Assembly: GCA_949288725.1 (NCBI GenBank)
Contig: CASELF010000075.1
Coordinates: 1-64,000 of the forward strand
Direction of reading: 5' to 3'
DNA from: an uncultured bacterium
GTDB lineage: Bacteria; Cyanobacteriota; Vampirovibrionia; Gastranaerophilales; Gastranaerophilaceae
Length of the DNA stretch: 64,000 nucleotides
In this document: positions 1 to 64,000 of the stretch, piece after piece
Layout: the number at the start of each line of letters is the position of its first letter
Numbering within the stretch: the stretch's first letter is position 1
Notes under the pieces: generated by a model
Seen by the model: the letters and a program-made list of their open reading frames with translations, nothing else
What the model was told of the DNA's origin: nothing
Database searches by the model: none
Program-made: the position numbers and the translations under genes

Positions 1-254
1 GTTGTTGTATCTTTGCCTTTTGATTTTTCGACAAGGGTTGCTACTGTTGCAATAGGATTTGCGCAAGGTTTTATTCCTTTGAACTCCTGCAGGTTGCCAA
101 GCCCCATTTTTTCAAGGTTTGGAACATTTAAACCGTTGTTGTATTCGCAAACATGTTTTAATGTGTTACATTCCGGAACATCATTAAAATCCTTGCAATC
201 AGGCATTGCACCTATTCCCATAGAATCAATAACCATTATAATTGCTCTTACCAT
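1..254 (-). CDS. deoB: Phosphopentomutase, N-terminal part (cut by window edge)
   Basis: Only the first 84 codons are inside the window; the gene continues past position 1. Phosphopentomutase interconverts (deoxy)ribose 1-phosphate and 5-phosphate in cytoplasmic nucleoside salvage. The start reads MVRAIIMVIDSMGIGAMPD, matching the family's N-terminal metal-binding strand (R-A-x-I-x-V-x-D-S-x-G-I-G), followed by NTLKHV and VPNLEKMGLGN, the usual NTLGH and LPNL-GLG blocks. An AAGGGGG ribosome binding site precedes the ATG. A uridine phosphorylase at 56.8 kb would supply its substrate. Identification rests on the N-terminus alone, but this signature is distinctive. Confidence 0.85.
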   Translation of the reverse strand, partial: MVRAIIMVIDSMGIGAMPDCKDFNDVPECNTLKHVCEYNNGLNVPNLEKMGLGNLQEFKGIKPCANPIATVATLVEKSKGKDTT

Positions 255-353
255 AGAAAAACCCCCTTTTTTATCATTTTATCACAAAGATAAATAGAAC
301 TGTTTATGGTAATTTGTAAAAATTTTTATAATGGGAAATTTACTCACCAATTT

Positions 354-716
354 TTATTGAAGCATTTTCAATAAGTCGGCATTATTATTCATAAGATCTC
401 TAACCCAACCGGCAAAGCATTCATCAGCAATTTTTTCTTTTTCGGAAATCAATTGCTCATCACTGTATTTAGAAACGCAAGCCCAACTTGAATTTTCTAA
501 AACTTGTCTGTCAATTCGGCTATTTAAAGCAGTAGTATAATTTTGAGCAGTGTCAGCCGGTATTCCTTGCTTAATTAAACTGTCTTTTATAGAACTAATC
601 ATTCCGCTTTGCAGATTGTCATAGAAATTCTTTTTATATTCTGCACTTCTTTCAGCGGCAAAAACTGCAGAAGATAAAGTAATCCCTAGTAGTAACACTG
701 CTAAATATTTTTTCAT
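354..716 (-). CDS. Small secreted protein, unknown function
   Basis: The 120-residue product starts MKKYLAVLLLGITLSSAVFA, a typical Sec signal peptide with an AxA-like cleavage site at VFAAE. The mature ~100 residues look helical and contain two cysteines (SWACV and ADECF), which could form a disulfide in the periplasm. A longer frame adds 12 residues upstream, but the ATG at 716 has a GGAG-type site and begins the signal peptide, so it was chosen. A plausible promoter (-10 TATAAT near 851-856, minus strand) would give a leader of about 135 nt. No family recognised. Confidence 0.75.
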   Translation of the reverse strand: MKKYLAVLLLGITLSSAVFAAERSAEYKKNFYDNLQSGMISSIKDSLIKQGIPADTAQNYTTALNSRIDRQVLENSSWACVSKYSDEQLISEKEKIADECFAGWVRDLMNNNADLLKMLQ

Positions 717-919
717 TATTATAAACTCCTTTACTTTAAATGCCAGCGGCAAAGACTCTGCTTATTGTTATCAATAACAGATTAACACAAAAAAGTATTC
801 CCAATATTATCAATAAATTTCTCATAATCTTCCCGTATAATAAATATTATATGTAATCTTAAAATATGTCAAATCCTCTTTTTAACGTATTTATTTGATA
901 AAATTCACCCCGAAAAGAA

Positions 920-945
920 AAACCCCGCCAGTGACAGCGAGGTTT
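920..945 (-). terminator. Rho-independent terminator of pckA
   Basis: A 9-bp stem (one G-U pair in the minus-strand RNA) with an 8-nt loop is followed on the minus strand by a T-rich tail (TTTTTCTTTTC). It lies about 27 nt past the pckA stop. Confidence 0.8.
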
Positions 946-972
946 TCCATTTTTGTAATATGTCTTAATGAA

Positions 973-2571
973 TTACACAGCAACCTTAGCTTTAGGACCT
1001 GCGTTAACGATTTCAGAAGGCATATTAGGATATTTAGCAGCAAAGTTATCAGCAAACATTTGAGCAAGTTTGTTTGCATTAGCATCATAAGCTGCTTTAT
1101 CAGCCCACATACCTCTTGCATCCAACATTTCAGAAGGAACGTTAGGGCAAGAAGTAGGATAATCAACGTTGAATATATCGTGGTGTTTGAATTCAACAGA
1201 ATCGAATGAACCGTTCAATGCAGCAGTAACCATTGCACGAGTGTAAGCCAATTTCATTCTCTTAGCACCCATAGAAGCAGAGCCGCCAGCCCATCCTGTA
1301 TTTACTAAGTAAACCTTAGTTCCGTATTTATCAAGTTTGTCACCTAACATTTTAGCATATACAGAAGCATCCATTGGCATGAATGGTTCGCCGAATAATG
1401 TTGAGAATGTAGGAACAGGTTCTGTAATACCACGTTCAGTACCAGCCAATTTAGAAGTAAATCCTGTTACAAAGTGGTACATAGCAGCGTTTTTATCCAA
1501 TCTTGAAATTGGAGGTAATACGCCAAATGCATCTGCTGTCAAGAATATAACAACTTTTGGAATTCCGCCTTTTGAAGGAATTTGAGCATTGTTAATATAG
1601 TTGATAGGATAACCAACACGAGTATTTTCAGTTAAAGAACCGTCATTGAAATCTAATTCTCTAGTTTCAGGATCCATAACAACGTTTTCAACTAATGAAC
1701 CGAATTTGATAGCATTGTAGATATCAGGTTCATTTTCAGCAGAAAGGTTAATACATTTTGCATAACATCCGCCTTCGAAGTTGAATACACCGTCAGGAGA
1801 CCAACCGTGTTCGTCATCACCGATTAACTTACGAGCAGGGTCTGCTGATAATGTAGTTTTTCCTGTTCCTGAAAGACCGAAGAATACTGCAGTTTCTCCA
1901 GTTGCAGGGTCCATATTTGCTGAACAGTGCATTGGAAGAACATTTTTCTTAGTCATAACGTAGTTCATAGTAGCGAATACAGATTTTTTGATTTCGCCTG
2001 AGTATTGTGAACCACAAATGATGATTTCGTGTGCTTCATAGTCAATTGCGATACAAGCTTCAGAATTTACTCCGTCAACTTCAGGATCACATTTGAATCC
2101 AGGAGCACAAAGAATTGTATAATCAGGTTCACCGTAGTTAGCTAATTCTTCAGCGGTTGGTCTGATTAATAATTGGTGAATGAACAAGTTTTGGCTTGCC
2201 ATTTCGTTGATTACTCTGAATTTTTGAGTATAAGTTTTGTCTGCACCTGCAAAACCATCAAAAATGAAGATCTCTCTGTTTTGTAGGTAAGCTGCGATTT
2301 TACCCTTGATAGAGTTAAATGCTTCTTTGCTTATCGGACGGTTTACTTTGCCCCAAGCAATGTCATTGTGAATAGTTTCTGTATCAACAATGAATTTATC
2401 TTTAGGAGAACGACCGGTGTATTTTCCTGTAGTTACAAATAAAGCTCCAGTGTTGCATAATGAACCTTCACCTAAACGTAATGCTGCTTCTGTTAATTGA
2501 GCAGGGGTTAAATTGCGGTAAACTGCTTTTGGTCCGATAATACCAAATTTTTCAATACCATAAGTTTCCAT
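973..2571 (-). CDS. pckA: Phosphoenolpyruvate carboxykinase (ATP)
   Basis: 532 residues, the normal length for the ATP-dependent family. The enzyme interconverts oxaloacetate plus ATP with phosphoenolpyruvate, CO2 and ADP. The kinase P-loop FGLSGTGKTTLSADP sits at about residues 230-245, followed by LIGDDEHGWSPDGVFNFEGGCYAK, which carries the metal-binding aspartates. TGRSPKDKFIVD near residue 45 is the substrate-arginine block. The ATG at 2571 follows a strong GAAGGAGG site; an in-frame start 23 codons upstream has none. In an anaerobe this enzyme often runs toward oxaloacetate for succinate formation, though direction cannot be read from sequence. PpdK at 28.8 kb acts at the same metabolic node. 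Confidence 0.97.
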   Translation of the reverse strand: METYGIEKFGIIGPKAVYRNLTPAQLTEAALRLGEGSLCNTGALFVTTGKYTGRSPKDKFIVDTETIHNDIAWGKVNRPISKEAFNSIKGKIAAYLQNREIFIFDGFAGADKTYTQKFRVINEMASQNLFIHQLLIRPTAEELANYGEPDYTILCAPGFKCDPEVDGVNSEACIAIDYEAHEIIICGSQYSGEIKKSVFATMNYVMTKKNVLPMHCSANMDPATGETAVFFGLSGTGKTTLSADPARKLIGDDEHGWSPDGVFNFEGGCYAKCINLSAENEPDIYNAIKFGSLVENVVMDPETRELDFNDGSLTENTRVGYPINYINNAQIPSKGGIPKVVIFLTADAFGVLPPISRLDKNAAMYHFVTGFTSKLAGTERGITEPVPTFSTLFGEPFMPMDASVYAKMLGDKLDKYGTKVYLVNTGWAGGSASMGAKRMKLAYTRAMVTAALNGSFDSVEFKHHDIFNVDYPTSCPNVPSEMLDARGMWADKAAYDANANKLAQMFADNFAAKYPNMPSEIVNAGPKAKVAV

Positions 2572-3094
2572 GTATATTTCCTCCTTCTTTGGATACCTAT
2601 ACACACTCAATTTATTACAAACACTTTTAAATTGCAACAAAATATACCCTTATATATGTATTTTGTAATTTCATATTATTTATTATTTCTATATTTTGTT
2701 TGTTTATCGAGTGAATATTTTGATCTATTTTATAAAATAAATTCTATATTTGTTTAGTCAAATTAATTTTATAGTTTTTTATTGTCAAATTTTATCCTGA
2801 TAAATTGATATGAGTTTCAAAAATTACCGAATTCTGTAAAAATCTTGCAAAGTGCTTTAAGCGGTGATTTTATTGCCCAATTGGGCATGCCAAGTGTGAT
2901 AATTTTAAAAATCTTTTACAATACTTAACAAATTTTTAAACCATGTAAAACCATGTTATCACATGGTTTTAAGCGGTCAAAAAATCTGCAAACCATGTTA
3001 TGACATGATATTAGAGGGATTGACTTGCTAAGACCTTGATATTTCAAGGCTTAAAGACGTACGTTACAAATCTTAATAAGTACATGTTCCGCTC
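2572..3094. other. Gene-poor AT-rich interval with clustered inverted repeats
   Basis: No convincing coding frame. 2641-2830 is plain AT-rich DNA upstream of pckA, probably holding its promoter. 2850-3065 holds several perfect inverted repeats, annotated separately. The interval is long for this gene-dense window. Confidence 0.6.
2856..3064. repeat. Cluster of inverted and direct repeats
   Basis: Perfect or near-perfect symmetric elements are packed here: a 14-bp palindrome TGCCCAATTGGGCA (2874-2887); 10-bp arms AAAACCATGT / ACATGGTTTT around a 4-nt loop (2947-2970); a second near-copy CCATGTTATGACATG (2993-3007); CCTTGA-TATT-TCAAGG (3034-3049); and ACGTACGT (3057-3064). The direct repeat TTTAAGCGGT occurs at 2856-2865 and 2968-2977. 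These could be operators for the divergent pckA and 3234 genes, or helices of a structured RNA. Confidence 0.6.
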
Positions 3095-3122
3095 TTGAAA
3101 ATTTTTCCTTATTTTCTATAAT
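3095..3122 (+). promoter_or_regulatory. Sigma-70-type promoter upstream of the Cys-rich gene
   Basis: TTGAAA (3095-3100), 16-bp spacer, TATAAT (3117-3122). Transcription would start near 3129, giving a ~105-nt leader. That leader contains an AT-rich inverted repeat with 10-bp arms (3173-3182 and 3189-3198, loop GTCAAG). Confidence 0.6.
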
Positions 3123-3233
3123 GAAATTATGAAGTCGAAAGTCATTGATACAACGACTTTAGGGGAGATTTGCAATATATATGTCAAGATATATATTGTA
3201 TAGTTAATATTGTAAGAGTGGAGATTATATAAA

Positions 3234-3455
3234 TTGTTTAGAAGTAGGGATATGGGAAGAGCAGTTGCTGTAAGAAGATGGACTACGACTGCATTGGAAT
3301 GTTATAAACGCGGATGTAATTGTGAAGGATGTTTTTACAAAGATTTTTTCACAGCATCATCTCAAAAATGCCAAATGAAGGCTTCAGTTCTTGAATTGGT
3401 AAGAGTTATCGGCACACCTGATGTTGAATTGCCTCAATTTTTAGCAGATGAATAG
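3234..3455 (+). CDS. Small cysteine-rich protein, unknown
   Basis: 73 residues from a TTG start preceded by GTGGAG ten bases upstream. An ATG at 3252 (MGRAVAVRRWTTT) is the alternative and begins where the sequence looks most constrained. Cysteines fall in CYKRGCNCEGCFY plus a later QKCQMK, a pattern compatible with a Zn or Fe-S site, followed by a hydrophobic helix (VLELVRVIGTP). Basic N-terminus, acidic C-terminus. Alone behind its own promoter and just upstream of hpf. I do not recognise a named family and assign no function. Confidence 0.6.
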   Translation: MFRSRDMGRAVAVRRWTTTALECYKRGCNCEGCFYKDFFTASSQKCQMKASVLELVRVIGTPDVELPQFLADE

Positions 3456-3489
3456 ACAAAAAACCCTTTAAAAATTATTCAAAGTATGT

Positions 3490-3495
3490 TATACT
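3490..3495 (+). promoter_or_regulatory. Likely -10 element of hpf
   Basis: TATACT 32 bases before the hpf ATG. The -35 region (near 3467-3472, TTTAAA) is weak. Transcription of hpf independently of the upstream gene is plausible. Confidence 0.4.
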
Positions 3496-3526
3496 GACAA
3501 AGCAGTATTGAATTGGAGGTTTTTAA

Positions 3527-3904
3527 ATGTACATTCACGTAAACGGCAGAAACATCGAAATTACAGATGCAATCAAGGCTTATGTAAAGGAAAAAATCGG
3601 CAAAGTTGCAACACATTATGATCAAATTCAAGGCATTGATGTTGTGTTATCTGTAATCAAGAATCCTTCAGCAGAGGGTAAGCATATTGCAGAAGTTATC
3701 TGTAAGACAAATACCGGAAGTATTCGTTGTGAGGAGGCTGCTGAATCTATGTATGCCAGTATTGATATTTTAGCAGACAAACTTGCAAGACAGATTACAA
3801 AACAAAAAGATAAGAATATTTTTTCAGACAAGGCATCTATTCGTACAGATGTTCAAAAGGAAGAAAAAGAAGAAGTTGAAGTAATTAAGGCTATTGAAGA
3901 TTAA
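3527..3904 (+). CDS. hpf: Ribosome hibernation-promoting factor (HPF/RaiA family)
   Basis: 125 residues. The N-terminal ~100 residues show the S30AE fold signature: MYIHVNGRNIEITDAIKAYV, an amphipathic helix (KEKIGKVATHY), then HIAEVICKT strands and a second helix (AAESMYASIDILADKLARQI) that ends in a basic patch. These proteins bind the 30S decoding region and stall or dimerise ribosomes during starvation. It ends in an acidic tail and lacks the C-terminal dimerisation domain of long HPF, so it is the short type. GGAGG precedes the ATG and a strong terminator follows. Confidence 0.93.
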   Translation: MYIHVNGRNIEITDAIKAYVKEKIGKVATHYDQIQGIDVVLSVIKNPSAEGKHIAEVICKTNTGSIRCEEAAESMYASIDILADKLARQITKQKDKNIFSDKASIRTDVQKEEKEEVEVIKAIED

Positions 3905-3930
3905 TTATTTTATTGTAAATCGATTATAAA

Positions 3931-3952
3931 ACCGCTGTAGTTATACAGCGGT
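3931..3952 (+). terminator. Rho-independent terminator after hpf
   Basis: Perfect 9-bp stem ACCGCTGTA / TACAGCGGT, 4-nt loop, followed by CTTTTTGTTTTG. The opposite strand also carries TTTT after the stem, so it may serve the convergent gene at 3984 too. Confidence 0.9.
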
Positions 3953-3983
3953 CTTTTTGTTTTGTATATGAAAAATCCTCTAT

Positions 3984-4307
3984 TTATTTAACAATTTTCC
4001 TTCCTATAAGAAGGGTTAAACCTGCAACTATTGTAGTTGTTATTGCGGATATAACGCCTGAAATTCCGGCGGTTATAGCAGTTTTTTTATTGATATTTTT
4101 TTTATATTCATCAAGAGTCATCTCTCCGTCCCAGAGTTTGCCATCGGGAGTCATTCCGCCAATTTTAATTTTTCCGTTTTGGGCATGAGTTTTGGCTCTT
4201 TCCATGGCTAACTTATTGCTTTTAGCCTGCATAAAATATGAAGTTGCTGCGCCTCCAACAAGTCCTATTCCGGACATAATCCCCATGCATTTTCCGATAC
4301 CTGCCAT
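3984..4307 (-). CDS. Small two-TM membrane protein, unknown
   Basis: 107 residues. A glycine-rich hydrophobic segment (about 9-26), a central polar segment with WDGEMTLDEYKKN, and a second strong TM segment (about 77-102, ending LIGRKIVK). Short motif repeats such as KIKIGGMTPDGKLWDGEMT may form a small beta structure. A GGAGG site precedes the ATG. It faces hpf, and no operon partner is evident. No family recognised. Confidence 0.7.
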   Translation of the reverse strand: MAGIGKCMGIMSGIGLVGGAATSYFMQAKSNKLAMERAKTHAQNGKIKIGGMTPDGKLWDGEMTLDEYKKNINKKTAITAGISGVISAITTTIVAGLTLLIGRKIVK

Positions 4308-4467
4308 TACTAATACCTCCTTTTTTACATACTTGTATTAAAGCAGAATTTGAAATAATTTTGCTATTTTGTTACAAAAAATTAATGCTTTTGTATTTAC
4401 CGTAAAGGATACTTGCATTTTCTATTTTAAAGATTATTATAGAATAGTTAACATTATATTAATTTGT

Positions 4468-4495
4468 TTGAAATTTATTGTTCTTGGGGTAAAAT
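4468..4495 (+). promoter_or_regulatory. Promoter placing the transcript start at the acyltransferase ATG
   Basis: TTGAAA (4468-4473), 16-bp spacer, TAAAAT (4490-4495), ATG at 4502. Initiation 7 nt after the -10 would begin at the A of the start codon. A second upstream promoter (TTGCAT 4413-4418, TATTAT 4435-4440) would give a leadered transcript in which GGGG at 4486-4489 could act as a ribosome binding site. Confidence 0.45.
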
Positions 4496-4501
4496 TAGTA
4501 C

Positions 4502-5323
4502 ATGGCAACTGAGGAAAAATTATATTCAGATATTCCTCCTACGAAATTGAGGAATAAAGAGGAAAAATTTAAACCTGCTAAGACAAATCGTTTTTGGTTA
4601 ACTATTGCAAGTTTATTTTTTTATAACATGCTTCAAAACAGGTTTTATGCATTTAGATATACTGGTGTCGAAAATTACACAGAACGTGACAGCAAGTATC
4701 CTACGATATTGTTTGCTCCGCATTGTAATTGGTGGGATGGTATTGTTTTGTATAACATTACACACCGTATATGCCATAAAGAAATTCGTTTAATGGTTGA
4801 GGAATTAAACAGGTTTCCGTTATTAAGACGTGGTGGTGCGTATTCTGTTAATAAAAAATCCGCGCAATCTGCGATGAAGGCTTTGCAGTATTCTGTTGAG
4901 GTTTTAAGTGATTTGAGAAATGTTCTTTGTATTTTTCCTCAAGGTATAATAAGGCCTCCTCATTTCAGACCAGTTAAGTTTCAAACGGGCTTATCATACA
5001 TTGCACGAAATGCGGTAAAAAGATATGGAAAAATTAATTTAATTCCTGTAGCTATAGATTATTGTTTCTTTAGAGATAACAGACCTGAGGTTGTTGTCGA
5101 TTTTGGAAAACGTATTGAATTAACTGATCCAAATATTGATAGAAAACATTATACGACTTTCCTTGAAGCAAAGTTGACAGAAACCTGTGATGAGCAATTT
5201 AAGAATATTTCAACAGGCAAAGTAGATGATTATAAGATATTGTTCAAACAGCATTTGAAATGGTACAGAAGAATTGAACAACGTTTAAAAAGCATTGATT
5301 TGCCTGATGTTTCAAGTGTTTAA
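4502..5323 (+). CDS. PlsC-like 1-acylglycerol-3-phosphate acyltransferase family protein
   Basis: 273 residues. The acyltransferase H-x4-D motif is present as HCNWWDG at about residue 80, and FPQGIIRPP near residue 143 matches the block-III phosphate-binding motif (usually FPEGTR; here Gln replaces Glu). A hydrophobic stretch around residues 35-45 would attach it to the inner membrane. The family moves acyl chains onto lysophosphatidate or related lipids; a lipid A or glycolipid acyltransferase is also possible because of the divergent block III. Convergent with hydF only 5 bp away, with no room for a conventional terminator. Confidence 0.8.
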   Translation: MATEEKLYSDIPPTKLRNKEEKFKPAKTNRFWLTIASLFFYNMLQNRFYAFRYTGVENYTERDSKYPTILFAPHCNWWDGIVLYNITHRICHKEIRLMVEELNRFPLLRRGGAYSVNKKSAQSAMKALQYSVEVLSDLRNVLCIFPQGIIRPPHFRPVKFQTGLSYIARNAVKRYGKINLIPVAIDYCFFRDNRPEVVVDFGKRIELTDPNIDRKHYTTFLEAKLTETCDEQFKNISTGKVDDYKILFKQHLKWYRRIEQRLKSIDLPDVSSV

Positions 5324-5328
5324 TGTTA

Positions 5329-6525
5329 TTATTTTGTGAAAATTTTTGTTGCTCTTGGTAGTATTCCAAAGCAATAAGAAATTGTTATCCCATAGTTTGT
5401 AATCGGAACATTTGCATTATTGGCAATTAGGATTCTGGAGAGGACTTCTTTTCTGTTTGTCATGCAGGCTCCGCAGTGGATAATTAATTTGTATTTGCTA
5501 ATATCAGGGAAATCGTGACCTGAGATATTGTCAATAATTAAATTTTTTCCGGTTTTTTGTCTAAGTAAATTAGGAATTTTAACTCTTCCGATATCATCTT
5601 CAATTGGGTGGTGGGTGCAACTTTCCAGAATAAGCACTCTGTCATTATCCTGTAATTTATCAATAGCTTTAACACCTTCTAAAAAGGCATTCAAATCACC
5701 TTTCAATCTCGCAAATAAAATAGAAAAAGATGTTAGCATGATATTTTCCGGTACAATTTGAGAAACTTGTTTGAATGCTTGTGAATCTGTTACAACAAGT
5801 GCGGGAGGCGTTTTGAGATTGTTAATTGCATCATGTAATTCACTTTCTTTAACTGAAACGCTAATGCAATTGTTATCTAAAAGTTCTCTTATTGTTTGAA
5901 CTTGCGGAAGAATTATTCTTCCTTTTGGTGCTTCTTTATCAATCGGAATAACTAAAATTACCGTACTTTTTTCAGGAATTAAATCTTTTATAATGCTTGG
6001 GGAATTAACAAAATCATCCGGTAGTAATTTTACTAAAAGTTTTTTCAAATTAAAGATCAAATTTTCATCTTTTAAAGCAGAAGTGATAAGAAAATTCTTT
6101 GTATAACTTTCGATTTCTGCCAATTTTGTATTATCAATTGTTTGAATATCATTCTTATTAATTATAATGCAGTAAGGTATGTTCAATTTTTGGAAATCAG
6201 TGATAAGATTTTTTTCATAATCTCCAATTCCGTTGTAATCGCATATCAAAATAGCAACATCTGTTCTGTTCAGTATATTAAGTGTTTTTTCAATACGTTT
6301 TTCGCCAAGAATAGATGAATCATCAATCCCTGCTGTATCTAAAAAGTTTACAGGACCAATTGGCAAAAGTTCCATTGATTTTTCTACAACATCAGTCGTT
6401 GTGCCTGCAATCTCAGAAACAATAGATACATCTTGTCCTGTAATTCTGTTGAGAAAAGACGATTTCCCCGCATTCATTTTTCCAAAAATTCCGATATGTA
6501 AACGCATTGATTTCAAACTTTTCAT
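5329..6525 (-). CDS. hydF: [FeFe]-hydrogenase H-cluster maturation GTPase HydF
   Basis: 398 residues, typical HydF length. The N-terminal Era/TrmE-like GTPase domain has G1 GKMNAGKSS, G2 threonines (EIAGTTTD), G3 DTAGIDD and G4 NKND. The middle dimerisation domain follows (about 175-280). The C-terminal cluster-binding domain contributes CTHHPIEDD and IHCGACMTNR, the C-x-H ... H-C-x2-C set that holds the [4Fe-4S] scaffold cluster. HydF receives the diiron precursor from HydE/HydG and loads apo-hydrogenase. HydE, HydG and the hydrogenase are not in this window. The ATG at 6525 follows AAGAAGAGG. Confidence 0.95.
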   Translation of the reverse strand: MKSLKSMRLHIGIFGKMNAGKSSFLNRITGQDVSIVSEIAGTTTDVVEKSMELLPIGPVNFLDTAGIDDSSILGEKRIEKTLNILNRTDVAILICDYNGIGDYEKNLITDFQKLNIPYCIIINKNDIQTIDNTKLAEIESYTKNFLITSALKDENLIFNLKKLLVKLLPDDFVNSPSIIKDLIPEKSTVILVIPIDKEAPKGRIILPQVQTIRELLDNNCISVSVKESELHDAINNLKTPPALVVTDSQAFKQVSQIVPENIMLTSFSILFARLKGDLNAFLEGVKAIDKLQDNDRVLILESCTHHPIEDDIGRVKIPNLLRQKTGKNLIIDNISGHDFPDISKYKLIIHCGACMTNRKEVLSRILIANNANVPITNYGITISYCFGILPRATKIFTK

Positions 6526-6560
6526 AATACCTCTTCTTATAATGTTCTTTAATTAAAAAA

Positions 6561-6580
6561 GACCGACCAAATGGTCGGTC
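6561..6580 (-). terminator. Rho-independent terminator of rpsO
   Basis: Perfect 8-bp stem GACCGACC / GGTCGGTC with a 4-nt loop. On the minus strand it is followed by TTTTTTAATT. It separates rpsO from hydF. Confidence 0.9.
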
Positions 6581-6597
6581 TTAAAAAGTTTCTCAGA

Positions 6598-6867
6598 TTA
6601 ACCTCTGATACCTAATTTTTTAATCAATTCTCTGTATTCATCAAGATTTTGAGTTTTGATGTAAGCAAGTAATCTTTTTCTCTTACCTACCATCATTAAA
6701 AGACCTCTTTTTGTAGCGAAATCTTTTTTGTTAGATTTCAAGTGTTCTGTTAATTCAGCAATTTTTTGAGTCATCATAGCAACTTGTACTGCTGAAGAAC
6801 CTGTGTCTTTTTCGTTCTTTCCGAATTCTTTAACAATTTCTTGTTTGTTTTTTAAGTTAATTGACAT
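6598..6867 (-). CDS. rpsO: 30S ribosomal protein S15
   Basis: 89 residues, the standard length. Recognisable S15 features: the N-terminal helix KQEIVKEFGKNEKDTGSSAVQVAMMTQKIAELTEHL, the HLK-x3-KDF block (HLKSNKKDFATKRGLL) and the C-terminal KRKRLLAYIK, which contacts 16S rRNA helix 22. A GGA-containing site precedes the ATG. Its leader (6868 to ~6960) could carry the autoregulatory structure common to rpsO, but I could not recognise it. Confidence 0.97.
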   Translation of the reverse strand: MSINLKNKQEIVKEFGKNEKDTGSSAVQVAMMTQKIAELTEHLKSNKKDFATKRGLLMMVGKRKRLLAYIKTQNLDEYRELIKKLGIRG

Positions 6868-7027
6868 ATTAGTTTTTCCTTTTCTTGTTGAGTGATTATT
6901 GGCGTAAGCACTCTACAGAATTGATGATAATATGTTCAAAGAAAAAAATCAATACTTGAAACCTTATTGCTAAAAATTTTTAATAAATATAAATAAATTT
7001 AATGTGGATATTTTAAAACTTTTGTTA

Positions 7028-7033
7028 TATAAT
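7028..7033 (+). promoter_or_regulatory. -10 element of the ferredoxin gene
   Basis: TATAAT 46 bases upstream of the ferredoxin ATG. The -35 region is poorly matched. Confidence 0.45.
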
Positions 7034-7079
7034 CATATTGTGGATTAAATTCTACGCAGTAAAATAAGGAGAATAAAAA

Positions 7080-7256
7080 ATGACAGTTAAAGTTAATGAC
7101 AGTTGTATTGCTTGCGGTGCATGCGAATCAGTTTGTGATGCAGTATTTTCAATTGAAGACAAAGCAGTAGTTAATGAATCTGCTGTTGCTGATAATATTG
7201 AAGCTGTTAAAGAAGCTGCTGATGCTTGCCCTGTTGGAGCAATCGAAGTAGAATAG
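7080..7256 (+). CDS. Small ferredoxin
   Basis: 58 residues. CIACGACESVCD supplies three closely spaced cysteines plus a fourth, and a distal CPVGAI completes a bacterial-ferredoxin pattern. With one full CxxCxxC...C set and only one distal cysteine, it most likely holds a single [4Fe-4S] cluster rather than the two of clostridial 2[4Fe-4S] ferredoxins. Very acidic (many Glu/Asp), as expected of a soluble electron carrier. AAGGAG precedes the ATG and a terminator follows, so it is monocistronic. HydF nearby suggests it may feed a [FeFe] hydrogenase; that link is inferred. Confidence 0.92.
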   Translation: MTVKVNDSCIACGACESVCDAVFSIEDKAVVNESAVADNIEAVKEAADACPVGAIEVE

Positions 7257-7277
7257 TCAGTTAATTTTGATATTAAA

Positions 7278-7305
7278 AATAGGGCTTACATTAGTAAGTC
7301 CTATT
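7278..7305 (+). terminator. Rho-independent terminator after ferredoxin
   Basis: 12-bp stem with one G-U pair, 4-nt loop ATTA, then TTTTT. Confidence 0.9.
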
Positions 7306-7328
7306 TTTTTGTGAATTTTATAATTTTT

Positions 7329-7727
7329 TTAAAAAGAGCAAAGTACAACTAAATCGTTTTGATTTACTCTGGCATCATTTACAGCGGCATTAGGGCTCAT
7401 TTCTTCCATGCCTCTGTTGCTTAATGTACCTGCAATTCTGCATTTTAGATTAGTTGAATTTGAATTTGTATTTGTATTTTGCTGGTTGTTATTGTTAACC
7501 CTGGTGCTTAATTCATCTAATCTTTGATTAATATTTCTTATTTCTGTTTCCAAATCGCTAGAGGCACGATTATATCTGTTATATTCTTCCACCTGTTCAT
7601 ATTCATTTTGTTCGGAAGTTTTGTCATTTGTAACATCTTTTGTGTTTGTGTAAATTGCTGCAATTGCAAAAATAAAAGTACAGATAATTATTATCGTAAA
7701 TACTTTAAATTTGTTTATATTTTCCAT
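7329..7727 (-). CDS. Membrane-anchored coiled-coil protein, unknown
   Basis: 132 residues from the ATG at 7727, which follows GGGAGAG; an in-frame start 13 codons upstream is weaker. One N-terminal TM segment (FKVFTIIIICTFIFAIAAIY) is followed by a coiled coil (about 40-75, DLETEIRNINQRLDELSTRV), an Asn/Thr-rich linker and a short C-terminal domain with two cysteines (LKCRIAG and VVLCSF). The topology suggests a periplasmic or cell-surface protein held in the inner membrane. No family recognised. Confidence 0.7.
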   Translation of the reverse strand: MENINKFKVFTIIIICTFIFAIAAIYTNTKDVTNDKTSEQNEYEQVEEYNRYNRASSDLETEIRNINQRLDELSTRVNNNNQQNTNTNSNSTNLKCRIAGTLSNRGMEEMSPNAAVNDARVNQNDLVVLCSF

Positions 7728-7845
7728 AAAACTCTCCCATATTTTGCGATGTTTACATTTTAGCATAAATTCAATTATTGTGGATAATGTTAAGTATTTT
7801 AAAGACTTTTAAATGTGGTTGGTAATCTTGCAAGCATAAACAAAA

Positions 7846-7874
7846 TTGCATAAACATTGATATTAGAATATAAT
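7846..7874 (+). promoter_or_regulatory. Promoter giving a leaderless histidine-kinase transcript
   Basis: TTGCAT (7846-7851), 17-bp spacer, TATAAT (7869-7874). Only 6 nt separate the -10 from the ATG at 7881, and no ribosome binding site is present, so transcription should start at the initiation codon. Confidence 0.65.
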
Positions 7875-7880
7875 TTTATT

Positions 7881-9536
7881 ATGAAAAAGTTTGATTTATT
7901 TAATCAATTTTTTGATCCAATGATAGTAATTAGGGATTACGAGGAAGTTGTTTTTAAAAACAGCGCATTTTGTCGTGTTTTTAAACCTTTTTACGGGATA
8001 AGGCAGTTTGCGCATCAGGTAACATTTGATATGTGCCCTGTGGATAGTGAAAATGTCGATTTGTATTCTCCTATATTTCAATCTATTGTATCTAAAGAGC
8101 CATTTTCTGCCAGAGTTTCGTATTTGTCTGACGATGGTGGAATTTCATATTATGATTTGACCACTCTGAAAAGAGGTCAATATACCATAATCCGTATGGT
8201 AGATGTAAGTTCTGATGTTTTGTTGGAAAGTAACAAACGTGAAAATGATGCTGTTAAAATAAAATTAAATAAGTTGGAAGAAGAAAATGATGAACTTCAG
8301 AAAATTCGTCAAAAAGCGCAATCTCAAGCAATAAAGATTGCCTTAATAAATAAAGTATCCAATATAATAAGAGAATCTGTCGATATATCAGTTATTTTAA
8401 ATTCTGCACTAAAAGAATTAGCGATAATGTTCGGATGTTTCAGGGTATATTACGCATCAACAGAAGGTAACGGATTCAAGATAGAAGAAGTTTACGGTGA
8501 AAATACCCTAAAATCTCCCAATGTAACCTTTGATAACTATGCTATGAATAAATTAAAATCCGGCAAAATTTCAGTCAGTTATTCGCTTTTAGAATGTGTA
8601 GAAGCAGAATCATTTAAACAATCTGTTTTACGAGTTATAGTTCCTGTTTTTTATACTCAAAAAATGATAGGTGTTTTGGTTTTGCTGAGTTACCAAAAAC
8701 GAGAATTGAATGAAGAAATAGAAATTCTTGACGCTGTTTCTTCACAATTGGGCAGTGCAATCATAAGAGCTGAATTGTATCAAAAGAACGTTAAAAACGT
8801 AAAGAATTTAAAAAAAGCGCTGAACGAGTTAAAAGAAACTCAATTACAATTGATAAATGCCGAAAAAATGGCATCATTAGGTCAGTTGGTAGCAGGTGTT
8901 GCACACGAAATTAATACTCCAGTTGCTTCAATAAAATCAAACAATTCTCTTATGTTAAAACTATTACCGCAGATAGAAGATGAAAACATAAGACAAACCC
9001 TTATGGATATAAATTCAATAGATAAAGAAGCAATTCAGCGAATAAGTAATATCGTCATTTCCCTAAAAAAATTTGTCAGATTGGATGAAGCAGAATTGCA
9101 AGAGGCAGATATAAATAAAGAAATTGATTTGACATTGGATTTGATAAGGCACGAAACAAAAAATAAAATAGAAATTGAAAAAATATATGGCAAAATTCCG
9201 CCAGTGAAATGTTATCCGAATATGCTAAATCAGGTGTTTACTAATATATTGGTAAATGCTTGTCAGGCAATAGAAAAAGAAGGGAAGATAACGATAACAA
9301 CCGAATACCTTGATGGCAGTTTGATAGTAAAAATAAAAGATAACGGGTGCGGAATTCCAAGAGAAGATTTGGAGAAAATTTTCACCGCCGGATATACGAC
9401 AAAGGGAGTAGGTGTAGGTACCGGATTGGGTCTTGCAATAAGCCAAAAGATAATAGATAAGCACGGCGGTACAATCAAGGTATATAGCGAAGTTGGGAAG
9501 GGTACGGAATTTGTTATTACTATCAAATGTGAGTAG
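7881..9536 (+). CDS. Orphan sensor histidine kinase with GAF domain
   Basis: 551 residues, no TM segment, so cytoplasmic. The N-terminal ~110 residues resemble a PAS-like fold, followed by a coiled coil (about 125-165), a GAF domain (about 165-300), a second coiled coil, and the kinase core. H-box VAGVAHEINTPVASIK (His near residue 340), N-box NILVNACQAIE, G1 DNGCGIP and G2 GTGLGLAISQKI are all intact. The group resembles NtrB/KinE-type kinases with HEINTP H-boxes. No response regulator lies next to it. A TTG 24 bp upstream also opens this frame, but the ATG has the better promoter geometry. Confidence 0.9.
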   Translation: MKKFDLFNQFFDPMIVIRDYEEVVFKNSAFCRVFKPFYGIRQFAHQVTFDMCPVDSENVDLYSPIFQSIVSKEPFSARVSYLSDDGGISYYDLTTLKRGQYTIIRMVDVSSDVLLESNKRENDAVKIKLNKLEEENDELQKIRQKAQSQAIKIALINKVSNIIRESVDISVILNSALKELAIMFGCFRVYYASTEGNGFKIEEVYGENTLKSPNVTFDNYAMNKLKSGKISVSYSLLECVEAESFKQSVLRVIVPVFYTQKMIGVLVLLSYQKRELNEEIEILDAVSSQLGSAIIRAELYQKNVKNVKNLKKALNELKETQLQLINAEKMASLGQLVAGVAHEINTPVASIKSNNSLMLKLLPQIEDENIRQTLMDINSIDKEAIQRISNIVISLKKFVRLDEAELQEADINKEIDLTLDLIRHETKNKIEIEKIYGKIPPVKCYPNMLNQVFTNILVNACQAIEKEGKITITTEYLDGSLIVKIKDNGCGIPREDLEKIFTAGYTTKGVGVGTGLGLAISQKIIDKHGGTIKVYSEVGKGTEFVITIKCE

Positions 9537-9851
9537 TCAAATTTTAAGAAATGTAAAGTAAAATTTCCTAATATATTTGAATTCTGACCATTTTATAAAA
9601 AATAAGTAAAAGATTTTTTATAATTAGTAACATTATTAGCTTAAAAATAATAAAAAATATGCTATAATAATAGTACAAAAGAAATAAGTGTCAGATTTAC
9701 CCTTAATCATCTGACTAGAGATACAAAAACAACCAAATCATGAATTGTAAACAAAAGTTAATAAAAAGAAACGAAAATGGCAATAATTTCCCGGAGAAAA
9801 TCTTTATATAAGAGTAGGTGTGAATTATTGTAGTAATGTCGGAGGAAAGTA
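9537..9851. other. Intergenic leader region of the HEAT-repeat gene
   Basis: 315 bp without a gene. It holds an extended -10 promoter at 9660-9668 and, in the transcribed leader, a small inverted repeat GTCAGAT ... ATCTGAC (about 9695-9717). The leader would be about 175 nt long, which is unusual here and leaves room for RNA-level control. Confidence 0.5.
9660..9668 (+). promoter_or_regulatory. Extended -10 promoter of the HEAT-repeat gene
   Basis: TGC-TATAAT, an extended -10 element, with no strong -35. Confidence 0.55.
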
Positions 9852-10709
9852 ATGACGATTAGTGTAAGTAGTAAGAAAAAACAGGTGAAGAAAACATTTG
9901 ATGAATTACTAAATGACCTAAAAACAAGCAATTCTGAAAAAGTCAGATACAATGCTGCTCGTATTTTAGGGGAGATGGGTGATTCCAAAGCGGTAGAACC
10001 GTTGATTGATGTTTTAAAACACGATAAAAACGGATCTGTAAGATTGTATGCCGCAAGAGCGCTTGGTGAATTAGGTGATTCATCAGCAACAGTTCACCTA
10101 ATTGAATCTTTACGTGAAGATCGTAACGTTGATGTTCGAGTTCGTGCTGCACGTGCGTTAGGCCGTTTAGGCGGTGAAATCGTTGTTGAACCATTGGTTG
10201 AAGCATTAAATGATGAAAATCCTCAAGTATGTATTACAGCAACAGATGCTTTAATCGAAATTGGTGATGTAGCAACAGATGCTTTAATTGCATCATTAGA
10301 TCACGAAAAAGTTAATGTAAGATGTGATGCAACAAGAGCATTAGGCGAAATCGGAAATAAAAAAGCGGTTGATAAGATTATCAACATGCTATATGATGAA
10401 TGGGTTAACGTAAGAATTTATGCAGTAACTTCATTGGGTAAATTAAATGATACAAAGGCTGTTCCTGCATTGATTGACGTTATGAAAAACACATCAGAAA
10501 ACGAATTAGTTAGAGCCGGTGCAGCAGCTGCATTAGGAGTTCTTAGAGATCCAAGAGCATTGATGCCTTTAAGAGAACTAATTATGGAAGCTGAAGAACT
10601 TGGCGAATTAGAAGACACTGCATTAAAATCTTTCAAAAAGATTATGGCAGCAAATTGGCAGTCTATTCCTGGGGCAACTCCTCAGAAAAAACCTGCAGGA
10701 ACATTTTAA
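9852..10709 (+). CDS. HEAT-repeat (PBS-lyase type) protein
   Basis: 285 residues made almost entirely of seven to eight ~31-residue HEAT repeats of the PBS-lyase subtype: VRYNAARILGEMGD, VRLYAARALGELGD, VRVRAARALGRLGG, VCITATDALIEIGD, VRCDATRALGEIGN, VRIYAVTSLGKLND. Each has the A-x-x-L-G-x-x-G/N turn. The subtype is common in cyanobacteria, where members attach or remove bilins, but many are only protein-binding scaffolds; nothing here indicates lyase activity. GGAGGAAAG precedes the ATG and a terminator follows. Its position before a kinase/receiver pair suggests a signalling scaffold, as inference. Confidence 0.9.
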   Translation: MTISVSSKKKQVKKTFDELLNDLKTSNSEKVRYNAARILGEMGDSKAVEPLIDVLKHDKNGSVRLYAARALGELGDSSATVHLIESLREDRNVDVRVRAARALGRLGGEIVVEPLVEALNDENPQVCITATDALIEIGDVATDALIASLDHEKVNVRCDATRALGEIGNKKAVDKIINMLYDEWVNVRIYAVTSLGKLNDTKAVPALIDVMKNTSENELVRAGAAAALGVLRDPRALMPLRELIMEAEELGELEDTALKSFKKIMAANWQSIPGATPQKKPAGTF

Positions 10710-10740
10710 TAGATAACTAATGGTTGTTTATTATAATATA

Positions 10741-10772
10741 TTAGACGGTTTCAAGATTTTGGAGCCGTCTAA
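10741..10772 (+). terminator. Rho-independent terminator after the HEAT-repeat gene
   Basis: TTAGACGG / CCGTCTAA stem, extendable to 12 bp, followed by ATTTTTG. Confidence 0.85.
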
Positions 10773-10800
10773 ATTTTTGTAGATTTATTTAGCGAATATT

Positions 10801-10809
10801 TGGTATAAT
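10801..10809 (+). promoter_or_regulatory. Extended -10 promoter, leaderless kinase transcript
   Basis: TGG-TATAAT (TATAAT at 10804-10809), 6 nt before the ATG at 10816. There is no room for a ribosome binding site. Confidence 0.55.
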
Positions 10810-10815
10810 AGAAAT

Positions 10816-11568
10816 ATGGATGAAAGAAATATTGAGCAAAAATATGAAGATTTTATATCAACAGTAAGTCACGAATTGAGGACACCATTAACATCTATTC
10901 GTGGATTTTCGCAGACGATGTTATCTTCTTGGGACAAATTAGATGATGAGAGCAAGAAACATTTTTTAAAGATTATAGAGGAGCAGTCAAACAGATTAAT
11001 AAATCTTGTTGAGAACATGTTATCTGTAACGAGAATAAAATCAGCCAATCAAAAATTTGTCAAACAGGAGATAAACATAAAAAGTCCTATAGAGCAGGTT
11101 ATTTCATTAGTAAAGAGTCAGTATCCAAAGCAGGAATTTGATTTCAATTATAGAAACGATTTACCGGCGATATTTGTGGATAAAGACAGTTTTCAGCAGA
11201 TAATGACAAATTTAATTGAAAACAGTGCAAAATATTCTTATGGTGAATATAAAACGGTTATAAAAACAGGAATAATGAATAATAATGTTTATATCAAGAT
11301 AACTAATATAGGATTAAAGATTGATGAGAATGATTACGAGCAGATATTTACGAAATTTGCAAGAATAGATAATCCATTAACAAGAAGAGTTCAGGGCAGT
11401 GGATTAGGATTATATATAACAAAGAATCTTGTAGAAAAGATGGGCGGATGTATTTCTGTAGAATCCACACCAAAGATTGACAATCCTGAACTCAGTGAAA
11501 TTACGTTTACGGTATCTTTTCCGATAGTAATGATAGAAGAACAAGCGAGGATGAAATGCAATCAGTAA
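10816..11568 (+). CDS. Soluble histidine kinase lacking a sensor domain
   Basis: 250 residues consisting only of the kinase core. The HisKA domain (about 10-75) has the H-box FISTVSHELRTPLTSIRGF; the HATPase domain (about 120-245) has N-box NLIENSAKYS and G2 GSGLGLYITKNLVEKMGG. The G1 motif is unusual (NIGLKIDEND in place of D-x-G-x-G), so ATP binding may be altered. With no sensor domain it must take its signal from a partner. The next gene starts 13 bp before its stop, so translation is probably coupled to the receiver protein. Confidence 0.88.
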   Translation: MDERNIEQKYEDFISTVSHELRTPLTSIRGFSQTMLSSWDKLDDESKKHFLKIIEEQSNRLINLVENMLSVTRIKSANQKFVKQEINIKSPIEQVISLVKSQYPKQEFDFNYRNDLPAIFVDKDSFQQIMTNLIENSAKYSYGEYKTVIKTGIMNNNVYIKITNIGLKIDENDYEQIFTKFARIDNPLTRRVQGSGLGLYITKNLVEKMGGCISVESTPKIDNPELSEITFTVSFPIVMIEEQARMKCNQ

Positions 11569-12872
11569 CATTAATAATTGATACGAGGTTGGAACTTTCT
11601 ACGAAATATAAAAGACTTTTGGAATCTCCTGTAAATAAGGTAATAATTTCAAAGGATTTAATAACTGCGCTAAAATTAATTCAGGATAAGGAACCGGATT
11701 TGATAATAATTTCAGACAGTTTTGATGATGACTTATCAGATTTTTGCAAGCAGGTAAGAGCGTTGACGTACAATATGCGCCCTATAATTGTTGCGATGTC
11801 AAAATCTGCTGATTTCAGTGACAGGATAGCGGTTTTAGAAAGCGGAGCGGATGATTTTTTATCAGAGCCTGTTAATTCTGAAGAATTTAAAGTTCGTATG
11901 ACAGCACATTTGCGCAGGGAATATGAATCTAATTTGAATGCTAAACAATATTTACCTAACAAAAATTACAGTTTAAGAGCGTTGAAGCGTAAATTATCGG
12001 AAGATAAACCGTGGGCTGTTTTATATATAAGTATTGAGAATTTCGAGAGTTATAAACAAGCATATACACAACTTGCTTCTGACAAATTATTACAAACGTA
12101 TGTTGCGATAATTCAGGCTTCATTAAATGAAAATGATTATATCGGCGAAATTTCAGAGAATATATTTCTTGTAATAACAGATCCGATAAAGGCAGAAAGA
12201 TTAGCAAGATTTTTAATTTTCGCATTTGATTCTGTTGCGAACAAGTTTTATGCCGAACATGATTTGGATAGAGGTTATATGATATTGCAGGGGGATGAAT
12301 ATGCAGGAAAACGTGCAAATTTTGTTCATTCTACGATAGGTGTTTTGACAAATGAATTTGCAAAATATAAAGATACAGCACAAGTTCTGAATGCACTTGT
12401 TCAGGTTCATAATCTTGCGGATAATCCAAATCGTTCAAATTATTTGATAGAGCGTCCAAAAATTTCAGGAGAAGATTCTGTATTCAAACCGGATTACAAC
12501 AATAGAATTATTATTTTTGAAACCGATGAGGCATTGAGTATTTTATTAAATACAATCTTAAAGTTGCAGGGATATCAAACAGAGATTATTAATAATTATG
12601 ATGTGCCTGAAGATATTGAGGCGCCGGCACTATTTATTATTGATGCCGGTGATATTGAAAAACGAAACGGATTGAATTTGTGTTATCGATTAAAACAAGA
12701 AGATAAATTTAAGAGTTCAAAAGTTATTATGACCTCCATAATTCATGATAAAGAATTAGTATTAAATACAGGAGCGGATTTATATTTGCCAAAACCTTAT
12801 GAGATGCCTCAACTTATAAAATGGGTAAATGAATTTGTTGAAGAATTTAACACATACATAAATAAATTATAG
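11556..12872 (+). CDS. REC / degenerate GGDEF / REC signalling protein
   Basis: 438 residues in three parts. REC1 (about 1-120) has a phospho-acceptor aspartate in IIISDSF but SEPVN in place of the K-P lysine motif, so its switch is probably impaired. The middle (about 145-290) aligns in outline with a GGDEF domain (LYISIENFESYKQAY), but the catalytic motif is GEISEN, so cyclic-di-GMP synthesis is unlikely. REC2 (about 305-430) retains FIID and LPKPYEMPQL. No DNA-binding domain. It overlaps the kinase gene, its likely phosphodonor, and may act as a protein-interaction or phosphate-relay hub. Confidence 0.8.
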   Translation: MQSVTLIIDTRLELSTKYKRLLESPVNKVIISKDLITALKLIQDKEPDLIIISDSFDDDLSDFCKQVRALTYNMRPIIVAMSKSADFSDRIAVLESGADDFLSEPVNSEEFKVRMTAHLRREYESNLNAKQYLPNKNYSLRALKRKLSEDKPWAVLYISIENFESYKQAYTQLASDKLLQTYVAIIQASLNENDYIGEISENIFLVITDPIKAERLARFLIFAFDSVANKFYAEHDLDRGYMILQGDEYAGKRANFVHSTIGVLTNEFAKYKDTAQVLNALVQVHNLADNPNRSNYLIERPKISGEDSVFKPDYNNRIIIFETDEALSILLNTILKLQGYQTEIINNYDVPEDIEAPALFIIDAGDIEKRNGLNLCYRLKQEDKFKSSKVIMTSIIHDKELVLNTGADLYLPKPYEMPQLIKWVNEFVEEFNTYINKL

Positions 12873-12885
12873 ATAATAGTTAAAG

Positions 12886-12914
12886 TTGACATAATAATAT
12901 GCTTAAAATAATAT
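12886..12914 (+). promoter_or_regulatory. Promoter of the riboswitch-controlled operon
   Basis: Consensus TTGACA (12886-12891), 17-bp spacer, TAATAT (12909-12914). Transcription would start near 12920, at the first bases of the conserved RNA element. Confidence 0.7.
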
Positions 12915-12919
12915 CTAAA

Positions 12920-13056
12920 TAAGAGGAAATGGAGTGAAGATCTCCAACTGTAGCCGCAGCCGTAAAAGTCGGAATGCTCAAAAATAACTATATTCACGTG
13001 CAATATGGATATAGCAGATATTTTTGTAGTGTCCTCTAAAGATAGAGGATTTTTTT
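12920..13056 (+). promoter_or_regulatory. Cobalamin-riboswitch-like leader (compact form)
   Basis: The RNA resembles the cobalamin riboswitch core (Rfam RF00174-like). It has GAGGAAAT, then P5-like arms TGGAG / CTCCA around TGAAGAT, then CTGTAGCCGCAGCCGTAA, then GTCGGAATGCTC, the counterpart of the B12 box. GAG (12923-12925) can close against CTC at its 3' end as P3. GTGAA (12934-12938) is complementary to TTCAC (12993-12997), which sits at the loop of a downstream AT-rich hairpin, as expected for the L5-L13 kissing loop. No P1/P2 helix exists because the predicted transcript starts at P3. It ends in a hairpin covering the next gene's ribosome binding site. Confidence 0.72.
13032..13056 (+). 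terminator. Hairpin acting as terminator and/or ribosome-binding-site blocker
   Basis: TCCTCTA (13032-13038), loop AAGA, TAGAGGA (13043-13049), then seven T residues and immediately the ATG at 13057. The right arm contains AGAGGA, the only Shine-Dalgarno candidate, so the stem both resembles an intrinsic terminator and hides the initiation site. The same AGAGGA occurs at 12922-12927 in the aptamer's 5' strand, a possible competing partner for TCCTCT. Confidence 0.75.
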
Positions 13057-13776
13057 ATGTCAATAAAATCAGCACCTGTACGAACACAAGTTGCCAAACC
13101 AGGAACCTGTCCACATGGTTTGCCGTTAGGAGCATGTCCTATTTGTAGTGGAATGGCAGGCGGCAATTCTACAAGTAAAAGGGATATTCCGCGAAATGTA
13201 GGTGAGATGTCATATAATCAATGTGCTGCAATAGGTGCAATGTTAAGAGCGCAAAAACAAGCGCGAGAAAGTGCTAAAGCGGCTCAAGAAAGTCATATTC
13301 AAGCACTTGTTGATTTTCAAAAAAATATAAACTCAACTCACCAAAGATTGATGGATTTATCCGCATTTATAAATAATAAAATGCCTAAAATTATCGCACT
13401 TCCAACAAATTTTATACTTATAAATTTTGTTGTCAAACCTCTTCAATTTCTGCAAAATCTTCCGACAAATTTTGTCAATTTTACTCAAAATATAAAGCAA
13501 AAATTTACGGATATATCTGATAAATTAGCTGCCATATATGGAGAGATGGATACGGCGATAAAGGAAAACTTTTCAAAATTTGTTTCAAATTTGAAAAAGA
13601 AGTTCAAGTTTTCATTTTTCGTATTTAGCACTTCTGAAACAGAAGATGAAGAACAAAAAGTTGAAGAAGCAAAACGCTTATTTGAACTTAAAACATATAT
13701 TCACAAATTATATAAAAATATAACGCACAAAACAAAAAAGGATGATGAAAAAGATGTACATAAATCCGTTGAATGA
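13057..13776 (+). CDS. Unknown protein with CPHG...CPIC N-terminal motif
   Basis: 239 residues. Near residue 20 it has CPHGLPLGACPICSG, a Cys/His cluster that looks like a small metal-binding knuckle, followed by a Gly-rich GMAGGN. The rest is helical and lysine-rich, with a repeated LPTNF motif (ALPTNFILINF and NLPTNFVNF) and a likely amphipathic or membrane-contacting region around residues 115-150. The C-terminus is highly charged. First gene of a three-gene run behind the riboswitch-like leader, overlapping the next gene. I recognise no family; a direct role in cobalamin handling is not shown. Confidence 0.72.
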   Translation: MSIKSAPVRTQVAKPGTCPHGLPLGACPICSGMAGGNSTSKRDIPRNVGEMSYNQCAAIGAMLRAQKQARESAKAAQESHIQALVDFQKNINSTHQRLMDLSAFINNKMPKIIALPTNFILINFVVKPLQFLQNLPTNFVNFTQNIKQKFTDISDKLAAIYGEMDTAIKENFSKFVSNLKKKFKFSFFVFSTSETEDEEQKVEEAKRLFELKTYIHKLYKNITHKTKKDDEKDVHKSVE

Positions 13777-15250
13777 TTCGGAAAATATAAGGCAACAAAG
13801 AAATTTAACAAATTCTCAAAGGAAGAATTTAATCAACACAAAAGAAGGTGTTGTTGTAAATAATAATGTTGGCATAAATAATTTGTCAAGTTCAAGAAAT
13901 GCGTATTTAATTTCAAATAATACGCAGATGCCTGAAAATTTGTATTCTGATAACAGAATTATAGATAAAAAATTGTTGCCTTTAAGTGCTATTGCACTTG
14001 GTGTAATGTCAGTAATTACAATGGCTACGGCATTGATAAGCAGAAGCGCAAAAGCAGCAAAAGATTTGCCAAAAGAAAAGTGGCTTCCTACACTGACAAG
14101 AAATGTTAATTTGAGCAAAGAAACATATCAAATAATTTATCAAATGGTGCAAAGTCCTAATAAAAAAACTTTTATTGCAGCAGGTGGAGTTTTGGCACTT
14201 TCTGCAATGGCATTTATGGGAAAAACATTTTTTGACGGTTATAAAGATATTTGGGTAAAGCGTAAAGAGGCTGATATTCAAAAAAATCTTCAAGAAAATT
14301 TGATTGATGTAGAAACTCAATCTTTTTCGGGAAAAATTCAAATTATAAGAAGTATGCTTTCTAAGTATGCCAATGATTTTGAAAAATATTTGATTTCAGA
14401 TGATGACCCAATATTGCCAAATTTTGGCAAGTCAAAATATTTGATGTCTTTTACTTCCTCTGATAAAAATACAAACCAAAATAAAAAGTCATCTAATTGG
14501 GGAAGTGTTTTACTGGGTTTTGGAACGGCTTTATCTATTGTAGGGCTTGGCTATTTGTCATTGCGAAATTTAACAAAAGGTAAAATCCATTTGCAGCAGA
14601 ATTTGCAAAAAATTAAAGATACAATTTCATCAACAGTTAAAGCCTCAGGAGAGTATCCTAAAGATACTGATAAAGATACACTGGAATATTTGTTCCTGTC
14701 GCTTGATGGTTCTGATAGAGCAGAAGAATTTATAACAAATCAAATTAATAAATTAAAGTGGAATAAATCGGAAGATAAAACAGAATTTTTAAATAAAATT
14801 TTATCAAAAATGAAAGCCTCAACAACGCATGTAAATCCAAATATTGGCGGTGACGGAACTCCTCGACCTGCATTTAATTCTTTTGTTGATGATTATAGGG
14901 CATTTTTTTATAACTGGTTAATAGATACGGATAATCCTCAATTTAAGCAATTATTTTTAGGAATAACAGGGGTAAGTGCAATAAGTTATGGAGGGAAACT
15001 TGCAGGTGATGCAATAAAAGAAGTTCAGGTTAAAAAGATTAATGCAGAAACCGAATTAGAACTTCAAAAACGTCTTGTTTCAACTGAATTACGTAATTTT
15101 AAATCCAAAAAAGATTCTGCAATTTTACCACTTGTTGAGGAATTTTATAAACAAGCAGATAGCGGAAAACGTACTAAAGAAGAATTAAAATCCATGGCCG
15201 AAAATATATTATTCGAAGTTAAAAACGGACCGCCTTATGTGTATTCATAA
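13754..15250 (+). CDS. Multi-pass membrane protein, unknown
   Basis: 498 residues. About four hydrophobic segments: LLPLSAIALGVMSVITMATAL (near 77-97), FIAAGGVLALSAMAFMG, WGSVLLGFGTALSIVGLGYLSL and LFLGITGVSAISYGGKLAG. They are separated by long Lys/Glu-rich soluble segments. The frame also opens at 13742, but AAAAAGGA at 13735-13742 is a better distance from the ATG at 13754, so that start is preferred. It overlaps the preceding CDS and is probably translationally coupled. No known family seen; the repeated TM-plus-charged-linker layout suggests a scaffold rather than a transporter. Confidence 0.7.
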   Translation: MYINPLNDSENIRQQRNLTNSQRKNLINTKEGVVVNNNVGINNLSSSRNAYLISNNTQMPENLYSDNRIIDKKLLPLSAIALGVMSVITMATALISRSAKAAKDLPKEKWLPTLTRNVNLSKETYQIIYQMVQSPNKKTFIAAGGVLALSAMAFMGKTFFDGYKDIWVKRKEADIQKNLQENLIDVETQSFSGKIQIIRSMLSKYANDFEKYLISDDDPILPNFGKSKYLMSFTSSDKNTNQNKKSSNWGSVLLGFGTALSIVGLGYLSLRNLTKGKIHLQQNLQKIKDTISSTVKASGEYPKDTDKDTLEYLFLSLDGSDRAEEFITNQINKLKWNKSEDKTEFLNKILSKMKASTTHVNPNIGGDGTPRPAFNSFVDDYRAFFYNWLIDTDNPQFKQLFLGITGVSAISYGGKLAGDAIKEVQVKKINAETELELQKRLVSTELRNFKSKKDSAILPLVEEFYKQADSGKRTKEELKSMAENILFEVKNGPPYVYS

Positions 15251-15267
15251 ATTTATGGAGTTTTAAA

Positions 15268-15768
15268 ATGATACAACAAATCCAGATAACAAATTATCCA
15301 AATACATATCAATATCAAAAGCCAGGTCAGCCATATATTTGCGCATCTTGCCAATTACCTTCTAATGGAAAAAATTATTGTACATTTGATAATAATGAAG
15401 TTGATTATTTTGTAAAACAAAGAGAAAACGCGCTTCCATATCTTTCGGATATTTTAATTCATTCTAATAACGAAGCCCAAGTTACAGAAGCACTTTATGT
15501 AATGAACAGACTTCACGATTCAGGAGTTAAAGGAATTGAGAAATTATATCCGATATTTGCAAGGTTTAATAATACGGAATCTCCAAATATCCAAACCTTT
15601 TTAGCCGGAATTTATCGAAAAATACAAGTTCCTGATGCGTTTGGACCTTTGGTTAATATGCTGATTAAAAATTCCCTAAAACCCAATAATCCAAACCAAA
15701 CTTTTGATCCTAATGAAGAAATTGGCGGTGCAATATTAAGTTACCTGTCGGATAGATTTAGGCAATAA
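15268..15768 (+). CDS. Small helical-repeat protein, unknown
   Basis: 166 residues, third gene of the riboswitch-led group, 17 bp after the second with a GGAG site. A Cys pair (CASCQLP) and a further Cys in NYC lie near the N-terminus. Residues 45-160 read like two or three HEAT/ARM-type helical hairpins (ALPYLSDILIHSNNEAQVTEALYVMNRL, IQTFLAGIYRKIQVPDAFGPLVNML). It could be a binding adaptor for the upstream proteins. No family assigned. Confidence 0.7.
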   Translation: MIQQIQITNYPNTYQYQKPGQPYICASCQLPSNGKNYCTFDNNEVDYFVKQRENALPYLSDILIHSNNEAQVTEALYVMNRLHDSGVKGIEKLYPIFARFNNTESPNIQTFLAGIYRKIQVPDAFGPLVNMLIKNSLKPNNPNQTFDPNEEIGGAILSYLSDRFRQ

Positions 15769-15782
15769 AGTACTGAATACAA

Positions 15783-15814
15783 GGGAGAGGCAATGAATTT
15801 TCATTGCCTCTCCC
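15783..15814. terminator. Strong symmetric hairpin between convergent genes
   Basis: A near-perfect 14-15-bp stem (GGGAGAGGCAATGAA and its complement) with a tiny T-rich loop. No U-tract follows on either strand. It probably stops or stabilises both converging transcripts, but it is not a textbook rho-independent terminator. Confidence 0.5.
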
Positions 15815-15835
15815 CAAATAAAAATTTGTCCAAAA

Positions 15836-17011
15836 TTATTTTAAGAATTTATCTAATCTTTCGCAAGCTTTAATTGTATTTTCTCTGCTACCGAAAGAAG
15901 TTAATCTGAAATAACCTTCTCCGTTTTTGCCAAAACCTGAGCCTGGGGTTCCGACAATTTGAACATTTTCCAATAAATAATCGAAAAATTCCCAAGATGA
16001 CATGTTGTTAGGGCATTTCAACCAAATATATGGTGAATGTTTGCCGCCGATATGCCAAATGTTATGTTTTTTAAGGGTATCTGAAATTATTTTGGCATTT
16101 TCTTTATAGTAATTTAAGTTTTCTTGAATTTCTTTTTGTCCGTCAGGTGTAAATACAGCTTCTGCTCCTCTTTGAATAATATATGGAACACCATTGAATT
16201 TTGTTGTTTGGCGTCTTAGCCACATTTTATTGAGTAATCCGTTTGCAATATTTTTAGGAACGATTGTATAACCGCATCTTGTTCCTGTAAATCCTGCCAT
16301 TTTTGATAATGAACAAAATTCTATTGCGCAATTTTTTGCACCTTCAATTTCATAAATGCTATGAGGTAATTCTTTATCTGTTATAAAGCATTCATAAGCA
16401 GAATCAAATAGAATTACTGCATTATTTTTAATCGCATAATCAACCCATTTTTTTAGTTGTTCTTTATTATATACAGCACCTGTCGGGTTATTAGGAGAAC
16501 AAATATATATAATATCTGCTTTGATATTTTCATCAGGAAGTGGTAAAAATTCGTTTTGAGCATTTGCATCAATATAAACAATTTTTCTTCCTGCCATAGT
16601 GTTTGTGTCAACATAAACAGGATAAACAGGGTCTGGAACAAGTACGGTATTTTCTGTAGAAAATAAATCAAGAATATTTCCTAAATCAGATTTAGCACCG
16701 TCAGAAATAAATATTTCATCAATATCAAGTGAAACATTATGAGTTTTATAATAGGCTTGAACTTTTTCTCTTAAAAAATCATAACCTTGTTCAGGCCCGT
16801 AACCTCTAAAAGTTTCTTTAACACCCATTTCTTCAGAGGCATTTTTTAGTGCTTTTACAACGATTTTGCAAAGAGGAAGAGTAACATCTCCAATACCTAA
16901 TTTGATAATTTCTTTATCAGGATTTGCTTTTGAAAATTCATTTACTTTTTTTGCAATAGTAGAAAATAAATAACTGTCTGAAATGTTTTGGTAATTAGTA
17001 TTAATATTCAT
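15836..17011 (-). CDS. dapL: LL-diaminopimelate aminotransferase
   Basis: 391 residues, a class I/II PLP-dependent aminotransferase. It converts tetrahydrodipicolinate to LL-diaminopimelate in one step, bypassing the succinyl or acetyl routes, and so supplies lysine and peptidoglycan. Diagnostic parts: IIKLGIGDVTLPLCKIVV, GYGPEQGYDFLREKV, SDGAKSDLGN, CSPNNPTGAVY, and the PLP lysine in SLSKMAGFTGTRCGY (near residue 236). The pathway is typical of plants, cyanobacteria, chlamydiae and some anaerobes. LysC at 33.1 kb acts earlier in the same pathway. AGGGAG precedes the ATG; a TATAAT lies on the minus strand at 17051-17056. Confidence 0.93.
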   Translation of the reverse strand: MNINTNYQNISDSYLFSTIAKKVNEFSKANPDKEIIKLGIGDVTLPLCKIVVKALKNASEEMGVKETFRGYGPEQGYDFLREKVQAYYKTHNVSLDIDEIFISDGAKSDLGNILDLFSTENTVLVPDPVYPVYVDTNTMAGRKIVYIDANAQNEFLPLPDENIKADIIYICSPNNPTGAVYNKEQLKKWVDYAIKNNAVILFDSAYECFITDKELPHSIYEIEGAKNCAIEFCSLSKMAGFTGTRCGYTIVPKNIANGLLNKMWLRRQTTKFNGVPYIIQRGAEAVFTPDGQKEIQENLNYYKENAKIISDTLKKHNIWHIGGKHSPYIWLKCPNNMSSWEFFDYLLENVQIVGTPGSGFGKNGEGYFRLTSFGSRENTIKACERLDKFLK

Positions 17012-17175
17012 AAATCAAACACTCCCTGTTTAACTAACCTTACGGGGTGAATTATAACATAAAAATATTCAGTTAAAAATGGGGCATATATTATAATTGG
17101 GATATTTGAAGTTTGTCAAATTGCTTTACTTAAGTTAACATTTTGTCAAAAAATATTTTTTTTTTGAGTTTATTC

Positions 17176-17184
17176 TGCTATAGT
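17176..17184 (+). promoter_or_regulatory. Extended -10 promoter of the uridine-kinase-like gene
   Basis: TGC-TATAGT, 47 bp upstream of the ATG. Confidence 0.45.
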
Positions 17185-17231
17185 CATGTGAAAGACTATA
17201 AATGTAGTACGATAATTTTGAGAAGGACAGT

Positions 17232-18116
17232 ATGGTAGAACGAATACTTCATAAGACAAAAGAAGAAACTACAATAAGACCTAAAAAGATGTATGTTTCT
17301 GTTCCTTATAACAGGGTTGACGAAGTTGAAAAAAGATTAAAGGTTATTTTTGAAGAAGAATTAAACTCCCCGGGTTCAATATTAGTAAGTTATAAACCAA
17401 GTATTATTTCGAAATTAGCAAAATATTTATCCGGAAATATTACAAGACCGGCCTCAATCGGTATAGCAGGCGAAACAGCAAGCGGAAAATCGACAATTAC
17501 TCTCGATATTATTGATACAATAAAGTCTTTTGCAACAGAATTTGAAATTGAAAACGCAATAACAAGAGTTAACACAGATGATTATTATTATGATCGCTCC
17601 GAAATGGTAAAAGCAGCAGGAAGTTTTTCAGAATTTGCGAAAAGTTATGATTTAGATATTCCTCAAGCATTGGAATTAGAGTTAATGAGTTATCATATAA
17701 AGGAATTATTATCAGGCAAGTCTGTATATCTTCCGAAGTATGATATGTCCGGAACTGCTAAAAGATATGATAATCACACACTGGCAAATCCATCTAAAAT
17801 AGTTATTTCAGAAGGATTGTTTACATTAACCGAAAAAATAAAAGATGCTTTTGATTTCAAAATATATGTAGATGTTAGAAACGAAGTTCAAAAGGAAAGA
17901 TTTTTTATAAGGGCAGCCGAAAGAGATTTAGGCGAATCTGCTAAAGGTATTTATGAAAACGCATCACAAAAGGCGGAAATATATGTTAGACCTTGTAAAC
18001 AACAAGCAGATATTGTTCTTTCCGGAGAAGCCGTAAGAGCAAGATATAAAGCATTTTTAAATAAATTAATAGGGATAGTACAACAAGAAAATTTTAAAAA
18101 TAAAATGATTGTATAA
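17232..18116 (+). CDS. Uridine kinase / phosphoribulokinase family P-loop kinase
   Basis: 294 residues. A ~70-residue N-terminal extension precedes the kinase domain, which opens with IGIAGETASGKSTITLDII (Walker A near residue 80). VNTDDYYYDR matches the uridine-kinase D-D-F-Y block, and LPKYDMSGTAKRYD corresponds to the P-x-Y-D substrate loop. ISEGLFTL and IYVDVRNEVQKERFFIRAAERD match the I-E-G-I and R-R-x-x-R-D blocks. The enzyme likely phosphorylates uridine or a related sugar or nucleoside; the extension makes the exact substrate uncertain. AAGGA precedes the ATG. The autotransporter gene follows 108 bp later. Confidence 0.8.
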   Translation: MVERILHKTKEETTIRPKKMYVSVPYNRVDEVEKRLKVIFEEELNSPGSILVSYKPSIISKLAKYLSGNITRPASIGIAGETASGKSTITLDIIDTIKSFATEFEIENAITRVNTDDYYYDRSEMVKAAGSFSEFAKSYDLDIPQALELELMSYHIKELLSGKSVYLPKYDMSGTAKRYDNHTLANPSKIVISEGLFTLTEKIKDAFDFKIYVDVRNEVQKERFFIRAAERDLGESAKGIYENASQKAEIYVRPCKQQADIVLSGEAVRARYKAFLNKLIGIVQQENFKNKMIV

Positions 18117-18224
18117 GCAAAGATTAATAATGTAAAGTTTTGCAAATTTCTTGAATGTTCATGGATACATATTATAATGTCAAGTGGAGATGTATTCGTA
18201 GAGATAGAACAATAACAAGGGAAT

Positions 18225-21200
18225 ATGCAGAAGAAATTTAGACGATTATTAACTATTGCAGCTTGTGCTACGTTATTAAGTAGTACAGGACATATAGTTA
18301 TGGCAGCCGAAGATGACGCTACCACACCTACGTCTCCATCTATCTACGGTACAATAATAGACGTTACCTCAACAATGTATGCTAATGGTGTAGATGGCTC
18401 TACGGGTATTATCTATGATATACATGACTCCGAACCATATTGGCATAGTGGTGGAACAAACACCTTATATGTCCATGATGGTGGGGATTTAACTGTTCAC
18501 GATTATACATCTTCTTCTCTTACAAATGGATTATTAATAGCAACCAGCGGTAGTGTAACAGCAGATAAAGATGGAACACTTACTATAGGTAAAAATAGTT
18601 TTATCAGACGCGATGTAAATCTTTCGGTAGTTCAAGATGCAACCCTTGCGATTACGGGCGGGGAAGTATTAATTGATACCGGTGATAGTATAAATGGTGA
18701 GATAACAGTAACCAATGGGTTATTGGAATTAGATTCCTTTAATAGATCACCTTCTACGACATCTTCAATAAACCAAACAGGTGGAACAATTACTATTACC
18801 GGTACAGGCATGGATTTTGCCAGTGATAGAGATAGTATTACCGGTGGTACTGTAAATGTTGGTCAGAATGCAACAGGTGGTTCTCTTGGAGTTAGTCATG
18901 GTTATGTTTCTTCAGGAGCAACTGTTAATATCTTTGAAAACAGTTCAATGGAGGTTAAAGGCGGTAATGTTACATTAGATGCCGGCGATACATATAGAGG
19001 TGATGTAACTTTATCCAGTGGAGAATTAAAACTTGATTCTGCCTCTAAGACATTTAATGCAACATATACTCAATCCGGTGGTGATGCAATTGTTACAGGT
19101 TCTGGTTTTGACTTAAATAATTCAACTGATAATATTTCCGGAGGCGATTTATATATCGGAGATGGAACGACAACAGGTGATTTGTCTGTAACTGAAGGTA
19201 CAATTGCAACAGGTGCCAATGTAAACGTTGGTGCCGGCAGTTCTTTGAATTTGAAAGGCGGTAATGTAAGTCTTGATAACAAAGATATCATTAACGGTAA
19301 GATTGATGTTGCAAACGGTACATTAAATCTTAATGATGCAGAAAAAGCCACCACTGCAACATTTGTACAAAACGGTGGTACTACAAATGTTACAGGAAAT
19401 AGTTTTGTTTTAAATAATTCTGAAGATGCTATCAATAATGGTAATTTGAATATTGGTGGTGATAACGGTTCAGGAACATTAACATTAAAAGGCGGTTCTG
19501 TTGCTTCTGAAGTTGATGTTAATATTTCAGGCGGGTCTAATGTTGATATAAAAAATGGCTCAATGTCACTTGATTCAAATGACACTTGGGCAGGAGATGT
19601 TAATGTTCAGGGCGGAACTTTAAATATTAAAAACACCAATAAAACCGGGGCATTAACTCAGACTGACGGAACAATCAATGTTTCCGGGAATGCTTTTGAC
19701 TTAAATTCAACAGAAGATAAACTTGATGGCGGAACATTAAGTATTGGTGATGGTTCAGTATCATCAACATTGACGGTTTCCAATGGTACAATTACCAGAA
19801 ATGAAGATGTTTATATTAACAACTATTCTAATATGAATATTTCTGGCGGTAATGTAACTATTGATTCTACAGATAGTTGGAATGGAAATATAAATCTTAC
19901 GGAAGGAGATTTAAGTCTTGAAGAGGCGAATAAATCTGCAAGCGGAATTTTCCATCAAACAGGTGGAGATACTGTTGTTACCGGTAGAACTTTTGACTTA
20001 AATAATGACCTTGATTATATTGAAGGCGGAAGTTTAACTGTTGGAAATGGTACATCATCTTCCAAATTAACAATGTCAGAAGGTTCTATTGCCAGTGGTG
20101 CTACTGTTGATTTAACAAAGAATGCAACAATAGAAGTTAGTGGTGGAGATTTAGTATTAGATACAGCAGATACTTGGAATGGTAATTTAACAGTTTCTGA
20201 TGGTACGGCAAAATTAAACAGTATCAGTAAAAATGAAGATGGTATATATACTCAAACAGGCGGTTCTGTAACAGTATCAGGTCAAGGACTGGATTTGAAT
20301 AATTCAGAGGATTTAGTCAATGGTGGTTTACTTCAAATTGGTAACGGAACAGAAACAAGTTTGACATTATCTCAAGGTACTATTGATACCGGTGCTCAGG
20401 TAAATATTAATAAAAAAGCTGAGGTTAATGTAGATGGTGGTAATTTATATCTAAACTCAGGTGATACTTGGTATGGAGATGTAAATGTAACTCAAGGCGG
20501 TTATGTAAGTATTGCCGATATAAATAAAAATGCACTGGGTACATTAAATCAAACAGGTGGTAATATTGATATTACTTCTACTAAATTTGAATTAAATAAT
20601 ACAGGAGATAAAATTTCAGGTGGTACTTTAACTGTAGGTTCAGGTTCAAAGTCAACTACGTTAGAAGTTTCAGAAGGTACTATTGACGAAGATGCTACCG
20701 TAAAATTGAATTCAAGTTCATTTATTACTGTTATGGGTAATGGTGATGTAACTTTGGATTCAGGAGATACGTGGAATGGTGGTGTTGAGGTTAACGGCGG
20801 TACTTTAACTTTAAATGATATCAATAGTAAAAATGGTGTATTATCACAATTAAAAGGTACAACCAATATAAATGGTACAGGATTAAATCTCGATAATGAA
20901 GATGACCAAATAATTGGTGGTACTTTAAATATCGGGGATGGTACTACTTTATCAAACTTGACAGTTTCAAAGGGTACAATAACAGAAGATGCAAGTGTTA
21001 ATGTTAATCAAAATTCTACATTAACCGTAAATAGTAGTGGTACGGTTGAATTAGGAAAGACAAGTTCAATCAATGGTAATATTGATGTTCAAGGCGGAAC
21101 ATTCAGTGTAGATTCTGTATCAAAAGATGCTGGCGGAAAGTTTACTCAATCAGGTGGTACAACAACAATTAAAGGTTTTGGCTTTGATTTGAATAATTCC

Positions 21201-24200
21201 GGAGATAGTATCTCAGGCGGAACATTCAATGTTGGTGATGGTACAGAGGCTAGTGAAGTTAATATTTCAAAGGGTGTAATTCAATCATCAGCAGTTACAA
21301 ATATTAATTCAAACGGTAAGTTGAACATTTCAGGCGGTACCGTAAGTCTTGGCAGTGATGATAAATACAATGGTGAAATTGATTTATCAAGCGGAGAATT
21401 AAATTTACAATCAGTTACCAAAGGTGAAAATGGTGTATTAAATCAAACAGGTGGTGTAACGACAATTACAGGAACATCATTTGGACTTGACAATGTATAT
21501 GATAGTGTAACTGGTGGTACTTTAAATATCGGTAACGGTACAATTGCAACAGTAGTAAGTGTTGGTGGTGGTACTATTACGTCAGATGCAACTACAAATA
21601 TCAATTCAAATGCGACATTGGGACTATCCGGAGTCGGAAATGTTTCATTAGACAAAGCAGATAATCTTGATGGTAATATTAACATGTCAGGCGGTACATT
21701 ATCTCTTGATAATGTAGATAAAAATGCTCAAGGTGTATTTATTCAAACAGGCGGTTCAACAACAGTAACTGGAACAGGGTTTGACTTAAATAATTACCAA
21801 GATAGTATTTCAAAAGGCTCATTAACAATAGGTGATGGAATAAAAGAGTCAGATTTTTCAATATCAGAAGGTACCGTAGAAGGTGATGTTCGTGTTGATT
21901 TGAATGCAAATTCTCAATTGAATCTGTCAGGAGGTACATTAACTCTTGATAGTAAAGATTCTTGGGATGGCGATATCAATATGACAAGTGGAGAGTTAAC
22001 ACTTGATAATGTTGATGAGAAAAATGGAACATTCACACAAAAGAAAGGTACCACAAATATTGTTGGTAAAGGTTTTGATTTAAACAATGCAAAAGATAAT
22101 ATCAGTGGAGGAACTGTAAATATTGGTGACGGAAAAGTATCATCTGATTTAACAGTTTCTCAAGGTACGATTGGTGCAGGTGCAATCGTAAACTTGAATG
22201 AGTTATCTAAGTTGAAAGTAAACGGCGGTAATGTAACCTTTAATGAAGAAGGTTCAATAAATGGTGATATTTCAGTTTCAAACGGAACATTGACCTTAAA
22301 TTCAATTGGTAAAAATGCTAATTCAAAATTAGAGCAAACAGGAGGTTCAATTACCGTAACCGGTGATGATTTCGATTTGAATAATGAAGATGATAACATC
22401 AGCCATGGCTATTTCATCGTAGGAACAGATGCCAACAAAGCGGATATGTCCATTTCAAAAGGTACAATTGGAAAAGATGCAACTACAATTATATCAAATG
22501 GCAGTACTGTAAATGTAAATGGTGGTAATTTATCATTAGACGGTGATACTGATACGCTTGCTGGTAACTTGAATATATCAAGCGGAAAATTAGAATTGGA
22601 TTCAATATCTAAAGAAGAAGGAAGTACCTTCACACAAACAGGTGGCGATACTTCAATTACCGGCAATGGATTTTCATTAAATAATGCAAATGATATAATT
22701 TCAGGCGGAACAGTTCATGTTGGCGGTACTGTAGCTGGAAGTTCTCTAGGAATTGATGGCGGTACAATTTCTTCATCTGCTGTGGTTACTGTGGATAAGG
22801 GTAGTTCTGTTATTATGAGTAACGGTACAATAACAGATGGTGCTACTATGAATTTCAAAGACACAAGTAACTTTGAAATGGCAGAAGGAATAATAACCGA
22901 TGGTGCTACTGTAAACTTGGATAATAATTCTCACTTTACAATGGATAAAGGTACGATTACTAATGATGCTGTAGTTAATGCATCAAATTCAAGTACAATA
23001 GACATTGGTCAAGGCATTATATCAGATGGTGCACAGATAAATTTAGATAATGAAGCCGTAATGAACATAGAAAACGGAGCAATAAAAGGTGGCGCAGAAG
23101 TAAATCTTAGCGATACCAGCGTTTTGAATATGGAAAACGGCAATATAACAAAGAACGCAACTGTTACATTAGAAGACAGAGCCGAATTTAATATGGATAA
23201 TGGAATGATAGCTGAGGGTGCAAACCTAAATCTAAATTCACAAAGTTCATTCAATTTAAAAGGCGGTGAAGTTGCAGAAGATGCAAACATTGTATTAGAT
23301 CAGCATGCAACAATAAACCAAACAGGTGGTAAATTAGCATTAAATTCATCAGATACATACAAAGGAACAATCAATTTATCATCAGGAAATCTAGTTCTTA
23401 ATGGAGTAAATAAAGATCCTTTAGGTGTATTAAAGCAAACAGGTGGCGATACAAAAGTTACAGGTATTGGTTTTGACTTGAATAATGCCAAAGATATGAT
23501 TTTAGGTGGTTCATTAACTGTTGGAGATGTAAATGATGTATCATCAATGACAATTTCTAATGGTACGGTATCAAAAGATGTTGATACAACGATAGTTCAA
23601 GAAAGTACCTTAAACTTGGCAGGTGGAAAATTAACGTTAGACAGTGAAGATACTATTGACGGTAATTTGAATGTAACATCAGGTAAATTAAATCTTGATT
23701 CAGCAGAAAAAAGTGAATTTGGAACGTTTACCCAAACAGGTGGCGAAACATTTATCACAGGAAATGGTTTTGATTTAAATAATGAAAACGATAATATATC
23801 AGGTGGAAAAGTAATTGTTGGCGGAACTACACCTGGTAGTGATTTAACATTATCAGAAGGTTCAATTTCATCAACAGCAAATGTAAGGGTAGATAATGAT
23901 AGTACATTAAATCTATCAGGTGGTTCAATAACATCAGGTGCTACAGTAAACATTGAAGATTCAAGTGGATTGACTTTATCTGATGGAGAGATAACCGATA
24001 AAGCGGTTATAAACTTTGAAGATACTTCTAATATGACAATGACAGGCGGAGAAGTATCAAATAGTGCAGTGCTGAATTTTGAAGATACATCATCATTTGA
24101 AATGTCAAACGGTACAATAAAAGATGATGCACAGGTAAATATTACAGAAAATTCATCAATGACGATGAATAAAGGTAAACTAACATCTGGCGCAGCATTG

Positions 24201-27200
24201 AATGTATCAAATGAAGGTATCTTTAATATGAATGGCGGTATAGTTTCAGATGACGCTAAGGTTAATTTGGAACATGAAGCAGTCATGAATATGTCAGATG
24301 GTGTTGTCAAATCAGGTGCTAGCATAAATGTTGCAGATACCAGTGTATTGAATATGACAAATGGTAACATCACTGGAACCGCAACAGTGAACTTGAGTGA
24401 TCGAGGAACCTTCAACATGGATGAAGGAACCTTTAATGATGGTGCAACTCTTAATATTGATGATCAGGGTAAGTTTAACATAAACGGCGGATCATTTGCT
24501 TCAGATGCAAATATGATTATAAGCGAGCATGGTGTAGTAAACCAAGCAGGTGGCTCAGTTGGATTAGATAAATCTGATACCTTCAATGGAATATATAATA
24601 TGACAGGTGGCGATTTAACTTTAGACGAAGTCACCAAGGCAGAATCTGCAGAATTTACTCAAACCGGCGGTAATACACTAGTTACCGGAACAACATTTGA
24701 CTTGAATAATACTGCGGATAAGATTTCCGGAGGTTCATTAACTGTAGGAACGGCAGATGAAGCATCAACATTGACAATATCAAAGGGTTCTGTCGGCGCA
24801 GAAACAGATACAACTTTAGTGAAAGACAGTACAATCAATGTAACGGGCGGAAAACTTTCATTAAATAGCAAAGACAAGATTGATGGTAATATCAATTTGT
24901 CAAAAGGCACTGTTAACTTAGATTCAGTAACAAAAGGTCAATTTGGAACATATATACAAACAGATGGTACTACAAATATCACAGGTACAGGATTTACCTT
25001 TAATAATGAAAATGACATGATCTCAGGTGGTACTGTTGTTGTAGGTGGAGAAGTTGCAAACAGTGAATTTAATCTGGCAGATGGTACAATATCTTCAAGT
25101 GCTGCAGTCAAAGTGAATAATGGAAGTTCAATCAATATGTCTGGCGGTCAAATCACAAATGGTGCGACTGTTGCATTAAATGATACTTCTAAATTCAATA
25201 TGACAGATGGTGAAATTTCAAATGAAGCATCATTAGAATTCAATGATACAACTCAGATGAATATGTATGACGGCACTATTACTGATAAAGCTAATTTGGA
25301 TTTTAACGATGAATCTCAAATGAATATGTCAGATGGAGATATCACAAACGGATCAACTCTTAACTTTAATGATAACAGCAAATTCACAATGACAAGTGGC
25401 GAAATATCAGAAGGTGCGCAAATTAATCTAAGAGATGATGCTCAAATGGATATGACAGACGGAGAAGTAAATTCAAGTTCTGTAATAACATTAAAAGATC
25501 AAAGCAGTTTCCAAATGAACAGTAGTTCAATTACTGATAATGCAGTTGTTAATATGAACAATGAATCAACCATGAATGTATCAGATGGAAAGATAGCCAT
25601 GGGTGCAACAGTAAATATGGATGATTACAGTACATTAACTATTGATGGTGGCGCAATAACAGATGAAGCAAAAGTTAATGTTAATGATAGATCAAATGTC
25701 GTGTTAACAGATGGAACGATAAGTGATGCAGCTGTAGTGAACTTGAATGATGCAGGTTCATTAACAGTAGAAGATAATGGAATTGTTGATGAAACCGCTG
25801 TAATAAATATAGGAAATCGCGCAACAGTAAACCAAAACGGTGGACAAATTACCTTGAATAGTGATGATACTTATAATGGTACATTGAATATTGCAAGCGG
25901 TGATTTGACAATAAAAGATATATCAAAAACTGAATCTGCTGTATTTAAACAAACCGGCGGAAATACAACGATTTTGGATACAAAATTTGCATTAAACAAT
26001 GATAAAGATAGAATTTCCGGTGGAAACTTGACAATAGGAACAGTTGCCGATCCTGCGATATTAACAATTAACAGAGGTCAAGTAGACAAAGAAGTATCAG
26101 TAGATGTATCAAAAGGCAGCGGAATTGAAGTTAGCGGCGGTTCATTAGTTTTAGATGGTGAAACTGATGATTTGATGGGTTCATTGACAATATCAAACGG
26201 TACATTAGAACTTGATTCAATGTCAAATAAACATCCTGAAGGTGTATTTACACAAACAGGTGGTGAAACACATGTTAAAGGTCAAGGATTTACAATGAAT
26301 AACGAAAATGATGTTATTTCAGGCGGTGTTGTAAATATTGGCGGAGATACACCTGATAGCGAACTTGCAATGACAGCAGGTACAATAAAAGGTGATGCTG
26401 TTGTAAATATTGATAATGGCAGTAACTTAGATGTTGGTGGAACTGCAGTAGTAACAGATGGTGCTAAAATAACAGCAACAGATACAAGTTCAGTTAGTGT
26501 ATCAGGAGGTACAGTAACCGGTGGTGCTGAAATCTATTTGAAAGATACAAGTGATTTGAATGTTTCAGATGGTGAAGTGACATACGATGCATATATCAGT
26601 TTGGGTGATGATGCTACATTAAATCAATCAGGCGGTAAAGTTGCATTAAGTGGTAATGAAGATGTTGTTGACGGCAGCATAAGTATTTCCGGCGGTGATT
26701 TAACTCTTAAAGATGTCGAAAAATCTACTGATGAAAAAGTTACATATAATCAAACAGGTGGTAATGTAAATCTTGAAAATTCAAAACTTGCATTAAATTC
26801 TACAGCAAGTCAAATTTCCGGTGGCGCATTAAATCTTACCAACAGTACGTTAGATGTAAATAATTCAGCAGAAAATACATCAGATTTGAGTATGACAACA
26901 AGTGAACTTACACTTCGTAACGGTAATAAATACACTGTAACAGGCGGTGATATTGATAAAGAGTCAAAATTAACAGTAGAAAAGAATGCAACATTGGCAG
27001 TTGATGGAGAGGATGCTGTAGTTAGAATAGACGGAAATAACGATGTAATTACAGGTAACATTGAAGTTGCTGATGGTAAATTATATATTTCTGATGATTT
27101 GACAAAAGTTACTAATTCCGAAGGTAATTATGTTCAAACAGGTGGTGATGTTGAAGTAAGCGATTCAACATTAGTATTGGAAACTGCAGGAAGCAAGATT

Positions 27201-28727
27201 GCATCAGGTAGTATGTCATTAAAAGATAATTCAACATTAACAATATCTGGTGCAAGTACCGGTGTTACAGGTGGTGCATTGTCTTTGGATGATACATCTA
27301 AATTGAATTACTTATCAATGGCAGGAATGGCTCAGACTACTGATAAAATTCGTTTGAATACATCAGGTTTTATGAACATGATAAACGGTGTAAGTACTAA
27401 AAATACAATAGACAGTTTAGTCGTAAATAACGGTTCAGATGGCGATGGTCAGGCAGATTTTGCAATAGATATTAATGCAAGAGCAGATGGTAATGCTGCA
27501 TCAGATTCATTTAAGGCAAATACAATTTCTGTTTCAAACAAAGATGAGGCTGGTGTAATTAACATTTCTGACTTCCAGTTGAATGGTGATGTTTATGGTT
27601 CAGCTGCTCCGATAAGTAAACATATTAGATTAGGTAAAGTATTTGATTCAGATAAGATAAGTGATGAAATTACATTTACAAGTACAGATAAAGAAATCTT
27701 TACACCGATTGGTAATTATAAATTGAACGCATCATCAGCAAATGATGGAAGTTACTCATTAGATTTGACAAGTTTCAACCCTCAAGTATTCAGAGGTCAG
27801 GTAACAACTGCGGCTTCATTCTTAAATCAATTATCAGTAAACGATTCGTTGTTTAATAAAGCACAAATCAGAAGATATAGTCCAAGTTATGGCGATATGT
27901 TCAGAAACAGAACTGCTTTAATTGAAGGTACAGCAAGTTACGATAGGACAATGAGAGAAAGTGAAGTTTGGGTAGAAGCAATAGGAAACTTCGAAACATT
28001 CAAGTTCAATAACAGCCTTGATAAAGTTCGTAACAATTCTTGGGGTATGATAGTAGGCTCAGACTTTGGTGTTAAACGTCTAAGACGTGGTTGGTCTTGG
28101 GTACCTACAGGATATATCGCATATACAGGCGGACACCAAACATTTAATGGTGTAAGTGCTTATCAAAACGGCGTACAACTCGGCTTTATGTCAAGTTGGA
28201 TGAGAGGTAAGTTTATAGAATCTGCATTGATTAATGCCGGCATTTACAATAATGATATGGATGTTGCAGGAAATTCTGAAAATGCCTTCGGATATTTTGC
28301 AGGTTTAGCAAGTAAGACAGCATACGATATTCCAATCACACATGACTTCAAGATTCAACCTGCAATCACCTTGTCATATAATATGTTTGGAAAACAAAAC
28401 TTCCACAGTGATTATGGTAATATGCACATGATGACAGGCTTCTTGAATGGTGTAAACATTGCACCTAACTTGAACTTCATATTCCAAAAAGAAACTTGGA
28501 GTGCATATGCACAGATTTCATACGCTTGGAACTTCTTTGGCGGTCTGGATGGACGAGCAGGAAATGTTGATTTGAATAATGTTAGATTGTCAGAAGGTTA
28601 TATACAATACGCACTTGGTGTAACAAAATCCTTCTCTGACAGATTAGATATGTATGCTCAGGCAACATTCAGAAACTTCGGCAGAACAGGTGTTGTTTGC
28701 CAAGGTGGTTTGAACTGGAGATTATAA
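18225..28727 (+). CDS. Giant autotransporter adhesin (type Va)
   Basis: 3500 residues. A signal peptide (about 1-27, ending HIVMA before AEDD) is followed by a passenger of ~3150 residues and a C-terminal ~290-residue autotransporter beta-barrel (from about RNRTALIEGTASYD to the terminal NWRL). The passenger has about 22 copies of a motif Q-T-G-G-x-T-x-V/I-T-G-x-x-F-D-L-N-N, spaced ~99 residues in the first third. Between later copies are arrays of 21-residue units (pattern N-M-x-x-G-x-I-x-x-G-A-x-V-N-L-x-D-x-S). Such Gly/Asn/Thr-rich repeats fold as a long right-handed beta-helix. I saw no cysteine in the passenger. BamA (54.3 kb) would insert the barrel. AAGGGA precedes the ATG closely. Monocistronic. 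Confidence 0.93.
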   Translation: MQKKFRRLLTIAACATLLSSTGHIVMAAEDDATTPTSPSIYGTIIDVTSTMYANGVDGSTGIIYDIHDSEPYWHSGGTNTLYVHDGGDLTVHDYTSSSLTNGLLIATSGSVTADKDGTLTIGKNSFIRRDVNLSVVQDATLAITGGEVLIDTGDSINGEITVTNGLLELDSFNRSPSTTSSINQTGGTITITGTGMDFASDRDSITGGTVNVGQNATGGSLGVSHGYVSSGATVNIFENSSMEVKGGNVTLDAGDTYRGDVTLSSGELKLDSASKTFNATYTQSGGDAIVTGSGFDLNNSTDNISGGDLYIGDGTTTGDLSVTEGTIATGANVNVGAGSSLNLKGGNVSLDNKDIINGKIDVANGTLNLNDAEKATTATFVQNGGTTNVTGNSFVLNNSEDAINNGNLNIGGDNGSGTLTLKGGSVASEVDVNISGGSNVDIKNGSMSLDSNDTWAGDVNVQGGTLNIKNTNKTGALTQTDGTINVSGNAFDLNSTEDKLDGGTLSIGDGSVSSTLTVSNGTITRNEDVYINNYSNMNISGGNVTIDSTDSWNGNINLTEGDLSLEEANKSASGIFHQTGGDTVVTGRTFDLNNDLDYIEGGSLTVGNGTSSSKLTMSEGSIASGATVDLTKNATIEVSGGDLVLDTADTWNGNLTVSDGTAKLNSISKNEDGIYTQTGGSVTVSGQGLDLNNSEDLVNGGLLQIGNGTETSLTLSQGTIDTGAQVNINKKAEVNVDGGNLYLNSGDTWYGDVNVTQGGYVSIADINKNALGTLNQTGGNIDITSTKFELNNTGDKISGGTLTVGSGSKSTTLEVSEGTIDEDATVKLNSSSFITVMGNGDVTLDSGDTWNGGVEVNGGTLTLNDINSKNGVLSQLKGTTNINGTGLNLDNEDDQIIGGTLNIGDGTTLSNLTVSKGTITEDASVNVNQNSTLTVNSSGTVELGKTSSINGNIDVQGGTFSVDSVSKDAGGKFTQSGGTTTIKGFGFDLNNSGDSISGGTFNVGDGTEASEVNISKGVIQSSAVTNINSNGKLNISGGTVSLGSDDKYNGEIDLSSGELNLQSVTKGENGVLNQTGGVTTITGTSFGLDNVYDSVTGGTLNIGNGTIATVVSVGGGTITSDATTNINSNATLGLSGVGNVSLDKADNLDGNINMSGGTLSLDNVDKNAQGVFIQTGGSTTVTGTGFDLNNYQDSISKGSLTIGDGIKESDFSISEGTVEGDVRVDLNANSQLNLSGGTLTLDSKDSWDGDINMTSGELTLDNVDEKNGTFTQKKGTTNIVGKGFDLNNAKDNISGGTVNIGDGKVSSDLTVSQGTIGAGAIVNLNELSKLKVNGGNVTFNEEGSINGDISVSNGTLTLNSIGKNANSKLEQTGGSITVTGDDFDLNNEDDNISHGYFIVGTDANKADMSISKGTIGKDATTIISNGSTVNVNGGNLSLDGDTDTLAGNLNISSGKLELDSISKEEGSTFTQTGGDTSITGNGFSLNNANDIISGGTVHVGGTVAGSSLGIDGGTISSSAVVTVDKGSSVIMSNGTITDGATMNFKDTSNFEMAEGIITDGATVNLDNNSHFTMDKGTITNDAVVNASNSSTIDIGQGIISDGAQINLDNEAVMNIENGAIKGGAEVNLSDTSVLNMENGNITKNATVTLEDRAEFNMDNGMIAEGANLNLNSQSSFNLKGGEVAEDANIVLDQHATINQTGGKLALNSSDTYKGTINLSSGNLVLNGVNKDPLGVLKQTGGDTKVTGIGFDLNNAKDMILGGSLTVGDVNDVSSMTISNGTVSKDVDTTIVQESTLNLAGGKLTLDSEDTIDGNLNVTSGKLNLDSAEKSEFGTFTQTGGETFITGNGFDLNNENDNISGGKVIVGGTTPGSDLTLSEGSISSTANVRVDNDSTLNLSGGSITSGATVNIEDSSGLTLSDGEITDKAVINFEDTSNMTMTGGEVSNSAVLNFEDTSSFEMSNGTIKDDAQVNITENSSMTMNKGKLTSGAALNVSNEGIFNMNGGIVSDDAKVNLEHEAVMNMSDGVVKSGASINVADTSVLNMTNGNITGTATVNLSDRGTFNMDEGTFNDGATLNIDDQGKFNINGGSFASDANMIISEHGVVNQAGGSVGLDKSDTFNGIYNMTGGDLTLDEVTKAESAEFTQTGGNTLVTGTTFDLNNTADKISGGSLTVGTADEASTLTISKGSVGAETDTTLVKDSTINVTGGKLSLNSKDKIDGNINLSKGTVNLDSVTKGQFGTYIQTDGTTNITGTGFTFNNENDMISGGTVVVGGEVANSEFNLADGTISSSAAVKVNNGSSINMSGGQITNGATVALNDTSKFNMTDGEISNEASLEFNDTTQMNMYDGTITDKANLDFNDESQMNMSDGDITNGSTLNFNDNSKFTMTSGEISEGAQINLRDDAQMDMTDGEVNSSSVITLKDQSSFQMNSSSITDNAVVNMNNESTMNVSDGKIAMGATVNMDDYSTLTIDGGAITDEAKVNVNDRSNVVLTDGTISDAAVVNLNDAGSLTVEDNGIVDETAVINIGNRATVNQNGGQITLNSDDTYNGTLNIASGDLTIKDISKTESAVFKQTGGNTTILDTKFALNNDKDRISGGNLTIGTVADPAILTINRGQVDKEVSVDVSKGSGIEVSGGSLVLDGETDDLMGSLTISNGTLELDSMSNKHPEGVFTQTGGETHVKGQGFTMNNENDVISGGVVNIGGDTPDSELAMTAGTIKGDAVVNIDNGSNLDVGGTAVVTDGAKITATDTSSVSVSGGTVTGGAEIYLKDTSDLNVSDGEVTYDAYISLGDDATLNQSGGKVALSGNEDVVDGSISISGGDLTLKDVEKSTDEKVTYNQTGGNVNLENSKLALNSTASQISGGALNLTNSTLDVNNSAENTSDLSMTTSELTLRNGNKYTVTGGDIDKESKLTVEKNATLAVDGEDAVVRIDGNNDVITGNIEVADGKLYISDDLTKVTNSEGNYVQTGGDVEVSDSTLVLETAGSKIASGSMSLKDNSTLTISGASTGVTGGALSLDDTSKLNYLSMAGMAQTTDKIRLNTSGFMNMINGVSTKNTIDSLVVNNGSDGDGQADFAIDINARADGNAASDSFKANTISVSNKDEAGVINISDFQLNGDVYGSAAPISKHIRLGKVFDSDKISDEITFTSTDKEIFTPIGNYKLNASSANDGSYSLDLTSFNPQVFRGQVTTAASFLNQLSVNDSLFNKAQIRRYSPSYGDMFRNRTALIEGTASYDRTMRESEVWVEAIGNFETFKFNNSLDKVRNNSWGMIVGSDFGVKRLRRGWSWVPTGYIAYTGGHQTFNGVSAYQNGVQLGFMSSWMRGKFIESALINAGIYNNDMDVAGNSENAFGYFAGLASKTAYDIPITHDFKIQPAITLSYNMFGKQNFHSDYGNMHMMTGFLNGVNIAPNLNFIFQKETWSAYAQISYAWNFFGGLDGRAGNVDLNNVRLSEGYIQYALGVTKSFSDRLDMYAQATFRNFGRTGVVCQGGLNWRL
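18765..22735 (+). repeat. Tandem ~99-residue (297-bp) beta-helix repeats
   Basis: About 14 degenerate copies, each with the sequence of blocks QTGG-TxITG-FDLNN, then xISGGxLxIGDG, then LxVSxGTI, then ATVNxNxxSxLxxxGG, then xxLDSxDxWNGxIxVxxGxLxLxxxxK. Identity is protein-level; DNA copies have diverged, so this is an old expansion. Confidence 0.85.
22788..26630 (+). repeat. Interspersed arrays of 21-residue (63-bp) repeats
   Basis: Four arrays (about 22788-23310, 23880-24535, 25090-25835, 26395-26630) alternate with further 99-residue units. Each unit reads roughly F-x-M-x-x-G-x-I-x-x-G-A-x-V-N-L-x-D-x-S. One unit of 21 residues is about one beta-helix rung. Confidence 0.8.
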
Positions 28728-28748
28728 TCGCTTAAATTTCTGCATAAA

Positions 28749-28784
28749 AAACAGTAAACCCTTTTTAATATGAGTTTACTGTTT
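28749..28784 (+). terminator. Terminator after the autotransporter gene
   Basis: 11-bp stem AAACAGTAAAC / GTTTACTGTTT, followed by AATTTTATTATTAT. It may also serve the convergent ppdK. Confidence 0.8.
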
Positions 28785-28812
28785 AATTTTATTATTATAA
28801 CTTTACTTGTGA

Positions 28813-31476
28813 TTAAACAAGTGCAAGTTTTTTCATTTCAACAACTGCTTGAGCTGCTGCAAGTTTTGCTTGAGGAACTCTAAATGGTGAGCAAGAAACA
28901 TAATTCAAGCCAATTCTGTGACAGAATTTAACAGAATCAGGATCTCCACCGTGTTCACCGCAAACCCCGCCGACAAGATTTGGATTAACAGCCTTACCTT
29001 TTTCCATAGACATTTCCAACAATTGTCCTACACCTTTTGTATCAAGTGTTTCAAATGGGTTTGAAGGAAGAATCTTTTGTTCAACATATCTATTCAAGAA
29101 TTTACCTTCAGCATCATCTCTTGAATAGCCAAATGTCATTTGTGTAAGGTCATTTGTTCCGAATGAGAAGAATTCAGCATATTCAGCAATTTCATCAGCA
29201 GTTAACGCTGCACGAGGAATTTCAATCATAGTACCGAATTTGTAATCAACTTCAACATTCTTTTCTCTCATAACGTCTTTTGCAACTCTTTCTAAGATTT
29301 CTTTTGCAATCTTAAGTTCGTTGACATGACCGATTAGAGGAATCATAACCCAAGGTTTAACATTTAATCCTTCTTTTTTCAAATCACAGCAAGCTTCGAA
29401 AATTGCTCTAACTTGCATTTCATTAATTTCAGGATAAGTTAGACCTAAACGGCAACCTCTCAAGCCCATCATTGGGTTTGCTTCAGATAGACTTTCTACA
29501 ATGTGTAGAAGATTTTCTTTCTTAGAAGCATCTTTTCCTTGAGCTTTTAGTGCAGCAACTTCTGCAATCAAGGCTTCTTTATCAGGTAAAAATTCATGTA
29601 AAGGCGGATCTAACAATCTTATTGTCATATGATGATCACTGCCTAATGCCTTGAACATTGCATAGAAGTCTGAATATTGCATAGGAAGAAGTTTATCTAA
29701 AGCTTCTTTTCTTGCTTCAGGAGTTCCTGCGATAATCATTTTTTGAACCCAAGGAAGTCTGTCAGGATCCATAAACATATGTTCTGTTCTGCACAATCCT
29801 ACACCTTCAGCACCGAATTTAAGCGCATTTTCGATATCTTTTGGAGTATCAGCATTGGCTTCAACTTCTAATGTTCTGATTTCGTCAACCCAACTGAAGA
29901 ATTTGTTCCAATTTTCATCAATTTTTGCTTCAACCAATTTAACAGCACCTTCCATAACGATACCTTTTCCACCATCAAGTGAGATAACGTCATCTTTGTG
30001 GTATACAGTGCCGTCACAACCTGTTAGTGTTTCATTAGCAAGATCGATTTTCATATCTTCACAACCGGAAACACAAGGTTTACCCATACCTTTAGCAACA
30101 ACTGCAGCGTGAGATGTTGCACCGCCTCTAAGTGTCAATACACCTTGAGAAACTGCCATACCGTGAATATCATCAGGGCAAGTTTCAACACGAACCAAGA
30201 TAACTTTTTCTCCTGCTTCGCCTCTTGTTGCTGCTTCTTCTGTATCAAATACGATTTTACCTACAGCAGCACCAGGAGATGCGTTTACACCTTGTGCAAT
30301 CTTATGTGCTTCTGCCATTGCTTTTGCATCAAAGCAAGGTAATAAAATTTGGTTTACTGTGTATGGATCTACTAGTTGAATTGCTCTTTCTTTAGTAATA
30401 ATACCTTCTTCACACATATCAACCGCTATTTTTACAGCAGCAGCAGCGGTTCTTTTTCCGTTACGTGTTTGTAGAATATATAATTTTCCGCGTTCAATAG
30501 TAAATTCCATATCTTGAACATCTTTGTAGCCTAATTCTAATTTCTTTGCAATATCAACATATTGTTTATATAATTCAGGCATTTCAGTTTCCAATTCTGC
30601 AATTGGTTTTGGTGTTCTGATACCTGCAACAACGTCTTCACCTTGTGCATTTGTTAAATATTCACCATAGAATTTGTTTTCACCGGTTGCAGGGTTACGA
30701 GTGAATGATACTCCTGTTGCACAGTCATCACCCATATTTCCAAATACCATTGATTGAACGTTTACTGCTGTTCCGAAATTGTGATCAATTTTGTTCATAT
30801 TTCTGTATGCAACAGCTCTTGGTATGTTCCAAGAACGGAATACCGCTTCAATTGCTTCTTGTAATTGAACGTATGGATCTTGCGGGAATTCTTTCCCTGT
30901 AACTTCTTTAATTAATTTTTTATATACAGGAATAAGTGATTTTAAACCTTCTGCTGAAATTTCAGTATCTTGTTTAACACCTTCACGTTCTTTAACTTTT
31001 TCTAATTCTGCTTCAAAGTATTTTTGTCTGTCCATTTCCCAAGCAACAGAACCGAACATTGTCAAAAATCTTCTGTATGAATCGTAACAGAAACGAGGAT
31101 TTTTAGTTAATTTAATCATTGCTTCAACTGTTTGATCATTTAAACCAAGGTTCAAAATTGTTTCCATCATACCTGGCATTGATACTCTTGCACCTGATCT
31201 AACTGATACTAGAAGCGGATTTTCAGAATCGCCAAATTTTTGACCTTTTTGTTCTTCAACATCTTTCAATGCTGCTTTTACTTCATCCATTAAGCCTTCA
31301 GGCATTTTGTTTCCATTATTAATATAGTCCATGCAGGTTTCTGTTGTAATAGTTAAACCCGGAGGAACAGGCAAACCAAGGTTTGTCATTTCTGCCAAGT
31401 TTGCACCTTTACCACCAAGAAGGTTACGCATGGTTGCATTACCTTCTCTAAAAAGCCACACTCGTTTTTCTGTCAT
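28813..31476 (-). CDS. ppdK: Pyruvate, phosphate dikinase
   Basis: 887 residues, full length. The enzyme interconverts pyruvate, ATP and Pi with phosphoenolpyruvate, AMP and PPi. The N-terminal nucleotide-binding domain has LLGGKGANLAEM and SVRSGARVSMPGMMETILNLG. The central swivelling domain carries the phospho-histidine in LTLRGGATSHAAVVAKGMGKP (His near residue 450). The C-terminal TIM barrel has GVGLCRTEHMF, LRGCRLG, MIEIPRAA, SFGTNDLTQMTFGYSRDD and GVCGEHGGDP. In anaerobes it commonly replaces or supplements pyruvate kinase, saving ATP through PPi. AAAAGGAG precedes the ATG. Confidence 0.97.
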   Translation of the reverse strand: MTEKRVWLFREGNATMRNLLGGKGANLAEMTNLGLPVPPGLTITTETCMDYINNGNKMPEGLMDEVKAALKDVEEQKGQKFGDSENPLLVSVRSGARVSMPGMMETILNLGLNDQTVEAMIKLTKNPRFCYDSYRRFLTMFGSVAWEMDRQKYFEAELEKVKEREGVKQDTEISAEGLKSLIPVYKKLIKEVTGKEFPQDPYVQLQEAIEAVFRSWNIPRAVAYRNMNKIDHNFGTAVNVQSMVFGNMGDDCATGVSFTRNPATGENKFYGEYLTNAQGEDVVAGIRTPKPIAELETEMPELYKQYVDIAKKLELGYKDVQDMEFTIERGKLYILQTRNGKRTAAAAVKIAVDMCEEGIITKERAIQLVDPYTVNQILLPCFDAKAMAEAHKIAQGVNASPGAAVGKIVFDTEEAATRGEAGEKVILVRVETCPDDIHGMAVSQGVLTLRGGATSHAAVVAKGMGKPCVSGCEDMKIDLANETLTGCDGTVYHKDDVISLDGGKGIVMEGAVKLVEAKIDENWNKFFSWVDEIRTLEVEANADTPKDIENALKFGAEGVGLCRTEHMFMDPDRLPWVQKMIIAGTPEARKEALDKLLPMQYSDFYAMFKALGSDHHMTIRLLDPPLHEFLPDKEALIAEVAALKAQGKDASKKENLLHIVESLSEANPMMGLRGCRLGLTYPEINEMQVRAIFEACCDLKKEGLNVKPWVMIPLIGHVNELKIAKEILERVAKDVMREKNVEVDYKFGTMIEIPRAALTADEIAEYAEFFSFGTNDLTQMTFGYSRDDAEGKFLNRYVEQKILPSNPFETLDTKGVGQLLEMSMEKGKAVNPNLVGGVCGEHGGDPDSVKFCHRIGLNYVSCSPFRVPQAKLAAAQAVVEMKKLALV

Positions 31477-31548
31477 AATCTTTTCTCCTTTTAAATAAAA
31501 AAATATCTCTCAGATAGTTTGTATAAAAAAATTTTAACATAAACATGC

Positions 31549-31571
31549 CTATCTCAAAGTATTTGGGATAG
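31549..31571 (-). terminator. Possible terminator between the 476-residue gene and ppdK
   Basis: A 10-bp stem (CTATCTCAAA / TTTGGGATAG, one wobble), 3-nt loop. On the minus strand the T-rich stretch is ~20 nt further on, so termination would be weak. The ppdK leader also holds a 5-bp hairpin TATCT-CTC-AGATA (31505-31517 region) before TTTTTTT. Confidence 0.4.
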
Positions 31572-31605
31572 ATGTCTTTATACATGTTTACATATATTAT
31601 TACAA

Positions 31606-33036
31606 TTACATAAAATAGTGTTCAGGTTGTTCAAGAATACCGTTAAGGCTTTGTTTAAATGTTGAATCTAAATATTCTTCGCCTTGATTTAGCATAAATT
31701 TGTCAACGTCTTCCAGGCCTGTTAAACCTATTTTTCTTGCTGCATAATTTATATGATATAGTTTTGCGTGAATTTGTTGTTCATTTAAGTTGGAGAAATC
31801 TTGACCGCATTTTTCTATCAATCTTGTTTTTCCGTAGGTTTCCATTTTTTCTGTCAGGTATTCCAGTTTCCCTAATATTGTCTGTAATTCAGAATCTTCA
31901 GCATGCCCTTCAGACTTGTTTACTAATTGTTGAAGTCTTATTCTCTCTGTTATAAGATCCATTTGTTTAGTATCAAGTGTTGATGGGAAACCTTCAAAAA
32001 GTGATTTTGTTTTTGCCTGATCAATTTTATTAAAATCTGTTGTTTCTAAAATTTGAGTTAAATAATGGTTATTTACTATATTAGAGGCATTTTGAGATAG
32101 TGTTTGAGGTTGCAGATTTTCTTGGGTTAATTGGTTAAATATTTTAAGCTCTCTTGCTTTTTTGAACCCCGGTATAAAATCATCTCCAAGGTTATAGAGT
32201 TTTGCAATTTTGGAATAAGCATACTCCATAATAGTTTCAGAGGAACTTTGCAGATTTTTTCTGGTATTTATAATCTGTCTTGCCATCAATCTTGTTACAT
32301 GGTTTATATGCTCATCTGTAATTTTGTTTTGAGCATCAAACAATTTTTCATCTGCACGGACTCTAATTTTACCAAGCATTTCTTCCATTTCAACAATAGC
32401 CTCATTGTGTTTCCCGTTTTTAAAACGCGGCATAAGTGAAAGATCCAGAAGTTTTAGAGTTAAACCTTTTCTTATATTTGTCAACTCCTGATATGCAGGA
32501 TGATTTATTTGATATACATAATTTTTAAATCTGTCAATTTCATTGCCTCCGGCTTGATTTTCTTTTGCACGGATACCATTTATTGTTGAAAAAGCCTCAT
32601 CAACTGTATTTAAAACTTCAAAACCATTTTTCGAATCTTGAATTTTTGCAGTGTAACCGATATATTCAAAAGCATGTTCCTTTTTTGAATTATTTATATA
32701 AGGAATAACTTTTTTGTATTCTTTATCAAGATTTTTTGAGACCACTTCCTTGAAATCTATTAAGGTTTCTGTCATATCGGCAATTCTTTTATGATATAAC
32801 TCTTCAAGTTTTTCACCGATTTTAGGGCTTTTAACCCCCAAATACATAAGCACTGCACCGCCACCCATAACGCATACAGGCAGAATAGATTTTACCCAAT
32901 TGTTTTGACTTTTCTCTACTTGTTTTTCATCAACTTCATTTGTTTTTCTTTTGGAAGTGAATGTCGTAAAATTATACTTCCCTCTAGTTTGCAAACTTGT
33001 TTGCACATTTAACACTTCATCCAACATACTGACCAT
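31606..33036 (-). CDS. Single-TM helical protein, unknown
   Basis: 476 residues. A polar N-terminus (GKYNFTTFTSKRK) and one TM segment near residues 47-68 (SILPVCVMGGGAVLMYLGV) are followed by ~400 residues of predominantly helical, charged sequence with coiled-coil-like stretches. The large domain would lie on one side of the membrane. GGGG precedes the ATG at suitable spacing; another ATG three codons in is possible. The general plan resembles the proteins at 13754 and 48696, although I see no clear sequence homology. Function unknown. Confidence 0.7.
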   Translation of the reverse strand: MVSMLDEVLNVQTSLQTRGKYNFTTFTSKRKTNEVDEKQVEKSQNNWVKSILPVCVMGGGAVLMYLGVKSPKIGEKLEELYHKRIADMTETLIDFKEVVSKNLDKEYKKVIPYINNSKKEHAFEYIGYTAKIQDSKNGFEVLNTVDEAFSTINGIRAKENQAGGNEIDRFKNYVYQINHPAYQELTNIRKGLTLKLLDLSLMPRFKNGKHNEAIVEMEEMLGKIRVRADEKLFDAQNKITDEHINHVTRLMARQIINTRKNLQSSSETIMEYAYSKIAKLYNLGDDFIPGFKKARELKIFNQLTQENLQPQTLSQNASNIVNNHYLTQILETTDFNKIDQAKTKSLFEGFPSTLDTKQMDLITERIRLQQLVNKSEGHAEDSELQTILGKLEYLTEKMETYGKTRLIEKCGQDFSNLNEQQIHAKLYHINYAARKIGLTGLEDVDKFMLNQGEEYLDSTFKQSLNGILEQPEHYFM

Positions 33037-33103
33037 TAGTTCCCCATTTTTAGATACACATTACATGAATATTAATAAACGAAAAATAAAAATTTTGCTA
33101 GCC

Positions 33104-33130
33104 CTGCAGGGAAAATTAATTTCCCTACAG
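33104..33130 (-). terminator. Terminator of lysC
   Basis: 11-bp stem (CTGCAGGGAAA / TTTCCCTACAG, one wobble), beginning one base after the lysC stop. Minus-strand downstream sequence is GCAAAATTTTTATTTTT. Confidence 0.75.
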
Positions 33131-33131
33131 T

Positions 33132-34397
33132 TTAAACATCAGGTAAAGTTCCTTTAACATCTGCAATTTCGTCACAGCCTAAACTGAAAACATCATGCAA
33201 TGCCTTAACTGCTTTATCTGCATCTTCTTTATTTATCAAGCAACTTATTTTAATTTCACTTGTAGAAATCATTTTGATATTAATGCCGGAATCAGCAAGA
33301 GTTTTGAACATTGTAGATGCAATACCAGGTCTGTCAATCATACCGGCGCCTATTATTGAAACTTTTGAAATATTTTCATCAATCTTAACATCAGCAGCTT
33401 TTAACCTTACTTTTACATCTTTCAAAACTTCAATGGCTTTTGGCAAGTCTTCTTTGCTTATTGTGAAGGCAATATCATTTGTTTGAGATTCCTTACGTGC
33501 GTATGATTGGATAATCATATCTACAGAAACATTTTCTTTAGCAAGGCAAGAGAATAAAGTTGCAGCCTCACCCGGAGTATCCGGAACCTCACATACTACA
33601 ATTCTGACTTGTGAAGAATCTGCGGCAACTCCTGTAACCGGTTTATTTATTTCCATTTCATCGACTCCTACTATTAAAGTTCCCATGTTATCTAAATTAA
33701 AACTACTTCTTACTCGAAGCGGTACTGAATATTGTTTTGCTGTTTCAACACTTCTAGGGTGAAGAACATTTGCTCCGGCATGTGCCAATTCAAGCATTTC
33801 CTCATAAGAAACAATATCAAGTCTTGATGCATTTGGTACAACTCTTGGATCAGTCGTATAAACACCTTCAACATCAGTATATATATCGCATCTTTCTGCA
33901 TTCAATGCTGCAGCAAGCGCAACGGCAGAAGTATCAGAACCTCCACGGCCTAAGGTTGTAATTTCGCCGTCTTCTGTTACCCCCTGAAAACCTGCAACTA
34001 CAATTATATTGCCTGCTTCTAAATTCTTTTTTAGTTTTTCTGTTTTAATATCTATAATTCTTGCTTTGGAATGAATGTTTTCTGTCAAAATTCCGATTTG
34101 AGAAGCATTAAAACTTACTGCGCTATATCCTTGCGCTTGTATTGCCATTGTTAATAATGCAATTGATACACATTCTCCGGTTGACAAAAGCATATCCATT
34201 TCCCTGCTTGAAGGGTTTGGGTTTATGTCATGTGCCATTTTTACCAAATGGTCTGTTGTATGTCCCATTGCGGATACTACAACTATTACATCATTTCCGT
34301 TGTTTTTTTCTCTAATTACTGTTTTTGCTACGTTTTTTATTTTGTCTGTGTCGGCAACTGAGGTTCCGCCAAATTTTTGAACTATTATCTTTTTCAA
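33132..34397 (-). CDS. lysC: Aspartate kinase
   Basis: 421 residues. It makes aspartyl phosphate, the first step to lysine, diaminopimelate, threonine and methionine. The kinase domain opens [15 protein letters not shown] and continues with [26 protein letters not shown] and [12 protein letters not shown]. Two C-terminal ACT domains follow (about 265-415; [16 protein letters not shown] and [16 protein letters not shown]), the usual site of lysine/threonine feedback. The start codon is TTG (33 bases: TTG AAA AAG begins MKK), with AAGGA 8 nt upstream; no ATG is available near the conserved N-terminus. One base separates it from the TPR gene upstream, so the three genes kdsC, TPR and lysC form one operon. 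Confidence 0.95.
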
Positions 34398-34398
34398 T

Positions 34399-35886
34399 TT
34401 ATTTTTCCTTTTGCAAATTTTCTAAAATGCTTTTTAGTTCATTATACTCATCAGGATATTTAAAATCCTCAGATGGTTTTATTCTGTCTGCAATTGAAAT
34501 TGCTTCTTTTACATTATATTCACAAATGTTATCTTTGACAAGTTTATATGAACAATAAAACATCATATTTAATATTTCCGGACTATCGTTGTCTAATTTT
34601 TCTGCTTTGCGAAGTTTTCTTTGGGCATCTGCATAGTCTGAAATTTCCATAAGCCATTTTGAATATTCCATTAAACCTTTCAGATATTGCGGGTTGTGAA
34701 GGGTAAATTTGTCGAAATATTCTCTGGCTTTTACCTTATCTTTTAATTTGCTATAGGTTTTGGCAAGATTAAGGTAGTTATATGTTTGTTTTTCATCGGT
34801 GCGCAAAACTTTTTTAAACATTTCTGCTGCATCTTCATATTGACCGTTTGAATAACGCTCTACTCCCAGTGCTTCTTGAATGTATATATTTTCTCCATAT
34901 TTTTCTTTAAGCCCGTCAAGTATTGCAAAATTTTGTTTATATGCCTGTGTTAATGCCAAACCTGCTTTTGCTTCTGTAAAATCAGGCTCCATTTGAAGTG
35001 CCAGTTCAAATTGTTCTTGCGCTTTATCATCATCAAAAAATCTTAAATATGCTTTTCCCCATTCATAATGCAGGGTGGAATTTTCTAAACCGTTACTTAG
35101 CGCAATGCGGAAAGTCCTTTCCGTTTTTTCCAAGTCTTTTGTTATAGAATAAATTTCGCCTAATATAAAATAAGATGGCAGCATTTGCGGGTTTATATTT
35201 ATTGATTTTGTTGCATATAGTTCTGCTTCCTTATAATTTGCTTTAAGTAGTTTTAAATTCGCATATTCATAAGTACTGCTTTCATTTGGCGCAACTTTTG
35301 TCAGAAATGCCAATTTCATTTCTGCAGAATCATAATCGCATAATCTTACTTCCATAACTGCAGAAAGTAAGATGGCAGTGTAATTGTATTTGTTTATTTT
35401 GACTGCGGTTAAAAATTTATCTCTGGCAAGTTTATATTTTTTCAGTTTCATCAAAGCCATGCCCCAGCCGGTATAAACATCTGTATTCATAGGGCAGACT
35501 TTGTTTGCTTTTTCAAAAGATACAATAGATTCTTCTGTCATTTTTGCGTTTAATTGACTCATCCCAAGGCGCAGCCAAACTTCTTTGTCTTGCGGATTAA
35601 TTTTTGCTGATTTGTTGTAATAATCCACTGCTTGAAGAAATTTGCCTTGTTTTTCATTTATTTTTCCAAGGTATCTGTAAACTAACGGATCTTGTTGTGA
35701 GATATCCAGTGCTCTTTTCAAGATATTTTCAGCATCTGAAAGATTCCCTTGCTCCAATGCTTTTTTTGCTCTGTTAACATAAGCAACTGTTGGCAGAGAT
35801 TGAATTACGGAATCTTTTTGATATGAATTTACCGATAAGTTTAAATCTTTAATTTTTTTTGTTATTTTTTCTATCCAATCAAACAA
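34399..35886 (-). CDS. TPR-repeat protein
   Basis: 495 residues with about ten tetratricopeptide repeats from residue ~35 onward ([71 protein letters not shown]; and others). No signal peptide or TM segment, so cytoplasmic. TPRs are protein-binding scaffolds; the partner cannot be read from sequence. Its ATG lies inside the end of the kdsC-like gene (16-bp overlap), pointing to translational coupling. Confidence 0.88.
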
Positions 35887-36353
35887 TCCGCAACCTCTCT
35901 AAATGCTCCGTCTCCTGCTATTGCTTCTGTTATTTGAATATCTTTAATTTCTTTAATGATTTTAGGGGAATGCGGTACTGTTATTTTGTATTTTGCATAT
36001 TCCAAGCATTCCTTATCGTTAATATCATCCCCGATATAAACATATTCCTCTTGAGACAGATTATACTTTTCAATTATAGATTTTAGCACATTAATTTTTA
36101 TTCTTATATCCTGATGAATTTCTTTAATGTTGAACTTTTTTGAAAGAATTTCTATTGCCGAATTTTTTTCACCGGAAACTATTGCAACTTCTATATTATT
36201 TTTTCTTAAACGGGAAAGCCCCATAATATCTTTGAAATTCAACTTCCTGCTCATTGTAAAGTCTTCATTTATATAAACACAATTATCTGTCATAATACCG
36301 TCAAAGTCGGTAATAACCATTTTAATTGAGTTTGGAAGTTTTATCTTTGACAT
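35871..36353 (-). CDS. KdsC-like HAD phosphatase (3-deoxy-D-manno-octulosonate 8-phosphate phosphatase type)
   Basis: 160 residues, the length of KdsC tetramer-type C0 HAD enzymes. Motif I is ITDFDGIMTDN, motif II IVSGEKNS, motif III lysine in KINVLKSII, motif IV YIGDDINDKECL. The C-terminal [14 protein letters not shown] matches the family's G-G-x-G-A-x-R-E-x tail that closes over the neighbouring active site. The enzyme dephosphorylates KDO 8-phosphate for lipopolysaccharide; a sugar-acid relative (for example NeuNAc or legionaminate type) is possible. First gene of the operon with the TPR gene and lysC. Confidence 0.85.
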   Translation of the reverse strand: MSKIKLPNSIKMVITDFDGIMTDNCVYINEDFTMSRKLNFKDIMGLSRLRKNNIEVAIVSGEKNSAIEILSKKFNIKEIHQDIRIKINVLKSIIEKYNLSQEEYVYIGDDINDKECLEYAKYKITVPHSPKIIKEIKDIQITEAIAGDGAFREVADCLIG

Positions 36354-36396
36354 ATTATAATAAAATCCTAACTATCTTAACAAAAATCTTACTATT

Positions 36397-36405
36397 TGCT
36401 ATAAT
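36397..36405 (+). promoter_or_regulatory. Extended -10 promoter of the PAS histidine kinase
   Basis: TGC-TATAAT (TATAAT 36400-36405). The start would be near 36412, followed by AGAGAG as ribosome binding site. The 76-bp gap to the divergent kdsC gene is AT-rich. Confidence 0.55.
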
Positions 36406-36429
36406 TATAACATAAAGAGAGAAAAATAA

Positions 36430-37713
36430 ATGTTTTCATATTTTTACATAGTTAATATATGCGTAATTCTTGTGTTTATCTGTTTGTTTTTTATAACACG
36501 CAGAACGAATAAAAGATGGTCCAAAATCAACGATTACTTGGGGAAAGTAACTACAACGGTTGATTCCATCAGGTATGGTAATTTGTCAACAAAGATTGAA
36601 AAAATTGAACACCCTACGTATCAAAATGTAACAGATAGTATAAACCGTATGGTCGAAACTCTTAATGACAGAGAAAAAATGATTATTGAATACCAGTCTG
36701 AACTGATGCGTCAGAACAAACTTCTGGAATCTGTAATCAATTCATTATCAGATGGAATTTTAATTATTAACGAGAAATTTGAAATTTTGCGAGCAACCCC
36801 CAAAATTTTGAACTGGTTTGGAATAAAAGGGAAAGATATTTTAGGCAAAAATGTTTTTGAATTTATTCAACCTGTAAGAGAAGAAAGTTTTGAAGTTTCG
36901 GAATTAAAAAATACCGAAATCTTTATCAAGCATACTCCTACAAATAATTTTATAATTAATTCCGAACCGTTAACTTCACTTGAGAAAAAAAGATATGTCT
37001 TGATAATTAAAGATATTACGACGGAAAAAGAAATTGAAACATTAAAAGAGGATTTTGTTGCAACCTTGACTCATGATTTAAAAGTTCCGATTGTAGCAGC
37101 GGCAAATATTATTGATTTGTTTTTGGCAGAAAAATTCGGTGAAATTTCTGAAAAACAAAAGTTTGCCTTAAACAGTATGAAAACTTCTAATCAAAGTTTA
37201 TTGGAGTTGGTGCAAATTTTGCTTGAAACCTATAAACTAAGAGAGCAGGGTATAAAATTAGTTAAAAGCGATATAGAAATAGACCCTTATATTGAAGAAA
37301 TTATTGAAGAAATGAAACCAATTGCAAAAGATAACAAAATTGATGTGAATTATTTTCCTTGTCAGGACGTAAAAGTTATTAATGCTGATGCTGTCCAGTT
37401 GAGAAGGGTTATTAAAAATCTTATCTCCAATGCAATTGACCATAGCAATACAAAAAAATCTATTGAAGTTAAAACAGGTACCTATAATGGTGGAATAACT
37501 ATTTCTGTTATAGATTACGGGCAAGGAATTTCTAAAGATGAAATAAAAATGATATTTAATAAATATTATTCAGCAGCCAAAAAACTCCGCAAAGTAGGAA
37601 CAGGACTTGGCTTGTATTTGTCCCAGCAAATAGCAGTTGCACATGGCGGTGAAATTATTGTAACCAGTGAAGAAAATGTCAGAACAGAATTTTGCGTAAA
37701 AATTCCTAACTAA
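36430..37713 (+). CDS. Membrane-anchored PAS histidine kinase
   Basis: 427 residues. One N-terminal TM segment (FYIVNICVILVFICLFFI), then a HAMP-like linker (TTTVDSIRYGNLSTKI), a PAS domain (about 95-195, VINSLSDGILIINEKFEIL) and the kinase core. The H-box is VATLTHDLKVPIVAA (His near residue 217); N-box NLISNAIDHS; G1 DYGQGIS; G2 GTGLGLYLSQQIAVAHGG. No periplasmic sensor domain, so the signal is read through the PAS domain or at the membrane. No response regulator gene is adjacent; gpmI follows. Confidence 0.9.
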   Translation: MFSYFYIVNICVILVFICLFFITRRTNKRWSKINDYLGKVTTTVDSIRYGNLSTKIEKIEHPTYQNVTDSINRMVETLNDREKMIIEYQSELMRQNKLLESVINSLSDGILIINEKFEILRATPKILNWFGIKGKDILGKNVFEFIQPVREESFEVSELKNTEIFIKHTPTNNFIINSEPLTSLEKKRYVLIIKDITTEKEIETLKEDFVATLTHDLKVPIVAAANIIDLFLAEKFGEISEKQKFALNSMKTSNQSLLELVQILLETYKLREQGIKLVKSDIEIDPYIEEIIEEMKPIAKDNKIDVNYFPCQDVKVINADAVQLRRVIKNLISNAIDHSNTKKSIEVKTGTYNGGITISVIDYGQGISKDEIKMIFNKYYSAAKKLRKVGTGLGLYLSQQIAVAHGGEIIVTSEENVRTEFCVKIPN

Positions 37714-37813
37714 ATTCATTAAATCAGATATATTTGGTTAAATTTTTGCCGTTGAAAAATTTTTGTGTTCTTGCTAAAATTGTGCCAAGATACAGTGAAA
37801 GAAGGGATTGAAG

Positions 37814-39340
37814 ATGAGTAAACGAGTTTTATTATGTATAATGGACGGTTGGGGAATATCAACCGGTTCAGCAAAGTATGATGCAACAAAACTTGCCAAT
37901 CCGGTAAATGTTCCGAGATTAGAAAAAGAAGGCAAATTTATACAAATCAAAGCAGATGGTGAAAGTGTAGGATTACCGGCAGGACAAATGGGAAATTCCG
38001 AAGTAGGTCACTTGAACCTTGGTGCAGGTAGAATTGTTTATCAAGATTTGTCAAAAATTAACAATGCTATTAAAGATGGCAGTTTCTTTAAGAATGAAAG
38101 ATTTTTAAATGCAATAGAACATGCTAAAAAACATGATTCTTCATTACATATATACGGGCTTGTATCAACAGGCGGAGTTCATTCATCATTAGATCATTTG
38201 TTAGCCTTAATTAAAATGGCAGCAGATCATGGATTGAAAAAGGTATATGTCCATGCCTTTTTGGATGGACGTGATACGCCACCTGCAAGTGCTTGCGAGT
38301 ATTTGCAAGTTGTAGAAGATGAATTGAAAAAATATAATCTTCCACCGATTGCAACAGTTATCGGACGTTATTACATAATGGACAGAGATAACCGTTGGGA
38401 CAGAGTTGAAAAAGGATACAACGCTTTGTTGCTTGGTGAAGGTGAACATGCAAATTCTGCAATAGAAGGTGTAAAAAATTCATACGCAAAAGGTGAAACT
38501 GATGAATTTGTATTGCCCACAGTAATAGGAGGAGAAGAATCAAGAATTCACGATAATGATTCAATAATTTTCTTCAACTATCGTCCTGACAGAGCAAGAG
38601 AAATTACTAAGGCAATCAACTTCAAAGATTTTGACGGCTTTAAAAGAAAAAAAGTTCTTAAAAATATCTTATATACAACAATGACAAGTTATGAAGCGAC
38701 ATTCACATTCCCAGTTGCATTCCCTAAGGAAAAACTTGTAAACATTTTAGGCGATGTATTAGAGGCAAACGGAATAAATCAATTCAGAACAGCAGAGACA
38801 GAGAAATATGCGCATGTAACATTCTTCTTTAATGGCGGAATTGATGAACCGCAACCTCACGAAACAAGAATATTAGTAGCATCACCAAAAGTTGCGACAT
38901 ATGATATGCAGCCAGAAATGAGTGCTTATGAAGTTTGTGACAATGTATTAAAAGCAATAGACGATACAAAATATCAATTTATATTAGTAAACTTTGCAAA
39001 CCCTGATATGGTAGGACATACAGGCGTAATAGAAGCAGCAACAAAGGCTTGCAAAGTAGTTGATGAATGTGTCGGAAAAATTGCTGATGCTTGCAAAGCA
39101 AAGGGAATAACAATGTTACTAACAGCAGACCACGGTAATTCAGAGGTTATGGTTGATGAAGAAACCGGCAAACCTCAAACTGCACACACAACAAACGAAG
39201 TTCCATTTGTATTATATAATGCAGATCCTGGCATGGAATTAAGACAAACAGGTGCACTGTGTGATGTAGCGCCGACCGTATTGCAGTTACTTGGAATTAA
39301 ACAACCGGCAGAAATGACCGGACAATCATTAATAAAATAA
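37814..39340 (+). CDS. gpmI: 2,3-bisphosphoglycerate-independent phosphoglycerate mutase
   Basis: 508 residues, standard length. It interconverts 3- and 2-phosphoglycerate using two Mn ions. The phosphatase-like domain opens LLCIMDGWGIS and contains the catalytic serine in GQMGNSEVGHLNLGAGR; VHAFLDGRDTPP, IIFFNYRPDRAREIT and TADHGNSEVM provide substrate and metal ligands. The ATG at 37814 is 6 nt after GAAGGGA; a TTG six bases upstream is unlikely. It is monocistronic, with TTGAAA and TAAAAT promoter-like elements in the preceding 80 bp and a good terminator after it. Confidence 0.97.
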   Translation: MSKRVLLCIMDGWGISTGSAKYDATKLANPVNVPRLEKEGKFIQIKADGESVGLPAGQMGNSEVGHLNLGAGRIVYQDLSKINNAIKDGSFFKNERFLNAIEHAKKHDSSLHIYGLVSTGGVHSSLDHLLALIKMAADHGLKKVYVHAFLDGRDTPPASACEYLQVVEDELKKYNLPPIATVIGRYYIMDRDNRWDRVEKGYNALLLGEGEHANSAIEGVKNSYAKGETDEFVLPTVIGGEESRIHDNDSIIFFNYRPDRAREITKAINFKDFDGFKRKKVLKNILYTTMTSYEATFTFPVAFPKEKLVNILGDVLEANGINQFRTAETEKYAHVTFFFNGGIDEPQPHETRILVASPKVATYDMQPEMSAYEVCDNVLKAIDDTKYQFILVNFANPDMVGHTGVIEAATKACKVVDECVGKIADACKAKGITMLLTADHGNSEVMVDEETGKPQTAHTTNEVPFVLYNADPGMELRQTGALCDVAPTVLQLLGIKQPAEMTGQSLIK

Positions 39341-39351
39341 ATTCAAAAACG

Positions 39352-39377
39352 GGTTAGGCTTTGTATTTAGCCTAACC
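39352..39377 (+). terminator. Terminator after gpmI
   Basis: 9-bp perfect stem GGTTAGGCT / AGCCTAACC, 8-nt loop, then seven T residues. Confidence 0.92.
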
Positions 39378-39421
39378 TTTTTTTCAAAAAAGACAGGTAG
39401 TTTTGTTTAGTAGAGAAAGAT

Positions 39422-42415
39422 ATGAGTAATAAGATAGAAGATTTGAATATTGACTTTTCGTTTAAGAAGAACAACGTAGATGAATTATTTTTCAATTTAA
39501 GTGAGAATCCGGAGCATTTCAAGAACAAGGATTTCAGATACACACTGAGTATGATTTATCAAATTATAGAAGATGAATTTGCGGGAGTATTTTTAAGTCC
39601 GAACGCTCCGACAAGGAATACAAATTTCTATCTGATAAATAAACCGACCAATTCACCGAGAGTGAATCCACTATCTTTCTTTGTGACACCAACAAACAAC
39701 TTTCAATATTATTTAAAATCAAAGGGTTCTTTGTTCCGTTTCAAATCCAGTGTATTCAAAGACCAAGTCGGATACTTTATGGCTTGGGATTTAGTGATGG
39801 ATTATTTTGGCGGATTTGGAAATATTTTGGATTTAGCGGATTTAACTCCGACATTCATATATTTGAACAAATTAACGTACTTTGTAATGAAGTTAATCGA
39901 AAAATTATATTTTATACCGACAGTAAAACGTTACGGGCAGATGTTCAGAATTGTATATGAACCGATAATAAACAACCCGAAAATGGCACGTATAATAAAC
40001 CAATTTGAAGAATGTATGCCGCCTGATTTGTTTATTGACGGTGAAGTTCCGAAAAATTTTGTATATGAATTTATCTACACCTACCTAAATTATTTAATAT
40101 ACAAATTTTTAGGTATAAAAATGTACAGATTTAATGAGGTTAAATCAGGTCAATACTTGTTGAAAGATTTAGAGCAAAAGGCAGTGTTAAAAGGCAAGGA
40201 TTTAGCCGAAAGTTTTGCACAATGGTTTGATGAATTATATTTGGGCAAATATGATGTAATACCTTTCTTCAAAATAGAAAACGAAAATGATGACCTGTTC
40301 AGATTGAAGGTTTATATCAAAAACAGAAAAACTGATGAAAGTGTATTGATTGACAAACTATATACTGATGAAGAAGTTTTTGGCGCAAAGGCTTCAGATA
40401 TTTCAAGAATTGTAGAAAAGCAATTAAATTATGCACTTCGTTATATGCCTGAATTAGAAACGCTTTTTGAGGATGAAGACAAACTATATCTTGATTTGAA
40501 CTTGAATGAAGTATATAAAATAATCACTCAAACGGCATACTATCTTCAAAAGGCGCAGATAGAAGTTATCTTGCCAGATGAACTTCAAAACATAGTAGTT
40601 CCGAGAGCCTCAATCAATGCCAAAGTTAGAGAATCTCGTTCAGGCGACTTGTCAGATTTGATGAATAATATAACAAATGCTTCAAAAATTTCACTTGATG
40701 ACATTTTGGAATTTTCATACGAAATCTCAATTGGCAATGAAAAAATTTCGTTGGAGGAATACCAAAAACTTCTTGATGAAAACAATGGACTAATCAAATA
40801 CAAAAATAAATACGTACTGATAGATAAAGAAGAAGGCAAAAAGATATTTGAACAAATTGCAAAATCAAATTTTAAATCAATGTCCAGAATGGAACTTATT
40901 CACGCATCACTTTCAGGACAATTTGAACAATACGATTTTGATTATGATGCAGCATTTGCAAGGGTATTATCTGACTTTACAAAACCTGTCGAAATGTCAA
41001 TACCAAAAACTCTGAATGGCGAACTAAGACCATATCAAGAAGTTGGTTTGCGCTGGTTATGGACAAATGTAGTCAAAGGTTTTGGTGCCTGTATGGCAGA
41101 TGATATGGGGTTAGGTAAAACAATTCAGGTAATCAGTTTGATATTAAAAATGAAAGAAGAAAACAAACTGAAGCACCCTGTTTTAGTAATCTGTCCGACT
41201 ACTCTAATGGGTAACTGGATGAAAGAACTTCAAATGTTTGCCCCAAGTCTTGATGCAACAATATATCACGGAGCAGATAGAAAACTTGATACCAACCACG
41301 ACATAATCTTAACAACATACGCAATTATGAGAATAGATGTTGAAGAACTTAAAAAGCAATCGTGGAGCGTAATAATTGTTGATGAAGCACAAAATATCAA
41401 AAACCCTGATACAGCACAAACTCTTGCAATCAAAATGCTTAAATCAGATGTAAAAATTGCAATGACAGGTACTCCTGTAGAAAACCGTTTAACAGAATTG
41501 TGGAGTATTTTTGATTTTATCAATAAAGGTTATCTTGGCTCACTTAGAGAATTCCAAAAAAGTTATGCAATTCCGATAGAAAGATTTAAAGAACATTCAA
41601 GAGCAAGCAAATTGAGAATGTCTATATCACCATTTGTCCTAAGACGTTTGAAAACAGACAAAAACGTAATTTCAGACCTACCGGAAAAAATGGTACTCAA
41701 CGAATACTGCTACTTATCAAAAGTTCAAGCTGTATTGTATGAAAAAACTCTTAATGAAATGATGACCAAGATTAGCGGATTTACAGGTGTAAACAGACGC
41801 GGAAATATCTTCAAACTTATTACCGCCCTAAAACAAATCTGTAACCACCCATACCAATTCCTGAAATCAGGCGAAATGGGCAGAGAACTTTCAGGCAAAA
41901 TGGAAAAATGTATTGACCTTGTTCAAAGCATAATCGATAACGGCGAAAAGACCTTGATATTTACCCAATACAAAGAAATGGGTGATATCCTATGCAAAGT
42001 AATAGCCCAAGAATGTAATACAGAACCTCTGTTCTTCCACGGAAGCCTAACGGTTTCTCAAAGAGAAGATATAATTGATAAGTTCCAAAATGAAGACGAA
42101 AACAAAGTCATGATTCTTTCACTCAAAGCAGGTGGTACAGGTCTGAACCTGACAAGAGCAACAAATGTAATCCACTACGACCTATGGTGGAATCCTGCTG
42201 TTGAAGATCAGGCAACAGACAGAACATACCGTATCGGTCAGGATAAGAATGTAATGGTTCACAGAATGATTACTCTCGGTACCTTCGAAGAAAAAATTGA
42301 CGAAATGCTTAAATCTAAAAAAGAACTTGCCGACTTGGCTGTTTACGAAGGCGAAAAGATTATTACAGAACTATCAGACGAAGAAATTTACGAAATCTTT
42401 ACTCTGTCTGCTTAA
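39422..42415 (+). CDS. SNF2-family DNA translocase / helicase-like ATPase
   Basis: 997 residues. The first ~520 residues are unassigned. The SNF2 ATPase core follows: LRPYQEVGLRWLW, Walker A MADDMGLGKTIQV (near residue 560), ICPTTLMGNWMKEL, Walker B VDEAQNIKNPDT (near 655), MTGTPVENRLTELWSIFDF, then helicase C-terminal motifs ILSLKAGGTGLNLT and DQATDRTYRIGQDK. These enzymes move along double-stranded DNA and remodel protein-DNA or RNA-polymerase complexes. No methylase or nuclease gene adjoins, so there is no sign of a defence island. Stand-alone bacterial SNF2 proteins of this size are usually uncharacterised. Confidence 0.92.
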   Translation: MSNKIEDLNIDFSFKKNNVDELFFNLSENPEHFKNKDFRYTLSMIYQIIEDEFAGVFLSPNAPTRNTNFYLINKPTNSPRVNPLSFFVTPTNNFQYYLKSKGSLFRFKSSVFKDQVGYFMAWDLVMDYFGGFGNILDLADLTPTFIYLNKLTYFVMKLIEKLYFIPTVKRYGQMFRIVYEPIINNPKMARIINQFEECMPPDLFIDGEVPKNFVYEFIYTYLNYLIYKFLGIKMYRFNEVKSGQYLLKDLEQKAVLKGKDLAESFAQWFDELYLGKYDVIPFFKIENENDDLFRLKVYIKNRKTDESVLIDKLYTDEEVFGAKASDISRIVEKQLNYALRYMPELETLFEDEDKLYLDLNLNEVYKIITQTAYYLQKAQIEVILPDELQNIVVPRASINAKVRESRSGDLSDLMNNITNASKISLDDILEFSYEISIGNEKISLEEYQKLLDENNGLIKYKNKYVLIDKEEGKKIFEQIAKSNFKSMSRMELIHASLSGQFEQYDFDYDAAFARVLSDFTKPVEMSIPKTLNGELRPYQEVGLRWLWTNVVKGFGACMADDMGLGKTIQVISLILKMKEENKLKHPVLVICPTTLMGNWMKELQMFAPSLDATIYHGADRKLDTNHDIILTTYAIMRIDVEELKKQSWSVIIVDEAQNIKNPDTAQTLAIKMLKSDVKIAMTGTPVENRLTELWSIFDFINKGYLGSLREFQKSYAIPIERFKEHSRASKLRMSISPFVLRRLKTDKNVISDLPEKMVLNEYCYLSKVQAVLYEKTLNEMMTKISGFTGVNRRGNIFKLITALKQICNHPYQFLKSGEMGRELSGKMEKCIDLVQSIIDNGEKTLIFTQYKEMGDILCKVIAQECNTEPLFFHGSLTVSQREDIIDKFQNEDENKVMILSLKAGGTGLNLTRATNVIHYDLWWNPAVEDQATDRTYRIGQDKNVMVHRMITLGTFEEKIDEMLKSKKELADLAVYEGEKIITELSDEEIYEIFTLSA

Positions 42416-42442
42416 TTTGATACCAAATTTCACGCAAAAAAA

Positions 42443-42461
42443 AAGCTTCAAGATGAAGCTT
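42443..42461 (-). terminator. Minus-strand terminator downstream of the HAD gene
   Basis: 8-bp perfect stem AAGCTTCA / TGAAGCTT with a 3-nt loop; on the minus strand it is followed by TTTTTTT. It lies about 250 nt past the HAD stop and just after the SNF2 stop. Confidence 0.7.
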
Positions 42462-42711
42462 CCTTGGAATCTGTTACAATTCCTCGTGTAAAAGATTAGT
42501 AGGTAGAAAGTAGAAGGTAGTCTTTTATATAAATTGGATTTATATATCGTCTGTATATATATAAAATATATTTCTAATATAATATTGCTTAAATTCTTCC
42601 ATTTTGTTACATAACTTCATATTTCTTTCAAAATTGCTCAGGAAGAAGGAAGGGGTAGATGTATCGAATAGAAGTTAATATGCATAGATAAGTATATAAA
42701 AGCTGAAATAA
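42462..42711. other. AT-rich interval, probable long 3' UTR
   Basis: No coding frame with start and ribosome binding site seen. TATATA runs at 42540-42570. If the terminator at 42443 serves the HAD gene, this is its 3' untranslated region. Confidence 0.4.
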
Positions 42712-43053
42712 TTATTTTGATTGAATTTTGCTATAGTGAACAAAGTTTATGATGTCAGAAAAAAGATTGTCATAGTTGCCGTTGAAGGTGATTGCTCTAT
42801 CATCAACATAAGCGAATGCGGGGATTTTTTGGTTGGTAACTTGTTTTATATAGTTTTGAAGATTGTATTTTTCGAGCCATTTAGTGACAAGGTGAGGTTT
42901 TCTGGTGGTTAGTATGGTTATGTTGTAGATTTGAGAAAGTTTTTGCAAAAACTCATCACAACCTTCTTTCATTTCAAAAAGATAATCTTCGCCTTGCCAG
43001 TGAGTGTAGGTATTTAGCACCCCATCAAAATCAACACAGATGTCTTTTTTCAT
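42712..43053 (-). CDS. Small HAD-like phosphatase
   Basis: 113 residues starting MKKDICVDFDGVLNTYTHW. Motif I (DFDGV), motif II (ILTTRKPH) and motif IV (AYVDDRAITF) of the HAD superfamily are present, with almost no cap domain. The ATG at 43053 follows AAGGAGC; longer upstream frames are non-coding in character. Such minimal HADs act on small phosphates or nucleotides; substrate unknown. Divergent from the XRE regulator across a repeat-rich operator region, so it is probably that regulator's target. Confidence 0.8.
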   Translation of the reverse strand: MKKDICVDFDGVLNTYTHWQGEDYLFEMKEGCDEFLQKLSQIYNITILTTRKPHLVTKWLEKYNLQNYIKQVTNQKIPAFAYVDDRAITFNGNYDNLFSDIINFVHYSKIQSK

Positions 43054-43100
43054 AAAATTATGCTCCTTCATTACATAATTAACTAATATATTTTTAGGCA

Positions 43101-43152
43101 TATATGACTTATTTGTTGAACGATAAGTCATATAATAAGAATTATAAGTCAT
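43101..43152. promoter_or_regulatory. Operator-like inverted repeat array in the HAD / XRE divergent region
   Basis: Perfect 12-bp arms TATATGACTTAT (43101-43112) and ATAAGTCATATA (43123-43134) separated by 10 bp, then a third half-site ATAAGTCAT (43144-43152). Centres are ~19 and 21 bp apart, about two helical turns. TATAAT elements at 43131-43136 and 43153-43158 overlap or adjoin the sites. Confidence 0.65.
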
Positions 43153-43186
43153 TATAATATTTTGTCAAATAGAATAAACTTTGAAT

Positions 43187-43417
43187 ATGAACAAAAAGCA
43201 GATATTAAGTCTTTTAGCATCTAGTTTGCGTGCTGAAAGAGCAAGAAAGAATTATACCCAAGAAAAACTATCTGAATTATCAAGTATTTCAATGGAATAT
43301 CTTTCACGCATTGAAAATGAAAAGGTTTGTCCGACAATTTTAGTAGTGGCAAATATTGCGATGGCATTGGATATCCCGATAGACAAATTATTACCTTTGG
43401 ACGAATTGAAAAAATAG
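43187..43417 (+). CDS. XRE-family transcriptional regulator
   Basis: 76 residues, essentially one helix-turn-helix domain: LRAERARKNYTQEKLSELSSISMEYLSRIENEKVCPTILVVANIAMALDIPIDKLL, the Cro/CI fold. The ATG at 43187 is preferred over a TTG two codons earlier; neither has a clear ribosome binding site. Palindromic sites just upstream suggest autoregulation and control of the divergent HAD gene. It lies 38 bp before coaD, which has its own ribosome binding site and may be cotranscribed. Confidence 0.85.
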   Translation: MNKKQILSLLASSLRAERARKNYTQEKLSELSSISMEYLSRIENEKVCPTILVVANIAMALDIPIDKLLPLDELKK

Positions 43418-43455
43418 ATTGCTTGAATTATACTCAAAAGAAAAAGAGGATTATT

Positions 43456-43932
43456 ATGAGAATTGCAATATATCCCGGAAGTTTCGATCCAATAACAATG
43501 GGGCATTTAGACATTTTGCGCAATGCTTCTGAAATTTTTGACAGGGTAATAATAGCAGTAGCGCACAACGCGAGTAAAAAAGGCTTTTTAACAACTGAAC
43601 AAAGGGTTGAACTTATTAAAAAGAGTGTCAAAGACCTTGCAAATGTAGAAGTTGACTCATTTAGCGGATTAACAATAGAATATGCTAAAAAGCATAATGC
43701 ACAGATTTTGATACGAGGATTGAGAGCGGTATCAGATTTTGAATACGAAATGCAGTTATCTCAAGCCAATAGTGCATTATGTTCTGATATAAAGACTGTA
43801 TTTTTGACGACAAAACCTGAATATAACTTTATATCATCAAGCACGATAAAAGAAATCTGGTCTAATGGTGGTGATATATCCAAATTTGTGCCTGCTGCGG
43901 TGAACGATTTTTTGATGCAGAAACTTGATTAA
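43456..43932 (+). CDS. coaD: Phosphopantetheine adenylyltransferase
   Basis: 158 residues, normal length. It joins ATP and 4'-phosphopantetheine to dephospho-CoA, the penultimate step of coenzyme A synthesis. IYPGSFDPITMGHLDI carries the T/H-x-G-H nucleotidyltransferase motif; LIRGLRAVSDFEYEMQ is the phosphopantetheine-binding block, and FISSSTIKEI the C-terminal ISSS motif. The ATG at 43456 follows AGAGGA; the longer open frame overlapping the XRE gene is not used. PanE at 52.5 kb belongs to the same overall pathway. Confidence 0.96.
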   Translation: MRIAIYPGSFDPITMGHLDILRNASEIFDRVIIAVAHNASKKGFLTTEQRVELIKKSVKDLANVEVDSFSGLTIEYAKKHNAQILIRGLRAVSDFEYEMQLSQANSALCSDIKTVFLTTKPEYNFISSSTIKEIWSNGGDISKFVPAAVNDFLMQKLD

Positions 43933-44066
43933 ATGTTACGATTTGTAAACAAGCAGGATATACATGTTAATTTATGTAATTCCAATGGAAAATATTATTT
44001 GACAATTATATTTAATCATGGCATATTTTAAATAGTAAAATGCGAAAGGGATAAAGGGATATTGAC

Positions 44067-44630
44067 ATGCCACAAAACGGAGTTTACGATTTATTAAAGA
44101 TGTTGGAAATCGCCTTAGATGAGGGTTATTCCGTATTAAAATATACCATAGTAAACAAAAGAGAAATTGAAGAACTAATTGATAGAATATATGCAACCTT
44201 ACCGCCTGAAGTTCAAGAGGCAAGGGTATTATTAAGGGATAAAGAGCGCTTGATAAATGAAGCAAGACAAAAAGCAACAAGAATAGTACAAGATGCTCAA
44301 AACGAAGCAGACAGAAAATTATCCGAATCAGACCAGATAAAAGCAATTGAACGTGAAGGCATACGTATTAAAAATGAAGTTGTAGATGATTGCGAAAAGA
44401 TGAAACATTTAGCAATTCAAGATGGTGAGAACATCAGATTAAAGGCAACAGAAGAAGCGATAAAGATACGTGAAGGTGCTGAATTATATGCTGAACAAGT
44501 TTTAACAAGTTTGGAAGGCAATTTGACACAATTGCAACAAGTTGTTAAGAATGGTCAGTTATATATGGAACAATTGAGAAACGATGCAGCAAGCAAATAT
44601 AATACAACAGCGACAACAACACATCGTTAA
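44067..44630 (+). CDS. Coiled-coil protein (DivIVA / ATP-synthase-B-like), unknown
   Basis: 187 residues, almost entirely helical and charged. A short N-terminal domain (MLEIALDEGYSVLKYTIVNKREIEELIDRI) is followed by a long coiled coil (about 50-165; ARQKATRIVQDAQNEADRKL, KIREGAELYAEQVL). Similar proteins occur next to coaD in many Firmicutes and cyanobacterial relatives and are usually labelled DivIVA-like or ATPase-B-like. It probably forms oligomeric rods; no activity is implied. A ribosome binding site (AAAGGGA) precedes the ATG and a terminator follows. Confidence 0.75.
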   Translation: MPQNGVYDLLKMLEIALDEGYSVLKYTIVNKREIEELIDRIYATLPPEVQEARVLLRDKERLINEARQKATRIVQDAQNEADRKLSESDQIKAIEREGIRIKNEVVDDCEKMKHLAIQDGENIRLKATEEAIKIREGAELYAEQVLTSLEGNLTQLQQVVKNGQLYMEQLRNDAASKYNTTATTTHR

Positions 44631-44654
44631 TATAAATAAGAAGAATTAGCACAT

Positions 44655-44686
44655 AAAGCGGTGCGTAGGGTTCTGCGCACTGCTTT
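44655..44686 (+). terminator. Terminator after the coiled-coil gene
   Basis: 11-bp stem AAAGCGGTGCG / CGCACTGCTTT with one G-U pair, then TTTG. Confidence 0.75.
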
Positions 44687-44722
44687 TGTATCTGAACGGA
44701 TTAAAGAAGGTAGAGCAAAAGT

Positions 44723-47035
44723 ATGACAGGTGAAATTCAGACGAACTTATTTGAACTTCCCGAGCGCAAATTAAAATTAAAAAAGAGAGAAACGACATCT
44801 GAAGTGAATGAAACCTCAGAAGTTGTGAAGGATAAATATGCGGTTTGTCTGGTAAACATAAGGGGTTTAGGGGTAAAGACATTTAGTTATATAATTCCGC
44901 CCGAGATGAGTGACAAGATTAAAATAGGTCAGGTATTACTTGTTCCTTTTGGACGTCAGGGGTTAATAAATGCGTTTTGCGTGGGTTTTTCTAATTATCT
45001 TCCGCCGGAGATAAGGGCAAAGCGAATTTCTAAAATTCTTGATTTCACACCTTTATTTTCAGTTGAGTATTTAAAATTATTGGAATGGGTAGCGAATTAT
45101 TATTGTGTAGACTTAGTGACGGTATTAAACACTGCAATCCCTTTAAAACTTATAGAAAAGTCATTAAAAATCGAGCAGGCTGTAGAATTTGTCAAGTATG
45201 ACGGCGCGACAAAACGTCAACTTGAGGTCTTAAAGTTGTTGGAAGAGTTGGGGAAAATGCCGTTAATCGAATTTGAGAAACGAGCAAAAACGACACGAGC
45301 AACCATAAAAAAATTAGCAGATGCAGGGTGTATAAAGATAACGGATGAACAAGTTTACAGAAATCCGCTTGATATTTTAAATATAGATAAAAGGGAAGCA
45401 CTTTTTGAACTTTCGCCAACACAGCAAAAAGTATATGAGGGAATATCCCAACGCATAAAAGATGAAAAATCACCGCAAATATTGCTTCATGGGGTGACTG
45501 CAAGCGGAAAAACGGAAGTATATTTCAAACTTATAGATGACACTATAAAAGCAGGGAAAAATGTTCTGTTTTTGGCGCCTGAAATTGCACTGGCATCACA
45601 ATTAACCAAACGTTTAGCAAAAAAATTCGGAACAAAAGACGTTGCGATATGGCACAGTAGTATTTCAGAGGGTGAACGTTATGATGTTTGGCAAAAATTG
45701 TACAAAAATGAGATAAAAATTCTTGCAGGTGCAAGGTCTGCGGTTTTTGCACCGATACAAAATATCGGTTTAATAATTATAGATGAAGAACACGAAGGCG
45801 CATATAAACAAACTTCTCCGGCACCTCGATATGATGCAAGACTTGTTGCAAGAAAACTTTCTGAATTTAATTCTTGCCCGTTAATTTTAGGCTCTGCAAC
45901 TCCTGATATTTCAAGTTATTACAGGGCGGTTAATACTAATAATCTTTTTGAAATGCTTCAAAGATACAACAATGCAAAAGTTGCACCTGTTTCTGTTATA
46001 AATATGCAGGAATATGGGCGTGCGGCATATAAAGGTTTGATTTCCAAACCGCTTCAAACCGCAATACAAGAAACACTGGATAAAAAACAACAGGTAATTT
46101 TGTTAATAAACCGCCGTGGATATTCAACATTTACACAATGTCAAGGCTGCGGTTATGTTATTGAATGTCCGAATTGCGCGGTTCCAATGATCTGGCATGC
46201 TAAAGATAATATGCTAAAATGCCACTATTGCAACCATGTGGAGTATTTTCCCGATGTTTGTCCAAAATGCGGTTTTGAAGGCTTGAAAAATTCAGGTACT
46301 GGTACTCAAAAAATTGAACAATATATTAAAGATTTGTACCCTGAATATAATGTTGAGCGTATAGATAGCGATGTTTTGGTTAGAAAAGGCGAACATATAA
46401 GACTTTTGGACAGATTTCAAAGGGGCGAAATCGATATCTTAATCGGTACACAAATGATTGCAAAAGGTTTGGATAACCCAAATGTTACTCTTGTTGGTGT
46501 GATTTCTGCTGATGCAAGTTTTAATTTGCCTGATTTTAGAGCATCTGAAAGAGGGTTTCAACTATTGACCCAAGTCGCAGGTCGAGCAGGCAGAGGTGAA
46601 TTTAAAGGAAGGGTTCTTTTCCAAACTTATAACCCTGATTATTACGCTTTGGAAAGCGCAAAATCACAAAATTATTTTGAATTTTATCAAAAAGAAATTC
46701 AATCCCGTGAAGATTTTGATTATCCTCCGTTTAGCCAAATTATCAGACTAATTTTGACCTGTCCGAATAATTTTCGAGCAGAAAAAGCCGCTCAAGAAAT
46801 TGTTCTGCGATTGTGCACTATGGTCGAAAAGTTCGGATTTGGCGAAAGACTCGATGTTTTGGGTCCTACCCCTTGCGTTATCGAAAAACTTAACGGAAGT
46901 TATCGCTTCCAAATTTTGATAAAAAATAAACTCGGTGAAAAAGGTCATCAATTCGTTTCCGGATTTTTGGGCAAGGTTACTATCCCTAAAGATATAAAAT
47001 TGACTATTGATGTCGATCCTTTAGGTATTTTGTAG
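44723..47035 (+). CDS. priA: Primosomal protein N' (replication restart helicase)
   Basis: 770 residues. PriA recognises stalled or D-loop forks and reloads the replicative helicase. The N-terminal DNA-binding domain is followed by Walker A LLHGVTASGKTEVYF (near residue 255) and Walker B IIIDEEHEGAYKQ. The zinc-binding insert CQGCGYVIECPNC ... CHYC ... CPKCG (eight cysteines) sits between the helicase lobes, and IGTQMIAKGLDNPNVTLVGV and VAGRAGRGEFKGRV complete the helicase motifs. AAGGTAGAG precedes the ATG. All motifs are intact. Confidence 0.96.
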   Translation: MTGEIQTNLFELPERKLKLKKRETTSEVNETSEVVKDKYAVCLVNIRGLGVKTFSYIIPPEMSDKIKIGQVLLVPFGRQGLINAFCVGFSNYLPPEIRAKRISKILDFTPLFSVEYLKLLEWVANYYCVDLVTVLNTAIPLKLIEKSLKIEQAVEFVKYDGATKRQLEVLKLLEELGKMPLIEFEKRAKTTRATIKKLADAGCIKITDEQVYRNPLDILNIDKREALFELSPTQQKVYEGISQRIKDEKSPQILLHGVTASGKTEVYFKLIDDTIKAGKNVLFLAPEIALASQLTKRLAKKFGTKDVAIWHSSISEGERYDVWQKLYKNEIKILAGARSAVFAPIQNIGLIIIDEEHEGAYKQTSPAPRYDARLVARKLSEFNSCPLILGSATPDISSYYRAVNTNNLFEMLQRYNNAKVAPVSVINMQEYGRAAYKGLISKPLQTAIQETLDKKQQVILLINRRGYSTFTQCQGCGYVIECPNCAVPMIWHAKDNMLKCHYCNHVEYFPDVCPKCGFEGLKNSGTGTQKIEQYIKDLYPEYNVERIDSDVLVRKGEHIRLLDRFQRGEIDILIGTQMIAKGLDNPNVTLVGVISADASFNLPDFRASERGFQLLTQVAGRAGRGEFKGRVLFQTYNPDYYALESAKSQNYFEFYQKEIQSREDFDYPPFSQIIRLILTCPNNFRAEKAAQEIVLRLCTMVEKFGFGERLDVLGPTPCVIEKLNGSYRFQILIKNKLGEKGHQFVSGFLGKVTIPKDIKLTIDVDPLGIL

Positions 47036-47053
47036 ATAGAATAGCGCAAAAAT

Positions 47054-47287
47054 TCAATCCAGTGCATTGAATTTTTGCGCAAAGTTACTAAAATCTTTTT
47101 TCGTTTTTTCAATGTAATCTTTGAGTATTGCACCAAGATTTCCCATTTCTTTCGAGGGATTGTTGCAGATTTCCTGTTCAAGACAGTCGCAAAATATTGA
47201 AAAACTATCTTGGATAATTTCAAGTCTTGAAAGGTGAGAAGTCATGTTTTTTCGAAATTCTTCTTGGCTGATTTTCTTGTCTTGCAT
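47054..47287 (-). CDS. Small acidic helical protein, unknown
   Basis: 77 residues from the ATG at 47287, which follows AAAAGAG; a start eight codons upstream lacks a site. Mostly helical (RKNMTSHLSRLEIIQDSFSIFCDCLEQEI), with two close cysteines (CDC) and one later. It is divergent from the AbrB-like mini-gene across 103 bp containing direct repeats, so the two are probably co-regulated. No family recognised. Confidence 0.6.
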   Translation of the reverse strand: MQDKKISQEEFRKNMTSHLSRLEIIQDSFSIFCDCLEQEICNNPSKEMGNLGAILKDYIEKTKKDFSNFAQKFNALD

Positions 47288-47311
47288 ATCATTTCTCTTT
47301 TTTAAGTACAT

Positions 47312-47371
47312 TGTAATTACATTGTAAAGTATACAAGTAATTCCTTATTTTGTAAAGTAGATGTAATTACT
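47312..47371. promoter_or_regulatory. Direct-repeat operator region between divergent small genes
   Basis: TTGTAAAGTA occurs at 47322-47331 and 47350-47359 (28 bp apart), and TGTAATTAC at 47312-47320 and 47363-47371. The layout fits binding sites for the AbrB-like protein encoded next door. Confidence 0.5.
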
Positions 47372-47390
47372 AAATAATGGAAATGTAAAT

Positions 47391-47558
47391 ATGAAAAAGA
47401 ATTTAATCAGAAGTGGAAATGGTTGGGCGATATTTATGCCGAAAACAATGTTAGAACTTCTAGAGATAAATCCAGAAGAAGATAAAGTTGAAATGGAAAT
47501 AGAAGGAAAAGTTCTGAAAATTACTAAGATTAAAAATAAAGAAAGTGATGGAGATTAG
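47391..47558 (+). CDS. AbrB/MazE-type (SpoVT-AbrB) DNA-binding protein
   Basis: 55 residues. RSGNGWAIFMPKTMLELLEI followed by EDKVEMEIEGKVLKITK matches the swapped-hairpin SpoVT-AbrB fold (N-x-x-x-I-P-K/ x-x-L-E-L-L ... V-E-x-x-x-x-x-x-x-L-x-I). Members dimerise to bind DNA, often as the antitoxin half of toxin-antitoxin pairs, but no MazF/VapC-like toxin is adjacent. No strong ribosome binding site (only GGAAATG). Its TAG overlaps the stop of the convergent ogt gene. Confidence 0.75.
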   Translation: MKKNLIRSGNGWAIFMPKTMLELLEINPEEDKVEMEIEGKVLKITKIKNKESDGD

Positions 47559-48031
47559 TTACTGAACTTTCTTCTATTTACCCCCCCTCTCTCGAGGTTT
47601 AGGAGATATTGTTTTTTCTCAAGTCCGCCTGAGTAGCCTGTTAGGGTTTTGTTTTTGCCGATTACTCTGTGGCATGGAATTAGTATCAGGATTTTATTTT
47701 TGTTGTTGGCATTGCCTACGGCTCTTGTTGCGTTGGGGTTGGAGATTAGGTTTGCTATATCGCTGTAGGTGGCAGTTTTGCCGTATTCGATTTTTAATAG
47801 TGCGTTGTAAACTGATTTTTGAAATTCTGTACCTTCTATGCAAAGCGGCAGGTCGAAGGTTTTTCGTTTTTGGGCAAAATATTCATCTAATTGTTTGATT
47901 GCGGAATTTATTAGGGGTGTTTTTTCTGTTTCGCAATTTAGATTATCGGCAAAGGATATGTTTGATATTTTGCCGTTTTTTTCTGCTATGTATAGTGTTC
48001 CTATTGGTGAATTGTAATAATATTTTTTCAT
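47555..48031 (-). CDS. ogt: Methylated-DNA-protein-cysteine methyltransferase
   Basis: 158 residues. The suicide repair protein removes alkyl groups from O6-alkylguanine onto its cysteine. The active site is LILIPCHRVIGKNKTLTGYSGGLEKKQYLL (Cys near residue 122), with the DNA-recognition helix TYSDIANLISNPNATRAVGNANNKN upstream. The N-terminal ~65-residue Ada-like domain is present. The C-terminus carries a short basic extension. The upstream 39-bp gap is shared with the divergent SGNH gene and its symmetric -10 element. Confidence 0.94.
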   Translation of the reverse strand: MKKYYYNSPIGTLYIAEKNGKISNISFADNLNCETEKTPLINSAIKQLDEYFAQKRKTFDLPLCIEGTEFQKSVYNALLKIEYGKTATYSDIANLISNPNATRAVGNANNKNKILILIPCHRVIGKNKTLTGYSGGLEKKQYLLNLERGGVNRRKFSN

Positions 48032-48034
48032 AGT

Positions 48035-48063
48035 TTGTTTATATTTTTAATCTATTATATAAT
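48035..48063. promoter_or_regulatory. Symmetric -10 element shared by ogt and the SGNH gene
   Basis: The palindrome ATTATATAAT (48054-48063) reads TATAAT on both strands. On the plus strand TTGTTT (48035-48040) lies 17 bp upstream, and the ATG follows 7 nt after the -10, implying a leaderless SGNH transcript. On the minus strand the ogt ATG is 22 nt from the -10. Confidence 0.55.
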
Positions 48064-48070
48064 TAACTTG

Positions 48071-48694
48071 ATGAAAAAGATATTATGTTTTGGAGATTCA
48101 AATACATACGGATTTGTTCCGCAAAAGTGTAGTCGGTATTCTAAAAACGAGCGCTGGAGTGGAATTTTAGCGGATTTGCTCGGGGATGAGTATGAGATTT
48201 TGGAAGAGGGAATGAACAATCGCACAGGGTTTTATAAAAATCCCGAAAGTGTTAAACATTGTGCTTTGGAGTATCTTCCTATATATTTGCAAAATCATAG
48301 AGATATTGATATTTGTATTCTTGCGGTTGGAACAAATGATGCACAATTTTTTTATGATTATGATGAAAAAGTTGTTCGTGAAGGTTTGTTGGGCTTGATA
48401 AATTCAATTAGGGAAGCAAATTCTAAAACGAAGATTATTATTGTTCCGCCTGTCAAAATTAAGGCAAATATTTTGGACGGGATATTTTCAATGTATTTTA
48501 ATTTGGAATCTGTTGAAAAAATTGAGAAAAGTTTTGGAATTTATAAGGAAGTTGCAAAAGCAAACGGGTGTTATTATTTAGATTTTAATGAAGCAGTAAA
48601 ACCGTCAGAACTTGACGGTTTGCATTACTCCAAAGACTCTCACAAGATTATTGCGTGCAAAGTTGCTGCATTTATTAAGTTGAACAATTTATAA
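48071..48694 (+). CDS. SGNH/GDSL-family hydrolase (arylesterase-like)
   Basis: 207 residues starting MKKILCFGDSNTYGFVP. Block I GDSN carries the nucleophilic serine, block III VGTNDAQFF the oxyanion asparagine, and block V LDGLHYSKDSH the Asp/His pair. No signal peptide, so cytoplasmic. The family hydrolyses esters of lipids, sugars or aryl compounds; substrate unknown. The open frame extends 12 codons upstream without a ribosome binding site; the ATG at 48071 fits both the conserved start and the promoter spacing. It ends 1 bp from the convergent membrane-protein gene. Confidence 0.9.
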   Translation: MKKILCFGDSNTYGFVPQKCSRYSKNERWSGILADLLGDEYEILEEGMNNRTGFYKNPESVKHCALEYLPIYLQNHRDIDICILAVGTNDAQFFYDYDEKVVREGLLGLINSIREANSKTKIIIVPPVKIKANILDGIFSMYFNLESVEKIEKSFGIYKEVAKANGCYYLDFNEAVKPSELDGLHYSKDSHKIIACKVAAFIKLNNL

Positions 48695-48695
48695 A

Positions 48696-50069
48696 TTATT
48701 GGTTAAATCCTAAACCTTGAAAAGTTGAACTTTTGGGAATGAAGTTTGTATTGTTAATTTGTTCTTGGTTTTGAGGTGTTTGAGATTTTGCTTGGTGGTG
48801 GTATCTGTAACTTGTCCAAATTCTTGAAATCGCGCTTAGGGTAAAGCCCATTGCAACAAGACTGAATAAGAACGGAACACCTGTTATTACTGATTTTTGT
48901 TTAATAAGTTTGCTTAATTCTTCATTTACGTTTGTGTTATTTTTTAGTGCAAGTTTTTCTGCGATGTTTGGAAGATCTTTGCGAGATGGAACATTTGCGA
49001 TAGAGCCGTCTGTATTTTTCTTGATTAAATCAGGGAATTGTCCGGTTTTTGCAAGGTATTTTTTAAATCCTGCATCAAGAATTGACGAACCGAATATGGT
49101 ATATAGAACCACAAGCGGAACTCTTGTCCAAACTTCTAAAAAGTCGAGTTTGCCTCTATCTTTTGCAGCACTTGAGTAACCGAACAAACCAGTTATACAA
49201 GTTGCGGCAAGGAGTCCTTTGCTTAGTGCAAATTTTCCGTTGTTGTTTGTGAAATCAAATTTCAGATAATCTTTCAAAAATTCATCAACTTTTTTAGATT
49301 TAACTTTTAATGCTTTTGAAATATTGGCACCCGGTTCAAGTAGGATTTCAGAAAATTTTACTGCGGCTTTTGATTTATTTCCAAATGCAGCAAGTGCAAG
49401 ACCGCTTAAAATGCTTGTTGCTGATACTATTCCAACTTTTGCTAAAACATTTTTAGAATGGGTTTCGACTCTTTTTTGTTGTTCGGGGTCAACTGTTTTT
49501 TCTTTGTTCAAATTGGCAACGTTATTAAAATCGCTTATTTTAAATACTTTTAGAGTGAATAAGTTTTTCGCAAATCCTAATCCGTATTCAAGTGCGGGAA
49601 CTGTGATGCAACCTAATAAAATTCCTGCTTTTGTGGTGATTGCTCTATTTTTTAGTGCTTTATCAAGATTGGAATTTTTAATTTCATCAACACTGTTTGC
49701 AAGATTTTTTACAACTGTGTCTTTGATTTTTTTAGGTTGAACAGCTTTGAATAATTTGTTTCTGAAAAGATGTTCTCCAAAAAATGGCGCTGCAAAATAA
49801 AATATTCCTGATTCTATAAATTCAAGAAATGTAAATTCTGAAAAATCTACAAAACTTCTTGATAATACGGCCTTTGGAAACCAATTTGTTAATGTTCCTT
49901 GTATAAATCTTGTGTGTGAAAGATTTTCTTGTGATTTTAAGAATTTATCTAAATATTTTGTACTTTTGCTAAATTCATTATTTACTGCGCCAAATGAGGT
50001 TTTATTCTGTTGTCTTTGTTTGTTAAAATATTCGTTATTTATATTTGTGTTTACTAAACTTGGTATCAT
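48696..50069 (-). CDS. Multi-pass membrane protein, unknown
   Basis: 457 residues with about six hydrophobic segments (for example FLEFIESGIFYFAAPFF, AGILLGCITVPALEYGLG, VGIVSATSILSGLALAAFG, VPLVVLYTIFGSSILDAGF, VPFLFSLVAMGFTLSAI) separated by basic linkers. The polar N-terminus contains NKTSFGAVN, and the C-terminus is Gln/Asn-rich. AAAAGGGA precedes the ATG. The TM-plus-linker design resembles the protein at 13754. No transporter signature; function unknown. Confidence 0.7.
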   Translation of the reverse strand: MIPSLVNTNINNEYFNKQRQQNKTSFGAVNNEFSKSTKYLDKFLKSQENLSHTRFIQGTLTNWFPKAVLSRSFVDFSEFTFLEFIESGIFYFAAPFFGEHLFRNKLFKAVQPKKIKDTVVKNLANSVDEIKNSNLDKALKNRAITTKAGILLGCITVPALEYGLGFAKNLFTLKVFKISDFNNVANLNKEKTVDPEQQKRVETHSKNVLAKVGIVSATSILSGLALAAFGNKSKAAVKFSEILLEPGANISKALKVKSKKVDEFLKDYLKFDFTNNNGKFALSKGLLAATCITGLFGYSSAAKDRGKLDFLEVWTRVPLVVLYTIFGSSILDAGFKKYLAKTGQFPDLIKKNTDGSIANVPSRKDLPNIAEKLALKNNTNVNEELSKLIKQKSVITGVPFLFSLVAMGFTLSAISRIWTSYRYHHQAKSQTPQNQEQINNTNFIPKSSTFQGLGFNQ

Positions 50070-50106
50070 GTTTTCCCTTTTCTACAAAAATTAAAATCAT
50101 ACTAAA

Positions 50107-50132
50107 AAAGACCACCTGATCAGGTGGTCTTT
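50107..50132 (-). terminator. Terminator of the 28-codon ORF
   Basis: Perfect 13-bp-arm palindrome AAAGACCACCTGA / TCAGGTGGTCTTT, followed on the minus strand by TTTTTTAGT. It lies 20 bp after the tiny ORF's stop. Confidence 0.85.
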
Positions 50133-50152
50133 AGAACTTTTTGCTAATTTAT

Positions 50153-50239
50153 CTATTGCATTCGCCCATAACAATGACCACCTAAATCTAGGCTTTGCAT
50201 CATCATCATTTGCATCATCATTGCTACTGCGTTTTGCAT
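50153..50239 (-). CDS. Methionine-rich 28-residue peptide ORF
   Basis: The ORF encodes a peptide starting MQNAVAMMMQMMMMQSLDL, then GGHCYGRMQ and TAG; about ten of 28 residues are Met. AAGGA lies ~12 nt upstream of the ATG. A strong terminator follows, and TTGACA on the minus strand (near 50300-50310) precedes it, so an independent ~150-nt transcript is likely. Whether the peptide is made, or the RNA itself is the product, cannot be decided here. Cys/His/Met content would suit metal binding. Confidence 0.45.
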   Translation of the reverse strand: MQNAVAMMMQMMMMQSLDLGGHCYGRMQ

Positions 50240-50329
50240 TAAAAAATTTTTTCCTTTTTTATTAACTACAAAATTATGCTACTATAATAGCAAAATCTTG
50301 TCAACATAAAAAATATTTTGACACTAAAG

Positions 50330-50626
50330 TTATGAACTCATCAAAACTTCAACCATTTTAAATCCTTTTGAAGTCAATCTGTAACCTGTATCAACGATAC
50401 TGTAATTGCCATCAACAGAATTTACAAAACCAAAAGGGAATTTTGAATAAATAGATTCAATCAAACCTTCATCACCCAAGATTAAGATATGTCCCATAAA
50501 CTTACGTTCCATCTCTTTTCCTTTAACATTAAGAAGTGACATAAGCGTGTGTGAATTTATTAAGTAATCATCATACTTAACCATTGTTATCAAAATTTCT
50601 TTTACGAATGCTGAATCTAATCTCAT
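50330..50626 (-). CDS. DUF2513-like small protein
   Basis: 98 residues starting MRLDSAFVKEILITMVKYDD. The layout fits DUF2513: an N-terminal R-D-x-x-L-V-x-x-I-L helix, a central winged-helix-like FMGHILILGDEGLIES, and the C-terminal YRLTSKGFKMVEVL strand-helix. These proteins are small winged-helix types, often in mobile or accessory regions; function unknown. The ORF opens ~100 codons further upstream, but that part is non-coding in character and the ATG at 50626 has AAGAGAGAAG ahead of it. Confidence 0.65.
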   Translation of the reverse strand: MRLDSAFVKEILITMVKYDDYLINSHTLMSLLNVKGKEMERKFMGHILILGDEGLIESIYSKFPFGFVNSVDGNYSIVDTGYRLTSKGFKMVEVLMSS

Positions 50627-50830
50627 ATAAAAAAATACTTCTCTCTTTCTTTTAAATATAACACCTCCGGATATTTTATGCAAGTGTACAGATATTAAAT
50701 GTATGGAGATAATCAGAAATATATTAAATTTTGTAAAACTTTTGCGACTAAAGTAGCAAAATAATCCATTTAGACGAGTTAAAATGTTGTCACACATCTT
50801 ATAATATAAAAGATGTAATAAACACGGAGA

Positions 50831-50849
50831 TTGGGGTTCTTTGCCCCAA
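50831..50849 (+). promoter_or_regulatory. Leader hairpin ahead of the 130-residue gene
   Basis: TTGGGG / CCCCAA stem with a 7-nt loop in the short leader, between a TATAAT (near 50802-50807) and the AAGGG ribosome binding site. No U-tract follows, so it is probably an mRNA-stabilising or regulatory stem. Confidence 0.45.
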
Positions 50850-50867
50850 CAGTGAAGGGTTAGAACT

Positions 50868-51260
50868 ATGGTCGATAACAGATCCGCAGGGTTCTTCGGT
50901 ATTGGTGGTGCTTTTAATTTCAAAAGCGGAGATATATCAGGAACAGCAGCAAAGTTAACAGATGAAAAGATGGGTCAAGGCGGCGAGTACTTCTCACAAC
51001 GAGGAAACGAGGAAGAAGCACCGGCACCAACTAATCCTTATGTCGATCAAAGTGCGGTTTTAAAAGCCACATTAAATTCTCTTGCAATGATGAATGTTGC
51101 AAATGTTCTAAGTTCACAAAGACGCAAACCTGTTTTGGAAGAAGAAGATAAAATAACCGAAGATTTGAAAGAAATCTTGCGTGTTAAACGTCTGCAAAAT
51201 AAAAATAAACATCATCATGATGAAGCCGAAGATGAAGAAACCAGTGATAAGGAAAGTTAG
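50868..51260 (+). CDS. Small charged protein, unknown
   Basis: 130 residues. Gly-rich N-terminus (GFFGIGGAFNFKSGDISG), a Glu/Pro segment (NEEEAPAPTNPY), a helix with ALNSLAMMNVANVL-type sequence and a very charged tail (KHHHDEAEDEETSDKES) with three consecutive His. No signal peptide or TM segment, probably partly disordered. AAGGG precedes the ATG. No family recognised. Confidence 0.65.
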   Translation: MVDNRSAGFFGIGGAFNFKSGDISGTAAKLTDEKMGQGGEYFSQRGNEEEAPAPTNPYVDQSAVLKATLNSLAMMNVANVLSSQRRKPVLEEEDKITEDLKEILRVKRLQNKNKHHHDEAEDEETSDKES

Positions 51261-51559
51261 TTTCTTTTGGTTATTTAATTTACCCTTTTGTAATTGTTTA
51301 AATAATTTTGCGCAATAAAAAAGGCACTACAAAATAGCGCCTGTAAAAAAGACTGATTATGATGGATGATTCGATTTTATTTTCCCCTTATAATTTTTTA
51401 AATTATCTTAATCTTTATTTTCCCCTGTGATTTTTATCCCCTGAAGTTTTTAGATTTTCCCATTTTCTTTTTCTTTAAATATCCCTTACATATATATAAA
51501 CAATTTTGCAAAATGAAAATTGCCATATATAAAACATATATATTACAAAACTTAACAAT
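51261..51559. other. Intergenic interval with a minus-strand terminator and G-run repeats
   Basis: Probably the 3' UTR of the HD-domain gene. Between 51380 and 51470 the minus strand shows four G-runs, including two GGGGAAAATAAA copies and CAGGGG twice. No gene seen. Confidence 0.4.
51322..51342 (-). terminator. Minus-strand terminator downstream of the HD-domain gene
   Basis: 8-bp stem (one G-U) with loop of 5, followed on the minus strand by TTTTTTATT. It lies ~218 nt after the HD gene stop. Confidence 0.7.
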
Positions 51560-52339
51560 TTATTTTCTAGGAAGTTCGTTATTTCTTACAGCATCTAAAA
51601 GAGCCTTGTAAAGCATTGGATGAACCTTGCCATCTTGTACATCTTGAGCAATTATAGAAAGTGCTTTGTCTGATGAGAAGGCATTTTTATAACATCTTTT
51701 TTCAGTTAATGCAGAGTATTTATCTGCAAGATTAATTATTTGTAAACTTACGTTTTGTACAAAATTTGTACCGTTTGGTGCTTTTTCATAATTCCCATGG
51801 TGTTGGCGAACAAGTTCACGAACATTTTCATTCACATTTGTATTTTTCAAAAGTTGATATCCAAGTTCTGTGTGCAAGTCCATAATTTTGTGTTCCGCAT
51901 CAGTAAGTTTTCCATTCTTATTCAAAATTTCAGCAGGTATAAGAACTTTGCCAAAATCATGCAGGAATGCTCCGTCTTTTAAGTCTGCAATATTGATATC
52001 TTTAGTTAAAACTTTTGGCAGATGTTTATATATTGCGACTGCAACATTTTGAGTATCTTTGCAGTGGTTGTCTTTCATTTCCTGCAATTCTTTGATGTTT
52101 AACCTGATAGGAATCTTATTTTGAGCAAGTATATTTGTCACTTCAGGGTTTTGCGCAATAAGTTTACGGATTTCCGTTTCATTAAAAATTCGCTCAACAG
52201 AATTGTTTTGAAAAGTATCTTGAACAGGTCCCTGTTTAAAACTTACTTTTGAATATGGATTGTTATGAATAGTAACAGGTGTTCTGCTAACTATATTCTT
52301 TGTATTGTTAATTCCGTAATCAAACCACACGAACTTCAC
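51560..52339 (-). CDS. Divergent HD-GYP-like hydrolase domain protein
   Basis: 259 residues. Residues ~125-250 match HD-GYP phosphohydrolases: LKDGAFLHDFGKVLIPAEIL (the H-D pair), LTDAEHKIMDLHTELGYQLL, LVRQHHGNYE, and IINLADKYSALTEKRCYKNAFSSDKAL, the family's D-x-Y-x-A-L-T/S block. The diagnostic GYP triplet is absent (HHGNYEKAPNG instead), so cyclic-di-GMP hydrolysis is uncertain. The start appears to be GTG with a poor ribosome binding site. The ~60-residue N-terminus is Asn-rich and includes NPYSKVSFKQGP. Soluble. Confidence 0.75.
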   Translation of the reverse strand: MKFVWFDYGINNTKNIVSRTPVTIHNNPYSKVSFKQGPVQDTFQNNSVERIFNETEIRKLIAQNPEVTNILAQNKIPIRLNIKELQEMKDNHCKDTQNVAVAIYKHLPKVLTKDINIADLKDGAFLHDFGKVLIPAEILNKNGKLTDAEHKIMDLHTELGYQLLKNTNVNENVRELVRQHHGNYEKAPNGTNFVQNVSLQIINLADKYSALTEKRCYKNAFSSDKALSIIAQDVQDGKVHPMLYKALLDAVRNNELPRK

Positions 52340-52459
52340 CCAACAAATTTTCTACACACTACATATATATAAAAAAAATTTAAACATAAAATTTGCCTGA
52401 AATTAAGAAAATATAAAAAAATCTTAATATATAAAAATTTGTGTTATATTAATGATGTT

Positions 52460-53386
52460 ATGAAAGATATAGAAAATGTTGTTATTTGTGGGATTGGAGC
52501 CATAGGCTCAATATATGCCGATAAAATTCATAGATATAATAGTGAAAGTTTAAGAATTTTAGTCGATAAAGAAAGATTAGAAAGATATACAAAGAACCCA
52601 AAAATCTTCAACGGCTCCCCGTTGGATTTAAAATATGTATTGCCTGAAGAAAAAGACTTTAAGGCAGACTTAGTTATTATAGCAACCAAATATGATGGAT
52701 TACAGGCTGCAATTCATAATATTAAAAATTTTGTCAAAGAAGATACAATAATTCTTTCTTTATTAAATGGTGTTACCAGCGAAGAAATTATTGCAAAAAC
52801 ATACGGATGGCGCCATGTACCGATTGCATATTATATCGGTCACAGTGCAATGAGAGATGGTAATAATATTACTCATGATGGTATCAGTTTAGTAATATTT
52901 GGTGTGAAAGATGAATCTTTGACTGATGTAAATGATATAGAGATTTTGAGAAGATATTTTGAGAAAGTCGGTATAGGTTACAAAACTCCTGATGATATGC
53001 TGCGTTCATATTGGCTTAAATACATGCTGAATGTTAGTTCAAATCAGCCATCAGCAATACTTGGCATGACATTTGGTCAAATGCAGAAAAATTCTAAATT
53101 TATTGAATTTATGAAAAATATTATTGACGAAGTTGCACAAATTGCAAAAGCCGAGGGTGTTCAAAATACAGAAACAATGTATGATGAAGCAATGAAAGCG
53201 TTTTATAAAATGACACCTGAGGGAAAAACTTCTATGCTACAAGATGTTGAGGCGCATAGAAAAACAGAAGTTGCGATTTTTGCTGATACTATGATTGAAT
53301 TTGGCAAAAAGCATAATATTCCGACTCCATATAATACGGTATTGAAAGGCTTGATTGAAATTATTCACGAAAATTATAAAATGTAA
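52460..53386 (+). CDS. panE: 2-dehydropantoate 2-reductase (ketopantoate reductase) family
   Basis: 308 residues. NADPH-dependent reduction of ketopantoate to pantoate for coenzyme A. The N-terminal Rossmann motif is VICGIGAIGSIYADKI; LVIIATKYDGLQAAI and LSLLNGVTSEEII surround the nicotinamide site; the catalytic lysine lies in YWLKYMLNVSSNQPSAI, and the C-terminal helical domain has DVEAHRKTEVAIFADTMI with the usual E. The ATG at 52460 is chosen over one seven codons upstream. A -10-like TATATT (52445-52450, with TG one base upstream) suggests a very short or absent leader. rsmI follows 21 bp later. Confidence 0.9.
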   Translation: MKDIENVVICGIGAIGSIYADKIHRYNSESLRILVDKERLERYTKNPKIFNGSPLDLKYVLPEEKDFKADLVIIATKYDGLQAAIHNIKNFVKEDTIILSLLNGVTSEEIIAKTYGWRHVPIAYYIGHSAMRDGNNITHDGISLVIFGVKDESLTDVNDIEILRRYFEKVGIGYKTPDDMLRSYWLKYMLNVSSNQPSAILGMTFGQMQKNSKFIEFMKNIIDEVAQIAKAEGVQNTETMYDEAMKAFYKMTPEGKTSMLQDVEAHRKTEVAIFADTMIEFGKKHNIPTPYNTVLKGLIEIIHENYKM

Positions 53387-53407
53387 TTTTCATGATAATA
53401 TTTTGAT

Positions 53408-54220
53408 ATGAAAGACTTTGATTTTTACATAGTTCCAACACCTATTGGAAACCTTCAAGATATTACTTTACGAACGATTGAAGTGTTAAAATCGGTTGAT
53501 TTGATAGCCTGTGAAGATAGCAGGGTTACACAAAAACTGTTAAATCATTACGATATAAAAACGAAGTGTATTTCATATCACAAATATAATGAAAAAGAAC
53601 GTATAAAAGAGTTTTTGTCAATTTTAAGTTCAGGTAAAAAAATGGCACTTGTTTCAGATGCCGGAACCCCTTTAATATGTGATCCGGGGTCTGTGATTGT
53701 TGATGAATTGCGCAACAATGGATATTCATTGACTTCACTTCCGGGGGCAAATGCGTTAGTGACTTTTTTATCTCAAATATCCAGAGAAGATGAAAGTTTT
53801 TCTTTTGTGGGATTTTTGCCTAAAACTCAGCAGAAAATAGAAGAAATTGCACTTGAATATAGATATCATGATTTTGTATTTTATGAATCTCCAAATAGGA
53901 TTATAAAAACTCTTGAATATATAAAAAATGTCAGACCTGATGTGAAGGTTGCTTATGGCAGAGAATTGACAAAAGTTTTTGAAGAAGTTGTTGTTGATAA
54001 GATTGATGAAGTTATTTTACATTTGAAAAACAATATATCTAAAGGTGAATTTGTTTGTCTTGTGTTCAGAGATAAAAAGGTCCAAGAAACGTCAGGATTT
54101 GAAGATAAGATAAAAGTCTTGCAGGACAAGGGTTTTAGTGCTAAGGATATTTCTGTTATTTTGTCAGAATTATATGGGATAAATAAAAATAAGATTTATA
54201 AAGCAAGTGTAAATAAATAG
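53408..54220 (+). CDS. rsmI: 16S rRNA (cytidine1402-2'-O)-methyltransferase
   Basis: 270 residues. It methylates the 2'-O of C1402 in the 30S P site using S-adenosylmethionine. It belongs to the tetrapyrrole-methylase fold: IVPTPIGNLQDITLRTIEVLKSVDLIACEDSR at the N-terminus, LVSDAGTPLICDPGSVIV for cofactor binding, SLPGANALVTFLSQ, and FVFYESPNRIIKTLE. It follows panE by 21 bp and has no recognisable ribosome binding site, only a GATAAT upstream. Confidence 0.95.
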   Translation: MKDFDFYIVPTPIGNLQDITLRTIEVLKSVDLIACEDSRVTQKLLNHYDIKTKCISYHKYNEKERIKEFLSILSSGKKMALVSDAGTPLICDPGSVIVDELRNNGYSLTSLPGANALVTFLSQISREDESFSFVGFLPKTQQKIEEIALEYRYHDFVFYESPNRIIKTLEYIKNVRPDVKVAYGRELTKVFEEVVVDKIDEVILHLKNNISKGEFVCLVFRDKKVQETSGFEDKIKVLQDKGFSAKDISVILSELYGINKNKIYKASVNK

Positions 54221-54304
54221 TTGCAAAAAAATTGTACTTTTTATAAGTTTATGATAAAATTTTAGTGGGCGTAGGGAGCTTTTATTGAAGTAAGGGAAAA
54301 GTTT

Positions 54305-56320
54305 TTGAATTTAAGAACAATAACAAAGAAATTAGTGTTAGCGCTAATGCTGACAAGTATAATTCAAGTATCAGGGTATGCTGTAGATGATGTCTGGGGA
54401 GGAATGGGTCTAACAGAAGATGCAGTTCAACAAGACAGCAACTACGCAAACACTGTTTTTGATAAATATACAGACTATTCTAAGAATCCAGCCCCAACAG
54501 TTAACAATGGAAAATACCCTACGGATTTGACCGGTACAAAAGAAACAGTATCTGCATCAGATACAGAAAAGCGTACCATTAAAAATATTGAATTCTATGG
54601 TCTAAACTCAGTTTCTCAAGATGAATTGCTCGAAAAAATGCAGATGAAGCAGGGCGAAACTTATTCTCGTGATATGCTGCAATCTGATTTAAAGGCAATT
54701 TATGAAACAGGTTTCTTTACTGAAAATATGAAAGCAATTCCTTCCAAAAATGATGACGGTTCTGTGACAGTGAAAATAGTTGTAGAAGAAAACTTGCCAG
54801 TCAAAGACTTTACTGTGGAAGGAAATACTGTTGTTCCTATCGAAGATATTTTGGCGCTTCTTTCAGATATGAAGGGAAAACCTCAAAATATCACCAAATT
54901 AAACGCTGCAATCGCTCAAATTCAAGAATTGTATAACTCAAAAGGTTATATTCTTGCCAGAGTATCTTCAGTTAATGATGATCCTGACGGAACAATCAAT
55001 ATTACAATAAAAGAAGGTATTATTGACAAAATCATGATTGAAGGTAACGAAAAGACCAAAGACTACATTATTGCCCGTAATGTATTAACAGAACCCGGCA
55101 TGATATATAATGAAAATCTTATCAAAGAAGACTTGGTAAGGTTGTATGCAACACAAGCCTTTAAAGATGTAACAAGAGAAATTGAACCAAGCGAAGATGT
55201 TCCGGATGCTTACGATATTACAATAAAAATTCAAGAGCAAAGGACTGCAAGTATATCTGTTGGTGGTGGTATTGATACAGTTACAGGTTTATTCGGGTCA
55301 ATGGGTATAACAGAAAACAACTTCCGTGGCAGATGTGAAAGATTATCTTTAACTGGTTTAGTAGGTACAGGTGTTATACTTAACGATTCATCCGTAAAAG
55401 ATCACATGAACATTCAAGCTGAATTAAGTTATTTTAAACCTTACTTCATAAATTCAGATACGTCCTTAAACAGCAGATTGTTCTTTAGAGATTTCGGATC
55501 ATATCAAGTACCGTTGGCGGTAGAAAGAAGATATGGTGCTGAGGCAACCGTATCGCATAGATTGAAAAAGAATAGACACGCATCAGCATCATTTAGTTTG
55601 GGCTTAGAAAATATTGATGTACGAGAAGGTGATGCTAATGGTATTGCAAATATGTACAACAAGTATAATATACCTATCTCACGTCGTGCCGAACAGTTAG
55701 AAGGCGGATTATTCTTGTCATTAAGCCCTGCAATAATCTATGATACCAGAGATTCAGCAACTGTAACACGACATGGTACAATGGCAAGTTTACGTTTTGA
55801 TGAAAACTTTGGTATGGATGGTTTTGATAAGACAAACGGAAAACTTACAGGTATGATTAAACAATACATTCCGATTGGTAAAAAATCATCATTATCATTC
55901 ACAGCAAAAGGTGGCGGAACAATTCACGGAGATATTCCTGAGGTTATGGCATATCGTTTAGGTGGTCCATATACAATCAGAGGTTTCAAAATGAGTGGTG
56001 TTGGTACAGGTAATGCTTTCATCATGGGATCTGCCGAATTTGCAACACCAATTCCATTTATGGATAGGACAAGAATTGCATTCTTGAATAATATCAGATT
56101 CACAGTTTGGGCTGATGCAGGTAAAGTATTTGACGGTACAATATCAAACAAGTTGTATGACAGACCAATGGAAGCGTTATCTGTCGGTGTTGGTTTGAAA
56201 GTGTTTGTACCGGGCATGGGACCATTGTCAATCGATTATGGTATTCCGCTTACCAATCCGGGTGATAACGGCTCAAGAAACGGATACTTTACATTTGGTG
56301 TAGGTGATTTGTTATACTAA
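54305..56320 (+). CDS. bamA: Outer-membrane assembly protein BamA (Omp85)
   Basis: 671 residues. A signal peptide (about 1-25) precedes a ~65-residue low-complexity linker, three POTRA domains (starting near TIKNIEFYGLNSVS, PVKDFTVEGNTVV and IIDKIMIEGNEKT) and a 16-strand barrel (from about residue 325). The Omp85 L6 motif is PYTIRGFKMSG near residue 555. Three POTRAs, rather than five, is typical of cyanobacterial Omp85. It inserts beta-barrels, presumably including the autotransporter and porin here. The start codon is TTG with AAGGGA ahead. It forms an operon with skp; udp follows. Confidence 0.94.
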   Translation: MNLRTITKKLVLALMLTSIIQVSGYAVDDVWGGMGLTEDAVQQDSNYANTVFDKYTDYSKNPAPTVNNGKYPTDLTGTKETVSASDTEKRTIKNIEFYGLNSVSQDELLEKMQMKQGETYSRDMLQSDLKAIYETGFFTENMKAIPSKNDDGSVTVKIVVEENLPVKDFTVEGNTVVPIEDILALLSDMKGKPQNITKLNAAIAQIQELYNSKGYILARVSSVNDDPDGTINITIKEGIIDKIMIEGNEKTKDYIIARNVLTEPGMIYNENLIKEDLVRLYATQAFKDVTREIEPSEDVPDAYDITIKIQEQRTASISVGGGIDTVTGLFGSMGITENNFRGRCERLSLTGLVGTGVILNDSSVKDHMNIQAELSYFKPYFINSDTSLNSRLFFRDFGSYQVPLAVERRYGAEATVSHRLKKNRHASASFSLGLENIDVREGDANGIANMYNKYNIPISRRAEQLEGGLFLSLSPAIIYDTRDSATVTRHGTMASLRFDENFGMDGFDKTNGKLTGMIKQYIPIGKKSSLSFTAKGGGTIHGDIPEVMAYRLGGPYTIRGFKMSGVGTGNAFIMGSAEFATPIPFMDRTRIAFLNNIRFTVWADAGKVFDGTISNKLYDRPMEALSVGVGLKVFVPGMGPLSIDYGIPLTNPGDNGSRNGYFTFGVGDLLY

Positions 56321-56340
56321 AATAAAATAGAGGAGGATTT

Positions 56341-56790
56341 ATGAAACGTATAAAACTTATGGCATTATTATTGACTGCCGGCTTAACCTTTGGTACTGCT
56401 TTACAGGCTAATGCAGAAGTTGGATATATTAATTACCAAAAAGTTTTGGAAAATTATCCTGCTGCACAACAAGCAATAAAAGAAATTGATGCAAAAACAC
56501 TTGAAATTCAACAATTTATGGTTGATAAAGAAAGACAATATAAATCTTTAGATACACCATTAAAGAAACAAAATTTTGAAAATCAAACAGCAAATGAGTT
56601 GAAAGCAAAACAAGAGGCAATGTATAAATTGCAAAATGACAAGCAAACTCAAATCTTAACCCAAGTACAAAACGCAGCAAAAAGTATAATGGTAACACAG
56701 AAACTTGATGCTGTATTATCTGATGAAGTTGTATTTGTTGGCGGTGTTGACATTACAGAACTTGTAATTCAAAAATTGAAGGGAATGTAA
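56341..56790 (+). CDS. skp: Skp/OmpH-family periplasmic chaperone
   Basis: 149 residues. A signal peptide (MKRIKLMALLLTAGLTFGTALQANA) is followed by EVGYINYQKVLENYPAAQQAIKEID, the family's beta-strand and tentacle start, a coiled-coil arm (about 45-110) and the closing VDAVLSDEVVFVGGVDITE-type strands. Skp carries unfolded outer-membrane proteins through the periplasm to BamA. Its position directly after bamA (20 bp) and the GAGGAGG site support co-expression. Confidence 0.92.
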   Translation: MKRIKLMALLLTAGLTFGTALQANAEVGYINYQKVLENYPAAQQAIKEIDAKTLEIQQFMVDKERQYKSLDTPLKKQNFENQTANELKAKQEAMYKLQNDKQTQILTQVQNAAKSIMVTQKLDAVLSDEVVFVGGVDITELVIQKLKGM

Positions 56791-56815
56791 TTTAGTATAA
56801 AAAGAAGGTGTCTTT

Positions 56816-57574
56816 ATGAAATATTCAGAAAATGGCGTTCAATATCATATAGGATTAAAGGAAGGTGACGTTGGAGAATATGTAATTTTACCTGGAGATC
56901 CTAAGAGATGTAAAAAAATTGCTGAATATTTTGAAGATGCAAGATTGATAGCAGATAACAGAGAATTTGTAACCTATACCGGATATTTGGGCGGTGAAAA
57001 AGTCAGCGTTACATCTACCGGTATAGGGGGGCCATCTGCATCTATTGCATTGGAAGAATTGGTTAATGTTGGTGCAAAAACTTTTATAAGAGTCGGCACA
57101 TGCGGTGGAATGCAATTGGATGTTAAAGGCGGGGATTTGGTTATTGCAACAGGTGCAATTCGTATGGAAGGAACAAGCAGAGAGTATGCTCCTATAGAAT
57201 TTCCTGCAGTGGCTAATTTGGATGTTGTTAATGCAATTGTTCAAGCGGCTAAGAATCTTGGCTATCAATATCATACCGGTATTGTTCAGTGTAAAGATTC
57301 TTTCTACGGTCAACATTCTCCTGAAACGAAACCTGTTAGTTATGAGCTTATGAACAAATGGGAAGCGTGGAAAAAACTTGGGTGTTTGGCCTCCGAAATG
57401 GAATCTGCCGCATTATTTGTAGTTGCAAGTTATTTGAAGGTGAAAGTAGGTTCAGTATTTTTGACAGTAGGCAACCAGGAAAGAGAAAAACTTAATATGG
57501 AAAATCCTATTGTGCACGATACCGAAAAAGCAATAAAAACTGCTATTGAGGCTATTAAAATATTAAAAGGATAA
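56816..57574 (+). CDS. udp: Uridine phosphorylase
   Basis: 252 residues, hexameric nucleoside phosphorylase family 1. It cleaves uridine with phosphate to uracil and ribose 1-phosphate. [52 protein letters not shown], and the catalytic [12 protein letters not shown] are present, along with [18 protein letters not shown] precedes the ATG, 25 bp after skp. Its product is the substrate of DeoB (first gene in the window). Only 3 bp precede the FlhA-domain gene. Confidence 0.92.
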
Positions 57575-57577
57575 TTT

Positions 57578-59062
57578 ATGTTCAGAAAAAACAGAATGGA
57601 ATATGTAATAAAATCATGCTCAGCAAGTGATGCTCAGGATTTGCAAAATTTACTCAACGAAATGTCAATGAATGGTTGGGATTTATATAGTATGCATGAT
57701 GTAGAAGATGAAGATGGCGGATCTCAACTTAATTGTATATTTATGAGAGAGATAAAAACTGATAGTTCTACTGAATCTGACATAATTAATATTTCTGATT
57801 TTAAAAGCCAAATGGAAAAAATGCTTTCTCCAAAGATGAACGAATATGAAAAGTGTGTCGATTTACAGGAAAAGATTAGAATACGTAAGGAAAGTATCAA
57901 TAAAATTAAAGCAGAAATAGAAGGTGAAGCACCGGCATCTGTTTCTAGGAAAAAATTAAACGATAAAATTTCTGCAGGATTAAAAGAATTAGAGGATTTA
58001 AAAGTCCAACTTAATAAGGCAACTTCTCCTGATTTAATGTATTCCAAATTGCATGAAGAAAAGTTGACAATTTATTTAAGTGAAGAACTTTTAGGACTTG
58101 TGGATTCAGATAGAAATACTGATTACGAAGATGATTTGATTGCCGAAACGGTCAAATCAAGATTACATATAACGGAAAAATACGGATACGTTATTCCGAA
58201 AGTTGTTTTTAAAGATGATGAAAACTTAAATCCTTGTGAATTTAGTATTAGAATACGTGGAATGGAAGTTTTCACTGGTGGAGTTGTGCCAAATTCTTTG
58301 ATGTTTTATGCTGATGATATTCATACTGAACATAAGATTAAAAACTCTGTTAATGCAGTTGATGAAATTACTGATAGAAAAGTTATATGGATAGAAAAGG
58401 ATAAGGCGAAGGATTTTTGGCAAAAAGGTTTATCTGTTTCCGAATATATCGCAAGAGCATTGGAATATGTTGCGGTAAAGCATGTGGATGATTTACTTGA
58501 TTATGAAGATATAGATAAATATCTTGAAGTTGTAGAGAAGGAAAATGAATTTTTAATAGATAATATTATTCCTGATTTGTTGACTTATTCAGATATCAAG
58601 TATTTATTGACAAGTTTAATAAAGGAACGAGTTTCAATCAGAAATATTACGTATATATTTGAAAAGATTAATGACTTTGCCGAAGAAGGCAGCAAGGCTG
58701 ATATATTGAATAAAATTCGTCTATCATTGTCAAGACAAATATGCAAACCTTATGTAAATGATGATGGGGAATCAATAAGTGCATTTGAATTATCAGAAAA
58801 AACATATTCTGAGATAGTATTAGGTTGTGATGAAAGTGAAGATTGCCTTATCAAAATTGATGGTGCTTTAGCAGAAAAACTTGCTAATAAAATTATCAAA
58901 AAAATGAAAAGGTTAAAAATTCACAATTTAATTTTAATTGTTCCAATGGACTACAGACAAATATTTTTCACATTGCTATCTTTGTATATAAAAGATGTAA
59001 CAGTTTTGGCAAATGAAGAATTAGGCTGTATGTATCGTGTTGAAAGTCTTGGAGAAATATAG
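57578..59062 (+). CDS. Soluble FlhA/SctV C-terminal domain fused to a DUF4177-like domain
   Basis: 494 residues without any TM segment. Residues ~6-55 (MEYVIKSCSASDAQDL ... MNGWDLYSMH) look like DUF4177, whose core ends in G-W-E-L. A coiled coil spans ~85-160. Residues ~160-494 follow the FlhA/SctV cytoplasmic (FHIPEP C) domain: EKYGYVIPKVVFKDD, CEFSIRIRGMEVFTGG, VIWIEKDKAKDFWQKG, IPDLLTYSDIKYLLTSLIKERVSIRN, LSRQICKPYVNDDGE and DVTVLANEELGCMYRVESLG. In flagella and type III secretion this domain forms the nine-subunit ring that sorts chaperone-substrate complexes. It is 3 bp after udp and apparently cotranscribed. Function here is unknown. Confidence 0.78.
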   Translation: MFRKNRMEYVIKSCSASDAQDLQNLLNEMSMNGWDLYSMHDVEDEDGGSQLNCIFMREIKTDSSTESDIINISDFKSQMEKMLSPKMNEYEKCVDLQEKIRIRKESINKIKAEIEGEAPASVSRKKLNDKISAGLKELEDLKVQLNKATSPDLMYSKLHEEKLTIYLSEELLGLVDSDRNTDYEDDLIAETVKSRLHITEKYGYVIPKVVFKDDENLNPCEFSIRIRGMEVFTGGVVPNSLMFYADDIHTEHKIKNSVNAVDEITDRKVIWIEKDKAKDFWQKGLSVSEYIARALEYVAVKHVDDLLDYEDIDKYLEVVEKENEFLIDNIIPDLLTYSDIKYLLTSLIKERVSIRNITYIFEKINDFAEEGSKADILNKIRLSLSRQICKPYVNDDGESISAFELSEKTYSEIVLGCDESEDCLIKIDGALAEKLANKIIKKMKRLKIHNLILIVPMDYRQIFFTLLSLYIKDVTVLANEELGCMYRVESLGEI

Positions 59063-59079
59063 TTTTTCGTAAGATAAAA

Positions 59080-60402
59080 TTATATCAAGATTTGTGTTGC
59101 CAAAATAATTTTGTGACTATCAGGGGAACTTTGATTTTGACAGTAGACATAGTTTAGTATAACTCTAAGTGCCTGTCCTTTAATAAACCAGTTGATACCT
59201 GCGGTATATTCACGTCTTAAATCGTTAGCGACATCCCTATTTGGGTCAAATTGATCGATACGTCCAATAAGTTGCCAATGTGGATTGAATTTCCAGCCTA
59301 CTGTGGCTGCATAACCGCAGGCTTTATTTGCGCTAACACCATTTGAGCCGTTGTATCCATCTGCTATTGCGGCTTCAAAATTTGACCAAAGTTTTTTATG
59401 GTGGTACCCGAGATAAACAGTTCCAACCCCATAATCAATCTGGTTATGGCCACCGTTAAATCCGCCACCTATTGTTATTTTGCCGTATTTCTTAGATTTA
59501 GTATCTCCAAGTGGTTTAAAGTTAACCCAACTGTTAAATTCAACACCCGGCATTCCGCTTGTAATATACCTTCCTGAACTTCCTAAAGAAAAGTTATAAT
59601 CTAAATATTGGTAATTCCCGACAACTTTTACGGATAAGGTTTTTACGTTTCCAAAATTTCTGGCAATTTGTGAGCGAGCAACAAATGGCAAAATTTGGGA
59701 AGATTTTCCACCTTCCATACCGATTTGTGCTCTTGAATATCCCGCAACAATTTGATGATTAGGAATACTTGTGTTTACTATATAAGCATTTGATATAAAT
59801 TGGTCAAAATAATTTCCTGAAGTTTGTACAGGGTTTATGGAAAATTTGAACATATAATCAGGATTTTTAAATGAACCTATTACACCGATTTGTGTTGATA
59901 GATTTTCATATTCTGTAGAATATACATTCCCATTAAAAATTCCGCCTATTGAACCTCGATAGACACCATACATTTGAACCTTATGAATAGGATTGCCTTC
60001 TTTGAATTTGTGAGTTAATTCATTTTTAAATAAGTATGAAGGAACATCTGTTCTTACAATCTTGCTGTGAAGAACTTTTCCTATCATAGTGTCTTCGTCG
60101 ATAACATTATCGTTATCTTTGTCAAACATTTTGAAAAATTCAAATTCAACTTCGGTGTTATCCATAAAGTCATTGTCAAAGTTTTGAGAATCATTTTGTT
60201 TGGGGATGGAATGTTTATTGAAAATATCAGATTTTGTTTCATTATGAAACAGATTATTATTTTGAGTTTGCAGAGTAATTTCATTTGCTTGTGGGGTGCT
60301 TAGCAAATCTTTATCGTACCCGTCCAGAACTTCTGCTTGTGCAGTGTTTAGTGTAATTCCGGTTAGTATAAAAAGTAATGTCAATTTAATAAAGTACTTC
60401 AT
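59080..60402 (-). CDS. Outer-membrane porin with an EF-hand-like linker
   Basis: 440 residues from the ATG at 60402, which starts the signal peptide MKYFIKLTLLFILTGI and ends TAQA; an ATG 12 codons upstream is possible and has AAGG close by. After a polar linker, DKDNDNVIDEDT (about residue 100) is an EF-hand-like calcium loop with Thr at position 12. The remaining ~330 residues alternate in a beta-barrel pattern with aromatic girdles (YDFNFSLGSS, GYHHKKLWSNFEAAIADGYNG, AGINWFIKGQAL) and end in ILATQILI. It resembles polyphosphate/OprP-like or alginate-type porins only in outline. It lies after the FliI-like ATPase on the same strand. Confidence 0.75.
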   Translation of the reverse strand: MKYFIKLTLLFILTGITLNTAQAEVLDGYDKDLLSTPQANEITLQTQNNNLFHNETKSDIFNKHSIPKQNDSQNFDNDFMDNTEVEFEFFKMFDKDNDNVIDEDTMIGKVLHSKIVRTDVPSYLFKNELTHKFKEGNPIHKVQMYGVYRGSIGGIFNGNVYSTEYENLSTQIGVIGSFKNPDYMFKFSINPVQTSGNYFDQFISNAYIVNTSIPNHQIVAGYSRAQIGMEGGKSSQILPFVARSQIARNFGNVKTLSVKVVGNYQYLDYNFSLGSSGRYITSGMPGVEFNSWVNFKPLGDTKSKKYGKITIGGGFNGGHNQIDYGVGTVYLGYHHKKLWSNFEAAIADGYNGSNGVSANKACGYAATVGWKFNPHWQLIGRIDQFDPNRDVANDLRREYTAGINWFIKGQALRVILNYVYCQNQSSPDSHKIILATQILI

Positions 60403-60466
60403 CCAAACAAATTGTATCATAAATTGTGAAGATTGCATGACCTTTTTATAGTATATTTTAAGTTGT

Positions 60467-61813
60467 TTAAATTTCTACACCTTGCATCATATTGATTAAT
60501 TGATTAATTGTACCTTCCATAGTAACGCTTTCATCAGTTCTTTGTTGTAGAAAAGCGTTAATTTTAGGCATCATTTCAATTGCGGTATCAAGTTTTGGGT
60601 TAGAACCGGGCTGGTACATACCAACGTCAATCAAGTCTTTGTTTTCCCTGTAAAGTGACATAATTGCTCTTAATTTACCTGCGGCTTTTTTATGTTCAGG
60701 AGAGGCAATAGCACTCATTAAACGGGAAATACTTCCTAAAACATCAATAGCGGGATAGTGGTTTGATTCAGCAACTTTTCTGGATAAGAAAATGTGTCCG
60801 TCAACAATACCACGTACGATATCAACGATAGGGTCAGAAATATCATCACCTTCCATAAGTACGGTGTATAAGGCTGTAATAGAACCTCTTGGGCTGTTTC
60901 CTGCACGTTCTAAAACTTTTTGTAACCAAGAAAATATTGATGGCGGATAACCCTTCATTGTTGGCGGTTCTCCAAGTGATAAGCCTACTTCACGTCCTGC
61001 CATTGCACAACGAGTAACCGTATCTGTCATAAGGAAAACTTTTTTACCTTGATCTCTGAAATATTCACATACTGCCGTTGCAGTAAGTAGTGCTTTTTGT
61101 CTAATCAATGGAGGTTGATCACCTGTTGAACAGACCAAAACTGATTTTGACATACCGTATTCGCCAAGTGAATCTTCTACGAATTCTTTAACTTCACGAC
61201 CACGTTCTCCGATTAGTGCAACTACGTTTACATCAGCATCAGAGTTTCTGGCAATCATACCCAAAAGTGTACTTTTACCGACACCTGACCCCGCAAATAA
61301 CCCCAAACGCTGTCCGCAACCCATTGTCATACAGCCATCTATTGCTCTAACACCTGTTGAAAATTGTTCTGTAATAATTGGTCTTTCAAATGGTCCCGGT
61401 GGAGGTCCTTCAATTTCTTTCCACAATGCGTTTGATGTATCTAATGGTTTTCCGTCAATAGGATTTCCTAAGGGGTCTATTAATCGCCCTAATAAAAAAT
61501 CACCCACAGGAATTGTTATCGGACGTCTTGTTGTTGTTACTAAACTCCCTTGTCCGATGCCATTTCCGTCAAGTAATAATGATAGTTGTGCTACTTCACC
61601 TTTAAATGCTTGAACTTCTGCCGGTTTCAGTTCTCCTGCATAGTTTTCAATGTAACATAAATCACCTATCTTTAATCCCGGTAATTTTACTTCTACAGTT
61701 AGACCTAATAGTTTTGATACAGTTCCTTTAAAGGTGTATAGTTCTGTGTTGGCAAGTTTTTCTTTAACATTTTGTTTTATTATTTCAAGACTATCTTTAT
61801 TAAAATCATCCAT
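60467..61813 (-). CDS. FliI/SctN-type export ATPase
   Basis: 448 residues, the size of flagellar/type III export ATPases. Walker A is LGLFAGSGVGKSTLLGMIA (near residue 165), Walker B KVFLMTDTVTRCAMAGREVGLS. GEPPTMKGYPPSIFSWLQKVLERAGNSPRGSITALYTVL and DGHIFLSRKVAESNHYPAIDVL are FliI hallmarks that separate it from F1 beta and Rho. Such ATPases strip chaperones from substrates at the export gate. No fliH, fliJ or basal-body gene is adjacent; a soluble FlhA C-domain is 1.4 kb away on the other strand. A -35/-10 pair places the transcript start at the ATG. Confidence 0.92.
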   Translation of the reverse strand: MDDFNKDSLEIIKQNVKEKLANTELYTFKGTVSKLLGLTVEVKLPGLKIGDLCYIENYAGELKPAEVQAFKGEVAQLSLLLDGNGIGQGSLVTTTRRPITIPVGDFLLGRLIDPLGNPIDGKPLDTSNALWKEIEGPPPGPFERPIITEQFSTGVRAIDGCMTMGCGQRLGLFAGSGVGKSTLLGMIARNSDADVNVVALIGERGREVKEFVEDSLGEYGMSKSVLVCSTGDQPPLIRQKALLTATAVCEYFRDQGKKVFLMTDTVTRCAMAGREVGLSLGEPPTMKGYPPSIFSWLQKVLERAGNSPRGSITALYTVLMEGDDISDPIVDIVRGIVDGHIFLSRKVAESNHYPAIDVLGSISRLMSAIASPEHKKAAGKLRAIMSLYRENKDLIDVGMYQPGSNPKLDTAIEMMPKINAFLQQRTDESVTMEGTINQLINMMQGVEI

Positions 61814-61819
61814 ACAATT

Positions 61820-61847
61820 ATTATAACAAAATTTTTGACCTTATCAA
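61820..61847 (-). promoter_or_regulatory. Promoter giving a leaderless ATPase transcript
   Basis: On the minus strand: TTGATA (61842-61847), 16-bp spacer ending TGT, TATAAT (61820-61825), then 6 nt to the ATG at 61813. No ribosome binding site. Confidence 0.65.
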
Positions 61848-61950
61848 TTTTATTAAGCAATCACCATTGTAGCAAGTGAGAATTTAATAATCAAAACACT
61901 TTTGCACTATTGGAAATATTTTGGTAAGATTATTAAGGGGATGGAGAAAT

Positions 61951-62301
61951 ATGAATTCTAAAGATTTGCCAAAATGTCCTGTAGAAACAACTCTGAAAAT
62001 GCTTGGTTGTAGATGGAAAGTTCTTATAATAAAAGAACTTCTGTCAGGTACAAAACGTTTTTGCGAACTTAAAAAAGCAGTTGGTGGAATTACACAAAAA
62101 GTTCTGACAACAAAATTAAGGGATATGGAATCTTTAGGTCTGGTAGAAAGAAAAGTTTATGACCAAATTCCGCCCAAGGTTGAATATTCACTAACAGATA
62201 TAGGATATAGCCTGCGAGAGGTTATTGATGCGATGTCTGTTTGGGGTAAAGATTATAAAAAATATGTTAAATTGGTGGAAAAAATGAAAACGAACCAATA
62301 A
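61951..62301 (+). CDS. HxlR-family transcriptional regulator
   Basis: 116 residues. CPVETTLKMLGCRWKVLIIKELLSGTKRFCELKKAVGGITQKVLTTKLRDMESLGLVERKVYDQIPPKVEYSLTDIG spans the HxlR winged helix. The conserved Cys near residue 9 is the redox or thiol sensor in several members. The ATG at 51 of the region (61951) follows GGGGATGGAG; a start ten codons upstream is weaker. Target unknown. Confidence 0.9.
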   Translation: MNSKDLPKCPVETTLKMLGCRWKVLIIKELLSGTKRFCELKKAVGGITQKVLTTKLRDMESLGLVERKVYDQIPPKVEYSLTDIGYSLREVIDAMSVWGKDYKKYVKLVEKMKTNQ

Positions 62302-62316
62302 TTATCAGTTCGTTTT
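62287..62316. terminator. Bidirectional terminator between hxlR-type gene and the 70-residue gene
   Basis: 8-9-bp stem AAAACGAAC / GTTCGTTTT overlapping the HxlR stop codon, with T-runs on both strands. Confidence 0.75.
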
Positions 62317-62347
62317 TCATTTTATAAAATCCAAGATATAAGTCGAA

Positions 62348-62560
62348 TTATTCTGTAAAATCACTTTCTGCGACAACTGTTGGAATTTGTTCTCCATAAC
62401 TGTTTACAGTTCCGTTAGTTTCCTCAACTATATATCTAATGCCTTTTTTGCCTTCGATTGCTTGTTCTGCACAATCCATAGCATCATCCCATTCTTTAAA
62501 TTCACCTATAAGATTTTTAGATAATTCTGATTTGTCAGTTGATGTGTAAACTTGAAACAT
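62348..62560 (-). CDS. Small acidic protein, unknown
   Basis: 70 residues starting MFQVYTSTDKSELSKNLIGEF. Mixed alpha/beta pattern (IRYIVEETNGTVNSYG) with a strongly acidic composition. AAAAAGGAG precedes the ATG. The fold may be a small ferredoxin-like sandwich. No family recognised. Confidence 0.65.
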   Translation of the reverse strand: MFQVYTSTDKSELSKNLIGEFKEWDDAMDCAEQAIEGKKGIRYIVEETNGTVNSYGEQIPTVVAESDFTE

Positions 62561-62611
62561 ATTATATCTCCTTTTTGTCTGTATTATAACATGGAAATTT
62601 ATAAATATCGA

Positions 62612-62640
62612 AAAGCAGTTGAATAATCTTCAACTGCTTT
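62612..62640. terminator. Stem between small minus-strand genes
   Basis: Perfect 12-bp stem AAAGCAGTTGAA / TTCAACTGCTTT with a 5-nt loop, ~28 nt after the stop of the 133-residue gene. The T-tail is weak on both strands. Confidence 0.55.
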
Positions 62641-62667
62641 AAAACTTTTTATATAAATTCTACAAAA

Positions 62668-63069
62668 TTATGCTCTTGCACATTTGTATAATATTGATTT
62701 GAAAAATGGTAATTTTTCATCCAATTTAACATCTGAAATTATTGGGAAGTTTACAATAACTTCGCTGGGATTTTCAACTATGTATTCTGCTACTTCTTCA
62801 TCTGTAACATTAGGTTCATAATCTCCACAGAAATAAAAATCATCATCATCATTTTCTTCTGTGATGTAATTTTCTTCTACAATTTTGCTATCTTCATCTT
62901 CAACAATTTCAAAGTCACCATTATCAACGTGTTTTTCTGTTTTTGCACAAGCATTCAATAATATACGTTTGATGTCTTCTCTTGTCAAATCTTCCTGCTT
63001 GTCTTCAGGTCTGGTACAAAATAATCTTTTAAATTCTTCTGAATTGCGTTTTTTCTTACTTATAATCAT
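62668..63069 (-). CDS. Acidic protein, unknown
   Basis: 133 residues from the ATG at 63069, behind GGTGAGG; an alternative GTG lies five codons upstream. A basic N-terminus (MIISKKKRNSEEFKRLF) contrasts with a long Asp/Glu-rich centre (ENDDDDFYFCGDYEPNVTDEEVAEYI) and a KSILYKCARA tail. Three cysteines. No TM segment. Function unknown. Confidence 0.65.
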   Translation of the reverse strand: MIISKKKRNSEEFKRLFCTRPEDKQEDLTREDIKRILLNACAKTEKHVDNGDFEIVEDEDSKIVEENYITEENDDDDFYFCGDYEPNVTDEEVAEYIVENPSEVIVNFPIISDVKLDEKLPFFKSILYKCARA

Positions 63070-63271
63070 AAAATCCTCACCCACACGATAAGTATATTAT
63101 TTTTTATCAAATTTTACATACTCTATTTGGTTGAGATTTTATAAATAAATTAAGAAACATTAAAAAAGTATATATATTTAATATAACAAAAGTCAATTTT
63201 AAGATGAACAATTTGTTTAAAAATACATAGGGGATATAGATTAGTTAGAAAGAACAGGAGGATTAATTATC

Positions 63272-64000
63272 ATGTCAACTAATGGAGTAAATGCACCGGT
63301 ATTACACAAGGTTAAAGTTTACACAGGTGGGGTAAAAGCACCGTTAAAACCACAAACAAAAGTAATTGAAACACTTGATTTTAGTAAAGTAAAATATGCA
63401 CCACAAGTAGCAGAGGAAGTAGTTGAAGAAACAACTAAAAAACCTGGTTTCTTTGCAAAAATTGGCAGCAAATTGAAGGCAGTAGGCACAAAATTAACAA
63501 AGACTAAAGCTGGAAAATATGGGCTAATTGCCGCAGGAGTAGGCGCATTACTTGTAGGAGCGGGTCTGTTATTGAGTAAATGTTCCGGCAATGATAAAGA
63601 AACAAAACCTGCAGGGACAGATCTGGAAAAACCGGGTGCAACCCAACCAACACCAGTTGTAATTGATCCGACAAATCCTGGTGAAGATGATCCTGATGAT
63701 TATAATCCAGGTGCAAGTGATCCTGGCAAGCCTAATTTAATTCCTGCATTACCTGGCGAAGATGTTGAAGGGGCTTGGGAAAGTGCAGATGGCTATGAAA
63801 TGTTATGTCATGACGCTAGTGGTTTAACTAAAGATATCAAAGGTAAATTGAAAATTATTACTGAAACAGAGATGAATCCTGATGAATTTTCAATAACAGA
63901 CAACACATCAGGTGAGGCACACGAATACAAGTTCAAAAAGATTGGGGTAAATGAAAACGGTCAACCAATATATAAATGTGTATCTATGAACGATTATGAA
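63272..64000 (+). CDS. Membrane-anchored protein with Pro/Asp linker (cut by window edge)
   Basis: The first 243 codons are inside the window and the frame is open at its end. A basic cytoplasmic-type N-terminus (~85 residues, with GSKLKAVGTKLTKTKAGKYG) precedes one TM segment (about 90-108, LIAAGVGALLVGAGLLLSKC). A Pro/Asp/Gly-rich linker (about 125-160) then leads to a domain beginning VEGAWESADGYEMLCHDASG. Lacks a Sec signal peptide, so the TM segment probably serves as the anchor with the C-terminal domain outside. AGGAGG precedes the ATG. No family recognised. Confidence 0.7.
   Translation, partial: MSTNGVNAPVLHKVKVYTGGVKAPLKPQTKVIETLDFSKVKYAPQVAEEVVEETTKKPGFFAKIGSKLKAVGTKLTKTKAGKYGLIAAGVGALLVGAGLLLSKCSGNDKETKPAGTDLEKPGATQPTPVVIDPTNPGEDDPDDYNPGASDPGKPNLIPALPGEDVEGAWESADGYEMLCHDASGLTKDIKGKLKIITETEMNPDEFSITDNTSGEAHEYKFKKIGVNENGQPIYKCVSMNDYE

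Follow-up and report, generated by a model that had tools for sequence, protein, structure and literature searches.

We found a three-gene operon behind a cobalamin riboswitch in a Candidatus Gastranaerophilales bacterium, a member of a non-photosynthetic order of gut bacteria with kinship to cyanobacteria, and across the order its distribution is complementary to that of the known B12 routes. We propose, at about even chances, that it encodes a B12-repressed system of new protein families for corrinoid acquisition or inward handling. The window, meaning the whole stretch of DNA analysed (64,000 nucleotides), holds three co-directional open reading frames on the plus strand (13057-13776, 13742-15250 and 15268-15768), confirming the operon claimed in a preliminary description. 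Its elements are:

12886..12914, plus strand: sigma-70-like promoter TTGACA-17-TAATAT (consensus scan, 10/12; alone not above chance)
12911..12987, plus strand: AdoCbl-II (RF01689) aptamer (cmscan)
12922..12927, plus strand: AGAGGA within the aptamer, proposed antiterminator strand, pairing with TCCTCT of the terminator 5' arm
13031..13056, plus strand: terminator hairpin GTCCTCT-loop-AGAGGAT plus T run (terminator scan; the hairpin itself spans 13031-13050)
13057..13776, plus strand: gene 1, 239 aa, helical beyond a CPHGxPxGxCPxCxG knuckle close to the N-terminus
13108..13151, plus strand: DNA of the CPHG...CPIC motif (pattern match)
13754..15250, plus strand: gene 2, a ~498-aa membrane protein overlapping gene 1 (the reading frame opens at 13742)
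14117..14386, plus strand: gene 2 repeat half A, residues ~126-215, a TM helix and a long amphipathic helix
14888..15160, plus strand: gene 2 repeat half B, residues ~383-473
15268..15768, plus strand: gene 3, 166 aa, soluble, helical-repeat (ARM/HEAT-like), accessory

The cobalamin leader, already claimed in the preliminary description, was recovered at 48.1 bits against a gathering threshold of 36.5 (E 1.5e-8), and a covariance search of the genome returned RF01689 at the same place and score. No other Rfam match in the window reaches gathering, and the genome has no second AdoCbl-II match. Similar promoters, ending at most 20 nt from the aptamer core, occurred in 61 of 93 leaders versus 2% of shuffled leaders. 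Between the aptamer and the gene 1 ATG sits an expression platform in which the 3' arm of the terminator (AGAGGA, 13044-13049) doubles as the ribosome-binding site of gene 1. The terminator scan of the window leader gave 2 hits on both strands versus 0.2 in shuffles, and terminator-like elements were present in 83 of 100 relatives' leaders versus 1.1% of shuffled ones. In its above-gathering aptamer, leader position, and downstream terminator and ribosome-binding site, this element resembles AdoCbl-II riboswitches with an intrinsic-terminator platform. It differs from the usual AdoCbl-II switch in governing genes of families without description and in its outer P1, which is probably untranscribed because the -10 box overlaps the outermost aptamer strand; cobalamin is its putative ligand.

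This arrangement suggests a cobalamin OFF-switch. Under corrinoid scarcity, the TCCTCT of the leader would pair with the AGAGGA of the unliganded aptamer, so that no terminator forms and ribosomes can bind the AGAGGA that precedes the ATG. With corrinoid available, the aptamer would fold and free TCCTCT to pair with the AGAGGA near the ATG; transcription would then terminate, and ribosomes would lose access to their binding site. Repression by cobalamin is thus the direction to which the terminator points, with the AGAGGA of the aptamer as the candidate antiterminator strand. The calculated folding energies of the leader were -36.7 kcal/mol for the terminator form versus -33.8 kcal/mol for the antiterminator form, and the aptamer AGAGGAAAT was present in 73 of 100 leaders.

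The preliminary description had named a consistent absence of the leader from homologues as evidence against its proposal. Instead, a significant cobalamin-clan aptamer was found upstream of gene 2 in 72 of the 75 genomes carrying this gene, two others having sub-threshold aptamers (G063, 20.9 bits; G092, 28.2 bits, E 0.022) and one (G076) having the operon with no visible riboswitch. The aptamer was AdoCbl-II, on the same strand, in 68 of the 75. Among the other seven, four genomes (G060, G066, G078, G079) carry an RF00174 aptamer above gathering in its place, so that cobalamin control outlasted a change of aptamer family. The link between riboswitch and operon is old. Other AdoCbl-II switches in the relatives precede textbook B12 genes (nrdDG, metE, btuB-btuC-btuD and cbiM). 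A clade-wide FxG motif proposed by eye showed no enrichment (0.20 vs 0.14 per kb).

A switch of this kind could also use corrinoid as a cue only, with the operon building an envelope structure or a contact structure, unrelated to B12 metabolism, that would help the cell to live next to others that release B12. A long-helix membrane protein and a helical-repeat adaptor with no metabolic domain would suit such a role, as would the retention of the operon in genomes without the common B12 enzymes; there is also a parallel in ppe2 of Mycobacterium tuberculosis, described in an excerpt of PMC11260477 as a gene of uncertain function behind a B12 switch. Nevertheless, the replacement of the riboswitch type with control kept is a better fit to a product tied to the ligand, and a mere cue would not be expected to yield the complementarity with CbiC and FecCD presented below, so that this explanation appears quite improbable to us.

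As the preliminary description held, the products resemble no protein of B12 synthesis or uptake and no B12-dependent enzyme: genes 1-3 had no Pfam or NCBIfam match above cut-off and no enzyme domain, and the operon products matched no ATPase or known transporter family. Inspection by eye showed no signal peptide or outer-membrane part, genes 2 and 3 had no sequence relative in the PDB, and no relative of gene 2 was found in phages and plasmids at E 0.001. Sub-cut-off Pfam matches, including Gemini_AL1 (0.0092) and EpoR, were at chance level, as were the PHROGs and PADLOC matches. The conserved unit consists of the leader and the operon genes alone; the commonest neighbour was present in 36 of 101 loci, and the genomic neighbourhood gave no clue to function beyond the three genes.

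Gene 1 carries the most distinctive signature. The CPHG...CPIC pattern was present in 49 of 59 genomes, in one copy each except for two in G002, while a backward-pattern control gave 0. Residues C18, P19, H20, G21, C27, P28, C30 and G32 were invariant in alignments of 35 and 80 sequences, and they include the four candidate metal ligands (C18, H20, C27 and C30). Gene 1 thus has the conserved ligands of a zinc-knuckle protein and putatively binds metal; no Pfam zinc family was matched. Compared with PDB sequences, it retrieved only helical and coiled-coil look-alikes (best E 4.7e-4, apolipoprotein A-IV), which we took as an effect of composition.

Translation of gene 2 probably starts at the ATG at 13754 rather than at 13742, since that methionine is the conserved one, being present in 73 of 80 relatives. 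The overlap between genes 1 and 2 is kept in 79 of 80 loci and is most often 11 nt. This conservation agrees with the coupling suggested in the preliminary description, while the complex that it read from the overlap is a conjecture. Gene 2 is internally duplicated, its halves A and B matching each other with a profile-profile probability of 97.5% (E 5.5e-12). Of the four transmembrane helices attributed to it, three appear as clear hydropathy peaks (81-99, 142-163 and 256-274), and a fourth near 399-420 is suggested by the duplication. Its structural model was poor (pLDDT 59.4, pTM 0.37) and matched nothing in the PDB below E 2.0; hence, the fold search was not used.

Gene 3 was present in 95 of 101 loci and missing in family f3. 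Its description as HEAT-like has a tentative counterpart in the predicted shape: its model (pLDDT 82.1, pTM 0.79) has eight helices in a helical-repeat fold, with armadillo, HEAT and alphaRep proteins as the nearest PDB shapes (E >= 0.14, none below 0.1), while the sequence has no Pfam or NCBIfam HEAT match. We propose that the three products act jointly at the inner membrane, where gene 2 would form a core of duplicated units of a TM helix and a long cytoplasmic helix, gene 1, bearing the Cys3-His metal knuckle, would be the partner coupled to it in translation, and gene 3 would serve as a helical-repeat adaptor in most families.

The link to corrinoid supply comes from distribution, which the preliminary description did not cover; nor did it cover the loss of gene 3 from one family or the lack of the usual B12-dependent enzymes in the window's own genome. 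We compared 81 genomes of the order, 74 with the operon and 7 without. A known route, either CbiC for corrin synthesis or a permease of the FecCD type, was found in 6 of 7 operon-minus versus 3 of 74 operon-plus genomes (Fisher p 1.7e-6, genomes treated as independent, with no correction for kinship). As FecCD permeases take part in iron and haem uptake too, a match to them is not proof of BtuC. Three operon-minus genomes (G059, G061, G073) have CbiC, and three others (G065, G067, G074, the last a draft of 66% completeness) have FecCD preceded by a riboswitch and by a TonB receptor. The seventh (G071, 87% complete) has neither riboswitch nor NrdJ. In a tree of NrdJ, families without the operon branch among those that carry it, so the operon was apparently lost at least about three separate times. 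Meanwhile, 61 operon-plus genomes have the B12-dependent NrdJ and neither CbiC nor FecCD, and CobO/BtuR adenosyltransferase is present in most members of the order. The operon is under a cobalamin riboswitch and complements the absence of other routes, as would be expected of an acquisition system; corrinoid transport or binding by its products is putative.

Some genomes depart from this pattern and count against acquisition. Two (G064, G069) have the operon together with riboswitch-btuB and FecCD, and G043 has it with a riboswitch-governed TonB receptor and no FecCD; G076, with no visible riboswitch, also belongs here. In G056, FecCD does not share a contig with any AdoCbl-II match. The case of G043 would suit products that traffic, load or store corrinoid or cobalt at the membrane, on the inside of the cell, since the operon could act there after outer-membrane entry, and the invariant Cys3-His knuckle and the lack of an ATPase match would fit as well. 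Genomes with BtuBC or CbiC would need such trafficking too, and the operon is absent from them, making this explanation very improbable in our estimation.

Further evidence against acquisition is that no part of the operon resembles a transporter and that the gene 2 fold is uninformative. Ten operon-plus genomes, that of the window included, have neither NrdJ nor CobO/BtuR (10/10, in a search that excluded EutBC and PduCDE; G053, with only sub-cut-off NrdJ pieces, was scored as lacking NrdJ), yet the operon in such genomes is under purifying selection (dN/dS 0.06-0.21). PduO-type ATR was absent from 98 of 98 genomes, and QueG reached its cut-off nowhere in the order. A need for B12 in these ten genomes is thus unexplained by these enzymes. 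The window's own genome has no match to PF01032 (FecCD) or to PF00593 (TonB receptor; searched in 59 genomes, not 98). A possible remaining B12 user in it is an 840-aa protein matching TIGR03960, 'B12-binding radical SAM protein' (612 bits vs a cut-off of 462), for which B12 binding is putative, by family name only. PF02310 was weakly matched in this genome, inside the TIGR03960 radical-SAM protein and a MiaB-like one, so its counts were not taken as proof that B12 is used.

Retention under selection in NrdJ-minus, BtuR-minus genomes is what would be expected if the operon were a B12-independent substitute, performing a membrane-linked process needed without corrinoid and repressed by B12, like metE and nrdDG, which are governed by the same switches in the same genomes. 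The operon differs from these backup enzymes in its lack of any enzyme domain and in its distribution. It is missing from most B12-supplied genomes, whereas metE, the B12-independent enzyme, persists under riboswitches in operon-minus G059 and G065, which makes the operon unlike a B12-free backup. Moreover, a substitute would leave the 61 NrdJ-plus genomes with no B12 supply found, and no B12-dependent partner process was identified. We consider this explanation unlikely.

The corrinoid acquisition reading bears on a standing question, namely how non-makers obtain B12. According to an excerpt of PMC9296465, about a third of prokaryotes make B12 and almost all have a B12-dependent enzyme. The order mostly keeps the AdoCbl-dependent NrdJ and cobalamin adenosyltransferases yet lacks CbiC and FecCD, and the operon with its riboswitch tag, found in nearly every member, offers a direct candidate for the route that is missing. 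Some relatives have this switch ahead of btuB-btuC-btuD, which the operon replaces in distribution; unlike a BtuBCDF-type importer, the three operon products include no TonB receptor, FecCD permease or ABC ATPase by Pfam. The passages searched in Soo et al. 2014 (PMC4040986) yielded no statement on B12 in Gastranaerophilales, and titles and abstract openings, with subscription journals and preprints outside the scope, yielded nothing bearing on the operon. The idea of an undescribed B12-responsive membrane system, first suggested there, held up in every test run, and three conserved protein families without an assigned role gain a first functional lead. Were the function not import, the operon would place under B12 control a process foreign to the usual regulon, which would also be new.

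More tentatively, and at slightly less than an even chance, we suggest a new kind of B12 acquisition in outer-membrane bacteria, built from an internally duplicated membrane protein, its Cys3-His partner protein and an adaptor of helical repeats, with no ABC ATPase, mostly no TonB receptor, and an aptamer family exchanged with control kept. Most Gastranaerophilales would then obtain B12 chiefly by this route, and a two-gene operon of a related family in the class would be its partial analogue. In that operon (L274, L211, L276), a cobalamin switch precedes a large hydrophobic protein and a smaller Gly-rich helical one. It has no CPHG motif, and homology to gene 2 was unconvincing (the set searched was very small and gave a best E of 0.0028; profile comparison negative); between its smaller protein and gene 1 there was a weak match (hhalign 90.6% over 32 columns).

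The cobalamin leader of the window and the three genes behind it, which encode a CPHG...CPIC protein (gene 1), a membrane protein (gene 2) and a helical-repeat protein (gene 3), are arranged as follows:

12886-12914, same strand as the leader: promoter TTGACA-17-TAATAT, with its end inside the Rfam model's outermost strand
12911-12987, + strand: AdoCbl-II riboswitch (RF01689), 48.1 bits against a gathering score of 36.5, E 1.5e-8
13031-13056: hairpin and T run, between aptamer and ATG
13057-13776, + strand: gene 1, ORF call
13742-15250, + strand: gene 2, ORF call
15268-15768, + strand: gene 3, ORF call

Beyond gene 3, the next gene encodes LL-diaminopimelate aminotransferase on the opposite strand. 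The window comes from contig C75 of a draft genome of 2.2 Mb in 102 contigs. The nearest named record with gene 2 (94% identity) is a Candidatus Gastranaerophilales genome; hence, we take the organism to be a gut-dwelling, non-photosynthetic relative of the cyanobacteria.

The riboswitch adds a new member to an already known class, and AdoCbl-II was the sole Rfam family to reach its gathering score across the whole window. Of 93 leaders, 61 had a similar promoter ending no more than 20 nt from the aptamer core, compared with 2% of shuffled sequences, so transcription probably starts at the core and leaves out the outer P1. A terminator-like element separated aptamer and ATG in 83 of 100 leaders (from the 101 loci at which the CPHG motif could be read, leaving out L188, whose contig starts inside gene 1), compared with 1.1% of shuffled sequences. 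The 3′ arm of the hairpin, AGAGGA, doubles as the ribosome-binding site, seven T separating it from the ATG, and the 5′ arm, TCCTCT, has an alternative partner in an AGAGGA within the aptamer. Folded without ligand, the two alternative forms reached -36.7 and -33.8 kcal/mol. The exact TCCTCT...AGAGGA-T-start layout occurred in 61 of the 100 leaders, the aptamer AGAGGAAAT in 73 and both together in 51; more distant families carried other terminator sequences, as read from their leaders. From this layout and the alternative TCCTCT pairing, we infer that the leader would be an OFF switch, with a predicted response to its ligand.

All three proteins represent families new to Pfam and NCBIfam, neither of which gave a match above cut-off, and PHROGs and PADLOC returned chance-level matches only. 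Gene 1 displays the motif C-P-H-G-x-P-x-G-x-C-P-x-C-x-G, in which C18, P19, H20, G21, C27, P28, C30 and G32 were invariant in alignments of 35 and 80 sequences. The DNA pattern of this motif was detected in 49 of 59 genomes, once in each apart from two matches in G002, and the backward-pattern control gave none. Hydropathy peaks of gene 2 fall at residues 81-99, 142-163 and 256-274. Its two halves are homologous (about 126-215 against 383-473; probability 97.5%, E 5.5e-12, 20% identity), which supports a putative fourth membrane helix near 399-420. The structure prediction of gene 2 was unreliable (pLDDT 59.4, pTM 0.37), and a fold search with that model found nothing. Gene 3 was modeled as a confident helical repeat (pLDDT 82.1), and the predicted shape only weakly resembles armadillo, HEAT and alphaRep proteins. 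Genes 2 and 3 had no relatives among PDB sequences at E up to 1.

Genes 1 and 2 were present at all of 101 loci (the window, 20 chosen distant loci and 80 related loci), gene 1 being truncated in L188. Gene 3 was found at 95, missing from L072, L075, L076, L079, L080 and L184, the last at a contig end. Five more stretches of family f3 (L267, L268, L269, L270 and L279) also lacked it. Gene 3 is therefore accessory, being absent from all eight f3 stretches (these five plus L076, L079 and L080). Genes 1 and 2 overlapped at 79 of 80 loci, by 11 nt in 50 of those. The dN/dS of the three genes was 0.06-0.21 in the window's clade, which argues that they still function there. Any other neighbour was common to at most 36 of the 101 loci, some contigs ending early. 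In the window, a HEAT/PBS-lyase-type repeat protein (9852-10709; HEAT_2, 5.7e-46) is followed by a histidine kinase gene and a response-regulator GGDEF gene directly ahead of the riboswitch, an arrangement not widely kept among relatives' loci. A 3500-aa ORF at 18225-28727 displays, by eye, many similar repeats and an autotransporter-like end.

Relatives of gene 2 occurred in 75 of the 98 relatives searched, own genome counted, and AdoCbl-II in 85 of 98 (E up to 0.001, hence part of the matches below gathering). For 68 of these 75 genomes, gene 2 was preceded at a distance of 711-1428 nt by an AdoCbl-II match sharing its strand and contig. G060, G066, G078 and G079 displayed an RF00174 aptamer, of the other cobalamin family, above gathering ahead of gene 1; thus, B12 control outlasted a swap of aptamer type. 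The aptamer of G063 bears an insertion (20.9 bits), and G076 has the operon with no riboswitch visible. G092, which is distantly related and falls outside the order (gene 2 match E 2.5e-4), had a 28.2-bit aptamer match (E 0.022) 65 nt ahead of its gene 2 relative; gene 1 was not found there. In five f3 genomes (L267, L268, L270, L278 and L279), the operon aptamer scored best as RF00174, not AdoCbl-II, the riboswitch type having been exchanged at a fixed locus.

We read 43 further switch sites besides nine earlier ones, naming genes through Pfam checks on representatives and, for the remainder, from translations. Most other switches preceded nrdDG (class III ribonucleotide reductase). Others preceded metE (G059, G065, G096), a TonB receptor with FecCD permease and ATPase (G064, G065, G067), an OprB-like porin with CbiM (G073), prp-like genes (G096) or, in some cases, unknown proteins. 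Such targets make up the classical regulon repressed by B12, which is telling company for an operon of unknown proteins. AdoCbl-II also stood ahead of three further unidentified ORFs, one of 472 aa (L229, G061), one of 541 aa with a MetE-like start that then diverges (L209, G075) and one of 94 aa (L056, G056).

The operon was present in 74 of the 81 genomes of the order (G000-G080). CbiC, a marker of corrin synthesis, occurred in 3 of the 7 operon-minus genomes versus none of the 74 operon-plus, and FecCD (E below 1e-40, leaving aside weaker matches in G059, G070 and G077 as well as the second match of G065) in 3 of 7 versus 3 of 74. One or the other was present in 6 of 7 versus 3 of 74 (Fisher p 1.7e-6, genomes treated as unrelated). 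The seventh, G071, gave no matches for riboswitch, NrdJ or CobO/BtuR. In a tree of NrdJ, the B12-dependent ribonucleotide reductase, operon-minus f2, f4 and G073 fell inside a group with operon-plus members of f5 and f3, some forks being open; genus g25 of f6, a further operon-minus case, lacks NrdJ and hence is unplaceable. Together these suggest at least about three losses, each alongside a known B12 route. TonB receptor barrels were detected in 7 of 59 relatives, and none in G000-G035. Outside that set, G043, of the window's genus, has a riboswitch-governed TonB receptor (L277:2-2005, - strand) plus the operon; the receptor best matched TonB-B12 in NCBIfam (108 bits, below cut-off), and FecCD was absent.

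NrdJ (TIGR02504) had matches in 86 of 98 genomes, over cut-off in 72; the adenosyltransferase CobO/BtuR was found in 74 of 98 and a PduO-type one in none. Two CobO/BtuR genes are present in many members of the order. Among operon-plus genomes of the order, 64 of 74 encoded NrdJ, and 61 of these 64 had neither CbiC nor FecCD; CobO/BtuR was missing from three of the 64 (G004, G025, G056). The other 10, including the window's own, lacked both NrdJ and CobO/BtuR (G053, with sub-cut-off NrdJ pieces only, counted as lacking). AdoCbl-II switches other than the operon's occurred in none of these 10, compared with 34 of the 64: where NrdJ is gone, other B12 switches were not found and the operon's own is retained. 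A B12-free substitute would account better for this NrdJ-minus clade, but it does not account for the operon's absence from B12-secure genomes that retain other backups. We rank it below corrinoid acquisition or inward handling, a candidate function that best joins regulation, distribution and the membrane protein, and to which we give about an even chance. The preliminary description had envisaged a possible undescribed B12-responsive membrane system; on the acquisition reading, the system would belong to a known kind, B12-governed acquisition. The window's genome also encodes a TIGR03960 'B12-binding radical SAM' protein that, by its name alone, could use non-adenosylated cobalamin.

In families f10 and f12 of the same class, AdoCbl-II precedes a hydrophobic protein of 500-580 aa with repeated H-x-L-D-S segments (L274:1414-3843; L211:340-2862; L276, from 1597 and 3206; L275). 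Those of the switched proteins that were scanned had no Pfam match over cut-off, and the genomes concerned lack CbiC and FecCD. In f12, a Gly-rich helical protein of 226-255 aa follows the hydrophobic one, and this smaller protein is weakly like gene 1.

Follow-up and report, generated by a model that had tools for sequence, protein, structure and literature searches.

The 494-residue open reading frame at positions 57578..59062 (+ strand) of the 64,000-nucleotide stretch of DNA analysed here, referred to as the window, encodes a soluble protein that is paralogous to the cytoplasmic ring domain of FlhA, the flagellar export gate. Its fold is that of the FlhA cytoplasmic domain (FlhA_C), and the half of FlhA containing eight transmembrane (TM) helices is replaced by a DUF4177-type module and a helical segment. 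Ordinary FlhA carries its eight TM helices ahead of the cytoplasmic domain and, to our knowledge, FlhA and SctV are normally integral membrane gates, with one kind per export machine. We assign a probability of about 0.5 to the proposal that the paralogue acts as cytosolic accessory ring or adaptor of a filament-less, flagellum-derived type III export apparatus that contains the full-length FlhA of the same genome, termed FlhA1. The genome belongs to the Gastranaerophilales, an order of cyanobacteria that live in the gut and are non-photosynthetic.

The reading frame is intact, of a length that is near-constant among orthologues across the order, and in a profile search it matches the Pfam family FHIPEP (PF00771) with an E-value of 1.2e-47 and a score of 163 bits, compared to a cut-off of 29.1. 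Residues 144-482 cover positions 314-652 of the 657 positions of this profile, corresponding to the cytoplasmic half of FlhA, and no match was found in the reading frame for positions 1-313, which describe the multi-TM membrane half. The NCBIfam model for FlhA (TIGR01398, E 2e-44) aligned with residues 136-494 on its positions 320-678 at 151.9 bits, which is below its equivalog cut-off of 772.1, and the SctV model TIGR01399 was matched at 2e-25 and 89 bits, below its equivalog cut-off of 692. Among solved structures, those nearest in sequence belong to the cytoplasmic domain of FlhA (B. subtilis 3mix, E 8e-23). In a sliding-window hydropathy analysis, TM-like windows were absent in 31 of 33 orthologues and limited to one each in the other two, compared to 6-9 windows detected by the same procedure in full-length FlhAs. 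Since hydropathy reveals no TM segment and the preceding gene udp terminates only 3 bp upstream, the TM half is truly missing from the paralogue, and the short distance accommodates neither a hidden TM part nor a frameshift. The FHIPEP match and the hydropathy confirm the TM-less FlhA/SctV cytoplasmic domain that a preliminary description of this DNA had recognized, and the profile search that it had suggested returned a strong match instead of none. Its placement of the homology, which was thought to start at the sequence YGYVIP, holds for the relationship to FlhA but not for the starting point, since the FHIPEP match begins earlier and includes a linker at residues ~144-161. No RNA families were found in the region of the reading frame.

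An AlphaFold2 model calculated from 33 orthologues (mean pLDDT 81, pTM 0.64) recovers the FlhA_C fold and not a different one. Its best match in the PDB as identified by Foldseek is 6ch2_C (E 4.4e-21, TM-score 0.82 by target), and the listed PDB matches are all FlhA_C or SctV_C domains, including those of MxiA, InvA, YscV and CdsV. The FlhA_C part extends over 58061..59038 (+ strand) and is divided into D1 (residues 162-238 and 287-306), D2 (239-286), D3 (307-385) and D4 (386-487), with borders that we presume to correspond to those of the Salmonella FlhA structure. It is preceded by a segment resembling the FlhA linker (residues 144-161, 58007..58060, + strand), whose sequence SPDLMYSKL is similar to NPNRMYERL of FlhA1 and in which P151 is conserved in 100% and M154 in 94% of the aligned paralogues, with both residues being conserved in 100% of the FlhA1 sequences. 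Ahead of the linker, in a region that had been described as a coiled coil, the model contains helices at residues 72-83, 89-115 and 122-149 (57791..58024, + strand), for which we infer the packing of a coiled hairpin.

The N-terminus harbours a beta-alpha-beta-beta domain related to DUF4177 and Sp36 (residues 6-59, 57593..57754, + strand), with a strand at residues 6-15, a helix at 19-31 and strands at 35-43 and 49-59 modelled with a pLDDT of 87, in agreement with the compact beta-alpha-beta-beta fold of the DUF4177 family. The suspected relationship to DUF4177 is suggested by the orthologues, 24 of 26 of which match PF13783 (best 7.2e-5) and 26 of 26 the NCBIfam model Sp36 (NF053529, best 1.5e-7), with the window protein itself scoring below the curated cut-offs of both. 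We found no second copy of this domain elsewhere in the same genome and, by sequence search, no solved relative. A search with its fold gave nothing below an E-value of 0.05, with the C-terminal domain of KCTD5, ACT-like and dodecin domains as weak hits.

The genome of the window (2.2 Mb, 95.9% complete) contains two proteins with FHIPEP matches, the paralogue and, on a different contig, the 702-residue full-length FlhA1, which rules out that the paralogue is the sole FlhA of the genome that was cut short. FlhA1 ends a cluster of the composition fliE-fliF-(339 aa)-fliH-flhA, and the same contig encodes FliO, FliP, FliQ, FliR and a FliN-like SpoA protein. FlhB is found on a third contig, and four rod-type proteins, FlgF, FlgG, FlgB and FlgC, on a fourth. 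The genome-wide search proposed beforehand thus located fliH, flhB and a full-length flhA. An export ATPase of the FliI/SctN type (TIGR01026 8.4e-165; T3SS_ATPase_C 1.3e-29) is encoded as convergent near neighbour of the paralogue at 60467..61813 on the - strand. Searches of this genome for flagellin (PF00669), FliG_C (PF01706) and the P-ring protein FlgI (PF02119) gave no matches, with controls that worked; as the assembly is a draft, single absences are no proof. From this inventory, we recognize a filament-less flagellar-type export machine with rod proteins and without a recognizable torque ring. Among the 191 family genomes, 76 contain flagellin, which was not detected in any genome sampled from the genus of the window. 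In genomes of the same order with flagellar genes, a second full-length FlhA (FlhA2) is located beside fliP-fliQ-fliR-flhB, and the neighbours of FlhA1 are rod genes, fliE, fliF, the 339-residue protein and fliH.

FlhA1 is kept across flagellin-less Gastranaerophilales (machine loci L044:7866-10212, L003, L037 and L038), a pattern that points to a secretion apparatus under conservation and not to decay. The FliQ of this machine is roughly double the normal size at 162 residues and is extended at its C-terminus (L037:9132-9620). In one genome (G400), flhA2 and flhA1 are adjacent and convergent (L097:7862-12087), so that flagellar and filament-less export loci abut, and another (G092) contains 20 flagellin-domain matches, several of which are located in reading frames of over 600 residues. 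The protein of about 339 residues occupies the position of fliG between fliF and fliH (L003:14849-15868 in the genome of the window; L102:12872-14406; L119:7664-8341), has no match in Pfam or NCBIfam and is possibly a replacement for FliG. In some genomes, paralogues of its N-terminal part that carry a C-terminal hydrophobic tail are encoded close to the FlhA_C paralogue.

With the window protein as query, matches were obtained in 190 of 191 genomes of the Gastranaerophilaceae. In 184 of the 191, as read from the match table at this threshold, the best match has an E-value of 7e-69 or lower and is the short paralogue, with the rest showing a weaker match or none; the few genomes without it are about what assembly incompleteness would give. 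An alignment of 33 rows used as query found the paralogue in 10 of 10 sampled genomes from four other families of the order at 7e-121 or better, compared to only about 1e-67 for the best match in other orders. Strong matches in 16 closely examined genomes are reading frames of 478-519 residues within the order and of about 700 residues outside, and the scores in a sample of the phylum are separated by a gap (482 vs 251 bits). As sampled, the paralogue is absent from other orders and from the rest of the phylum. The phyletic distribution that was asked for in the preliminary description is thus that of one monophyletic, order-wide family of near-constant length, and its conservation beside an intact FlhA supports the idea that the domain was repurposed. 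In a phylogenetic tree, all sequences of the paralogue group together in one clade, which is supported at 100/100 and has a long stem. The free tree places it outside the FlhA1 clade, but a single clade with the FlhA1 of the order is not rejected (p-AU 0.07) and the branch of the paralogue is long, so that the paralogue may or may not have arisen from FlhA1 by a duplication within Gastranaerophilales. Apart from cases that incompleteness would explain, we saw no genome in which only one of the two, paralogue or FlhA1, is present; their co-existence is weak evidence and no independent test of a connection since both are universal in the order. Because the paralogue is near-universal while flagellin is found in only part of the family, its occurrence follows that of FlhA1 rather than that of the filament.

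In Salmonella FlhA, the residues D456, F459 and T490 dock FliS, FliT and FlgN (PMC8166844). When aligned to E. coli FlhA and 26 full-length FlhAs, the paralogue shows an altered version of this chaperone dimple (58361..58456, + strand), where the Asp is kept as D262 and the equivalents of F459 and T490 are T265 and R293. Among 38 orthologues, the Asp is conserved in 100%, the Phe is replaced by Thr (71%), Ser (21%) or Asn (7%) and the Thr mostly by Arg (60%) or Lys (18%), leaving the Asp as the only fully kept residue; in FlhA1, the Phe position is Tyr or Phe and the Thr position mostly Thr, Ala or Ser. As the docking residues are only partly kept, the chaperone-docking role that had been considered initially has lost strength. 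Other positions are strictly conserved, with the equivalents of E. coli R391, G399, P403, W465, L544, E559, R579, I586, R655, V671 and E676 kept in 100% and that of E547 in 97% of the aligned paralogues. Among the subdomains, the mean pairwise identity is highest in D3 (0.56-0.60), which we take to be the main ring contact of FlhA_C, and lowest in D4 (0.35-0.38). The paralogue is closer in sequence to FlhA1 than to FlhA2 (0.33 vs 0.23 in D1; 0.37 vs 0.30 in D3). With a dN/dS of ~0.06-0.14 relative to the two nearest aligned relatives, at saturated dS, the alignments indicate that it is under purifying selection.

The paralogue is part of an apparent operon starting with bamA (54305..56320, + strand), followed by a skp/ompH-like gene (56341..56790, + strand) and the nucleoside phosphorylase-like udp (56816..57574, + strand), whose names are based on the preliminary description and the sequence rather than a profile library. 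The described gene order is conserved: in 108 of 136 loci, the immediate upstream neighbour on the same strand is udp, a further 11 have deoA or skp at this place, and bamA-skp usually comes ahead of the upstream gene. The median gap to this gene is 22 bp across 120 loci. The paralogue is thus mostly located in a bamA-skp-udp context and not in an export or flagellar operon. A conserved neighbourhood with fliI was ruled out, as it is limited to the closest relatives. Deeper branches contain the paralogue in other contexts, so that the link to bamA is not general; in the deep-branching genome G316, it is found directly upstream of fliJ (PF02050, 1.4e-17), fliK, flgD and flgE, with latter two genes named from sequence. 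Elsewhere in the window, a repetitive reading frame of 3500 residues (18225-28727) begins like a signal sequence and resembles an autotransporter at its C-terminus; its product is probably a large surface adhesin. Just downstream of the window, a 2241-residue protein contains a calpain-type Peptidase_C2 domain (3.4e-7, L004:10273-16998) and a smaller neighbour of 465 residues (L004:8859-10256) shares a similar motif; both might possibly be exported.

A link between the paralogue and export is likely, based on homology, the universal co-existence with FlhA1 and the occasional neighbourhood. In the proposed mechanism, the paralogue would reside in the cytosol and use its D1-D3 face to oligomerize, to stack on the FlhA1_C ring or to mix with it, and the changed D1/D2 pocket, D4 and the DUF4177 module may present substrates or adaptors other than those docked by FlhA1 to the filament-less apparatus kept by the sampled Gastranaerophilales. 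Ring formation, the partnership with FlhA1 and the role towards substrates or adaptors are what we infer. The reading as a whole is favoured by the fold and sequence of FlhA_C, the presence of FlhA1 and further export and rod genes in the same genome, the order-wide conservation irrespective of flagellin, D3 as best-conserved part, the closer relation to FlhA1 than to FlhA2, the fliJ-fliK-flgD-flgE neighbourhood in G316 and the low dN/dS. Against this reading stand the bamA-skp-udp location outside an export operon, the sporadic linkage to fliI and fliJ and the changes in the dimple and D4. Its most specific version, a soluble second FlhA ring that would constitute a membrane-unanchored export-gate layer with its own specificity conferred by the DUF4177 module, in a machine without filament and torque ring, is a tentative and rather doubtful possibility.

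The stable bamA-skp-(udp or deoA) operon with its short gaps and the remodelled dimple would also fit a paralogue that had left the export pathway and whose FlhA_C fold served as scaffold for another cytosolic task, possibly in envelope biogenesis in view of the likely co-transcription with bamA-skp. We regard this as unlikely, as the gene is found elsewhere in deeper branches, such as beside fliJ-fliK in G316, and FlhA1 is present there too. Slightly less likely still is a soluble mimic acting as negative regulator or decoy, which would bind FliJ, FliI/FliH or the FlhA1 linker via the kept D1/D3 face and hold the gate off. In its favour, the protein is soluble as judged by hydropathy, and its linker (SPDxMYxKL) and D3 have been retained despite the changes to the chaperone pocket and D4; against it, D4, which in Salmonella binds FliJ jointly with the linker (PMC8166844), is its least conserved part. 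Although most of these genomes were described to have an incomplete set of flagellar genes (PMC4040986), the chance that the paralogue is a decaying flhA fragment or the result of a frameshift or misassembly is negligible in light of an intact, length-conserved gene under purifying selection that is present in 184 of the 191 genomes from the family, which stem from many assemblies, with a 3-bp gap to udp that leaves no room for a TM half and a separate full-length flhA.

An order-wide soluble paralogue beside FlhA would demonstrate that ring and membrane channel of FlhA are separable, and the protein offers a natural system for asking what this ring does alone. Its conservation suggests in addition that the 'incomplete flagella' described for Melainabacteria of the gut, earlier read as genome reduction, constitute a conserved machine, possibly with a secretory function in the animal gut.

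Our literature searches, with subscription papers mostly outside their reach, found no description of a TM-less FlhA or of a type III system of Gastranaerophilales. In the description by Soo et al. (PMC4040986), most such gene sets do not suffice to encode a functional flagellum. The accessible part of Di Rienzi et al. 2013 (PMC3787301) lists two flhA loci among 13 flagellum-related genes common to four genomes, including the filament-less MEL.A1; the second is probably the paralogue gene, and that part says nothing of missing TM helices, an additional domain or a normal FlhA alongside. As in Gastranaerophilales, flagellar export genes are retained without flagella in Lysobacter enzymogenes, where, according to the accessible sections of the report (PMC7277350), they remain able to export heterologous flagellin and have an effect on twitching; these sections do not mention a TM-less FlhA paralogue. 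With DUF4177 and Sp36, the paralogue shares the beta-alpha-beta-beta fold, and its LLNxMxxxGWxLY...CIF pattern aligns with both models, with the domain of the window protein scoring below the curated cut-offs; here it is fused to FlhA_C. SctV, InvA, YscV and HrcV belong to the same fold and family, but the sequence of the paralogue is nearer to FlhA, and SctV contains the TM half; the DNA stretches examined revealed no injectisome genes. With FlhA itself, the paralogue shares homology, the four-subdomain fold of the cytoplasmic domain and core residues, but it lacks the eight-TM half, carries an additional DUF4177-like module and helical segment, has altered equivalents of F459 and T490 and a diverged D4, and is mostly encoded outside export operons.
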